Source: a virus
Length of the DNA stretch: 35,875 nt
Direction: 5' to 3' (one strand)
IMG/VR virus record: IMGVR_UViG_3300031688_000057
Location: 1 to 35,875 of that record
Shown: in pieces, positions 1 to 35,875 of the stretch
How positions within the stretch are numbered: the stretch's first letter is position 1
How the letters are laid out: every line of letters starts with the position of its first letter
Notes under the pieces: generated by a model
The model's database searches: none
What the model saw: the letters and a program-made list of their open reading frames with translations, nothing else
What the model was told of the DNA's origin: nothing
Position numbers and translations under genes: made by a program

Positions 1-188
1 CCTTGTGGATTGATGGTGTAGAGGTTGCAACAGATACAAGTGGTAATACTTTTTCTGCAAATACTTTAAATGAATTGACTTTTACAAGGGGAGATGCTGC
101 TCAAAATTTCTTCGGAGAAACTAAATGCCTAGCAGTTTGGAAAGAGGCTTTAACAGATACACAACTTGCAGAACTAACAACTATATAG
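1..188 (+). CDS. C-terminal end of a LamG/concanavalin-like fibre or adhesin protein (partial)
   Basis: This is an open frame running in from the left edge (first complete codon at base 3) and ending at TAG 186-188; its start lies outside the window. The about 61 visible residues contain LWIDGVEV, an LTFTRGD segment, then FFGETKCLAVWKEALTD and QLAELTT. This is the usual end of a laminin-G-like (LamG_3 type) jelly-roll domain, where an 'F.G....v.vw...LtdaeiaeL' strand-plus-helix closes the fold. Such domains bind glycans or other surface ligands and, in phages, sit at the ends of tail fibres or appendages. Placement beside other virion genes fits a receptor-binding role. The domain call is by motif recognition and the fibre role is inferred. 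Confidence 0.6.
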   Translation, partial: LWIDGVEVATDTSGNTFSANTLNELTFTRGDAAQNFFGETKCLAVWKEALTDTQLAELTTI

Positions 189-190
189 AT

Positions 191-520
191 ATGATGCAAA
201 TATATAAAACGAATTTTCCAACAGAACAACAAGGGAAAGACTACCTATTAAATCTAGGGGTAATAGTAGAAGTAGAGGGAGAAATAGTCTTTGCTAAAAA
301 TACGGCGGCGGTTGTTTATATTGGCAAGGTGGTAGAAGTACCAGCTACGTACGATGCAGATGGTAATATTCTAACACCAGCAGTTTACTATGACGGCTAT
401 GCCATTGACGTTATGTCAAGTTCTGATTTGGATTTTGGAACTTATGAGGTATATCCAGGTGATGACGCAGCGCATAGCTTTTACGGATGGGCAAAAAGCG
501 CGGAAGTACCGCCTAGTTAG
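191..520 (+). CDS. Small conserved phage protein next to the fibre gene, function unknown
   Basis: The product is about 109 residues. I place the start at ATG 191 (a second in-frame ATG follows at 194), two bases after the upstream stop, although the frame is open further upstream. The N-terminus (QIYKTNF, EQQGKDYL) looks like a small alpha/beta fold, followed by a beta-rich middle with an AVVYIGKVVEV strand. The C-terminal half is Asp/Tyr-rich, with YDADGNILTPAVYYDGYAID and HSFYGWAKSAE. There is no signal peptide or membrane segment. I recognise the general look from uncultured Bacteroidota-phage genomes but know no function. Its position immediately after a LamG adhesin suggests a fibre-tip, fibre-assembly or tail accessory protein; this is inference only. 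Confidence 0.65.
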   Translation: MMQIYKTNFPTEQQGKDYLLNLGVIVEVEGEIVFAKNTAAVVYIGKVVEVPATYDADGNILTPAVYYDGYAIDVMSSSDLDFGTYEVYPGDDAAHSFYGWAKSAEVPPS

Positions 521-620
521 ATCGCAAGATTAAATCAAAGCAATAATAGAACAATAAAACCAAGTTTTTTATAATTACACGTAACTATATAATAAGAGTT
601 TAAAACAAACAAATAAATAA

Positions 621-992
621 ATGGCAAAAAGAATTAGAATACCAGGGTTTAGAAATGATATAATGTTGAACGCGGATGAAATTATGTATGCAGAAGTGGG
701 AGGTGATAAAAGAGCTCCCTATGTAGCAATATACTTTAATAACGCAGACGCTGTCGTACAAGACACAAAAAGGGCTGAGGCACACCCTAATGGTTTGATA
801 GCGCTAAACATTAGCATACTATCGTTAGATGCTCTTTCAGAATGTCAAAAGTTGCTGCAAGGTATTAACAATGCTCTTACGGGATTTGGTAACGGGTTAA
901 CCGTTGTAGATCATAATTACGGTGACATTGCAACTGTAATTTGGCAAACAAACAATGTAACTCCATCTGTTATTGCCCCTAAAAAACTTTAA
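621..992 (+). CDS. Hypothetical phage protein, 123 aa
   Basis: Starts at ATG 621 after an A-rich leader (aaacaaacaaataaata), the ribosome-binding style expected for a Bacteroidota host, and ends at TAA. It begins MAKRIRIPGF and alternates beta-like stretches (DEIMYAEV, YVAIYFNN, TVVDHNYGDIATVIW) with a helical segment around SLDALSECQKLLQGINNAL. There is no recognisable catalytic motif, signal peptide or membrane helix. The small mixed alpha/beta architecture and position between a fibre-associated gene and groEL are compatible with a minor structural protein, but I do not recognise the family. Most of the 100 bases upstream are AT-rich with no clear terminator. Confidence 0.6.
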   Translation: MAKRIRIPGFRNDIMLNADEIMYAEVGGDKRAPYVAIYFNNADAVVQDTKRAEAHPNGLIALNISILSLDALSECQKLLQGINNALTGFGNGLTVVDHNYGDIATVIWQTNNVTPSVIAPKKL

Positions 993-1023
993 ATAAAATA
1001 AATTAACAATTAAATAAAATAAA

Positions 1024-2622
1024 ATGGAATTTAATCTACCAAGTCAAATCGTAAAAGATTTGAATTTCGGCGATAAGGCACGAAATAAAATATTGTCAGG
1101 CGTTTATAAATTATCCGACGCAGTGAAGTCAACATTAGGAGCTTCAGGAAAATGCGTAATATATGAGGACGCAATGGGCAGACCGGTGATAACAAAAGAC
1201 GGGGTAACCGTTGCAGAAAGCGTAGTCTTAATGGACCCGGTCGAGAACATAGGTGCAACCTTGATAAAGGAAGCAGCTAATAATACAGTGAGAGAAGCAG
1301 GTGACGGTACTACTACAGCTACCGTTCTTGCCTCTTCATTATTAACAGGATTAAACCAATACAAGGGTGAAGAAAAGATTAGGAGTATTAAAGACGGCAT
1401 TCAAGAATGTTATAAAGAAATTGTGGATTACCTTGACGATGCCAGCATACCAGTTGAAGGAGACATGCTTAAACAGGTTGCTTATATCAGTTGTAATAAT
1501 GACAAAAGTCTTGGAGACAAAATTGGAGAAGCTTTCGAAAAAGTTGGAAAGAATGGTGTCGTTCTAATGGAAGACTCCGAAACAAATGATACGTATGTAG
1601 ACTTTGTGGAAGGGACTCAATTTAATGCGGGTATTAAATCTCAACATTTATTAACAGACAAAGACAAAGGGACAGCCGTACTTGAAAATCCATACGTTTT
1701 AATAGTGAGTTCAAATATACCAAGTGTACGACGTATACAAAGCATACTAGAGCATGTAGTTAAAACAAAAAGAGCATTGCTTATAGTTGCTCCTATGGAC
1801 CAGCAACCGTACGCTACATTGTTAGCGAACAAGGTTAAGGGTAATATAAAAGTAAACATTGTTGATCTCCCGGGGTTTGGGCCAACTAAGCAAGATACAA
1901 TTGAAGACTTAGCTATATTAACAGGGGCCACTGTTGTAAACGAAGAACTTGGTGATGATTTAGACTTAATAGATCCAGGCGTTTTAGGAGAAGTGATAAA
2001 ATCTGTTACTGATAGCAAGAACACTACCTTGCAAATTAAAGAAAACACAGATGATTTATCTGAAAGGATAATAGAAGTAAACAATAAAATAGAGAAAGAA
2101 ACAAACGGTTATATCAAGAAGAAGCTTGAAGCGCGTTTGTCTATGCTAACAGGTAAGGTTGGTGTCATTTATGTAGGTGCCGATTCAGCTGTTGAACTGA
2201 AAGAAAAGAAAGATAGAGTTGAAGACGCAATCCACGCGACTAAAGCTGCTTTACAAGAGGGTATTATACCCGGAGGCGGAACTGCTTTATTAAACGCTTC
2301 TCAACTTATAGAGCCTAAAAACGATGGTTACAGCATATTGTTAAAAGCTATACAAGAGCCATACAATATAATACTAGGTAATGCGGGGTATTCTGATTAC
2401 GAATTTCCAAAAGCTAGATCAGAAGCAAGCGACGCCAAGGAAGACTGGGTAGGTATCGGAGTAGATGTAACTTGCGGTTGTTATAAAAGAATGATAGAAA
2501 GCGGCATTATAGATCCCGTGCTAGTAACCAAGTCTGCGTTAAAGAATGCGATAAGCGTTGCTACCACAATTATATCAGCTGATTGTATAATCTCAAATGT
2601 AAGATCTCTTGAAAGCAATTAA
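1024..2622 (+). CDS. groL: Phage-encoded GroEL-type group I chaperonin
   Basis: The product is 532 residues against about 545-550 for bacterial GroEL. The equatorial nucleotide-binding signatures are present: KDGVTVAES (about 58-66), EAGDGTTTATVLA (about 91-103), VEDAIHATKAA (about 399-409) and PGGGTALL (about 416-423). Asp59, Asp94 and Asp401 correspond to E. coli D52, D87 and D398, so ATP hydrolysis is probably retained. Apical landmarks include KVGKNGVVLMED, EGTQFNAG and LLIVAP...ATLLANKVKG; the C-terminal equatorial end IIDPVLVTKSALKNA is clear. Two things are odd. The flexible Gly-Met tail is absent (ends RSLESN), and the apical positions for E. coli Y199/Y203/F204 read I, H, L. It folds proteins in an ATP-driven double ring with GroES and here probably serves virion proteins. 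The partner groS overlaps its 3' end. Confidence 0.95.
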   Translation: MEFNLPSQIVKDLNFGDKARNKILSGVYKLSDAVKSTLGASGKCVIYEDAMGRPVITKDGVTVAESVVLMDPVENIGATLIKEAANNTVREAGDGTTTATVLASSLLTGLNQYKGEEKIRSIKDGIQECYKEIVDYLDDASIPVEGDMLKQVAYISCNNDKSLGDKIGEAFEKVGKNGVVLMEDSETNDTYVDFVEGTQFNAGIKSQHLLTDKDKGTAVLENPYVLIVSSNIPSVRRIQSILEHVVKTKRALLIVAPMDQQPYATLLANKVKGNIKVNIVDLPGFGPTKQDTIEDLAILTGATVVNEELGDDLDLIDPGVLGEVIKSVTDSKNTTLQIKENTDDLSERIIEVNNKIEKETNGYIKKKLEARLSMLTGKVGVIYVGADSAVELKEKKDRVEDAIHATKAALQEGIIPGGGTALLNASQLIEPKNDGYSILLKAIQEPYNIILGNAGYSDYEFPKARSEASDAKEDWVGIGVDVTCGCYKRMIESGIIDPVLVTKSALKNAISVATTIISADCIISNVRSLESN

Positions 2623-2866
2623 CTACTACATCGTTATAGATAAGATAAAGGAGGCTCCCAAAACGGTTGCTGGCCTAGAATTAACTGAAACACAGAACAC
2701 GGACATTAGGTATTTAAAAGCTGAGGTTATAAGCGCTGGTGATAAAGTTGATTATATAAAAGAAGGTAGTGTTGTTAGATATGACAAGCACGCAGGGCAT
2801 GGGATAGAATGGAATGACAAAATGTATCACGTCATTACTATAAATGATATAGTGCTAGTTGAATGA
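2609..2866 (+). CDS. groS: GroES-type co-chaperonin, TTG start
   Basis: The product is 85 residues, a little shorter than E. coli GroES (97). The start is TTG 2609, inside the last codons of groEL (14-base overlap); no in-frame ATG occurs early enough to keep the N-terminal strand. The sequence aligns well by eye with GroES: INYYIVIDKIKEA for RPLHDRVIVKRKE, the mobile loop APKTVAGLELTE for ETKSAGGIVLTG, then EVISAGDKVDYIKEGSVVRYDKHAG, and DKMYHVITINDIVLVE for the last strands. The IVL anchor of the mobile loop becomes LEL. It would cap the GroEL chamber. The gene order groEL-groES is the reverse of the bacterial operon. The following gene overlaps by ATGA, so translation of all three is probably coupled. 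Confidence 0.88.
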   Translation: MKAINYYIVIDKIKEAPKTVAGLELTETQNTDIRYLKAEVISAGDKVDYIKEGSVVRYDKHAGHGIEWNDKMYHVITINDIVLVE

Positions 2867-3303
2867 GACTAAGCGCGCAAGATCTAAGAAATAAGAATAT
2901 CTTTAAGTATTACAGGCTCGTTAGAAAATGGGCTTGTAAAACTTACGGATTAAAAGACGCAGATTTAGAGTTACTTATTTACTTAGATTGTAAAAAGCAT
3001 TTTATACGTAATGATTTTATTAATGGTGCATATACGTATTCCTGGGATAAAGCAAGATGGGAAAGATTGCGCAAAAACGAATGGATAACCATTTTTAGCA
3101 AAAGGAATAGAACTACGATGAAGTATAACACTTATACCACATCGTTTAAGTGTAAGCAACTTATAACAAGAATATATAGAATATTACTCGGCGAGGAAGA
3201 TTTACCTACGTCGACAAAGAGCACATTTTATAAAAATAAAACGTATACAGATAAAGTGTTTAACCATGCTATCGATAACATGATAAAAGATAGCGAACGA
3301 TAA
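2863..3303 (+). CDS. Small basic protein with winged-helix-like pattern, function unknown
   Basis: 146 residues, Lys/Arg/Tyr-rich. ATG 2863 overlaps the groES stop (ATGA), implying coupled translation. The N-terminal helices (DLRNKNIFKYYRLVRKWACK) are followed by LKDADLELLIYLDCKKHFIRNDF and SWDKARWERLRKNEWITIF. This sequence of helix, helix, recognition helix and beta wing resembles MarR-like winged helix-turn-helix folds. The later stretch YTTSFKCKQLITRIYRILLGEEDLP is a long helix. Similar proteins occur near terminase genes in uncultured marine phages, by my recollection, with no assigned role. A DNA-binding function (packaging recognition or regulation) is a plausible inference, not shown. 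It may alternatively be a terminase-small-subunit type protein. Confidence 0.7.
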   Translation: MRLSAQDLRNKNIFKYYRLVRKWACKTYGLKDADLELLIYLDCKKHFIRNDFINGAYTYSWDKARWERLRKNEWITIFSKRNRTTMKYNTYTTSFKCKQLITRIYRILLGEEDLPTSTKSTFYKNKTYTDKVFNHAIDNMIKDSER

Positions 3304-3313
3304 AAATAAGACT

Positions 3314-3739
3314 ATGGCATTTAAAATGACTCCAAAGTCCCCAACCTTAATGGCAACGGGCAAATTCGGATCACCGGCAAAAAACATGAACAAAGGGTAT
3401 GGTCCCGCAAAGACTTCTTCTCCAGCTAAGCAAAAATCAGGCAACAGCATGACAGCAGCGGAAAAGAAAGCAATGAATGATAGGTCTGTATTTGGACCTG
3501 ACGGCAAAAATGTTGCAAAGCCACCAAAAAGCAAATCTAAGTCAAAATACGATCTTGATACAACTGCCCCAAAAAAAGGAAATAAAAATGTTAAAGGGGA
3601 AAAGTACGGCAAGTCTCCTGCTAAAAAGAATGGTATGAAATACGATATCAAAGAAGCTAGCAATCAAAATCTTACTGCAAAGGCTAGAAAACATTTTGCT
3701 GAAAATGCTCAACACGATTCTAAGAAAGGGTCTAGATAG
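3314..3739 (+). CDS. Lys/Ser/Pro-rich low-complexity protein with three SPAK motifs
   Basis: 141 residues, strongly basic and probably disordered. It contains three copies of Ser-Pro-Ala-Lys (coding positions 3371-3382, 3419-3430 and 3614-3625), each embedded differently: GSPAKN, SSPAKQ and KSPAKK. The N-terminus MAFKMTPKSPTLMATGKFG is followed by KSGNSMTAAEKKA and a KSKSKSKYDLD tract. The three SPAK copies use different codons, so the motif is kept at protein level. There are no catalytic signatures. The gene sits in a compact run of similar SPAK genes and the next gene begins one base after its stop. Function is unknown. Possible roles include a packaged nucleic-acid-binding protein, an assembly factor, or a substrate of the neighbouring zincin; all are inference. 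Confidence 0.75.
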   Translation: MAFKMTPKSPTLMATGKFGSPAKNMNKGYGPAKTSSPAKQKSGNSMTAAEKKAMNDRSVFGPDGKNVAKPPKSKSKSKYDLDTTAPKKGNKNVKGEKYGKSPAKKNGMKYDIKEASNQNLTAKARKHFAENAQHDSKKGSR

Positions 3740-3740
3740 T

Positions 3741-4094
3741 ATGGCTTTTAAGCTAAAATCACATTCTGAAATATTTGGTTTGCACGACGCGACGTCGGAA
3801 TTTGGCACACCTGTTATTATAAAGGATGATTTAGAAGAGGGGGTACAAGCAGAAGCTAATAGAGATGGAACGATCTTTGTTAGCTCAGACACCCCTGAAA
3901 GTAAAGTGCAGGATGCCGTCGACCATGAGAAAGTTCATTTAGATCAAATGGCTTCCGGAAGGTTACAATACTCAGATGATTCTGTTACTTGGAAAAGGGA
4001 CACAAAGTCGCCTGCTAGGAAATACGATAGAGCCACGATGAACGAAGGGCACCCGGATTTTGAATGGGAAAACGAAGCATATAAACAATCATAA
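3741..4094 (+). CDS. Small HExxH zincin-like putative metalloprotease
   Basis: 117 residues from ATG 3741, one base after the preceding stop. The frame is open upstream to 3696, but the MAFK start matches the neighbouring gene's start and avoids overlap. The core motif is DHEKVHLDQM, with His62, Glu63 and His66 forming a zinc-binding HExxH helix. A downstream FEWENEAYKQ (about 107-116) supplies Glu110/Glu112 as a possible third, gluzincin-type ligand. The N-terminal half (TPVIIKDDLEEGVQAEA, GTIFVSSD) looks like the short beta strands that precede the active-site helix in minimal zincins. It also carries a variant motif SPARK at 90-94. Its place among SPAK proteins makes a processing or maturation protease an attractive guess. 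Activity and substrate are inferred. Confidence 0.72.
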   Translation: MAFKLKSHSEIFGLHDATSEFGTPVIIKDDLEEGVQAEANRDGTIFVSSDTPESKVQDAVDHEKVHLDQMASGRLQYSDDSVTWKRDTKSPARKYDRATMNEGHPDFEWENEAYKQS

Positions 4095-4096
4095 TT

Positions 4097-4588
4097 ATGG
4101 GATTAAATTTTAGAGGAGCAGCTAGCAGGTTTAAAGATAAAAATCAAAATAGCTTTCAAGATAAATCAGCGCCTGGCCCAAGAAGAGGTGTAGGTGGTGA
4201 TGAGCCGGGTAGTTTAGCTAGGGCTGAAAAACGATTTGGAAGAATATCTAGTCCTGCTAAAATAAAGAAAAACTTTTACGGGGGTGAAGCATATTTTCAA
4301 GATGGCTACAGTGGCGATCTGGCTAATAGCTTACCTATAACGCGTAGGTCAAGTTCTCCTTTAAAAATGAATGAGGCATTAGTGTCCGGGGCGGCAGATA
4401 CAGGAAAAAAATTCGTAGATGCTGGATCATCTTTTGCTGATGGATTTGCTCAATCAGTTAAAGAACCTAAAGCGGAAGATTTAGGAAAAGAAAATAAAAA
4501 AGACGACGACCCAACAGTTGTAGACCCCAGTGAAAAAAAGGACGATATAATAACCACCTCAGCTACGCCAGACGTAACAACAAGTTAA
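4097..4588 (+). CDS. SPAK-motif low-complexity protein, 163 aa
   Basis: Starts at ATG 4097, two bases after the preceding stop. The N-terminal half is basic (FRGAASRFKDKNQNSF, GPRRGVGGDEPG, RAEKRFGRI) and contains SSPAKIKKNF and the variant SSSPLKMNEAL. The middle is Gly/Ala-rich and possibly helical (AADTGKKFVDAGSSFADGF). The last 45 residues are Asp/Glu/Lys-rich and end in Thr/Ser. The AADTGKKFVDAGSSFADGFAQS stretch resembles the N-terminus of the internal virion protein at 24197 (GKAAKKFVDIGGAIGQGFSAA). That suggests a shared element, possibly a membrane- or virion-directed segment. No enzymatic motif is present and the function is unknown. It is probably co-expressed with the flanking SPAK genes. 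Confidence 0.72.
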   Translation: MGLNFRGAASRFKDKNQNSFQDKSAPGPRRGVGGDEPGSLARAEKRFGRISSPAKIKKNFYGGEAYFQDGYSGDLANSLPITRRSSSPLKMNEALVSGAADTGKKFVDAGSSFADGFAQSVKEPKAEDLGKENKKDDDPTVVDPSEKKDDIITTSATPDVTTS

Positions 4589-4600
4589 AAAAATATAAAT

Positions 4601-5533
4601 ATGAATAACAAACCAATTACAGCCCGTGTTAAAAGCGGTATGTTCAAAACAAAAGAGCCGCTACTAAATGTAGGACCGGCCGGAGTTGACGGAAACAACA
4701 AGACCCGCAGTATGCCTTCCCCGAGTAAGATGAAAGGGTATACAATGAAGTCTTCACCTTTTAAGCAAGCAAAGACCTCTGAACAGATTGTTAACGACGA
4801 AATGACAAATCAGGGTATAAAACTTGGGACAGAAACAACTACTATCGAACCAGGTAAGGAGGGTACACCGGATACCAAAATAAAAGGTAACTCAGGGTCA
4901 GACGCTTTTAAATCAGCTTTTGGTGACGCTAGAAAAAGCGAGGCAAAAACATTCGACTTTAATGGTAAAAGTTATAGCACAGAGTTAAGCGAGGACCCTG
5001 ACTTTGGTAAAGACAAGGTTGTAAAAGGAGACCCTGGGACAGAGGACAAAGCGGTGAAGAAAAAAACGGCTATTATTGAAAAAGTTGCACGCAAGGGTGA
5101 AGCCTCAACAGCTTACGGTACTCGCAATAACTTAAGGAAAGCTAAAGTAGCGGCTCGTAATGCGAAAAAATATCAAAGAAAAAAAGATAGAAACGATCGC
5201 AGAGAAGACCCGTCTCTTTCCGCAAAAGATCAAAGACGTGCTAGAAAAGACGCGGCAGCCGTATCGATAAAAGAAGTTGCAGATTCTGAAGTACGAAATT
5301 CACAAATTCAATCTAAGCAAGGCAAGAGCGGTATTGGGGCTAGCAAGGAAATAGTGCTGGACGATGTTAATGTACAACAAGGAGAAAAAACAGACACTCG
5401 ACAAAGAGAGTTGGGTAATAAAGCTCCTAAAAAAACAGGTTTATTTGATCAATTTAAAAGCCCTGCTGAAATGAAAAACAAAGGTTTCTTTAAAAAGAAA
5501 TCACCTATGAAAATGAATTACTTTAAAAAGTGA
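4601..5533 (+). CDS. SPAK-family low-complexity protein, 310 aa
   Basis: Starts at ATG 4601 after an A-rich leader. It carries five motif variants. Two are near the N-terminus (PSPSKMKGY, SSPFKQ). Two are at the extreme C-terminus (KSPAEMKNK, KSPMKMNYFKK). The N-terminal MNNKPITARVKSGMF resembles the start of the small protein at 34266 (MNLPITTRVAKARVG). The interior is hydrophilic. It has a Thr/Glu/Gly-rich segment, a FDFNGKSYSTELSEDP patch and a strongly basic Arg/Lys region (NLRKAKVAARNAKKYQRKKD, about 175-215) that could bind nucleic acid. There is no membrane segment or catalytic motif. The stop overlaps the next start as GTGA. Function is unknown; a virion or assembly component is likely from context. 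Confidence 0.75.
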   Translation: MNNKPITARVKSGMFKTKEPLLNVGPAGVDGNNKTRSMPSPSKMKGYTMKSSPFKQAKTSEQIVNDEMTNQGIKLGTETTTIEPGKEGTPDTKIKGNSGSDAFKSAFGDARKSEAKTFDFNGKSYSTELSEDPDFGKDKVVKGDPGTEDKAVKKKTAIIEKVARKGEASTAYGTRNNLRKAKVAARNAKKYQRKKDRNDRREDPSLSAKDQRRARKDAAAVSIKEVADSEVRNSQIQSKQGKSGIGASKEIVLDDVNVQQGEKTDTRQRELGNKAPKKTGLFDQFKSPAEMKNKGFFKKKSPMKMNYFKK

Positions 5534-5670
5534 AACCTAAAGGGTTAGGCGATACAATAGAAAAAATTACAACCGTAACCGGAATTAAAAAAGCAGTCAA
5601 AGCTTTACCTTGGGATTGCGGTTGTGATAAAAGAAAAGGAGCATTAAACAAGATGTTTCCATATAAGTAA
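5530..5670 (+). CDS. 46-aa Cys-containing small phage protein with GTG start
   Basis: This short frame begins at GTG 5530, overlapping the previous stop by four bases (GTGA), and ends at TAA 5668-5670. It reads VKPKGLGDTIEKITTVTG, a short helix (IKKAVKAL), the motif WDCGCDKRK, then NKMFPYK. The pattern GLGDTIEKIT...CGC.KRK..LN..FPYK is one I recognise from small genes near phage terminases and prophage ends, which argues that it is a real protein despite its size. The two cysteines in CGC could bind metal or form part of a zinc knuckle, but only two are present. No function is known to me. Confidence 0.72.
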   Translation: MKPKGLGDTIEKITTVTGIKKAVKALPWDCGCDKRKGALNKMFPYK

Positions 5671-5687
5671 AAATTAAATTTAATTAA

Positions 5688-5969
5688 ATGAAAAAAGAAA
5701 AAGACTACACAGAATTTGAGGTTATTAAAGGCGATCATCTTAGTGAATCTGAATTGAATGAATTACGAGAAGCTGTGAATCGCGTAAACGAGGCGCAAAT
5801 GCAAATAGGTGGGCTTGAAACACACAAAGCTAAACTTATAACCGAAATATTATTATTCACTAAAGAAGTAGAAAGCACTCAAAAAATACTTGCCTCTAAA
5901 TACGGAGATGTAAGCATCGATCTTAATACTGGTAAACTTACAGAAAATGCGGTTGATAAGAAAGATTAG
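5688..5969 (+). CDS. Small coiled-coil phage protein, 93 aa
   Basis: Starts at ATG 5688 after the leader attaaatttaattaa, with no Shine-Dalgarno. After a short acidic beginning, residues about 22-70 form a nearly continuous amphipathic helix (LSESELNELREAVNRVNEAQ, then THKAKLITEILLFTKEVEST). This predicts a coiled-coil dimer or higher oligomer. The C-terminal stretch KYGDVSIDLNTGKL looks like a beta hairpin. Related small coiled-coil proteins occur near terminases in environmental phages by recollection, without known function. The next gene overlaps its last 23 bases. It could be an assembly chaperone or terminase accessory factor, but nothing in the sequence decides this. Confidence 0.72.
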   Translation: MKKEKDYTEFEVIKGDHLSESELNELREAVNRVNEAQMQIGGLETHKAKLITEILLFTKEVESTQKILASKYGDVSIDLNTGKLTENAVDKKD

Positions 5970-6165
5970 TATAGGCAAAGACTATAAGAATGACGCGATG
6001 CACTACGCCGTTGGTCAAGAAGTCTATGGCGGACACACTATAGACAGCATTATAGAAGAGGATAATAAATATACTGTGTATATCTCAAAGGGAGACATAC
6101 TTATGCCTTGGAAAGATTTTAATAAAAACATGGGTATATCTGTTGAGTATAACATTTCATGGTAA
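5947..6165 (+). CDS. Small conserved phage protein, 72 aa
   Basis: ATG 5947 lies inside the previous gene (23-base overlap) and gives MRLIRKISIGKDYKND. An internal ATG at 5998 would give a shorter form. I prefer the longer start because the IRKISIGKDYK segment looks like part of the conserved domain. The remainder is beta-rich: VGQEVYGGHTIDSIIEED, KYTVYISKGDI, MPWKDFN, SVEYNISW. The pattern fits a small beta barrel or SH3-like fold. There are no catalytic residues. The next gene starts directly after the stop (TAAATG), so expression is probably coupled. Function unknown. Confidence 0.68.
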   Translation: MRLIRKISIGKDYKNDAMHYAVGQEVYGGHTIDSIIEEDNKYTVYISKGDILMPWKDFNKNMGISVEYNISW

Positions 6166-6759
6166 ATGCAAAGCGTATTTAACTACCTTGTAACACCACA
6201 AGGGGGCAGAACAACAGGGCAGACTACAATTGAAGGACAAGAATTACTATTAAACACAGAATTACAAAACCACGAGTATTCAAACAGAGTGGGGGTTATA
6301 TTAAGTTTACCCTTAGCTGAAAAATACAAGGAGCTCCAAGAAGGAGACGAGGTTATATTACATCACAATGTATTCAGAAGATTCAGAGATGTAAGAGGTA
6401 AAGAAAAAAATAGTAAAAGCTATTTAACAGAAGAAACTTATTTGGCACAACCGGACCAAATATACGCATACAGAAGAGAAGGAGAATGGAGAGCTTTAGA
6501 AGGTTTTTGTTTTGTTTCGCCGGTTAAAGAGACTAAAATGTTCTCTATGGATTTTGAAAAGCCGCTAATAGGAGTAGTCAAATACTGCACTTGTGGATTA
6601 GAAGTAGATAATATAGTAGGATTCATACCTACGTCAGAATACGAATTTATTATAGAAGGGCAGAAGTTATACCGAGTACCCACCAATTCAATTACAATCA
6701 ATTATGGACACAAAGGAAACCAAGAGGAATATAATCCTAGCTGGGCACAAAGCAGTTGA
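6166..6759 (+). CDS. Beta-rich protein, possible tandem GroES-like fold
   Basis: 197 residues, starting immediately after the preceding stop. Two halves repeat the same logic. In about 42-125, RVGVILSLP, then LQEGDEVILHHNVFRRF, then QIYAYRREGEWRALEGFCFV. In about 135-185, IGVVKYCTCGLEVDNIVGFI, then EYEFIIEGQKLYRVPTNSITI. Each half has a 'GvV..v......l..GD.V.f', then '..L.rv....I' order, as in chaperonin-10 proteins, so I suspect a duplicated GroES-like barrel. Identity is too low to be sure without a structure model. The bona fide GroES gene is 3.3 kb upstream. The C-terminal EEYNPSWAQSS overlaps the next gene by 56 bases. If the fold is right it could be an alternative co-chaperonin lid; otherwise its function is unknown. 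Confidence 0.68.
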   Translation: MQSVFNYLVTPQGGRTTGQTTIEGQELLLNTELQNHEYSNRVGVILSLPLAEKYKELQEGDEVILHHNVFRRFRDVRGKEKNSKSYLTEETYLAQPDQIYAYRREGEWRALEGFCFVSPVKETKMFSMDFEKPLIGVVKYCTCGLEVDNIVGFIPTSEYEFIIEGQKLYRVPTNSITINYGHKGNQEEYNPSWAQSS

Positions 6760-6982
6760 GGAATTAATAAAGGTAGCGGAAGAGGTGATAATAACTAACT
6801 CCGAAGATGACTTAACGGCGGACAAATTAAAAAATGCTGCGGCTTCAAAAAAGCTAGCCATATTTGACGCTTTTGAAATACTTAGCCGTATTGAAGAGGA
6901 ACAAAGAGTATTAGACAACAAGCCTAGGAAAGAAGTGGAAACCACGGAATTTAAAGGATTTGCTGAAAGAATGTCCAAGTAA
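6704..6982 (+). CDS. Small helical protein, terminase small subunit candidate
   Basis: 92 residues starting at ATG 6704 inside the previous gene. Its stop overlaps the terL start by one base (TAATG). It is almost wholly helical and charged: LAGHKAVEELIKVAEEVI, TADKLKNAAASKKLAIFDAF, EILSRIEEEQ. Position directly before terL, translational coupling, size and helical character fit a terminase small subunit or a terminase-associated regulator. Classical small subunits also have a DNA-binding helix-turn-helix, which I cannot see clearly here, so the assignment rests mainly on context. The protein at 2863, with its winged-helix-like pattern, is a competing candidate. Confidence 0.6.
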   Translation: MDTKETKRNIILAGHKAVEELIKVAEEVIITNSEDDLTADKLKNAAASKKLAIFDAFEILSRIEEEQRVLDNKPRKEVETTEFKGFAERMSK

Positions 6983-9195
6983 TGTACGAGCAAAACTTAT
7001 ACAGCATTATAGAGCCAATTAGGAAGACAACAATATCTAGGCTTAATAAAGGCAGCAAATGGGAGTACGGCTACAATAAAGAACATGACATTGTTGTTAT
7101 TAGTAAGACCGGAAAGATCGGTGATATATATAACATACAGGGGTTTAAAATAGCGCTACCATTATTGCCCGGCAAAATAAGTAAGAAAAACAATAAGTGG
7201 ACTCCGGATGAATACCCGAAAGAGTTAAAAGGGATTAATAACATTTTCGATTGGAGAGATTATCCAGAGGAATTTAAAAATACGTGGGGGACATATATAG
7301 ATGAGCATTTCAGAAGACGCGAAGAAGGTCATTGGTTCAATAATAAGGGCGTGGACACTTACATTACTGGTACTCACTTTATGTACCTGCAGTGGTCCAA
7401 GATTGACGTTGGGCAACCTAACTTTAGAGAGTCAAACAGATTATTCTACATATTCTGGGAAGCTTGCAAGGCAGATAAAAGATGCTACGGAATGTCCTAC
7501 CTCAAAAACAGGCGATCTGGATTTTCCTTTATGGCTTCCGGCGAAGCTGTTAACCAAGCAACAATATCTTCAGATGCTAGATTTGGCATACTGTCAAAAT
7601 CTGGGGGAGACGCAAAGAAGATGTTTACGGACAAAGTTGTACCAATATCGGTTAACTATCCATTCTTCTTTAAACCGGTACAAGACGGAATGGACCGTCC
7701 CAAGACAGAACTCGCATATAGAGTTCCAGCCTCAAAATTTACAAGGAAAAAGCTTGACTCAAATGTTGCAGCGGAAGACATCGTTGGTCTTGACACCACG
7801 GTCGATTGGAAAAACACGGGTGACAACGCGTATGACGGAGAAAAATTAAGACTACTAGTTCATGATGAATCCGGTAAATGGGAAAGACCAAACAATATAC
7901 TTAATAACTGGCGAGTTACAAAAACTTGTTTAAGGCTAGGTAGTAGAATTATTGGCAAGTGTATGATGGGATCAACCTCCAACGCTTTAGACAAAGGGGG
8001 TGAAAACTTTAAAAAGTTATACAATAGTTCTGACGTAAATAAAAGAAACGCAAACGGGCAAACAAAGTCTGGGCTGTATTCTTTATTTATACCTATGGAA
8101 TGGAATTACGAAGGCTTTATCGACGAGTATGGACATCCTGTATTTAATAAGCCGCCAGAAGGCACCCTGGGGCCGCATGGAGACGTTATAGAAGTCGGAG
8201 TCATTGAGCACTGGAATAATGAGGTAGACGGATTAAAAGGCGATCAGGATGCTCTAAACGAGTTTTACAGGCAATTCCCAAGAACAGAAGAACACGCGTT
8301 CAGAGATGAAACAAAAAATAGTATATTTAATTTAGCAAAAATATACGAACAAATAGATTACAACGAAGACTTAGGCAACAGCAATGTACTAACAAGGGGC
8401 AGCTTCCAGTGGGAGCACGGCGTTAAAGATACGAAAGTAATATTTAATCCAAACCCTCAAGGTAGGTTTTTAATTTCATGGACACCCGCTTATAATATTC
8501 AAAATAGGCAAACTACACGTAATGGTATAAGGTATCCCGGCAATGAGCACATGGGAGCCTTTGGGTGTGACAGTTATGATATATCTGGAACAACAGATGG
8601 AAGAGGTTCTAAAGGAGCATTACACGGATTAACTAAGTTTAGTATGGAAGATGCGCCTCCTAGCACATTTTTTTTAGAATATGTTGCTAGACCGCAAACA
8701 GCGGAAATGTTTTTTGAAGATGTATTAATGGCGTGCGTATTTTACGGTATGCCTTTGTTATGCGAAAACAACAAACCGAGGCTTTTATATTACTTTAAAA
8801 GAAGAGGCTACCGCGGATACTCGATGAACAGACCTGATAAGCTTTGGAATAAGTTATCGGTAACAGAAAAAGAAATTGGAGGAATACCAAACTCCAGTGA
8901 AGACATAAAACAAGCTCACGCAGCCGCTATTGAAATGTATATAGATAGGCATGTTGGTTTAAGTAATGAGGGGGAATACGGTACAATGTATTTTAATGAA
9001 ACGTTAAACGATTGGTCGAAGTTTGATATAAACAATAGAACAAAATTTGATGCTGCGATTAGTTCCGGCTTAGCTATAATGGCTTGTAATAAAGATTTGT
9101 ATAGACCGAGCAACAAAGCACAAAAGCAAGTTGTTAATTTAAGATTTGCGAAATATTCTCACGAGGGTACGGCATCAAAAATAATAAGAAAATAA
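6982..9195 (+). CDS. terL: Terminase large subunit (ATPase and nuclease)
   Basis: 737 residues, at the long end for TerL. It powers DNA translocation into the prohead and cuts the concatemer. The ATPase domain shows LKNRRSGFSFMASGEA at about 174-188 in the Walker A position, a clear Walker B (RLLVHDESGKW, Asp295-Glu296) and a coupling motif GSTSNA at 330-335. The Walker A-like loop lacks the usual GKS/T lysine at that spot (GFS), as in some divergent terminases with a displaced lysine or arginine. The C-terminal RNase-H-fold nuclease has FGCDSYDISG (Asp530), MPLLCENNK (Glu595) and RTKFDAAIS (Asp690) as likely metal ligands. The portal gene starts one base after the stop. Family assignment is firm; the packaging mode cannot be read from it. 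Confidence 0.88.
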   Translation: MYEQNLYSIIEPIRKTTISRLNKGSKWEYGYNKEHDIVVISKTGKIGDIYNIQGFKIALPLLPGKISKKNNKWTPDEYPKELKGINNIFDWRDYPEEFKNTWGTYIDEHFRRREEGHWFNNKGVDTYITGTHFMYLQWSKIDVGQPNFRESNRLFYIFWEACKADKRCYGMSYLKNRRSGFSFMASGEAVNQATISSDARFGILSKSGGDAKKMFTDKVVPISVNYPFFFKPVQDGMDRPKTELAYRVPASKFTRKKLDSNVAAEDIVGLDTTVDWKNTGDNAYDGEKLRLLVHDESGKWERPNNILNNWRVTKTCLRLGSRIIGKCMMGSTSNALDKGGENFKKLYNSSDVNKRNANGQTKSGLYSLFIPMEWNYEGFIDEYGHPVFNKPPEGTLGPHGDVIEVGVIEHWNNEVDGLKGDQDALNEFYRQFPRTEEHAFRDETKNSIFNLAKIYEQIDYNEDLGNSNVLTRGSFQWEHGVKDTKVIFNPNPQGRFLISWTPAYNIQNRQTTRNGIRYPGNEHMGAFGCDSYDISGTTDGRGSKGALHGLTKFSMEDAPPSTFFLEYVARPQTAEMFFEDVLMACVFYGMPLLCENNKPRLLYYFKRRGYRGYSMNRPDKLWNKLSVTEKEIGGIPNSSEDIKQAHAAAIEMYIDRHVGLSNEGEYGTMYFNETLNDWSKFDINNRTKFDAAISSGLAIMACNKDLYRPSNKAQKQVVNLRFAKYSHEGTASKIIRK

Positions 9196-9196
9196 T

Positions 9197-11629
9197 ATGG
9201 CGAATAGCGTAACAAATAGTTTTTTCCCTAGCCAAGTAGTAAGTGATCAGGAGAAAGTTTCTCAGGATTATGGGTTGCAAGTTGGTAGAGCGATTCAAAA
9301 TGAATGGTTCAGTAGCAACTCTGGGGCGACTCGCTTTAGAAGTAATCAAAATACTTTCCATACTTTAAGACTATACTCAAGAGGCGAACAACCAGTACAA
9401 AAATATAAAGACGAGCTTTCCATCAATGGCGATCTATCTTATTTGAACTTAGACTGGAAACCGGTTCCAATATTATCAAAGTTTGTTGATATCGTTGTTA
9501 ATGGTATAGCTGATAGATCTTTTGATATTACTACTTATTCGCAAGATCCTTATGGCGTAAGCAAAAGAACAGCTTATATGGAGTCTGTTTTAAGAGACAA
9601 GCAAACAGAGGACTTAAATAACTTCGCTCAAGAAAATTTTGGTATTAATCTTTTTGAAAATCCACCAGAAACTTTACCAGATTCTCAAGAAGAATTAGAT
9701 ATACACATGCAGCTTACTTATAAGCAAGGCATAGAGATAGCTGAAGAAACAGCGATTAACACGCTGCTAGACGAAAATAGATATGATCTGACAAAAAGAA
9801 GGACTTATTTAGATTTAGCAACATTAGGTATAGGTTGTGTTAAAAATAACTTTTCAGAATCCGAAGGTGTTACTATTGATTATGTTGATCCAGCTTATTT
9901 GGTATATTCGTATACAGAGGACCCTTATTTTCAAGACATATATTACGCGGGAGAAGTTAAATTTGTGCCAATAAATGAAATTAAAAAACAATTCCCTGAA
10001 TTAACTCAGGGCCAATTAGAAAGAATTCAGCAGCAGGGCACACAAAATTATGGTGTTTTTGATCAGACTGCAAGTAACGAATATAACAACAATAGGGATT
10101 CAAACGTAATACAGGTTTTATACTTTAATTATAAGACTTATATGAATGAGGTCTACAAAGTTAAAGAAACAGCAACGGGTGCAACTAAAATAATAGTGCG
10201 AGACGATCAATTTAATCCTCCGGTAGAAATGCTAGAAGAGCAATTTGGAAAAATGTCAAGATCTCTTGAGGTACTTTATGAAGGTGTTATGATTGTTGGT
10301 ACAGATATAATGCTTAAATGGGAAATGGCAAAGAATATGATGCGCCCTAAAAGTGATGTATCTAAAGTTAAGATGAATTACGCTATTACTGCGCCTAGAA
10401 TGTACAAGGGAAGAATAGAATCGCTAGTAAGCAAGTGCACGGGATTTGCTGATATGGTACAATTGACTCACTTAAAATTGCAACAGGTACTGCAAAGAAT
10501 GATTCCTGACGGGGTGTACCTTGATGCCGATGGTATTAACGAAGTGGATTTAGGAAATGGAACAAATTACAATCCGCAAGAAGCACTAAATATGTTTTTC
10601 CAAACGGGTTCTATAATAGGTAGATCATTTACCCAGGATGGGGATATGAATCCTGGTAAAGTTCCTATACAAGAAGTACCTACTGGAAGTGGTGGCGCAA
10701 AATTGCAAACATTAATTTCAACTTACAACTATTATCTACAAATGATAAGAGATGTAACTGGTCTAAACGAGGCAAGAGACGGATCTACTCCGGATTCTAG
10801 AGCATTAGTAGGTGTTCAAAAGCTAGCCGCAGCAAACTCGAATACAGCCACTAGGCATATACTTGACTCAGGGTTGTATTTAACAAGAGAGCTTTGTGAA
10901 TGCTTATCATTGAGAATATCAGATATAATAGAATATCACCCAGCTAAAGAATCTTTTATAGCTAAAATAGGTAGGTTTAATGTTGGAACATTAGAAGAAA
11001 TGGCTGACTTACACATGTATGACTTCGGAATATACTTGGAGCTAATGCCTGACGAAGAAGAGAAGGGGGCTTTAGAGAACAATATTCAAGTTGCTTTACA
11101 GCAAGGTAGCATAGATCTTTCTGACGCTATAGATATTCGCGAAGTAAAAAATCTTAAATTAGCGAATCAACTTCTTAAAGTTAAACAAAAGAAAAGACAA
11201 GAAAGATTGCAGGCTGAAAATCAAGCTAACATACAGGCTCAGGCCCAGGCTAATGCTCAGGCTCAGCAAGTTGCTGCTCAAGCGGAAATACAAAAAGATC
11301 AGGCTTTGTTCCAAACCAAGTCTCAGCTAGAGGAGTTAAAAGGTTCTATAGAAGAAAAAAGAATAGGTATTGAGGTTAATGCTAAAAAAGAATTAATGGA
11401 ATTAGAATTCCAATATAATATGCAATTGAAAGGCATAGAAGTAGATGGATCCAAATCTAAAGAAAAAGAAATTGAAGATCGTAAAGATCAAAGAACCAGG
11501 ATACAGGGTACTCAGCAAAGTGAAATGATCGAGCAAAGAAAAAACGATTCTCCAGCAAAAAACTTTGAATCCGCAGGAAATGACGTAATGAGTCAAGGAT
11601 TTGGCTTAGGAGCGTTCGATCCTAGGTAA
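9197..11629 (+). CDS. Portal protein
   Basis: 810 residues, placed directly after terL. The portal ring is the head vertex through which DNA passes. The body shows portal-like features: SYLNLDWKPVPILSKFVDIV, VNGIADRSFDI, a long segment with TYLDLATLGIGCVKNNF and VDPAYLVYSYTEDPYFQD, and a clip/stem-like region with TGLNEARDGSTPDSRALVGV at about 530. The C-terminal about 150 residues extend as a coiled coil. They comprise a Gln/Ala-rich run (about 675-700), charged heptads, and a tail holding SPAK at residues 785-788 (11549-11560). This tail may reach into the capsid like the P22 portal barrel; that is inference. Assignment rests on position, size and the DGSTPDSRAL-type motif. Confidence 0.8.
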   Translation: MANSVTNSFFPSQVVSDQEKVSQDYGLQVGRAIQNEWFSSNSGATRFRSNQNTFHTLRLYSRGEQPVQKYKDELSINGDLSYLNLDWKPVPILSKFVDIVVNGIADRSFDITTYSQDPYGVSKRTAYMESVLRDKQTEDLNNFAQENFGINLFENPPETLPDSQEELDIHMQLTYKQGIEIAEETAINTLLDENRYDLTKRRTYLDLATLGIGCVKNNFSESEGVTIDYVDPAYLVYSYTEDPYFQDIYYAGEVKFVPINEIKKQFPELTQGQLERIQQQGTQNYGVFDQTASNEYNNNRDSNVIQVLYFNYKTYMNEVYKVKETATGATKIIVRDDQFNPPVEMLEEQFGKMSRSLEVLYEGVMIVGTDIMLKWEMAKNMMRPKSDVSKVKMNYAITAPRMYKGRIESLVSKCTGFADMVQLTHLKLQQVLQRMIPDGVYLDADGINEVDLGNGTNYNPQEALNMFFQTGSIIGRSFTQDGDMNPGKVPIQEVPTGSGGAKLQTLISTYNYYLQMIRDVTGLNEARDGSTPDSRALVGVQKLAAANSNTATRHILDSGLYLTRELCECLSLRISDIIEYHPAKESFIAKIGRFNVGTLEEMADLHMYDFGIYLELMPDEEEKGALENNIQVALQQGSIDLSDAIDIREVKNLKLANQLLKVKQKKRQERLQAENQANIQAQAQANAQAQQVAAQAEIQKDQALFQTKSQLEELKGSIEEKRIGIEVNAKKELMELEFQYNMQLKGIEVDGSKSKEKEIEDRKDQRTRIQGTQQSEMIEQRKNDSPAKNFESAGNDVMSQGFGLGAFDPR

Positions 11630-11642
11630 TAATAATAATAAT
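11627..11642 (+). repeat. TAA trinucleotide run after the portal stop
   Basis: Five TAA units begin with the portal stop codon (taataataataataat) and fill most of the gap to the scaffold gene. Reading on gives several in-frame stops. It is a short simple repeat that would be prone to length change; I see no further role. Confidence 0.7.
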
Positions 11643-11658
11643 CATATAATATTTTATC

Positions 11659-12834
11659 ATGTCAGAACAAACAGAACAAACAGAACAAACAGAAGCGCCG
11701 CAAGAAGCGATTGTTGATACAAGCCCTATGTCGGTAGACGACGAAGGAACCATTAAGCTAGATATGTCAAAGCTAGCTAAATCCGGAGAGGAAGCTCCGC
11801 TACCCACACCGGCACCAGTACCAGAAGAAACGCCGGTTGTACAAGAGATTGCGCAAGTAGAGCCAGAAGCCACGGCAGAGACAGCACCTATAGAATCATT
11901 TATAGAAGAAGTGACAGATGAAGTTGTGGAAGAAGCGCAGGACCTAGCGGAAGAAATTCAAGAGGCAGTAGAGTACGAGCAACAGACAGGTGCGGAATTA
12001 CCAGAAAATATTCAAAAGGTTGTAGACTTTATGAATGAAACTAGTGGAACTCTGGAAGATTACGTAAAGCTTAATAAAAATTACGAAGATTTAGATGAGT
12101 CTCAGTTGTTAAGAGAGTACTATGCTAGTACAAAACCTCATTTAGATGAGGAGGATATAGACTTTATGATGGAAGATAACTTTCTTTATGATGAAGATAT
12201 AGACGAAGAAAGAGATGTACGAAGAAAAAAACTAGCCAGAAGAGAAGAATTAGCAAAAGCTAAAAATCATCTTACTGGATTAAAAGATAAATATTATCAG
12301 GAAATTAAAGGTGGCTCAAGGCTAGCTCCTGAACAAAAGAAAGCGGTAGACTTTTTCAATCGCTATACAAAAGAAAACGAAGCAGCAACTCAGTTAGCTG
12401 AAAAGCAATCAAAAACGTTTTTAAGAGAAACAGAAGGTGTTTTTAACAATGATTTCAAAGGTTTTGATTATCAGGTTGGCGACAAGAAATTCCGTTTTAA
12501 AGTTAAAGACGCTCCTACTATTAAGGAAACCCAAAGCGATATTAGTAATTTTGTCAAGAAGTTCTTGGATAAAGATAACCAAATGTCAGATGCAGCGGGG
12601 TACCATAAGGGATTGTTTACAGCTATGAATGCAGATTCTATTGCAAGTCATTTTTATGAGCAAGGCAAAGCCGACGCTATGGAAACGAGTATATCTAATT
12701 CGAAAAACGTACAAATGGGCGCTAGAGGTGTTCACGAAGATGTTAAAACATCGAATGGATGGGCAGTAAGATCTGTTGATTCAGGGGGAAGTGATTCAAA
12801 ATTGAAAATTAAAACATTTAAACACATTAAATAA
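11659..12834 (+). CDS. Scaffolding-like protein upstream of the capsid gene
   Basis: 391 residues between portal and capsid genes, where a scaffold is expected. The N-terminal about 110 residues are acidic and Pro/Glu-rich (PLPTPAPVPEETPVV, EEVTDEVVEEAQDLAEEIQ) and begin with an EQT repeat. The middle is helical (REELAKAKNHLTGLKDKYY; NRYTKENEAATQLAEKQSK). The C-terminus is basic (KLKIKTFKHIK), as in scaffolds that dock onto the capsid protein through a positively charged terminal helix. It would template prohead assembly and then leave or be degraded. No protease motif is visible in it. Assignment is by position and composition. Confidence 0.68.
   Translation: MSEQTEQTEQTEAPQEAIVDTSPMSVDDEGTIKLDMSKLAKSGEEAPLPTPAPVPEETPVVQEIAQVEPEATAETAPIESFIEEVTDEVVEEAQDLAEEIQEAVEYEQQTGAELPENIQKVVDFMNETSGTLEDYVKLNKNYEDLDESQLLREYYASTKPHLDEEDIDFMMEDNFLYDEDIDEERDVRRKKLARREELAKAKNHLTGLKDKYYQEIKGGSRLAPEQKKAVDFFNRYTKENEAATQLAEKQSKTFLRETEGVFNNDFKGFDYQVGDKKFRFKVKDAPTIKETQSDISNFVKKFLDKDNQMSDAAGYHKGLFTAMNADSIASHFYEQGKADAMETSISNSKNVQMGARGVHEDVKTSNGWAVRSVDSGGSDSKLKIKTFKHIK
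11663..11694 (+). repeat. 9-bp tandem repeat encoding (EQT)n at the scaffold N-terminus
   Basis: The unit cagaacaaa is repeated three times plus a partial fourth copy. Because the unit is nine bases, copy changes keep the reading frame and alter only the number of Glu-Gln-Thr triplets. It lies directly after the start codon of the scaffold-like gene. Confidence 0.75.
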
Positions 12835-12842
12835 GAAAAATT

Positions 12843-14297
12843 ATGGCAGGATTTGCAACCGCGCCGGCTACATTAGCCAATTTAGCGCACTTAACACCAC
12901 GTCCAATAAAAGGTTTGTTTGGAGACAACTACCTATCTTTAGCGGAAATGGATTTTACACAACAATTTTTACCCGAGGTATACGAAAAAGAAATCGAACG
13001 TTATGGAAACAGAACGATTACAGGATTCTTACGTATGGTCGGAGCTGAGATGCCTATGGCATCGGATCAAGTAGTTTGGTCAGAACAAGGAAGATTACAT
13101 ATTGCTTATGATACTGTAATTTCTGGAGCAGTGGCACTTAAAACAATTTCAATACCTTCACCTGGGGCGGATGGCAAAGTGCCATTATTAGGACCTGGTA
13201 TGACGATAGTAATCGCTAAAGGTAATGTAACGGTTAAGGCTTTCGTAAAGTCTCTAGTTGAGAATCTTGCAGCTGGTTTTCAAGTATATAACATTGAAGT
13301 ATATGATACTGCCAATGGTCAATTACCAGCAGCGCTCGCAGGAGCTGTAGCAGGTGCACCACTTAGCGTATTTGTATATGGATCTGAATATGGAAAAGGA
13401 TCTAGTTTAGCTGGTAATTCAGTTGACGCATCTTTCACACAATTTAGTAACAAACCAATTATTCTAAGAGACAAGTATGCCGTTAACGGATCAGACGTTG
13501 CTCAAATTGGATGGGTTGAAGTTACTACTGAGATTGGAACTGGAGGATACTTATGGTACTTAAAGTCTGAGCATGAATCACGTATTCGTTTTGAAGATTA
13601 CCTAGAAATGTCTATGGTTGAAGCTACGGATGCTCAAAGTGTATTTACTGACGCAGCAGGGGCTACTATCTCAGGTATGAGTGGTTTATTTGATGCTCTA
13701 GAAACAAGAGGTTTAGTATTTAACGATGCTGATTTTGATGGAGCTACGTCTGCTACGGCAGGACTTGGAGCGTTTGACACTATATTACAAGAGCTTGATA
13801 AGCAAGGGGCAATTGAAGAGAACATGATGTTCTTAGATCGCGGTACTTCTTTGAGTATTGATAATATGTTATCACAACAAAATTCTTACGGAGCTGGAGG
13901 TACATCTTACGGTGTATTTGAAAACTCTGAAGAAATGGCGCTTAACTTAGGATTTTCAGGATTCCGTAGAGGATCTTACGATTTCTATAAGACAGACTGG
14001 AAATACTTAAATGATTCTACTACTCGTGGACTTATTTCAGATATATCTGGAGTAATAGTTCCAGCAGGAACGTCTACTGTATATGACCAACAATTAGGAC
14101 AGAATATCTCACGACCTTTCTTACATATCCGTTATAGAGCTTCAGAAGCTGATGACAGACGTTTGAAATCTTGGGTAACTGGATCAGTTGGTGGAAACTA
14201 CACAAGTGATGAAGATGCAATGAATGTTCACTTCCTATCGGAAAGAACTTTGTGTACTCAAGCAGCTAACAACTTTGTATTATTGAAAAATACATAG
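12843..14297 (+). CDS. Probable major capsid protein
   Basis: 484 residues, following the scaffold-like gene and ending before the strongest hairpin in the cluster, as expected for the most abundant virion protein. It starts at ATG 12843 with MAGFATAPATLANLAHLTP. An early helical segment (LSLAEMDFTQQFLPEVYEKE) precedes beta-rich parts (SDQVVWSEQGRLHIAYDTV, LLGPGMTIVIAKGNVTVKAF). A central region (EIGTGGYLWYLKSEHESRIR) leads to a helical section (ATDAQSVFTDAAGATISGMS; FDTILQELDKQG). It ends with FLHIRYRASEADDRRLKSW and NFVLLKN. The length suits an HK97 fold without a large inserted domain. No delta-domain cleavage site can be identified by eye. It is a candidate client of the phage GroEL. Confidence 0.8.
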   Translation: MAGFATAPATLANLAHLTPRPIKGLFGDNYLSLAEMDFTQQFLPEVYEKEIERYGNRTITGFLRMVGAEMPMASDQVVWSEQGRLHIAYDTVISGAVALKTISIPSPGADGKVPLLGPGMTIVIAKGNVTVKAFVKSLVENLAAGFQVYNIEVYDTANGQLPAALAGAVAGAPLSVFVYGSEYGKGSSLAGNSVDASFTQFSNKPIILRDKYAVNGSDVAQIGWVEVTTEIGTGGYLWYLKSEHESRIRFEDYLEMSMVEATDAQSVFTDAAGATISGMSGLFDALETRGLVFNDADFDGATSATAGLGAFDTILQELDKQGAIEENMMFLDRGTSLSIDNMLSQQNSYGAGGTSYGVFENSEEMALNLGFSGFRRGSYDFYKTDWKYLNDSTTRGLISDISGVIVPAGTSTVYDQQLGQNISRPFLHIRYRASEADDRRLKSWVTGSVGGNYTSDEDAMNVHFLSERTLCTQAANNFVLLKNT

Positions 14298-14311
14298 TAG
14301 TAAGTTTATTG

Positions 14312-14350
14312 TAATGATTACCCCCGCTGAATCTGTGGGGGTAGTTATTA
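14312..14350 (+). terminator. Long hairpin after the capsid gene, likely terminator or mRNA stabiliser
   Basis: The arms 14312-14327 and 14335-14350 form a stem of about 16 pairs including a few G-U pairs. The GC core is taccccc/ggggggta-like and the loop is tgaatct. A T-rich tail (cttttatt) follows. It lies 15 bases after the capsid stop. It could end part of transcription or protect the capsid mRNA 3' end, giving high capsid expression relative to downstream genes. Confidence 0.7.
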
Positions 14351-14382
14351 CTTTTATTAGCGACAATAGCTTATTATAATTA

Positions 14383-14399
14383 ATAGTAACAGGCTACTG
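14383..14399 (+). repeat. Intergenic motif copy 1 (atagtaacaggctactg)
   Basis: This 17-base motif lies 35 bases before ATG 14434. It matches a second copy at 15276-15292 in 15 of 17 positions, and that copy lies at a similar distance before the next gene. The gap otherwise holds the post-capsid hairpin and AT-rich leader. A shared regulatory or RNA-structure role is possible but unproven. Confidence 0.35.
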
Positions 14400-14433
14400 T
14401 CATACATTATTAACATTTATATTATATTATATT

Positions 14434-15267
14434 ATGGCTAACAAGAAAGCTACAGCAAAAAAAGTTGAGGTTGCGCCTCAGGAAGTGGTTGAAACAATAG
14501 TACAACCAAAAATAGAAATACCAAAAAAAGACGAGTGGGTTGTTAAGGACAGATTGTACGAATTAACAAGAACAAAGCCCCTGGTTTTCACATTACCTAC
14601 TGCACATAGCGGGAAAAAAAGTTTATTATATTTTGATGAAGAATTGGGTTATCAAAGAGAATTAAGGTATGCTACCAATCAACGATCTTGTTTTGTAGAA
14701 GAACAAAAAGGCCAGATAGTAATGGGGCGTATTGTATTCAGAGACGGCGTACTTAGAGTGCCAAAAGAGAATGTTGCATTACAAAAGCTTTTATCTTTAT
14801 ATCATCCAGCTTTAAAAGCTAATATATACGAAGAATACAAGCCTGCTCAGCAAGCAAGCAACGAGGTTGACTGGATTGAGTTTGAATTACAAGCATTGAA
14901 TCTAGCTAAAAGTTTATCTGTTGACGAAGCAGAGGCTGTCCTACGTGTTGAAATGGGAGCGGTAGTAACGGAGCTTTCATCCTCTGAAATTAAAAGAGAT
15001 GTACTTATCTTTGCTAAGAAGAATCCAAATTTATTCTTACAATTAGCTACAGATGAAAATACTCAATTAAGAAGTTTCGGGGCAAAAGCTGTTGAAATGG
15101 GAATATTAAGTTTATCACAAGATCAAAGAACCTTTACATACGGAAATACCGGTAGAAAAGTAATGACAGTGCCGTTTGACGAGCATCCTTACTTTGCGCT
15201 ATCAGCATTCTTTAGAACGGATGAAGGTATGGAAATATACAAGGCAATAGAAAAAAGACTGAATTAG
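14434..15267 (+). CDS. Conserved phage head/neck-region protein, 277 aa
   Basis: It starts at ATG 14434 after an AT-rich leader (tatattatattatattatg). The N-terminal about 35 residues are low-complexity Lys/Val/Ala/Glu-rich and probably disordered. The next part is beta-rich (YELTRTKPLVFTLPTA, KSLLYFDEELGYQRELRY) and includes a QRSCFVEEQKGQIVMGRIVF segment. Then comes a helical portion (VPKENVALQKLLSLYHP; SVDEAEAVLRVEMGAV) and a C-terminal domain ending AFFRTDEGMEIYKAIEKRLN. There is no enzyme motif. Position right after the capsid gene suggests a head completion, decoration or neck protein. I recall similar proteins downstream of capsid genes in uncultured phages without assigned function. 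Confidence 0.65.
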   Translation: MANKKATAKKVEVAPQEVVETIVQPKIEIPKKDEWVVKDRLYELTRTKPLVFTLPTAHSGKKSLLYFDEELGYQRELRYATNQRSCFVEEQKGQIVMGRIVFRDGVLRVPKENVALQKLLSLYHPALKANIYEEYKPAQQASNEVDWIEFELQALNLAKSLSVDEAEAVLRVEMGAVVTELSSSEIKRDVLIFAKKNPNLFLQLATDENTQLRSFGAKAVEMGILSLSQDQRTFTYGNTGRKVMTVPFDEHPYFALSAFFRTDEGMEIYKAIEKRLN

Positions 15268-15275
15268 TCACCTTT

Positions 15276-15292
15276 ATAGTAATAGGCTGCTG
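15276..15292 (+). repeat. Intergenic motif copy 2 (atagtaataggctgctg)
   Basis: This 15-of-17 match to the motif at 14383-14399 lies 38 bases before ATG 15331. Here it also overlaps a small inverted repeat, ataggc/gcctat, with a 12-base loop. The two copies flank the 277-residue gene. Random AT-rich similarity cannot be excluded. Confidence 0.35.
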
Positions 15293-15330
15293 GAAGGTGG
15301 CCTATAACTATATAAAATAAAAAATAAATT

Positions 15331-16077
15331 ATGGCTGTAAGCGTAGATACTGTTTATCAAAGAGTATTAGCAATACTTAATAAAGAGCAAAGGGGGTATG
15401 TAACACCCCAAGAATTTAATCTGTTCGCTAATCAAGCGCAGCTAGATATATTTGAGCAATACTTTTACGATATTAATCAGTTTGGAAGAATGCCCGGTAA
15501 CGATACCGAATTTTCCGATATGCTTAACATACTTAATGAAAAAATAAATATATTTGAAACAAATGCTGCTATGACTTACGGGGGAGTTTATTGGTCTACA
15601 CCTGCTAACTTATACCGGCTAGGGACTATAGTATTTGATAATATTACAACTAGTAAGTCTTTATACCCGGTTCCTAATACCGTGGTGACCACAACAACTC
15701 AAGTTGAGGTAGAGAGAATAAATTACAATGAATTCTTATACATTAATCAATCTCTTCTTACAAAGCCAACAAATTCAAGACCCGTATTTGTAGCCTCCAC
15801 TTTGGGTTATAAAGTATATGGGGATGCTCCTTTAGTCATAGGGGTAAGCTGCAACTATATAAAAGAACCTTCTCAAGCAGCGTGGGCATATCAAATGGTA
15901 TTTGGAGAAGCCTTATACAATGCGAATGAATCTACTGATTTCGAATTGCATCCTTCTGAAGAAACGGAATTAGTAATAAAAATATTAGCATTTGCGGGGC
16001 TAGTAGTTAAAGATATAGGGATGTATCAAGTAGCTAGTCAGATAAGTGCACAAACTAACCAACAAGAAAAATCATAA
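15331..16077 (+). CDS. Probable head-tail connector/adaptor protein, 248 aa
   Basis: ATG 15331 follows an A-rich leader (aaaataaaaaataaatt). The N-terminal region is helical (VDTVYQRVLAILNKEQRGYV, TPQEFNLFANQAQLDIFEQY). Then a beta-rich section includes GGVYWSTPANLYRLGTIVFD and VEVERINYNEFLY. A final helical piece carries ESTDFELHPSEETELVIKIL. Helical bundle plus beta insert, just after the capsid and before a second such protein, fits gp6/P22-gp4-type adaptor rings that join the portal to the tail. I have no specific family match. The next gene begins three bases after the stop, indicating an operon. Confidence 0.6.
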   Translation: MAVSVDTVYQRVLAILNKEQRGYVTPQEFNLFANQAQLDIFEQYFYDINQFGRMPGNDTEFSDMLNILNEKINIFETNAAMTYGGVYWSTPANLYRLGTIVFDNITTSKSLYPVPNTVVTTTTQVEVERINYNEFLYINQSLLTKPTNSRPVFVASTLGYKVYGDAPLVIGVSCNYIKEPSQAAWAYQMVFGEALYNANESTDFELHPSEETELVIKILAFAGLVVKDIGMYQVASQISAQTNQQEKS

Positions 16078-16080
16078 TAT

Positions 16081-17001
16081 ATGGCATTGATAAATCAAAA
16101 CCCAGAAGAATATTACTTAGGGCCTGACGGTGTATGGGATAGTGGCGATGAAAGTTATGGTAATTATCAGTTTGTTAGTATAGCTGACATTATAAATAAC
16201 TTTATGATTTCGCATGTCGGTCAAGATAAACTTATAACAAAGGTAAGAAGAACAGACGTTGCTTACTGGGCACAAAGAGCTATACAAGAATTTAGCTTTG
16301 ATGTTCTACCTCAGAATAAGTCTATAGAAATTGAAGTCCCTCCCGGGCTTTATATGGTATTGCCTCAGGATTACGTAAATTACACAAAGCTATCTTGGAC
16401 GGATAAAGGAGGTATAGAGAGAATAATATACAGAACAGATTTAAGCAGCAATCCAGAGGCAGTTACTCAAAATGCAGCCGGAGAATATACTTTTGCAAAT
16501 AAAAAATTGATACTCAAGGCGCAATCAGAAACTTTGACAAGATGGAACTCCGGAAGCTCTTTTCCTTTAGGAGGACCTGGAGGAGGAAATTGGGATTTAA
16601 CAAATAATCCTGACTTACTTTCTTTGTACGCTTATGGAGGCAGATTTGGTATAGATCCTGAAAATGCACAATCAAATGGTACTTTTTATATAGACCAAGT
16701 GAATGGCGTAATCAGATTTAGCTCTGACATAAGGGGTAGGATAGTTACATTAAAGTACATAAGCGATGGCTTAGGCTCTTTAGAGGACATGACCGTGCAT
16801 AAGTTTGCAATGGATGCGGTAGTGAAACATATAGCGTATTCTATATTATCTACAAGATCAAATGTACAAGAATATATAGTAGCTAGGTTTAAAAAAATGG
16901 CATCAGCCGCCAGAAGAAATGCTAAGATAAGATTATCCGAATTAAAAGCGGACTTAATGTCTCAAGTATTCAGAAATCAATCAAAATGGATTAAACACTA
17001 A
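16081..17001 (+). CDS. Probable neck/tail tubular protein, 306 aa
   Basis: It starts at ATG 16081 directly after the previous gene. An N-terminal helical part (FVSIADIINNFMISHVGQDK; RTDVAYWAQRAIQEFSFDVL) is followed by a beta domain (SIEIEVPPGLYMVLPQDYVN, RIIYRTDL) and a Gly-rich loop (GSSFPLGGPGGGN). A strand follows (GVIRFSSDIRGRIVTLKYIS), then a basic C-terminal helix pair (VQEYIVARFKKMASAARRNA). This helix-beta-helix plan resembles tubular/adaptor proteins of short-tailed phages (T7 gp11 or crAss ring proteins), by analogy of architecture and position only. It probably forms a ring between the portal adaptor and the large tail protein encoded next. Confidence 0.58.
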   Translation: MALINQNPEEYYLGPDGVWDSGDESYGNYQFVSIADIINNFMISHVGQDKLITKVRRTDVAYWAQRAIQEFSFDVLPQNKSIEIEVPPGLYMVLPQDYVNYTKLSWTDKGGIERIIYRTDLSSNPEAVTQNAAGEYTFANKKLILKAQSETLTRWNSGSSFPLGGPGGGNWDLTNNPDLLSLYAYGGRFGIDPENAQSNGTFYIDQVNGVIRFSSDIRGRIVTLKYISDGLGSLEDMTVHKFAMDAVVKHIAYSILSTRSNVQEYIVARFKKMASAARRNAKIRLSELKADLMSQVFRNQSKWIKH

Positions 17002-17007
17002 AATTAA

Positions 17008-20000
17008 ATGGCAGAGCTAATACACACGTTTACATCAGGTAAAATGAACAAGGACCTTGACGAAAGACTTGTTCCTAATGGAGAATACAGAGATGCCCTA
17101 AACTTAGAGCTTGCATCTTCAGATGGCTCTCAGGTTGGTACTTTTCAAAACATAAAAGGTAACCTAGAATTAGCGTACAAGACATATAATGCCGTTACGG
17201 GGGCTAGAACATCATGGAGTAGCGCTTATATATCTAATTTAACTAATGCGATCTGCATAGGCTCCGTTGTCGATGCCAATACAGATAACATATATTGGTT
17301 TATATCTAGTAATGAAGTTAGTGCTATTGCATACTATAATGACGTTACAAAAGTTGTTGCTCCATTGATAGTAGATGTTAATAGTATACTAAACTTTAGT
17401 AAAGACTACTTAATAACCGGGGTAAATGTGCTAGAAGGTATACTAATGTGGACAGACAATCAAACCGAACCTAAGAGTATAACTATAAAAGACTGGGTGG
17501 GATCTACAAATGATTTTCTAACTCACTCCCAGATATATAGTAGAGCTTTTATTGAACAAGACATTACTGTAATAAAAAAATACCCATTGCAACCGCCTCT
17601 TATAACAGCTAGTTCTACGACTAGAGTTGATAACAATGGCAACCCCGCCACTATAGATACAAAAGTTAATTTTTCTTTTGTTAAAAATATTGGTGCAGAT
17701 CCTGCAAATCCTATCTATGTGGGGTTAACGCCCGAGGACGGGCCGCAAACAATGACATGGACCCAGCAGCAAAATCCTCCTTTTTATCAAGATGGTGATT
17801 ATTTGACATTTTCTTTTGCAAGCAATGAGCCTTTGTCTGAAGATGCTAATATCCGAGCTCAAGTGGTGTCTATAATACCTCCTGATGCCAACGCACCTCA
17901 AACAGGAGCTATCGTAACTATACTTTCTGTCGGGGAAGGTGACGAAACTAATGACGAGGTCGCTAAGGCGTTTGATGTAGTATTAGAACAAGAAGATCCA
18001 TTTTTTGAATTTAGATTTGCCAGATTTGCATATAGATATAAATATAACAATAATCAAATATCTGCATTTTCTCCTTTTTCTAACCCAGCTTTTTTGCCAG
18101 GCGAGTTTGAATATAATCCTAAAAACGGATTTAATTTAGCAATGGTTAACACTGTGAGGCAACTTGAAATATCTAGCTTTAGACCCGCTGATATTCCCCC
18201 TGACGTAGACACTATAGACATACTATATAAAGCCACAAACAACCCTAACGTGTATGTGGTAGATTCATTTACCCCTGAAGATACAGAGTGGGTAGCAAAC
18301 AGCTTTAATATAAAATCAGAAATAATAACCTCTGTTGTAAAGTCAAACCAAATATTAAGGCCCTTTGATAATGTGCCAAGAAAAGCTAGGGCGCAAGAAA
18401 TAACTGCTAATAGATTAATATACGGAAATTTTATTCAAAATTTTAACTTAAACAATCCGTACGCCAAAAACCAACCACTGCACATCAACCTAAGCGTAGG
18501 TACAGACATAAGAGAAATATCTACAGAACCAGGTGAAGGCGTAAATATAAACGGTTTAAATGTAGCGGAATCTGTAAAATCAATAAGGACCTATCAAGCG
18601 GGGGTAGCCTATATGGATGAGTACGGTAGAACAACTCCTGTGTTCACAAGTGCCCTTGGAGCAATAATTATACCCAAAAGACAAGCTAGTTTTTCTACAA
18701 AATTAACCGTTAAAATAAACAGCTATTTGCCTTATTATGATACAAATAAAGCTTTTACGCATTTTAAGTATTACATAAAAGAAACATCGCAACCATATTA
18801 TAATTTGTGTCTTGACAGGTTTTACAAAGCTGAAGACGGGAACCTTTGGCTATCATTTCCATCCTCTGAAAGAAATAAGGTAGATGAAGAAACATTTTTA
18901 ATACTAAAAAAAGAACACGACAACGCTATCCCCGTAAAAGAAGCTGCTGCAAAATACAAGGTATTGTCTATTTCGAATGAAGCGCCTCAGTTTTTAAAAG
19001 ATACAAAGCAGTCCAAGGGATCGGCTCCTCTTATACCTACAGGTTCGGCTACGCCTACTGTGGGATCTAATGAGTTTTTTATAAACGGGCAAGATTTTGA
19101 TGACGCATTTGGAGTTGAAACTAGATCTAAGTCAGGCTTAGTGTTAAGAATAACTGCTCCGGGAAATAATAGCGACTATTATAAAATATCAACATTTGGT
19201 TTAGCAGATGTTCCTAACCCACCTGTGAGGATTGTTACTTCTGAAGTTTTCGGGGACGACATGGCCTTTGCCGCAGACCCTAACACAGGGCTGCCAGTAG
19301 GAGGGCTATTGCTAAATCTATACGAAATTATATCAGAAAATAAGCCAGAATTTACAGGTAGATTTTTTGTAAAGGTAAACAAAGATGCTATTTTAACTGA
19401 AAAAATTGCGGCAGCTGCTGCAGCGGAACCGGTTTACGTTAGAAAAGCATTCGAATTTTTGTACCAAGCTCAATTTACTCAAGGAAGCAAAGGCTTTTGG
19501 AACGAGACATGGCGTAATGCAGACGGTCAGGGCAACGGCCCAAAAGGCAGATTGTTTATAAACTACATAAAAACAGATTGCGAAGGGCCTTTTAACGGGG
19601 TTGACGAAACAGGTACTATGAGATTAGCGGATGCCGCTGGTTATGGGGAGTGGAGGCAGACGGGAGGTATAGCTGAAAGAAACCCAGCAATGCTTAGGCA
19701 ACTAAACATTGGAGCGGGGGCAAGATTTCGTTTTGTTAAAGCTCCGGGTAGTACAATAACAGACATACCAAACACAGTCTATAGAATTACTCAATCAACA
19801 AATGAACAAAGAAGAAATACTTGGTGGTGCGGGGACAATGATAAAGACAGAAGAAAGCACATGTCTAACCAAATTGCCTACTGGACATTAAAATTCCAGA
19901 GGGTAGAAGATGGGGTGGCCGCTTTGGATTGGAAACCTAGAGAAGACGGGGGAATGTCCCTGTGGTCCGCCAGCACTTCTGACTATAGTAATTCGTTTAT

Positions 20001-21522
20001 AGGTATTGAATTTTTAGATACAATAGAAGATAATAATAGTTTTACTACAGACAATCCCGCTATATTTGAAACCGAACCAAAAGAGGCTGCAGAATTAGAT
20101 ATATATTGGGAAGTCCCGGGGGCTTATACAGCGGCCCAGCACGGGCAAACACATAATTTAGATTGGTTTAATTGTTACTCTTTTGGTAACGGCGTTGAGT
20201 CAGATCGCATTAGAGACGATTTTAATCAGCCTTTAATAGAGAACGGGGTAAAAGCTTCCGCTACGCTAGAAGAGCCCTACGGGGAGGAGCACAGGTCTAC
20301 GGGGCTTATATTCTCTCAAATATTTAATTCTACTTCAAGCACTAATAATCTTAATCAATTTATACAAGCGGAAAGTATTACCAAAGATGTAAATCCCGAG
20401 TACGGAAGTATACAGAAATTGCACACCAGAGACACTGATTTAATTACTCTGTGCGAAAACAAGTCAATGAAGATATTAGCTAAGAAAGATGCTCTATTCA
20501 ACGCTGATGGAAGCACTAACTTAACTTCTAATGCAGCAGTGCTGGGGCAGACGTTAACATTCCAGGGAGAATTTGGCATAGCTACTAATCCAGAATCATT
20601 TGCTGAGTTTGGTTTTAGAATGTATTACACAGACGCTAATCGAGGGGCAGTATTAAGATTATCAGGAGATGGCCTTACGGATATATCTGATTATGGCATG
20701 CACTCTTTCTTTTCAGATAACCTGCCGGCCAATACTAAAATACTAGGATCTTGGGATGTTGAAAAAAGGAATTATAACATAACGCTGAGCTCTTTAACAC
20801 CTTACTGGCAACAAACCCTGGGGGTAGGAACATTCGATAGACTGAACAAAGATCCTTTGTGTAACCAGTTCATAAATACGTTACCTACTTACAGCACTAC
20901 AGTTTCTTTTAAAGAGCGAATTAATGGGTTTACTTCAAGAAAAACTTATATACCCGAAGCAGCTGCTTACCTTAATAATATATACTACACATTCAAAAAC
21001 GGCAGGATATGGGAGCATGGGTTAAACACCGTGTATAATACTTTTTATGGCATAGGATCAGGCGCGCCCTCGTACAGTCCATATTACGAGAGCTCTTTTA
21101 ACACTATACTTAATGAAAACCCAGCTGTAGTAAAAGGATATAAGACATTAAACTACAGCGGTACCACTGCTAGAGAATACCTATATAAGCTAGCTGGTAG
21201 CGAAAGACTATACACTTTGGCTCAGGTACAAGCGGAGGGATTAACCCCTTCTAGCAATGTATTAGGATCCAAAGGATGGTATGTGAATTCTATAGTAACT
21301 GACTTACAAGAGGGGCAGATAAAAGAATTTATAGACAAAGAAGGCAAGAAGTTTAATTACATAAAAGGTATGGATACTTTTTACTTAAGCTCTTGTAATA
21401 CAAACGTAGATACTAAGGAGTTTAACGTGCAGGGGATAGGTAATCCTTCTGTTATAGTAATTCCTACTCAGACAGTGTTCACAGTGAAAAATCAAGCGGA
21501 CCCAAATTGTTCAACTCCGTAA
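17008..21522 (+). CDS. Large tail/stabilisation protein, P22 gp10-like or muzzle-type
   Basis: 1504 residues, starting six bases after the previous stop. The first residues, TFTSGKMNKDLDERLVPNGE, then YRDALNLELASSDGSQVGTF and NIKG, are the hallmark opening of P22 gp10-type stabilisation proteins and crAss 'muzzle' proteins. In these families the 'G.Yr.alN.....dG...G...n..G' signature begins a beta-propeller. The rest is beta-rich, with repeated propeller-like pieces (NAICIGSVVDANTDNIYWFI; ITGVNVLEGILMWTDN; ANRLIYGNF). A C-terminal part includes DGLTDISDYGMHSFF and a GSWDVEKRNYNITLSS strand. It would plug or stabilise the short tail and mount fibres. No signal peptide or coiled coil is seen. 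The exact fold of the C-terminal 700 residues is unclear. Confidence 0.68.
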   Translation: MAELIHTFTSGKMNKDLDERLVPNGEYRDALNLELASSDGSQVGTFQNIKGNLELAYKTYNAVTGARTSWSSAYISNLTNAICIGSVVDANTDNIYWFISSNEVSAIAYYNDVTKVVAPLIVDVNSILNFSKDYLITGVNVLEGILMWTDNQTEPKSITIKDWVGSTNDFLTHSQIYSRAFIEQDITVIKKYPLQPPLITASSTTRVDNNGNPATIDTKVNFSFVKNIGADPANPIYVGLTPEDGPQTMTWTQQQNPPFYQDGDYLTFSFASNEPLSEDANIRAQVVSIIPPDANAPQTGAIVTILSVGEGDETNDEVAKAFDVVLEQEDPFFEFRFARFAYRYKYNNNQISAFSPFSNPAFLPGEFEYNPKNGFNLAMVNTVRQLEISSFRPADIPPDVDTIDILYKATNNPNVYVVDSFTPEDTEWVANSFNIKSEIITSVVKSNQILRPFDNVPRKARAQEITANRLIYGNFIQNFNLNNPYAKNQPLHINLSVGTDIREISTEPGEGVNINGLNVAESVKSIRTYQAGVAYMDEYGRTTPVFTSALGAIIIPKRQASFSTKLTVKINSYLPYYDTNKAFTHFKYYIKETSQPYYNLCLDRFYKAEDGNLWLSFPSSERNKVDEETFLILKKEHDNAIPVKEAAAKYKVLSISNEAPQFLKDTKQSKGSAPLIPTGSATPTVGSNEFFINGQDFDDAFGVETRSKSGLVLRITAPGNNSDYYKISTFGLADVPNPPVRIVTSEVFGDDMAFAADPNTGLPVGGLLLNLYEIISENKPEFTGRFFVKVNKDAILTEKIAAAAAAEPVYVRKAFEFLYQAQFTQGSKGFWNETWRNADGQGNGPKGRLFINYIKTDCEGPFNGVDETGTMRLADAAGYGEWRQTGGIAERNPAMLRQLNIGAGARFRFVKAPGSTITDIPNTVYRITQSTNEQRRNTWWCGDNDKDRRKHMSNQIAYWTLKFQRVEDGVAALDWKPREDGGMSLWSASTSDYSNSFIGIEFLDTIEDNNSFTTDNPAIFETEPKEAAELDIYWEVPGAYTAAQHGQTHNLDWFNCYSFGNGVESDRIRDDFNQPLIENGVKASATLEEPYGEEHRSTGLIFSQIFNSTSSTNNLNQFIQAESITKDVNPEYGSIQKLHTRDTDLITLCENKSMKILAKKDALFNADGSTNLTSNAAVLGQTLTFQGEFGIATNPESFAEFGFRMYYTDANRGAVLRLSGDGLTDISDYGMHSFFSDNLPANTKILGSWDVEKRNYNITLSSLTPYWQQTLGVGTFDRLNKDPLCNQFINTLPTYSTTVSFKERINGFTSRKTYIPEAAAYLNNIYYTFKNGRIWEHGLNTVYNTFYGIGSGAPSYSPYYESSFNTILNENPAVVKGYKTLNYSGTTAREYLYKLAGSERLYTLAQVQAEGLTPSSNVLGSKGWYVNSIVTDLQEGQIKEFIDKEGKKFNYIKGMDTFYLSSCNTNVDTKEFNVQGIGNPSVIVIPTQTVFTVKNQADPNCSTP

Positions 21523-21550
21523 AAATTTATTATAAATTTAAACAAATATT

Positions 21551-23131
21551 ATGGCATTTAATAACTTTACAGTAAGCGTGGTAAGCTTTAACGAAACGGC
21601 AGGCGTTGACTGGACAATAGCAAAACCATCTGTTTCTTTAATAATAACACCCAACACAGGGTATACTGTAACCGCAGTTGATTTTTCACCAATAGTGCCT
21701 TTGCCTACTTATGTTAATAGTGTTGTTTTCACTCAAAACGGGGCCTTTGTAAATTGTGTTATAACTTATATTGCGCCAAACATAATGCCTAGTGCGGACG
21801 TGCTTATATCTCTTTGTATTAAGGGGAGTGCTGTAGAAAGACAAATATGTGTTGCCGGTGTGATATCTCAGTGTGACGTTAGTAATTGCAAATCCCCTAT
21901 TGCAGGAGACCCTGATGTGCCCTATAGCGCATGCCAAGTTTATGGATCTACTGGAGTTGTAGTCGCTAGCTATTTTGTAAACGCTGAATCTGGACATTAT
22001 TTTCCAACAACACCTAGTTTATCGGTTGTTATCGGTGATCCAAATAATTATACTATTACGGGCACTGAAGGATATGATAGTGATGGGAACTTAATAAGCG
22101 TGACTTTCCAGGTATCTTATAATTTTCCATTAGCAGATGTTACTGGAGACAAAATATGCTTAACAGCACATGCGGTTGTAGTATACAATCCCCAAGTAAA
22201 AATAACCTCTTATTCTTTTCCTATAGCAGGGAATGTACCTAGCGGAGGATTAAATACGAGTTTTAATGTATTTGGCATAGAGGGTGCCGCTTGGAATTTA
22301 GTATCTACATCTACCGGATTAGGCATACCAATTGCGGCTACATCTGGTGTGCTAGATTCCACCGGGACAACAGCAATAGCGGCTAGTTTCCCTAGCGTAA
22401 ATGTAGATACAACGTATACAATTACTTTGTCAGGGGATTTAGCCTCTACTTTCGACACCCCGGCGGGGCAGCCTTCCACGATAACAATATATCAGTATGT
22501 TAATACAACTTTAGGATTTAGGTTTAAAACCACTAATACTGATATAATTACACCGCTTCCTGTAACATCCTTGTCGTTCATACCAAATGTAGTTCCTTCT
22601 ACTAATTTTTACACATACGATGTAGTAGCAACCTCAAACGAAAATATAAACCTTGGAGGAATACCTAATCCCGGAGAATGGTCTAATCAAAACCAAAATA
22701 GCCCATTGTACGAATTTGGCGTGCAATCTCATAGCTTTCTGGTAAACAATTCTGCTTCGCCTAGTACATTGACGGCAACGGTTGTTGTAAGCGTTGATGA
22801 GACTGGCACACCTAGTGTTATAAGCGAATTAGATTTAGATAATTATTTGATCGGGGCTGGCTCGTATTCAGCCGTGGATTGCACAACGACCACGTTGTTC
22901 AACATAGATATATACCAAGGATGGATTAATGATCCTTCCACAGGCTTAGCTCCAATAACTTTTGCTTATAATATAGACGACGTGGTAGTTGTTAAAGACA
23001 CTATAAACGGAACGGAGTATTGCGTAAGAATAACAGGCACATCTACTACGGCCGCTACAACATTCATCAATACAGCTGTCAACAATGGCACTGGAGTTTA
23101 CGGTACCTGCAATCAGTGCGATGAACTATAA
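21551..23131 (+). CDS. Beta-rich virion protein, possible appendage/fibre with Ig-like domains
   Basis: 526 residues, rich in Thr, Ser, Val, Asn and Pro, poor in Lys, and almost entirely beta in pattern. Candidate Ig-like modules start near residues 1-85 (NTGYTVTAVDFSPIVPLPTY), 120-215 (YFPTTPSLSVVIGDPNNYTI) and 215-300 (TSYSFPIAGNVPSGGLNTSF; DTTYTITLSGDLASTF). The C-terminal part has VDCTTTTLFNIDIYQGW and ends in a Cys pair, YGTCNQC. Composition, position after the tail protein and lack of enzyme motifs suggest a surface-exposed appendage, decoration or receptor-binding protein. Several Cys residues are spaced in pairs (CVAGVISQCDVSNC). It has no coiled-coil trimer stalk, so a classical fibre is less certain. 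Confidence 0.6.
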   Translation: MAFNNFTVSVVSFNETAGVDWTIAKPSVSLIITPNTGYTVTAVDFSPIVPLPTYVNSVVFTQNGAFVNCVITYIAPNIMPSADVLISLCIKGSAVERQICVAGVISQCDVSNCKSPIAGDPDVPYSACQVYGSTGVVVASYFVNAESGHYFPTTPSLSVVIGDPNNYTITGTEGYDSDGNLISVTFQVSYNFPLADVTGDKICLTAHAVVVYNPQVKITSYSFPIAGNVPSGGLNTSFNVFGIEGAAWNLVSTSTGLGIPIAATSGVLDSTGTTAIAASFPSVNVDTTYTITLSGDLASTFDTPAGQPSTITIYQYVNTTLGFRFKTTNTDIITPLPVTSLSFIPNVVPSTNFYTYDVVATSNENINLGGIPNPGEWSNQNQNSPLYEFGVQSHSFLVNNSASPSTLTATVVVSVDETGTPSVISELDLDNYLIGAGSYSAVDCTTTTLFNIDIYQGWINDPSTGLAPITFAYNIDDVVVVKDTINGTEYCVRITGTSTTAATTFINTAVNNGTGVYGTCNQCDEL

Positions 23132-23142
23132 AATAGAAAACT

Positions 23143-23490
23143 ATGCCAATAATAACTTTACAATTTCCATTTCCATTAAACGACTCGGTTCAAGTTGGGG
23201 ACACTGCTTATTACACGAACGATCCAAACGGTACAAATTTAATAATACTAGGTACTATAGAAGGAATACTTAGATCTCTTAATAAGATAACAGTGGACGT
23301 GCAACCTACGCTGGTGGGTACTATTAGTACAGCATTGACAACAAGTAGTTTTATACTATTTAGCAAAACAGCATTGGTAAACACGAGCGGGCTAAAAGGC
23401 TATTATGCCGAAGCCCAGTTTAGAAATGATTCAACAGACTATGCCGAATTATTCTTAGTAGGGTCTGAAATATTTGAAAGCAGTAAATAA
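23143..23490 (+). CDS. Small beta-rich virion-associated protein, 115 aa
   Basis: Starts at ATG 23143, 11 bases after the previous stop. It opens with MPIITLQFPFPLNDSVQVGD and continues TAYYTNDPNGTNLIILGTIE, VDVQPTLVGT and FILFSKTALVNTSGLKGYYA. It ends AELFLVGSEIFESSK. The pattern 'lqFpfplN.SvqvGDtaYyt ... filFsK...Ns..lkGYyae..f.N.s...aELf.vgsevfeSsK' is familiar from many uncultured-phage genomes, where it accompanies tail genes. It is almost all beta strand with no enzyme motif. It is likely a minor structural or appendage-associated protein, coupled to the 526-residue gene upstream. Confidence 0.68.
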   Translation: MPIITLQFPFPLNDSVQVGDTAYYTNDPNGTNLIILGTIEGILRSLNKITVDVQPTLVGTISTALTTSSFILFSKTALVNTSGLKGYYAEAQFRNDSTDYAELFLVGSEIFESSK

Positions 23491-23528
23491 CACGTAATAA
23501 TAAAAGTATAATAATAAAATAGAAATAT

Positions 23529-24170
23529 ATGATACCAGTAGGAGCCATAGGAGGCGCCGTATCAGGCCTTACAGGTATTGTAGGGGGAATGATAGGCAGC
23601 GGAAAAAGAAAGAGAGAACAAAAAGCAGCCCAGCAGGAATTTGCTACAAACAAAGCTAGAATGGAGGGGGCGGACACGTCTAACCTTGCGGCCAACATGG
23701 AGAATACCATGGAAGATTTAACTGTAAATACACAGGCAGCCGAATTCCAATCACAACAACAAGCCAGTGGATTCGCTAATACTATGGATAACTTATCCAG
23801 CGCAGCTGGAGGATCGGGTATTGCGGCTTTAGCTCAGTCATTAGCGGGGGCACAAAGCAATGCAGCTCAGGCATCGTCTGCGGACATAGGCAGACAGGAA
23901 TCTCAGAATCAAATGGCTGAGAGACAAATGGCTGGCAATTTACAAAACCAAGAATTACAGGGAGCATACGCTTCTAGAGCAGCGGAAAAAGATAAAACAG
24001 ATACAATGCTTGGTATGTCTCAACAAAGACTAGGAGCAGCAAACGCAGCAAGAGACAAAGCAACGCAATCTATAATGAGCGGTATTGGAAGCGTCGCGGG
24101 AGCCGCAGCTTCAGCAGCCTCAGGGGGCGTTTTAGAAGGTCCAGGAAACTTGATGAATGGCGCGTCTTAG
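23529..24170 (+). CDS. Probable internal virion protein, glycine-zipper N-terminus
   Basis: 213 residues. The first about 26 residues are hydrophobic and Gly-rich, MIPVGAIGGAVSGLTGIVGG then MIGSGKRKR. This is a glycine-zipper-like helix followed by a positive cluster and could insert into a membrane. The rest is a helical Gln/Ala/Asn-rich stretch (ATNKARMEGADTSNLAANM; QNQMAERQMAGNLQNQELQG) ending in a second Gly/Ala-rich helix (IMSGIGSVAGAAASAASGG). This resembles T7 gp14-type ejection proteins, which leave the head first and form a pore in the outer envelope. Its position before two larger internal-type proteins supports that. Assignment by composition and context. Confidence 0.62.
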   Translation: MIPVGAIGGAVSGLTGIVGGMIGSGKRKREQKAAQQEFATNKARMEGADTSNLAANMENTMEDLTVNTQAAEFQSQQQASGFANTMDNLSSAAGGSGIAALAQSLAGAQSNAAQASSADIGRQESQNQMAERQMAGNLQNQELQGAYASRAAEKDKTDTMLGMSQQRLGAANAARDKATQSIMSGIGSVAGAAASAASGGVLEGPGNLMNGAS

Positions 24171-24196
24171 ATATATTAAAAACAGCATAACAAATT

Positions 24197-25294
24197 ATGG
24201 CAAATAATCAATTAATACTAGGAGCGGGAAAAGCTGCAAAGAAATTCGTAGACATTGGAGGCGCAATAGGTCAGGGCTTTTCAGCAGCAAATCAATCTGC
24301 TAGGGGCTTTACTAGGCCTAAAACTGTTGCAAAAAACCAGGAGTATCAAAATAGAGTTAGCTCTTTAATGGGTAAAATGAAATCAGATATTGATTTTACT
24401 TCGTTTTCGCCTAGTGAAACAGCTTCCATGCGGACTTTCCTAGTCAATGAAAGACAAAAATATGCGGGGGCCGCTAAAACTTTAGCTAATATGACGGATA
24501 CAACTTCTCCAGAATACATGGGGCAAGTTGACATAATGAACGGTGTAAATAGCAGTTTTGTAAATTTAGCAGACCAGATTAAGACTTACAAGAAAAGCAA
24601 GGTAGAATTTGTTGACGGCATGATGAGTGGAGCGTATTCAGACGGCAATGAGGTTAGCAATACAAGACAAAACACATTGATGTATACAAATAAGGCTTTG
24701 TACGGATACAAAGATGAAGACGGTGACGGTATTGCAGATGACGGAACAAGTGCTTCTTTGACAATAATGGACGGAGGCGACATAGGTTTTAACATCGACG
24801 GAGAAGTAAAAGCTTATAATAAAAGCTCGATGCCCTTATTAAAAGATTACGAGTTAGGCGTTAAATTACTGAAAGACAACGAAGCAGTACGCAGGTCAGG
24901 CCAATTAGTTAATGAAGATGCCGAAAGAATGTATAGGCTACAATTAGAAAAATCTTTTTCCAATCAAGATTCGTTAAGATCTTTTATATATGATTTTGAA
25001 GATGAATTCCCTACAGAACAATTAGGAGCAGCATGGGAGGAAGGGACAATGACGGTTGATGAAATAAGAAAAAAAACTATAGAAAGATTGATTGAAAGTC
25101 GTAAGAAGGCTGGGCAAGATGGTTATAATGAAAAGAAAAGCAAGGATAATAGCCCAAGTAAAAGCAAGCCAAAAGAATTAGCTGGCATTATAGATGGGAC
25201 ATACTATATCAGAAGAAAAGACGGCTCTTTATTTCCTGTAGAAAATGAAGAAGAATATGATAAATGGGGTGATTGGTTTTATGCAAACACGTAA
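24197..25294 (+). CDS. Probable internal virion/ejection protein, 365 aa
   Basis: Starts at ATG 24197 after an AT-rich leader. The N-terminus LGAGKAAKKFVDIGGAIGQG is helical with small residues and resembles part of the SPAK protein at 4097. The middle is helical and polar (NQEYQNRVSSLMGKMKSDID). At 24713-24742 the sequence DEDGDGIADD (residues 173-182) matches the DxDxDG calcium-loop pattern of dockerin/thrombospondin-type loops. The C-terminal quarter is charged (KKTIERLIESRKKAGQDGYN) and has a SPSK variant motif, then GTYYIRRKDGSLFPVE. It lies between the glycine-zipper protein and the giant polyvalent protein, so a packaged, T7 gp15-like role is likely by context. Confidence 0.58.
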   Translation: MANNQLILGAGKAAKKFVDIGGAIGQGFSAANQSARGFTRPKTVAKNQEYQNRVSSLMGKMKSDIDFTSFSPSETASMRTFLVNERQKYAGAAKTLANMTDTTSPEYMGQVDIMNGVNSSFVNLADQIKTYKKSKVEFVDGMMSGAYSDGNEVSNTRQNTLMYTNKALYGYKDEDGDGIADDGTSASLTIMDGGDIGFNIDGEVKAYNKSSMPLLKDYELGVKLLKDNEAVRRSGQLVNEDAERMYRLQLEKSFSNQDSLRSFIYDFEDEFPTEQLGAAWEEGTMTVDEIRKKTIERLIESRKKAGQDGYNEKKSKDNSPSKSKPKELAGIIDGTYYIRRKDGSLFPVENEEEYDKWGDWFYANT

Positions 25295-25311
25295 TTAAAT
25301 AAAAATATAAT

Positions 25312-28300
25312 ATGCCTAAATATAAAATAAATATAGACGGGAACTTTGTAATAAAGGAAGTCTCTGAAAAATTAGTACCGTATCTTATAAGAAAACACCC
25401 AGATGCGGTGCTTATTGAAGGAACACCCCCAACTGAAAATTTTCAGAACGGAGATGCGGAGACCGATGCGTCTGTAACTCCGGAGACAAACCAAGCATCA
25501 AATGGGGATTCCACCTCGGAAGATGGTTTTTCGGTGTCCAGACTAGATGAGGTAGAAATACAAACAGACGGTTTTGGAAATGCAATCACAGTAGAAGGTT
25601 GGGAGAAAGAGACTAGTGCGTATATTGCGGATAATCCGGATCTTTCTGCAGACGAGCTATCTGCCTGGATAAATAGACCTGGCGGCCCAACAGAATCTCA
25701 GTACACTTTTCAAGAAGAAAAAGAAATATACAAAGCTAATAAAGAAAAACCTAAGCTGACTGATCCGCAGTATAGTCCTAGTGATTTTATTGTAGATTTA
25801 TATGAAGACCCTACTTTCGATATAAACAAGCCCGCTTTATCAATTTACGACAATGAGCTTAAATTTTTAAAGAATAAACAAGAAAATTTCCCTACTATGT
25901 CTACAGAAGGGGCGGAAATACAAAAACAAATTGATCAGCTTGAATATAACAAGCAAAACGAGCTGGAGAAGACTAGAACTCTTGATTCTACGCAGAGAAA
26001 CAAATACAAGGCAAAAATAAATGACGCCGAAGCGTACTTTAACAGCGGTATTGCTAAATACGATGCTGGTGAAATTTCCACAGAAGAGTTCGAGGTATAC
26101 GCTGAGCGTTATGATACTATGCAGGGTGATGTGTTTGAAACTTCTTATGACAAAGAAAAATACCAAGAGCAAAACTTGTTGTTAAACGAAATAACCACGG
26201 CCCGAGCGAAAGACACATACAGTAGCTTTGGCAAAAATGACTTAGGTGATCAAACAAGAGAAGAAAAAAAAGTATTTGATCAACGGGTAGAGGACGAAAT
26301 AATAAACAATGTTTCAGGTAATAAAAAATTAAAGGGCAAGATCCTTGACGGTAATGCACAGCTTGCCGAAAAAGAAATGATTATTACAGGCGCTAAAAGT
26401 ATAGTGCTAAATAAATCCTATGATGACTACGTATCCGAATATAACAAAGCTGAAGATATAATATTTGCCGCAGATGAAGTTGCTAATATAACGCCTGAAG
26501 TAGCTAACGCTGCTCAAGGTATACTTTATAATGCTGCTATAAAAATACAAGACACTTCTGCTGAATTAGCTTACAATATTGGAGATCAGTCTTTCGCTAA
26601 TAATTTTCAAATGACTGATGACTTTGAAAAGTGGAGAGATCGCCATATTGACGGAGGCTATGTAGGTGATATTGGGGATGCCGTAGGTACTTTTATTCAA
26701 GGAGGGCAAAAGTTAATAGGTGACGCAACGGTTGGTACCTCTATATGGCTTAATAGAGTGGCTTGGGATGTTATAGATTCTGATTATTTCGAAGACAACT
26801 ACACCAGTTTAGATATGATTAGTGACACCTTTACCAACTATAACAATATTAATTATTTTGGCGTAAGCGATAAAGGAGGAAGCCTATCAAAAGACGGTAT
26901 AACTTTTAGATCCGGAACCAAGACCATTGCAAATATGTTACCCTTTACAATAGGTGTTGCGCTTGCCGCTCGCAAAGGAGACGTTAAGGGTCTTAGAAAC
27001 GCATACTCTATTATGCGCGGTATGGGAGCCAGCGCTAATACCATTAACAAAGTGAAAATGGGCGGTTTTGCTTTTAGAGCTACTGTTAACGACAATTACT
27101 TAGAAGGTAAGCAAATGGGCCTAAGCAATAGCCAATCACTAGCTTATTCAACAATGACCTCTTTTTCCACTGCATTAGTGCAGGGTATAATGCCTGACAG
27201 TAGATTTTTTAGCACAACAGTCGGCGCCTCTATAAAGAAAACTTTTATAGAAAACCTTAAGAAAGCCACGACTAAAGACGGTATAAAGGTTGTAACAAAA
27301 CAATTCATAGACAATCTTATAGGGGAAATAGGAGAGGAAGAAGCTGAATTGCTTTTAAATGATATAGCTAAGATAACAGTAGGGCTAAGTAATGAAACAA
27401 AGTTTTTTGATTTTGATACTCAATTTGAAACTATAGCGGGTACTGTACTTCTAGCAGGAAGCACCTCCGCAGTCATGGCACCTGCTCAGTTTAAAAACTA
27501 TAAAAATAAAATATACAACCAATATCGAACACAAGGTGCTGATGTAATAAAGACGCTCCAAGAAACTAAGAAGGTTGTAGAAAATAAATTAAAGAAGGCT
27601 AGAACCCAGCAAAGTAAAGAAGCGGCTCAAAGGCAACTAAACGAAATAAATTCTGCTATAGAATATGGTTCTGATATTATAAAAGCTATTAACGTAGCTC
27701 CTGATGTAATGAATGACGAGCAAATAGATTTACTAGTGGAAAAAAATCAATTGCTAGATAAGAAATCAAAAGCAGATCCACGTTATACCAAGGGCATCGA
27801 TGCAGAAATTGAGGCAATAAATGCTAAAATAGAAAACTCTCAGGTTACACAGCAGTCCGCAGTTATACAGCAAAAAACAGAAGCCGGGTCTAAAAAAATC
27901 GCTGAAGCTTTAGGTATTAAATTTGATAAAGGAAATACTTCGAAAGTTAAAGAAGCGGTTGAGCAGCAAAATGCTGATATAAATAAAAGAAACGAAGGTA
28001 AAAAGGAGGCTGATAAAGAAAAGTTAATAAATGTAGAAGAAGCTGTAAAGCAGAATGGGTTTATCATGCAGAACCCGGATGGAACACAAAGCATAGTAAT
28101 TAATGAAGATGTTGCAGGTACAAATAAAGCGGTAACCACAGCCCAGCACGAATTACTTCACGGGGTGTTACTCAAAACGATTACAGACAACCCAGGCGCT
28201 ATAGTGCAAATGAGTAATGCTCTTAAATCTGAAATTGACAAAATGATACCAACTGGTATTAGCTTTAACAATTCTTACATACAAGGCAGATTAGAGGCCT

Positions 28301-31300
28301 ACAAATCGGATCCTTCCAGTGTAGAAGCCGAAGAGCTGTTAACTATATTTTCAGAAGGTTTAACCCAGGGCTATATTGCTTTTGAAGAAAATGCTTTTAC
28401 TAAAATAGGTGATTTTATTCGTCAAGGTTTACAGAGAGCCGGAATGAAAGTTACATTTAATTCAGGTAAAGACGTTTTTAATTTTATAAAAGATTTTAAT
28501 AAAAGCGTAATAGACGACAAGGGGCTAGGCAAGGGATTAACCAAAGCAGCTACCGAAGGTGTTAAAATTGGCAAAAAATTAGGGGCAAGCAGCGCTTTTT
28601 TATACGATGCAAATTTTGAAGCAAATGTTCAAAGTGCTTATAATAATCCTAAATTAGACTTACCTAGAAAAGCCCTCGGCATTGCAATGGCTTATAGAGC
28701 CAGAGTCCAAGAGCTAATAAACAAATCTTCTAGCAATGTATTTGGATCAAGAGAAAAAACCAACGCAATTGAGTACGCTTTAATTGGCAGAGACAATCCT
28801 AACAGTGTATACAACACAGTTTTAAATTACGATAGTAATTCTAAAATGTCTTTGGACGAAACTATAGGAAGAACTATAGCGGGTATAGGAGAAAACGCAG
28901 CTTCAAAACCAGGATTTAAAGCCAGCCGTAAGTTTACGGAGGCTGAGGAAGATCGAATGGAAGCTATTGACCAAGAGATTGCGGAAATAGAGGATGATCT
29001 TAATAACAATTACATAGACCTTGACACTCACGACAGAAAAATAGCAAAGCTTGAGGAGGAATACGAAAACATCGAAAATCCACCTAAAGAAAAAGCAACG
29101 CCAAAGCCTAAGGCTAAACGTAAAGCTGGCTCAGATATTGATGCCCCACAAGCATCTAAAAAAGACGAGCAAAAATTAGGGGATGTTACTGCAAAGTCTA
29201 AAAAGAAGCTAGACGCTATAGGTAATAATCCAGATGGTTTTAATCCAAATGATGGAGCTATATACGAAGTTTTAGCAGGAATGATCCGCTCTAAAGTAAA
29301 AGCTTTCAAAACATCGGGTAACAATATAGTTAATCTTACAAATCTTCCAGGATTTGAAATGGATAACATGGTTAGTGAAACTATTACTAGCCTTATACCC
29401 TATATAAAGAAATTTGATCCCACTAAAAACGACTCTTTATTCGGCTATACAATGGCACAGCTAAGTAATAGAATGAGAGGTGCGTTAAAGACTGGTAGAG
29501 TGACTGAAAACACCTTTACGGAGGACGTAACAGCCGCTAAGAATATTACAGCAGAAGAAAGCCAAGCCCCTGTAAAAGAAAAACCTAAGTTTAGAAAGCT
29601 TACACAATCAGGAGTGGTGTCTACTGAGGTTGTTGATGCGATCCGTGCAAAATTAAAATCTACATTACGTACTTTAAAAACGCGTATGGATGCAGCTGTT
29701 TCCAATAATCGTACTATAACTCCGCTTATTGCTGAGATACAATATGAGATGGGCAAGCAAGCTGACATAGATCTTAAGAAAGCTATGGGTGGAAAAAAAG
29801 ATCTAAAGCTTAGAAAGTTTTTACTAAAAGGCAAAAAATCAATATTAGAAAATCTTACTACAACATTCTTAATGGGTAAAGATGGCAATGGTGGTTTTCC
29901 TCAAGCTATACAAAAGAAAATAGATGGTAAATTTGTATCGTATCCAGGGTGGGTTGGTAAAAAGATAGACAGAGAAACCACAGGCACAGATAATGCTGGT
30001 AGAACTTCTGGAGCAGAAATTGTTAGAAGGGTGCCAAATGTAAATAGAGTTGTTACAGATCAAGAGTTTTTATCTCAAATACTAGACGAAACAGGTAATC
30101 CAATAAGAGGTAGAAAAGAAGCATTAGCTAAAGCTATGGCGGAGGAAATTTCATTTGAAATATTTTCAGAAGATTTAGCAGATCCCGCTAGTGAAATAAG
30201 CGAAGCTTTTGAAAGCAATCAAGAACGTCAAGGGGCGATACTTGCTGAAAACTTTATACAGCAAATAGAAAAAGATGTAGACAGAGGTAATATTAAATTT
30301 TCTTTATCTTTTAAAAGTCCCCAATTTATAAACAGGCACAACATAGCTTTAGATATACTTGTAGATAAAGGAATGGATGCTTACAATGATTATGTAGACA
30401 GCATCGAAAATGTGGAGCTTAGAAATTTAGTGAGAAATTACTTTGATAACAATCTTTGGAGAGCAGGTAAATTTGCTGATTACAAAGCTAAAAACAAGGG
30501 GCTATCTTATGAGAAATTCATTAAAAAAGTCTTATCTGCTACAAATCAAAAAAATGTAAAAGTTAAGCTTATAGGAAATAAGAAAGGTATAGGAGGCGAT
30601 TTAATATTACAGATAGGCACAGAGGTTATACAAATAGAGCTAAAGCTTAATGATAATGCCCAAATGAGTAGCTTTACTGTTAGATACAGCGAGCAAAATA
30701 AAAAGAAAAACGTCGCTTCATTTACAAAGCCGGAAGTTTTAAAAGCCGAAGGTGGCCAAGCATTATACGATGCACTAAATAGCTCGAAATACAAGGAAAA
30801 AATAAAAGCATACCACAAAGCCGCTTTAGATTATGCAAAAAAGGAAGGATTCTTCGCGGAAATTAAAAACGGCAAGTTACGCGCCGAAGGAGATGTCTTT
30901 ACTTGGTTGGTTGCAAAAGGTGAATTGGCAAAATTAAATTTACAGGTAGCATCGAATGAAACTGTTATACAAGAGATGTATAATAATGAAGGCGTGTATT
31001 ATGTTGATTTTGGCAACAAGGGGCTGTTTTATATGGGCGAAGACATAAATGGCTTGGGTGTCCCTGAATTAAAAGCTGACGTAACCCTATATGCTAGGAT
31101 GACAAAGGGATCTAAAAACAAACAGGGCATATATACTGCTTCTATGAGGGTTTTTCCTATTATCAACAGCGAAATTAAAGAATCAACCACTTCTTTATCT
31201 GACGTAAAAGAAATAAAAAAGTTTATTCAATCTGCAGTAAATACTGAAAAAATAAACAAAGGTAATGTTGAAAATAAAGCAATAACAGAAGGCCTTAGAA

Positions 31301-34263
31301 ATTCAAAGCCAGCTAAAGGTATTAGCGTATTTGACTTTGACGACACACTGGCCCGCACGAAAAGTAATGTGCTATACGTTATGCCCGATGGTACAAAAGG
31401 TAAGCTTAATGCTGCTCAATTTGCTGCTCAGTCAGAAGCATTATTAGACCAAGGCACCGAGTTTGACTTCAGTGAATTTAGCAAAGTAATGAAGGGGGAG
31501 CTAGGGCCGCTGTTTAGCGAAGCCCAAAAGAAAGAAGGCAAGTATACTAATAAAGATATATTTGTTTTAACAGCAAGGCCTGCTAATTCAGCGGCTGCAA
31601 TACACGCGTTTTTAAAGTCGGAAGGCTTAAACATACCTATAGAGAATATAACTGGTTTAGGTAATGGATCCCCAAAAGCTAAGGCTGACTGGATGGTTGG
31701 TAAAATAGCGGAAGGATATAACGACTTTTACTTTGCTGACGATCACATGGGTAATGTTAAAGCTGTAGGTAAAGCTCTTAAGGGCGAAGGCGTTAAAGGA
31801 CAAACAGAATTATCTATAGTAGATTTTAAAAATCAACCTAAAGCCGTAAGAGATATACTTAACACGTTTGATGTTAAAGGCCCAACCCAAAGATCCAGAG
31901 TTAAATTTAGCAAGGGACTAAACAAAGGCTTAAACGATATGCTTGAAAGAGCCTCTGACATAAAGTCTAGAAAAAGATTAACTAGGGTTGAAGGTGAAAT
32001 ATTAGGCAAGAATAAAGGCAAATGGAAAATTTGGATGCCTTCGTCTCTTGAGGATTTTAGGGGTTTAACGGAATACACATTCGCTGGTAAAGGAAGACAA
32101 GGGGATGCAGATCAAAAGTTTTTTCAAGATGCTTTAGTCACTCCGTATTGGAGAGCAATAAACGAAATAGACGTAGTAAAGCAATCTCTTAAGAACGGAT
32201 TTGCGGCACTAAATAAACAATACAAGCCTGTACTAAAAAAGTTAGGTAAGAAAGTTCCGGGCATGGCTTACACCCATGATCAGGCGCTACGTGTGTACCT
32301 TTGGAATAAGGCGGGACATGAAATACCAGGTCTTACTAGAAAGCAAGAGAGAGAGCTTGTCAGGTACATTCAGGGCGATGCAGAGCTAATGGCTTATGCG
32401 AACGGCGCACTCCAGGTAGCTCAGAAAAAAGAATGGTCTAAACCATCTGAATATTGGGCCGTGCAAACTATATTATCTGATATTAATAACTTTACAGAAA
32501 AAACGGGTAGAAAAGAATACCTTAAGGAATTTATAGACAATGCTGATCTAATTTTTAGTGAAAATAACCTTAACAAAATAGAAGCAATCTACGGTAAATC
32601 CCACAGGGACGCTCTTGAAGACATATTGTACAGAATGAAAAACGGCGTAAACAGGGCCGCTAGCATGAAGTCTAATGAGCAGCGATGGAATAACTGGCTT
32701 AACAATTCCATTGGAGCCATAATGTTCTTTAACAGAAGATCCGCCCTATTGCAAACGTTGTCTACAGTTAACTTTGTAAACTGGAGTGATAATAATCCCA
32801 TGAAGGCCGCTGCCGCATTTGCTAATCAAAAACAATTCTGGACTGATTTTGCAATGATATTTAATTCACCTAAATTAAAGCAAAGAAGAGCGGGCCTAAA
32901 GACGGATGTAAATGCCGCTGAACTTGCTAGTGCTGTTACAGGCGCCACAGACAAAGCCACGGCTGCATTAAACTACTTACTTAAAATAGGATTTACGCCT
33001 ACTCAAATGGTAGATAGTTTTGCTATAGCTTCCGGAGGTGCTACCATGTATAGAAACCGGATTAAGACTTACTTAAATGAAAAAGGGGCAGATGGCGAAT
33101 CTAAGTACACGCAGAAGCAAGCCGAAGATAAAGCTTTCGCAGATTTTGTTAGAGTTTCAGATGAAACACAGCAATCAGGTGATCCGGCGTTAATATCTTC
33201 TGATCAGTCTAGTTCCTTGGGTAGAGTTGTATTAAACTTTATGAACACTCCTATACAACTTAATAGATCTATAAAAAAGTCTGCTCAAGACATATATAAC
33301 AGAAGAAGAATGCCTGGTCAAACACAGGCTCAAAGTGATTTTACAAACTTTAGCAAAATAATATATTACGGGACTATACAAAATGCTATTTTCTCTTCGC
33401 TCCAAGCTGCTATGTTTGCTCTTATACCAGGATTTAATGATGACGAAGAAGAAGAAGGTGACCCGACAATGGAGGAAAAGACAAACAAGAAACTTTTTAG
33501 CGTTATAAATTCAATGGTGGATACAACCCTTAAAGGAGGATTCGGTTTACCTGGAGCTGTTGTATCTATTTTAAAGAACTATATAATAGAGTACCAAAAG
33601 CAAGAAGACAGGGGATTTTTAGCAGACGACTCCAAAACGCTTATAGCTCTACTTAATATATCTCCAGCCGTAGGGTCTAAGGCTAGAAAGGTTGTAAACT
33701 TTTCTAAAGGCGAAAGATTTGACAAAGAAGTTATAGGTGAAAGAGGGTGGGATGTTACTATAGATGGTCGATTTAATTTAAGCCCACGGTGGTCCACAGC
33801 TGGTAACATTATAGAAGGGTTTACCAATATACCAATGGCTAGAGCAGCAGATGAAATTAATTCTATTACAGAAGCATTAGATTCTAGAAACACTGCATGG
33901 CAAAGAATAGCATTGGCATTAGGCTGGAAAACCTGGAATGTTGGAGCAAAGAATGAAGAAAATGATTTTCTAGAATTCGAAATTAAAACTGAGAATAAGG
34001 AGCGCAAGAAAGAAGAAAGAAAAGAAAAAAGAAAGAAAGAAAAGCTTCTTAAGGAAATGCAGGAGAAAGATAGAAGATCTAAAATGTCAAAAGACGACAG
34101 AGATTTAGAGGACTTTATTAAGAAAGAAAAAAGAAGAATAAAGTCTAGGAATACAAGAGCTAAAAATAAAAGGAAAAAAGATTCGATTGCTCAAGTAAAA
34201 TCAGATGCTTTAATAGCTAAAATAGAAAAAAAAAGAAAAGAAAAAGCTAATAAAAATAAATAA
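25312..34263 (+). CDS. Giant multidomain polyvalent/internal virion protein, 2983 aa
   Basis: One open frame of 8952 bases with no interruption. The N-terminus MPKYKINIDGNFVIKEVSEK looks like a short conserved head, then acidic linker and coiled coils. Hydrophobic stretches occur near residues 540-555 (TIANMLPFTIGVALAA) and 722-735. Signatures: HExxH at 946-950 (TAQHELLHGVLL), a zincin-type protease motif; a helical segment at about 1353-1392 (IPYIKKFDPTKNDSLFGYTM) like sigma-70 region 2; Asp1763...Glu1776-x-Lys1778 (GGDLILQIGTEVIQIELKLN), a PD-(D/E)xK nuclease pattern; and an HAD phosphatase, DFDDT 2008-2012, VLTARP 2085-2090, FADDHMGN about 2141. Residues 2205-2760 resemble the C-terminal part of large phage internal proteins, with a hydrophobic helix at 2684-2708. 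The last 90 residues are Lys/Arg-rich. Iyer and Aravind called such composites polyvalent proteins, injected to counter host defences and prime takeover. Confidence 0.8.
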   Translation: MPKYKINIDGNFVIKEVSEKLVPYLIRKHPDAVLIEGTPPTENFQNGDAETDASVTPETNQASNGDSTSEDGFSVSRLDEVEIQTDGFGNAITVEGWEKETSAYIADNPDLSADELSAWINRPGGPTESQYTFQEEKEIYKANKEKPKLTDPQYSPSDFIVDLYEDPTFDINKPALSIYDNELKFLKNKQENFPTMSTEGAEIQKQIDQLEYNKQNELEKTRTLDSTQRNKYKAKINDAEAYFNSGIAKYDAGEISTEEFEVYAERYDTMQGDVFETSYDKEKYQEQNLLLNEITTARAKDTYSSFGKNDLGDQTREEKKVFDQRVEDEIINNVSGNKKLKGKILDGNAQLAEKEMIITGAKSIVLNKSYDDYVSEYNKAEDIIFAADEVANITPEVANAAQGILYNAAIKIQDTSAELAYNIGDQSFANNFQMTDDFEKWRDRHIDGGYVGDIGDAVGTFIQGGQKLIGDATVGTSIWLNRVAWDVIDSDYFEDNYTSLDMISDTFTNYNNINYFGVSDKGGSLSKDGITFRSGTKTIANMLPFTIGVALAARKGDVKGLRNAYSIMRGMGASANTINKVKMGGFAFRATVNDNYLEGKQMGLSNSQSLAYSTMTSFSTALVQGIMPDSRFFSTTVGASIKKTFIENLKKATTKDGIKVVTKQFIDNLIGEIGEEEAELLLNDIAKITVGLSNETKFFDFDTQFETIAGTVLLAGSTSAVMAPAQFKNYKNKIYNQYRTQGADVIKTLQETKKVVENKLKKARTQQSKEAAQRQLNEINSAIEYGSDIIKAINVAPDVMNDEQIDLLVEKNQLLDKKSKADPRYTKGIDAEIEAINAKIENSQVTQQSAVIQQKTEAGSKKIAEALGIKFDKGNTSKVKEAVEQQNADINKRNEGKKEADKEKLINVEEAVKQNGFIMQNPDGTQSIVINEDVAGTNKAVTTAQHELLHGVLLKTITDNPGAIVQMSNALKSEIDKMIPTGISFNNSYIQGRLEAYKSDPSSVEAEELLTIFSEGLTQGYIAFEENAFTKIGDFIRQGLQRAGMKVTFNSGKDVFNFIKDFNKSVIDDKGLGKGLTKAATEGVKIGKKLGASSAFLYDANFEANVQSAYNNPKLDLPRKALGIAMAYRARVQELINKSSSNVFGSREKTNAIEYALIGRDNPNSVYNTVLNYDSNSKMSLDETIGRTIAGIGENAASKPGFKASRKFTEAEEDRMEAIDQEIAEIEDDLNNNYIDLDTHDRKIAKLEEEYENIENPPKEKATPKPKAKRKAGSDIDAPQASKKDEQKLGDVTAKSKKKLDAIGNNPDGFNPNDGAIYEVLAGMIRSKVKAFKTSGNNIVNLTNLPGFEMDNMVSETITSLIPYIKKFDPTKNDSLFGYTMAQLSNRMRGALKTGRVTENTFTEDVTAAKNITAEESQAPVKEKPKFRKLTQSGVVSTEVVDAIRAKLKSTLRTLKTRMDAAVSNNRTITPLIAEIQYEMGKQADIDLKKAMGGKKDLKLRKFLLKGKKSILENLTTTFLMGKDGNGGFPQAIQKKIDGKFVSYPGWVGKKIDRETTGTDNAGRTSGAEIVRRVPNVNRVVTDQEFLSQILDETGNPIRGRKEALAKAMAEEISFEIFSEDLADPASEISEAFESNQERQGAILAENFIQQIEKDVDRGNIKFSLSFKSPQFINRHNIALDILVDKGMDAYNDYVDSIENVELRNLVRNYFDNNLWRAGKFADYKAKNKGLSYEKFIKKVLSATNQKNVKVKLIGNKKGIGGDLILQIGTEVIQIELKLNDNAQMSSFTVRYSEQNKKKNVASFTKPEVLKAEGGQALYDALNSSKYKEKIKAYHKAALDYAKKEGFFAEIKNGKLRAEGDVFTWLVAKGELAKLNLQVASNETVIQEMYNNEGVYYVDFGNKGLFYMGEDINGLGVPELKADVTLYARMTKGSKNKQGIYTASMRVFPIINSEIKESTTSLSDVKEIKKFIQSAVNTEKINKGNVENKAITEGLRNSKPAKGISVFDFDDTLARTKSNVLYVMPDGTKGKLNAAQFAAQSEALLDQGTEFDFSEFSKVMKGELGPLFSEAQKKEGKYTNKDIFVLTARPANSAAAIHAFLKSEGLNIPIENITGLGNGSPKAKADWMVGKIAEGYNDFYFADDHMGNVKAVGKALKGEGVKGQTELSIVDFKNQPKAVRDILNTFDVKGPTQRSRVKFSKGLNKGLNDMLERASDIKSRKRLTRVEGEILGKNKGKWKIWMPSSLEDFRGLTEYTFAGKGRQGDADQKFFQDALVTPYWRAINEIDVVKQSLKNGFAALNKQYKPVLKKLGKKVPGMAYTHDQALRVYLWNKAGHEIPGLTRKQERELVRYIQGDAELMAYANGALQVAQKKEWSKPSEYWAVQTILSDINNFTEKTGRKEYLKEFIDNADLIFSENNLNKIEAIYGKSHRDALEDILYRMKNGVNRAASMKSNEQRWNNWLNNSIGAIMFFNRRSALLQTLSTVNFVNWSDNNPMKAAAAFANQKQFWTDFAMIFNSPKLKQRRAGLKTDVNAAELASAVTGATDKATAALNYLLKIGFTPTQMVDSFAIASGGATMYRNRIKTYLNEKGADGESKYTQKQAEDKAFADFVRVSDETQQSGDPALISSDQSSSLGRVVLNFMNTPIQLNRSIKKSAQDIYNRRRMPGQTQAQSDFTNFSKIIYYGTIQNAIFSSLQAAMFALIPGFNDDEEEEGDPTMEEKTNKKLFSVINSMVDTTLKGGFGLPGAVVSILKNYIIEYQKQEDRGFLADDSKTLIALLNISPAVGSKARKVVNFSKGERFDKEVIGERGWDVTIDGRFNLSPRWSTAGNIIEGFTNIPMARAADEINSITEALDSRNTAWQRIALALGWKTWNVGAKNEENDFLEFEIKTENKERKKEERKEKRKKEKLLKEMQEKDRRSKMSKDDRDLEDFIKKEKRRIKSRNTRAKNKRKKDSIAQVKSDALIAKIEKKRKEKANKNK

Positions 34264-34265
34264 CT

Positions 34266-34598
34266 ATGAACTTACCAATAACAACTAGAGTAGCAAAGGC
34301 AAGAGTAGGGTTAACCCCACCGGAAGGTATGGAAATATCTATGAACGCAGACGGTAGTGGAGGCGCAGTACCTGAACGCAATTCATCCCCTGCTAAACAG
34401 ATGGACAATGATCGATCTAAAAGAAGATTCGCTAGAGCAGAAAAAGTGGCTAATAAAGGAAAAAAAGCAGTTGACGAAGGAAGAGATAACAAAGCTGATA
34501 GGTTACTTAAGAGGGCCGCTAGAATAGAAGATCGTGCTATTAGGACAGAAGAATACGAAAACAACTATAAGCCGCGTAATAGAAAAGGAGTAATGTAA
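34266..34598 (+). CDS. Small basic SPAK protein, 110 aa
   Basis: Starts at ATG 34266, two bases after the polyvalent gene. It begins MNLPITTRVAKARVGLTPPE and contains NSSPAKQMDN (about residues 40-49). The rest is basic helix (RRFARAEKVANKGKKAVDEG; DRLLKRAARIEDRAIRTEEY). The N-terminus matches that of the 310-residue SPAK protein at 4601 (MNNKPITARVKSGMF), so the two may share an origin. Probably disordered or helical on binding. Function unknown; most likely a virion or assembly component, judged from the shared motif and neighbours. Confidence 0.72.
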   Translation: MNLPITTRVAKARVGLTPPEGMEISMNADGSGGAVPERNSSPAKQMDNDRSKRRFARAEKVANKGKKAVDEGRDNKADRLLKRAARIEDRAIRTEEYENNYKPRNRKGVM

Positions 34599-34611
34599 AA
34601 AAAACAAAAGC

Positions 34612-34767
34612 ATGAGCATAACCGAAATAAAACTATATATAATAAATGGCAGTACTTTAGGGGTAACTACTTTCACAGGCATAGAGGATTGGCTAAAAAT
34701 TATATTACTATTAATAACTATAGGCTACACGATATCAAAGTGGGCAACTTTAAAAAAGAAAAAATGA
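34612..34767 (+). CDS. Holin-like single-span membrane protein, 51 aa
   Basis: ATG 34612 gives MSITEIKLYIINGSTLGVTT, then FTGIEDWLKIILLLITIGYT, ISKWATLKKKK. One membrane span (about residues 27-44, WLKIILLLITIGYTISKW) is followed by a basic cluster of lysines, which predicts an outside-to-inside orientation by the positive-inside rule. The stop overlaps the endolysin start as ATGA. The small size, single span, charged tail and coupling to the endolysin are what a minimal holin looks like. Related short proteins precede endolysins in some Bacteroidota phages. The activity is inferred. Confidence 0.7.
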   Translation: MSITEIKLYIINGSTLGVTTFTGIEDWLKIILLLITIGYTISKWATLKKKK

Positions 34768-35144
34768 TACTAACTGATAACTTTAAATTAGAAGAGTTCC
34801 AATGCAAGTGTGGTTGTAAAATGCCCCGCAATGTAATGGAAAACATATTTAAGCTGTCAGATCAATTGCAGATATTAAGGGATATATACGGGTCTATACA
34901 TATTAACAGTGCATATAGGTGTGAAAGCCATAACAAAAGCATCGGTAGTAATTCTACAAGCCAACATATTTTAGGTAAAGCCGCGGATATAATATCGGAA
35001 CTAAAACCTAATGAGCTAGCAGACGTTATAGAAGAAGATATAGATAACAACGCGGTAAAGTTCGGGGGTTTGGGCAGATATAATACATTTACCCATGTAG
35101 ACATTAGAAACGATAAAGCCCGCTGGGATAACACTAAAAAATAA
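34764..35144 (+). CDS. Endolysin, peptidase M15-type (D-Ala-D-Ala/L-Ala-D-Glu carboxy- or endopeptidase)
   Basis: I place the start at ATG 34764, overlapping the holin stop (ATGA), giving 126 residues, because the sequence then opens MILTDNFKLEEFQCKCGCK, the usual beginning of phage M15_3 proteins. The frame is open further upstream to TTG 34689, but those 25 residues read in another frame through the holin gene and look unrelated. The zinc site is visible: SQHILGKAADI with His68 and Asp75, and THVDIR with His111. The segment INSAYRCESHNKSIGS is typical of the family. It cleaves peptide stems of peptidoglycan to lyse the host. The Cys-rich CKCGC near the N-terminus is common in this group. 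No signal peptide, so it would rely on the holin. Confidence 0.85.
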   Translation: MILTDNFKLEEFQCKCGCKMPRNVMENIFKLSDQLQILRDIYGSIHINSAYRCESHNKSIGSNSTSQHILGKAADIISELKPNELADVIEEDIDNNAVKFGGLGRYNTFTHVDIRNDKARWDNTKK

Positions 35145-35147
35145 ATT

Positions 35148-35294
35148 ATGAGAACAAAAGGTATAGGACCACAAGGCTTAGGATTAAAAGGTAATAACGG
35201 ATATAGCATAGGATCTCCAGCTAAATGTTGGAATGGTTACGAAAGAGTACCTGGAACTAAGAAGAATGCAAAAGGAAGTTGTAAAAAAAAATAA
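35148..35294 (+). CDS. 48-aa SPAK protein
   Basis: Starts at ATG 35148, three bases after the endolysin stop, and ends at TAA 35292-35294. The sequence reads MRTKGIGPQGLGLKGNNGYS, then IGSPAKCWNGYERVPGTK, NAKGSCKKK. The opening GIGPQGLG is shared with the next gene (GIGPNGLG), so the two look like paralogues or a duplicated leader. One SPAK motif and two Cys are present. It is very basic and probably disordered. Too short to assign a role; the conserved opening and motif support a real gene. Confidence 0.68.
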   Translation: MRTKGIGPQGLGLKGNNGYSIGSPAKCWNGYERVPGTKKNAKGSCKKK

Positions 35295-35300
35295 ACTAAT

Positions 35301-35639
35301 ATGTATAACGGATTTAAAGGAATAGGACCTAACGGATTAGGCGGCGGTAAAACAGAATGCGGGGGCTCTCCTGCTAAGATTAAAGATGCAGCTTACGAAA
35401 AATCAAATCGTAAGATGAGATCTAAATATACCAAAGAGACTGGTAAAACATTAGGTAAAAGACATTTGTCAGGCACTAGCCCAAGAAGAGTTTCATTCGC
35501 ATGCAGATTTGCAGGTATGAAGGGGGCTATGAAAGATGATAAAGGTGAACCAACAAGAAAAGCAATGGCATTAAAAAAATGGGGATTCGGTAGTGTTGGT
35601 GCTGCGTCTAGTTTTTGTAGTAAAAATAAAAAATCATAA
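35301..35639 (+). CDS. Small basic SPAK protein, 112 aa
   Basis: Starts at ATG 35301 and ends at TAA 35637-35639. It begins MYNGFKGIGPNGLGGGKTEC and contains GGSPAKIKDAAYEKSNRK. A later conserved-looking block is LGKRHLSGTSPRRVSFACRF, AGMKGAMKDD, then ALKKWGFGSVGAASSFC. The SPRR...FACRFAGMKGAMK block resembles short uncharacterised phage domains built around 'SPRR..F..R..Gm' (a DUF of the DUF6321 type, by recollection, not verified). It is strongly basic with three spaced Cys. It ends before a 22-residue frame and the terminator, so it is the last clear gene of the cluster. Confidence 0.72.
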   Translation: MYNGFKGIGPNGLGGGKTECGGSPAKIKDAAYEKSNRKMRSKYTKETGKTLGKRHLSGTSPRRVSFACRFAGMKGAMKDDKGEPTRKAMALKKWGFGSVGAASSFCSKNKKS

Positions 35640-35644
35640 CTATA

Positions 35645-35713
35645 ATGAAAAAACTTAAAAGTTACTGGAATAAGCTAATGTATTGGCTTATGTTTAAAAA
35701 TTATAATGAATAA
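35645..35713 (+). CDS. Tiny 22-aa open frame before the terminator, uncertain
   Basis: ATG 35645 to TAA 35711-35713 reads MKKLKSYWNKLMYWLMFKNY, then NE. Six bases separate it from the previous stop, and the stop runs into the A-tract of the terminator. It is basic with Trp and Tyr, amphipathic, and could be a short membrane-active peptide, but so short a frame can arise by chance. No homologue is recalled. Confidence 0.3.
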   Translation: MKKLKSYWNKLMYWLMFKNYNE

Positions 35714-35750
35714 AAAAAACGCCAGTAAAATTAATTACTGGCGTTTTTTT
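35712..35750. terminator. Bidirectional intrinsic terminator between convergent genes
   Basis: A perfect 9-bp stem cgccagtaa (35720-35728) / ttactggcg (35735-35743) with a 6-base loop is flanked by A8 on the left and T7 on the right. It therefore reads as an intrinsic terminator from either strand. It lies between the last + strand genes and the - strand nrdA-like gene, ending both transcripts. Confidence 0.9.
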
Positions 35751-35765
35751 ATTTTAATATACTAC

Positions 35766-35875
35766 TTATCCATCGCAAGCTAAACAGTCTTCGTCCATTG
35801 CTTTAGCGGCAATATCGCCACGCAGCACAGATTCTGTACGCGTATAGTATAAAGTTTTAACGCCTTTCTTCCACG
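35766..35875 (-). CDS. nrdA: C-terminal end of ribonucleotide reductase large subunit (partial)
   Basis: Read from the right edge on the - strand, the frame gives WKKGVKTLYYTRTESVLRGD, IAAKAMDEDC, LACDG and stops at TAA (35766-35768). The GVKTLYYTRTE segment is the classical end of class I ribonucleotide reductase alpha chains (G.KT.YYLRT), and the final CLAC supplies the C-terminal redox-active cysteine pair (CxxC) that re-reduces the active site through thioredoxin or glutaredoxin. Reduction of ribonucleotides to deoxyribonucleotides supplies phage DNA synthesis. Only 35 residues are inside the window and the rest lies beyond the right edge. It is convergent to the late genes and probably starts an early/metabolic block. 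Class Ia or related is likely. Confidence 0.82.
   Translation of the reverse strand, partial: WKKGVKTLYYTRTESVLRGDIAAKAMDEDCLACDG

Follow-up and report, generated by a model that had tools for sequence, protein, structure and literature searches.

The open reading frame at 3741–4094 of the window (the whole 35,875-nucleotide stretch of viral DNA analysed here) is a real gene under selective constraint, and one that is nearly constant in a large group of marine phages. Its 117-residue product is probably a zinc peptidase, judging from its sequence and predicted structure. More tentatively, we suggest a late peptidase associated with, and probably acting on, small basic phage proteins that bear its own N-terminal peptide; this fuller reading we regard as possible rather than probable.

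A conserved putative metal site in a minimal protein

The gene lies in an interval bordered by two conserved genes, shortly before the terminase gene. The features referred to below are as follows.

1024–2622: GroEL, shortly before the terminase gene
2609–2866: GroES, shortly before the terminase gene
2863–3303, + strand: conserved 146-aa gene, left border of the interval
3314–3739, + strand: basic protein of 141 aa, starting MAFKMTPKSPT, with three SPAK; directly upstream of the zincin
3741–4094, + strand: minimal gluzincin-like protein of 117 aa (the zincin); ATG start; AlphaFold2 pLDDT 82.6, pTM 0.71; dN/dS 0.02–0.10
3741–3755, + strand: N-terminal MAFKL peptide of the zincin, common to many unrelated basic phage proteins
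3924–3938, + strand: HEKVH, residues 62–66 (His62, Glu63, His66), invariant in 59 relatives
4008–4019, + strand: SPAR, residues 90–93, in a loop between strands 81–84 and 93–96; one large set of relatives only
4065–4079, + strand: WENEA, residues 109–113; Glu110 is the likely third zinc ligand; W109 and E110 in 177 of 177 distinct loci
4097–4588, + strand: SPAK/SPLK protein of 163 aa
4601–5533, + strand: basic SPSK/SPFK/SPMK protein of 310 aa
5947–6165, + strand: conserved 72-aa gene, right border of the interval
6166–6759: second GroES-like gene, shortly before the terminase gene
24197–25294: gene with SPSK, one of the 13 SPxK of the window

Comparison with six same-length relatives gave dN/dS values of 0.02–0.10, indicating strong purifying selection. 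Two HExxH motifs occur among the 29 window proteins (0.118 expected by chance), HEKVH in the zincin and HELLH in a 2983-aa protein, and 1.5% of shuffles of the zincin yield the motif. That HEKVH is not a chance occurrence follows from its conservation: the motif that the original prediction had picked out in this protein is kept as HExxH by 59 of 59 aligned relatives, and H62, E63, H66, W109 and E110 are invariant both in 23 and in 59 of them. Further invariant positions in the 59 are P24, N40, G43, Q69, L75, Y77, W84, R97, G103, E112, A113 and Y114. The downstream WENEA, suggested at the outset as a source of a third ligand, does supply a candidate: the ligand is likely to be Glu110 of the invariant WE, whereas Glu112 is present in 33 of 65 loci of a wider set. 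The 2983-aa protein (25312–34263), which has a DFDDTL stretch besides HELLH, had no Pfam match at E 0.01. Three relatives (L062 419–898, L065 and L068) are fusions of the zincin with SPLK or SPMK and a basic, Cys-containing module at the C-terminus (160–161 aa), and in L138 (249–1649) the zincin makes up the N-terminal part of a protein of 467 aa that also has a stretch rich in lysine.

Across 177 distinct loci from all clades, Glu63, His66, Trp109 and Glu110 are present without exception; His62 is kept in 165 and replaced by Glu in 12 (EExxH). Loss of the HExxH residues in orthologues, named earlier as evidence that would count against a metalloprotease, is thus seen for His62 and for neither Glu63 nor His66. 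The EExxH loci (L304–L322, L324, L328, L340, L345 and L346) correspond to three inferred changes on a tree of 126 rows, with L328 outside the tree; by their sequence, they possibly have a changed metal or have lost activity. These changes, with the other four residues kept, are what one might expect of a structural or binding protein in which a metal site stabilises the fold and catalysis is dispensable. The Glu of HExxH, however, serves catalysis rather than zinc binding, and the invariance of Glu63 in all 177 loci, together with the retention of His62 in 165, makes this alternative improbable.

Predicted fold and family affiliation

A scan of viral contigs gave 300 relatives, of which 80 were kept, and a profile scan added more distant ones. 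In an AlphaFold2 model built with a 59-row alignment, the HExxH motif lies on helix 53–71 and Glu110 on helix 108–116. The top VIA match of the model was IrrE/PprI (Z 6.2, 3.1 Å over 82 residues, a moderate score). Among the matches listed, those with Z of at least 5.0 were IrrE/PprI (four), a mycobacterial transcriptional regulator (three) and a DPC-repair protease (one), which we take to be Spartan/SprT. Abylysin (4jiu) scored Z 4.0, and anthrax lethal factor and Certhrax, at Z 4.5 or less, are mere fold neighbours. Foldseek E-values against the PDB were all above 0.1; against viral models, nine hits had E below 0.001, three of them named SprT-like. The model thus agrees, with moderate confidence, with the zincin first proposed from the motif. 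Because all Z are below 8, we claim a zincin core for the protein and not membership of one family.

Sequence searches are consistent with such a distant affiliation. The window zincin had no Pfam match and two weak PHROG matches with no assigned function. Among 59 family members, 15 Pfam families were matched at E ≤0.1, and neither the ImmA/IrrE nor the SprT profile was one of them; DUF6782, a putative metallopeptidase family, was matched by 33 of the 59 (best E 1.7e-4), the window protein not included. The PHROG family phrog_87 ("metallo-protease") was matched by 17 of 59 members (best E 3e-6), again without the window protein, and phrog_10499 and phrog_16532, neither with an assigned function, by 54 and 53, respectively. 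MJ1213, presumably selecase, gave a weak sequence match (E 0.75). Searches of named phages with four family members found no close homologue: the window protein and one distant (clade-3) relative had no match, and two other relatives weakly matched Methylophilales, Caulobacter, Tenacibaculum, Synechococcus and other phages. Seven contigs in bacterial genome records matched the zincin, all of them MAGs. No paper recognised as dealing with this zincin or its N-terminal peptide was found in a literature search.

IrrE has HExxH and a downstream Glu, as the zincin does, and IrrE/PprI and ImmA resemble it in core fold, but the solved IrrE/PprI chains, at 240–248 residues, are about twice its length. 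Closest by size are the minigluzincins (abylysin, jannalysin and selecase), of about 105–110 residues and with what may be the same core; these are archaeal, unlike the phage protein, and we know of no N-terminal tag on them. Wss1 and Spartan have been grouped with the minigluzincins (PMC4559962).

These affinities raise the possibility of a host-directed or DNA-repair zinc peptidase of ImmA/IrrE or SprT type, cutting a host repressor or a crosslinked protein, for which the place of the gene would be incidental. The ranking of the fold matches, with IrrE/PprI first and the DPC-repair protease close behind, favours it, as do a homologue in an Ochrobactrum phage annotated ImmA/IrrE and a distant relative in a Kyanoviridae phage, within 8 kb of which, on either side, the genes are mostly hypothetical and no head gene is annotated. 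We consider it a serious but rather unlikely alternative, in view of the constancy and place of the gene, of the N-terminal peptide that it has in common with other phage proteins, and of its tagged neighbours after relocation, all described below.

Constancy of the gene and two motifs shared with its neighbours

Locus sets chosen by the zincin favour its presence, so counts were also taken from anchors chosen independently of it (the 146-aa gene, TerL and tag DNA). The best 80 of 590 relatives of the adjoining 146-aa gene gave 65 loci with the whole interval from this gene to the 72-aa gene, and the zincin is present in 65 of 65. The partly zincin-chosen set comprises 179 distinct loci whose interval is complete, and 177 of these have the zincin there, ahead of TerL; each of eight records of 63–70 kb holds one copy. 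Both observations argue against an incidental, host-directed role. The two intervals without it (L196 and L225) belong to records of 40.6 and 41.1 kb in which it was not found elsewhere. In L547, L548 and L552, the nearest TerL relatives of L225 among those whose sequence extends far enough, the gene has moved upstream of GroEL; in L225 it is not found just before GroEL either. L196 and L225 may be true losses, or the zincin may lie in the unseen part of the record.

Relocation upstream of GroEL is seen in five loci (the three just named, L446 and L460). In L547 the moved zincin sits between MAFK-tagged basic genes, and in L548 it has them on one side, again at odds with a host-directed peptidase whose surroundings are incidental, and the holin of this sublineage stayed at the old place. 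The latter bears on a lysis protein working with an adjoining holin, suggested by the 38 of 52 loop-less loci (a form of the zincin described below) in which the next gene downstream is a holin (phrog_3427, E 5e-28). No holin was found in the window, however, and 69 of 125 loop-bearing loci, some of them on truncated contigs, likewise showed none within 5 kb; an M15 peptidase is encoded elsewhere in the window. We regard a lysis function as very unlikely.

The original prediction had placed the zincin between SPAK-bearing genes and noted its own SPAR, and this stands: the genes at 3314–3739, 4097–4588 and 4601–5533 all carry SPxK. The window has 13 SPxK against 2.2 expected, with a maximum of 7 in 500 shuffles. 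Two look incidental, that of the GroES-like protein at 6166–6759, about 2% of whose family has one, and that of the portal tail, found in 18% of portals, with TPPK or TPPQ elsewhere. A DUF6321 protein (35301–35639; E 2.8e-10) also carries SPAK. The basic block proteins (4601–5533 and similar ones) appear to have a second common end, with C-termini such as MKMNYFKK, LKKNYFNK and KNYKKGYYGK. A straightforward reading of SPAK as a DNA-binding SPKK-type motif was rejected: of about 58 weighted sites, 37.0 have Ala at the third position, where basic residues are very rare (R 0.1, K 0.0).

Zincins occur in two forms, with an S/T-P-x-R/K loop (SPAR here) and loop-less. In complete intervals (L206 and L283 left out), the other genes hold 513 SPx[KR] against 43 expected at the 113 loci whose zincin has the loop and His62, 31 against 7.2 at the 50 loop-less loci (a weak excess) and 2 against 3.2 at the 12 loci with Glu at position 62 (no enrichment). 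The link between zincin and motif, initially put down to neighbourhood only, is therefore statistical across loci and extends beyond the local context. Genome-wide, seen and expected SPx[KR] were 9 and 3.4 (G001), 8 and 4.0 (G005), 11 and 4.0 (G003) and 11 and 3.7 (G006) in four records, and 3 and 4.1 (G002), 5 and 4.1 (G004), 3 and 4.2 (G007) and 3 and 3.6 (G008) in four others; in G003 and G006 most lie outside the zincin's interval. With the eight records so mixed, the motif is not strong genome-wide.

The zincin is equally constant where its block has little or no SPxK, and since these SPxK-poor relatives keep it, it does not depend on SPAK, nor is SPAK its general substrate. Its own SPAR is retained in lineages whose neighbours are without SPxK, and so is not simply one more tag. 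Of the processing enzyme for SPAK-tagged proteins that was originally envisaged, the enrichment near loop-bearing forms survives and the dependence does not; co-occurrence of zincin and SPxK genes, proposed as a comparative check, likewise shows an excess with the loop and a zincin that is also found where SPxK is scarce. In the His62→Glu lineages and some of their sisters, proteins that seem to be orthologous have S-[AVM]-x-K in place of the tag, and the zincin's SPAR stays. Strict covariation of His62 with the tag was rejected: L323, with intact His62, and L327 and L330 also have S-[AVM]-x-K. Independent pairs number three in all, two of them supported; SPxK and His62 change in the same direction in one or two of the two pairs and never in the opposite one (sign test p at least 0.5), too few pairs for covariation to count as proof.

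The second motif is the N-terminal peptide. The zincin starts with M.FK[LMI] in 133 of 177 distinct loci, or 149 if Arg is allowed for Lys, and most of the others are near variants; M1, F3 and K4 do not vary among 13 rows spanning the clades, and the adjoining residues are hypervariable. The peptide falls outside the predicted fold (residues 1–7 are coil in the model, and residues 1–10 have a mean pLDDT of 66). This start is found in 22.5 weighted families against 2.0 expected, with six control patterns at 0.3–3.1; besides the zincin, it is carried by some two dozen families that are unrelated and mostly basic. When loci were selected mainly by the zincin, the figures are 3.7 and 0.27 (four families, zincin included). 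SPx[KR] is present in 16 of 24 N-tagged families, compared with 64 of all 433. Genes directly adjoining the zincin bear the N-tag in 7.3% (loop) and 8.3% (loop-less) of cases against 0.9% and 1.7% of other genes, that is, 5–8 times as often with kinship uncorrected. Neither tag is found on any direct neighbour at 45 of 126 loop-bearing and 51 of 87 loop-less loci.

A scan with the DNA of MAFKMKGF alone gave 80 loci among the matches listed, of which 64 contigs of at least 10 kb were used and 16 shorter ones left out. The group's TerL is present in 62 of these 64 contigs and the zincin in 52, again among the matches listed. Ten of the 12 without zincin have TerL 0.3–6.6 kb from the block-side contig end, and two have no TerL; the zincin may be truly absent from G032 (6.6 kb) and G035 (4.6 kb). 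Six named zincin-less phages with related portals showed no N-tag and no SPxK excess in the 42.5–50 kb read of each 61–79 kb genome. The records of L196 and L225 (G073 and G074) have 0 of 35 and 0 of 30 genes starting M.FK[LMI] over about 40 kb read, and no SPxK excess (2 against 2.2 expected and 3 against 2.4), which is weak evidence, given incomplete records and the small number of tags that a genome carries. In five of the eight 63–70 kb records, the zincin is the sole M.FK[LMI] protein found, so absence of the tag from zincin-less records says little. As the group is one clade, the co-distribution of zincin and tag may reflect shared descent, and the peptide could have another role, e.g., in translation.

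A candidate peptidase of the assembling head

The original prediction had a capsid-maturation protease in mind, and its observation that the phage has no other evident one holds among the window proteins searched. The head-assembly neighbourhood also suits a head maturation protease cutting the capsid or a scaffold protein. However, capsid proteins from phages with and without the zincin align collinearly at their N-termini. Among 22 capsid proteins and the window's own, three of the 22 coming from zincin-less phages, no carrier-specific propeptide was seen, the start of the major capsid protein being at much the same position in both. Moreover, the portal of a relative is named P22-like, and P22 needs no maturation protease. 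Capsid-shell maturation by the zincin is thus unlikely on sequence grounds, and a maturation protease of this kind is, in our judgement, the least probable of the readings considered.

The T4 head protease gp21 is not a zincin, and the T4 system offers a parallel of another kind. In a published account of T4, basic internal proteins are directed to the head by some ten residues at the N-terminus, and the head protease cuts there; such sequences are also borne by further basic proteins, which substitute for one another from strain to strain (PMC9026906). Like M-x-F-K-[LM], the T4 capsid targeting sequences are short peptides at the N-termini of basic proteins unrelated to each other (PMC9026906); the two peptides would be analogous though unrelated. 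Cargo proteins have been described in the head and tail of the crAss001 virion, in a paper whose main text lacks the terms proteol, cleav and protease (PMC10172136). A weak match to the crAss muzzle was seen in the window phage (E 3.7e-6, just under the cut-off), whose portal is 34% identical to that of Cellulophaga phi38:1, a kinship that makes cargo storage plausible. Judged by the affinities of the portal, marine Flavobacteriia are likely to be the hosts of the group.

Given the T4 parallel and this kinship, we favour, tentatively, a peptidase that travels with tagged basic proteins and trims them. The zincin would be a small late-gene zinc peptidase of IrrE, SprT or minigluzincin type, its zinc held by His62, His66 and Glu110 and its water activated by Glu63. 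Since its N-terminal peptide is also that of the small basic proteins, it is probably brought where they go, the likeliest destination being the assembling head, and would there trim some of them. Late expression, zinc binding, catalysis, packaging and substrates are all things that we infer for this protein, and the tagged proteins as substrates are the weak step. A more specific version, drawn by analogy and in our view doubtful as a whole, would have M-x-F-K-[LM] as a head-targeting peptide by which the zincin and a varying set of small basic proteins reach the prohead; there the zincin would trim them, perhaps at or near S-P-x-K, to basic peptides that would aid in condensing the DNA or be injected along with it.

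If true, this would to our knowledge be the first zincin-type processing system inside the head of a tailed phage. An almost constant, unannotated gene of a widespread group of marine phages, whose portal is related to those of Cellulophaga and Flavobacterium phages, gains a biochemically testable role, and a group-specific N-terminal peptide found on many unknown proteins gains a testable meaning.

Follow-up and report, generated by a model that had tools for sequence, protein, structure and literature searches.

Polyvalent proteins of phages and conjugative elements, which are presumed to be delivered (Iyer et al. 2017, PMC5512222), combine a number of unrelated domains with predicted enzymatic functions in a single chain. 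Their peptidases have been described as having HExxH and a Glu in a later helix, and a zincin is also fused to the virion RNA polymerase (vRNAP) of N4 (PMC5512222). The terms phosphatase, polynucleotide kinase and sigma are nowhere used in its main text (PMC5512222). In crAss001, gp47, gp49 and gp50 were detected in particles, and megadaltons of cargo protein are stored (PMC10172136). PNK-type HADs for RNA repair are known from jumbo phages as separate proteins (PMC7824862).

Here, we analyzed the giant protein P0001 (2983 aa), encoded by a single unbroken ATG-to-stop ORF in a 35,875-base virus record, the whole of which is referred to as the window (Table 1). The initial annotation had described a large polyvalent-type composite, and this description stands: a zincin, a PD-(D/E)XK domain and a HAD domain, each with conserved motifs, share one chain, and in AlphaFold models their motif residues are assembled in the expected cores. 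As in polyvalent proteins, the predicted zincin has HExxH plus a later-helix Glu and the gene lies among virion genes, and nuclease and ART-like modules are also found in the P0001 family. No LPD-type Pfam family matched P0001, LPD14 was hit in one relative (E 0.005), and LPD-annotated proteins are among the structural neighbours of the P0001 C-terminal core. The P0001 family differs from polyvalent proteins in a constant Pnkp-like HAD, a sigma-region-2-like domain and a slot inside the HAD. Because the domain style and gene position fit polyvalent proteins, and the main text of PMC5512222 does not mention phosphatase, polynucleotide kinase or sigma, we take P0001 as a variation on them. The sigma-like domain, the HAD slot and the exchange of blocks between close relatives were not part of the initial annotation and are added by the present analysis.

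Table 1. Coordinates of P0001, its predicted domains and neighbouring genes in the window
Feature	Position	Strand	Evidence
Muzzle-like tail protein, same module, upstream	17008..21522	+	PF25731 E 3.7e-6; phrog_14478 virion structural protein E 7.7e-128
213-aa protein, possible virion/cargo companion	23529..24170	+	Weak similarity (E 0.001) to phi38:1 gp99, annotated structural
365-aa protein, possible cargo companion, directly 5' of giant gene	24197..25294	+	Position alone; without confident family match
P0001, modular polyvalent-type giant ORF	25312..34263	+	ORF; 197 relatives in IMG/VR
Exchangeable block A, aa 60-1200: N-terminal part and zincin	25489..28911	+	Identity comparison of relatives
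Zincin-like metallopeptidase domain, aa 860-1085	27889..28566	+	74/76 members; model; fold matches; Elemovirus homologue
HELLH zinc motif, aa 946-950	28147..28161	+	H, E, H invariant in 47 sequences
E1008, predicted third zinc ligand, Glu in later helix	28333..28335	+	Invariant in 47 sequences; model
Sigma-factor region-2-like helical domain, aa 1305-1397	29224..29502	+	Fold matches; hhalign P 6.7e-6; 60/76 members
Exchangeable block C, aa 1681-1980: nuclease in P0001	30352..31251	+	Other contents in L002/L004/L005; divergent PD-(D/E)XK in L003
PD-(D/E)XK nuclease-like domain, aa 1725-1970	30484..31221	+	Best fold match Hjc; ~12-14/76 members
D1763...E1776-x-K1778 signature	30598..30645	+	Kept in 10/10 aligned members with this block
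HAD phosphatase domain, Pnkp 3'-phosphatase-like, aa 2000-2170	31309..31821	+	5uj0_B fold match; phrog_415; motif conservation
HAD motif I, D2008-F-D2010-D-T2012	31333..31347	+	Sequence; conservation in relatives
Insertion slot after HAD motif I, aa 2028/2029, empty in P0001	31395..31396	+	Relatives carry kinase or ART-like domain
Constant C-terminal helical core (C-core), aa 2200-2885	31909..33966	+	Present in all aligned distant relatives; model; BFVD matches

The frame of P0001 is real and not a chance frame, because it is conserved over its full length in close relatives and is under purifying selection (dN/dS 0.03-0.19 across all blocks tested). In IMG/VR, 198 stretches were matched, 197 of which encode a P0001 relative, and 78 loci were retained; domain counts within the family were taken over 76 members using profiles built inside the family. 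The family is thus common in environmental viral contigs, and tblastn searches of cultured phages with full-length P0001, the C-core or the zincin found no relative. All nine matches among bacterial and archaeal contigs are MAG contigs. Six phage contigs with a P0001-type protein (L085, L086, L087, L088, L089 and L090) lie in MAGs labelled Maricaulis, Aliivibrio, Woesearchaeota and Ilumatobacteraceae and were probably misbinned. BLAST coverage of P0001 was uneven: virtually every distant relative covered aa ~2000-2880, ~80% covered the zincin region, and a minority to half covered the remainder. The counts by family profile for the zincin and the sigma-like segment are those of Table 1, and the P0001-type nuclease reaches 14 members when two partial or weak cases are included.

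Pfam and PHROGs scans of whole P0001 returned no match, and it was domain-wise scans, together with the relatives, that allowed domain assignment. A PDB profile search by sequence gave no meaningful match for either region tried, Foldseek against the PDB gave nothing below E 0.001, and PADLOC gave no match. The fold claims come from VIA-align 2, in which the HAD match is clear and those of the zincin, sigma-like and nuclease-like domains are modest (Z 6-8, a range reachable by unrelated models). The alignments were made on contiguous segments, and the absence of a family from the VIA-align 2 or Foldseek lists is uninformative.

The HExxH protease signature reported in the initial annotation is supported. 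H946, E947, H950 and E1008 are the sole invariant positions among 47 aligned sequences, and the AlphaFold model shows a zincin core in which HELLH and E1008 lie in helices 104-118 and 164-180 (numbering of the model), after a small sheet, the same helix arrangement as in polyvalent-protein peptidases (PMC5512222). Lethal-factor-type zincins were the fold matches (Z 6.3), and a homologous zincin was detected in the giant protein of Elemovirus (E 8.9e-10).

Further examination of the HAD domain placed it closest to polynucleotide 3'-phosphatases. Besides motif I, P0001 contains T2087-x-R2089, K2124 and D2143-D2144; the motif residues are retained in 65-68 of 68 relatives, and 53 aligned sequences show no variation at T2087, R2089, K2124, D2143 or D2144. 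The top fold match is the T4 Pnkp phosphatase 5uj0_B (Z 13.3, 126 aa, 2.4 A), and four Pnkp entries (Z 13.3, 12.8, 12.6 and 12.1) head the list, followed by Nir2 at 11.4, less than one Z unit below the lowest Pnkp row. In PHROGs, the polynucleotide kinase family phrog_415 (E 3.3e-4) is the only match below 0.001. With its DxDxT, S/T, K and acidic motif IV, the modelled HAD core is Pnkp 3'-phosphatase-like. The HAD signature noted in the initial annotation therefore holds with respect to its conserved motifs and the HAD core in the model, but it is not generic: as predicted here, it is a Pnkp-like constant core of the family. The 3'-phosphatase fold and the DxDxT, T/S-x-R, K and DD motifs of T4 Pnkp and of Pnkp1 of Pnkp1/Rnl/Hen1 are kept in P0001; unlike these enzymes, the Pnkp-like HAD of P0001 sits in a giant, probably virion-borne protein.

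Relatives of P0001 carry additional domains within this HAD, always at the same site (P0001 aa 2026-2029). The spacing between motifs I and II is 72-75 residues in most members, 257 in three and 272 in six. An insert of ~200 aa in L027, L030, L053, L055, L059 and L060 is a predicted P-loop kinase, matching AAA_33 (7.5e-12), Zeta_toxin (4.4e-11) and the polynucleotide kinase family phrog_505 (7.7e-9); from these matches, PNK and zeta toxin are not firmly separable, zeta-type kinases matching equally well. In L033, a kinase precedes the C-core, and no HAD motif I was recognised. The kinase domain is thus present in 7 of the 76 members and absent from P0001. The insert of ~185 aa in L004, L005 and L039 was assigned as ART-like by its motifs YHGTS ... 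HYTKS alone, with no profile match in support. Kinase and phosphatase are joined in T4 Pnkp and Pnkp1 and likewise in some P0001 relatives; in the latter, the kinase is inserted into the HAD behind motif I, whereas it is N-terminal in T4 Pnkp and Pnkp1. The kinase inserts of L060, L027 and L033 also match phrog_16619 and phrog_12810, of which one is a PHROGs 'minor head protein' family and the other a family of 788 positions with no assigned function. Since one of these is annotated as a minor head protein family, virion-borne kinases may be more widespread.

These data bear on the substrate of the HAD. A role at nucleic-acid ends appears likelier than that of a generic phosphatase because a PNK-like kinase is nested in a Pnkp-like phosphatase in relatives, with the zeta-type match equally good. 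The domain could alternatively act on small molecules, such as nucleotide or sugar phosphates or defence signals. The TxR motif occurs also in lipid- and small-molecule-type HADs, zeta-toxin-like kinases phosphorylate a small sugar nucleotide, and other HAD phosphatases reach Z 9-11 in our fold list. We nevertheless consider small-molecule substrates unlikely, given that all four Pnkp entries rank above every other HAD, that the sole significant PHROGs match is a polynucleotide kinase family, and that the nested kinase is PNK-like.

The sigma-like domain matches the fold of many sigma factors at Z 5.5-6.3, with single-domain rows covering 64-84 aa at 2.2-3.5 A. In an independent profile test against 20 sigma factors drawn from two bacterial MAGs, hhalign gave P 1.1e-4 for this region, and P 6.7e-6 after the addition of four phage sigma factors; for six control regions of P0001, P lay between 0.13 and 0.71. 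The signal was weaker when only three primary sigma factors were used (P 0.008, with one control at 0.016). By predicted helical fold and sequence profile, aa 1305-1397 is sigma-region-2-like; region 4 was not recognised. Binding to RNA polymerase by this domain is hypothetical, because the positions aligned with polymerase-contact residues (region 2.2) are variable across the P0001 family. In contrast to the giant vRNAPs of N4-like and crAss-like phages, which also derive from the virion module, P0001 has no recognised polymerase, and the sigma-region-2-like domain is its sole transcription-like element. We also considered, and rejected, a relationship to virion polymerases of the crAss or N4 type, as P0001 gave no polymerase match; the T7-type RNAP profile, searched without a positive control, also found no match in ten related contigs. 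Separate phage-encoded sigma factors of 252-260 aa are present in six of ten related phage contigs, L113-L116 among them.

The nuclease-like signature of the initial annotation was retained with a change of status. Its D, E and K are kept in every aligned member with this block and lie on the core sheet of a PD-(D/E)XK fold in the AlphaFold model, the best fold match being the Holliday-junction resolvase Hjc (1hh1, Z 7.8, 113 aa, 3.3 A); however, the domain is an exchangeable accessory found in a minority of relatives. The exchange is seen in comparison with close relatives, whose C-termini are ~75-95% identical to P0001 and whose flanking genes are mostly 60-93% identical. L002, L003, L004 and L005 have only ~20% identity to P0001 in aa 60-1200 and 1680-1980, against 65-95% across much of aa 1200-1660 (L005 also differs at 1261-1400). 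L001 is the mirror case, with 76-100% identity in aa 1-1200 (block A mostly 85-100%) and 80-98% in 1680-1980, but only 20-50% at aa 1261-1440, around the sigma-like segment, where nucleotide identity falls in step. At the sequence level, these patterns show block-wise domain exchange among close relatives. Moreover, the blocks of P0001 differ in age: against L001, dS is 0.165 for the zincin, 0.61 for aa 61-540 and as high as 1.9 for the C-core. The low value of the zincin block, compared with 0.46-1.9 in the rest of this gene pair, suggests that this block recombined recently.

The C-core is all helical in its model. Its BFVD neighbours comprise close uncultured homologues and proteins annotated as PolyVal, LPD, MuF-C or nuclease, the annotated neighbours aligning over several hundred residues at ~12% identity. 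The hydrophobic C-terminal part claimed in the initial annotation was found only in weak form: the helical C-terminus is not strongly hydrophobic, with a Kyte-Doolittle mean of at most 1.19 over 19 residues (aa 2687-2705), and the highest value in P0001 as a whole, 1.33, is at aa 707-725. Neither segment qualifies as a clear membrane helix.

With regard to gene setting, P0001 is the final large gene of a virion-protein operon, downstream of terminase, portal, capsid-type proteins, a 1504-aa muzzle-like protein and several small genes. Giant genes occupy the same last slot after a muzzle-type gene in Flavobacterium phage elemo (Elemovirus) and in Cellulophaga phage phi38:1 (gp101). Both products are annotated 'structural', by similarity in the case of phi38:1, and their overall sequences are largely unrelated to P0001; neither gave a HAD match, and the Elemovirus giant has no DxDxT motif. 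The virus nearest by TerL, ctfjg026, has a giant gene in the same slot with a weak link to P0001. Delivery at entry is plausible, because P0001 is the last large gene of the virion operon and giant proteins annotated as structural occur in the same slot.

Two other roles for P0001 were weighed. We infer its packaging from gene order, the 'structural' syntenic giants, the zincin common to the Elemovirus giant and the kinship of the C-core with polyvalent proteins. Alternatively, it could be an unpackaged enzyme acting late in the lytic cycle, in assembly or lysis. Such a role is very improbable in view of the gene following the virion operon, the structural annotation of its syntenic counterparts, and a C-core structurally akin to polyvalent proteins, which are thought to be delivered (PMC5512222). 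It is also quite improbable, if slightly less so, that P0001 is a structural scaffold or ejection-channel protein whose enzyme-like domains are remnants with little catalytic role. Such a protein would agree with the C-core alone being present in all relatives, with nuclease and HAD-slot inserts missing from most of them, and with the naming of slot equivalents in other phages as structural; it would not agree with zinc and HAD residues that vary hardly or not at all across dozens of relatives while their surroundings fall to ~20-50% identity, nor with dN/dS of 0.03-0.08 in the zincin and HAD blocks.

With a confidence slightly above even, we therefore prefer to regard P0001 as a modular polyvalent protein that has a Pnkp-like core and exchangeable slots and most likely travels inside the particle to enter the cell during infection. 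The C-terminal helical core may serve packaging, ejection or anchoring, and P0001 would be ejected from the particle into the cell at infection. The zincin may then cleave the P0001 chain or a partner, freeing the modules. The HAD, whose fold and catalytic residues are predicted, would strip 3'-phosphates from nucleic-acid ends, as Pnkp phosphatase does, and this removal might allow repair of ends made by host nucleases. The sigma-region-2-like domain could contribute to early transcription by binding DNA or the RNA polymerase of the host. The nuclease-like domain is one among several alternative contents of an exchangeable slot, and a second slot, inside the HAD, takes a PNK-like kinase or ART-like domain in relatives. 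A bolder version, which we regard as doubtful, is a polymorphic-effector design of a virion-borne protein in which a constant C-terminal delivery core is combined with a Pnkp-like phosphatase that heals ends and can dock different enzymes in its interior (a PNK-like kinase, an ART-like domain or none), and an injected sigma-like domain steers host polymerase to early phage genes. If the preferred reading is correct, phages that lack a virion polymerase may bring functions in transcription and nucleic-acid repair into the cell ahead of the expression of their own genes, and a single protein would evolve through module swaps, as polymorphic toxins do. Close relatives with near-identical C-termini and different contents would then make an arms race over modules directly testable.

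The virus is a marine podovirus, probably with a host among Bacteroidota. Its TerL is 63.5% identical to that of spring virus ctfjg026 and 45% to that of Flavobacterium phage elemo; the other TerL matches were to Cellulophaga, Tenacibaculum and Maribacter phages, so that only flavophage groups and one uncultured virus were matched. The muzzle-like protein scores just under the cut-off of the crassvirus muzzle family PF25731 (25.8 versus 27 bits), and a crassvirus muzzle-like protein thus occurs in a podovirus whose terminase points to flavophage groups instead. The 526-aa product of 21551-23131 is 43-52% identical among close relatives, clearly less conserved than most adjoining genes, and is possibly a host-contact protein. 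In addition, 1024-2622 encodes a GroEL-like chaperonin of phage (phrog_5725, E 1.8e-137), and GroEL and GroES genes are present in the Elemovirus genome; these chaperonins could help with folding of the giant cargo proteins.
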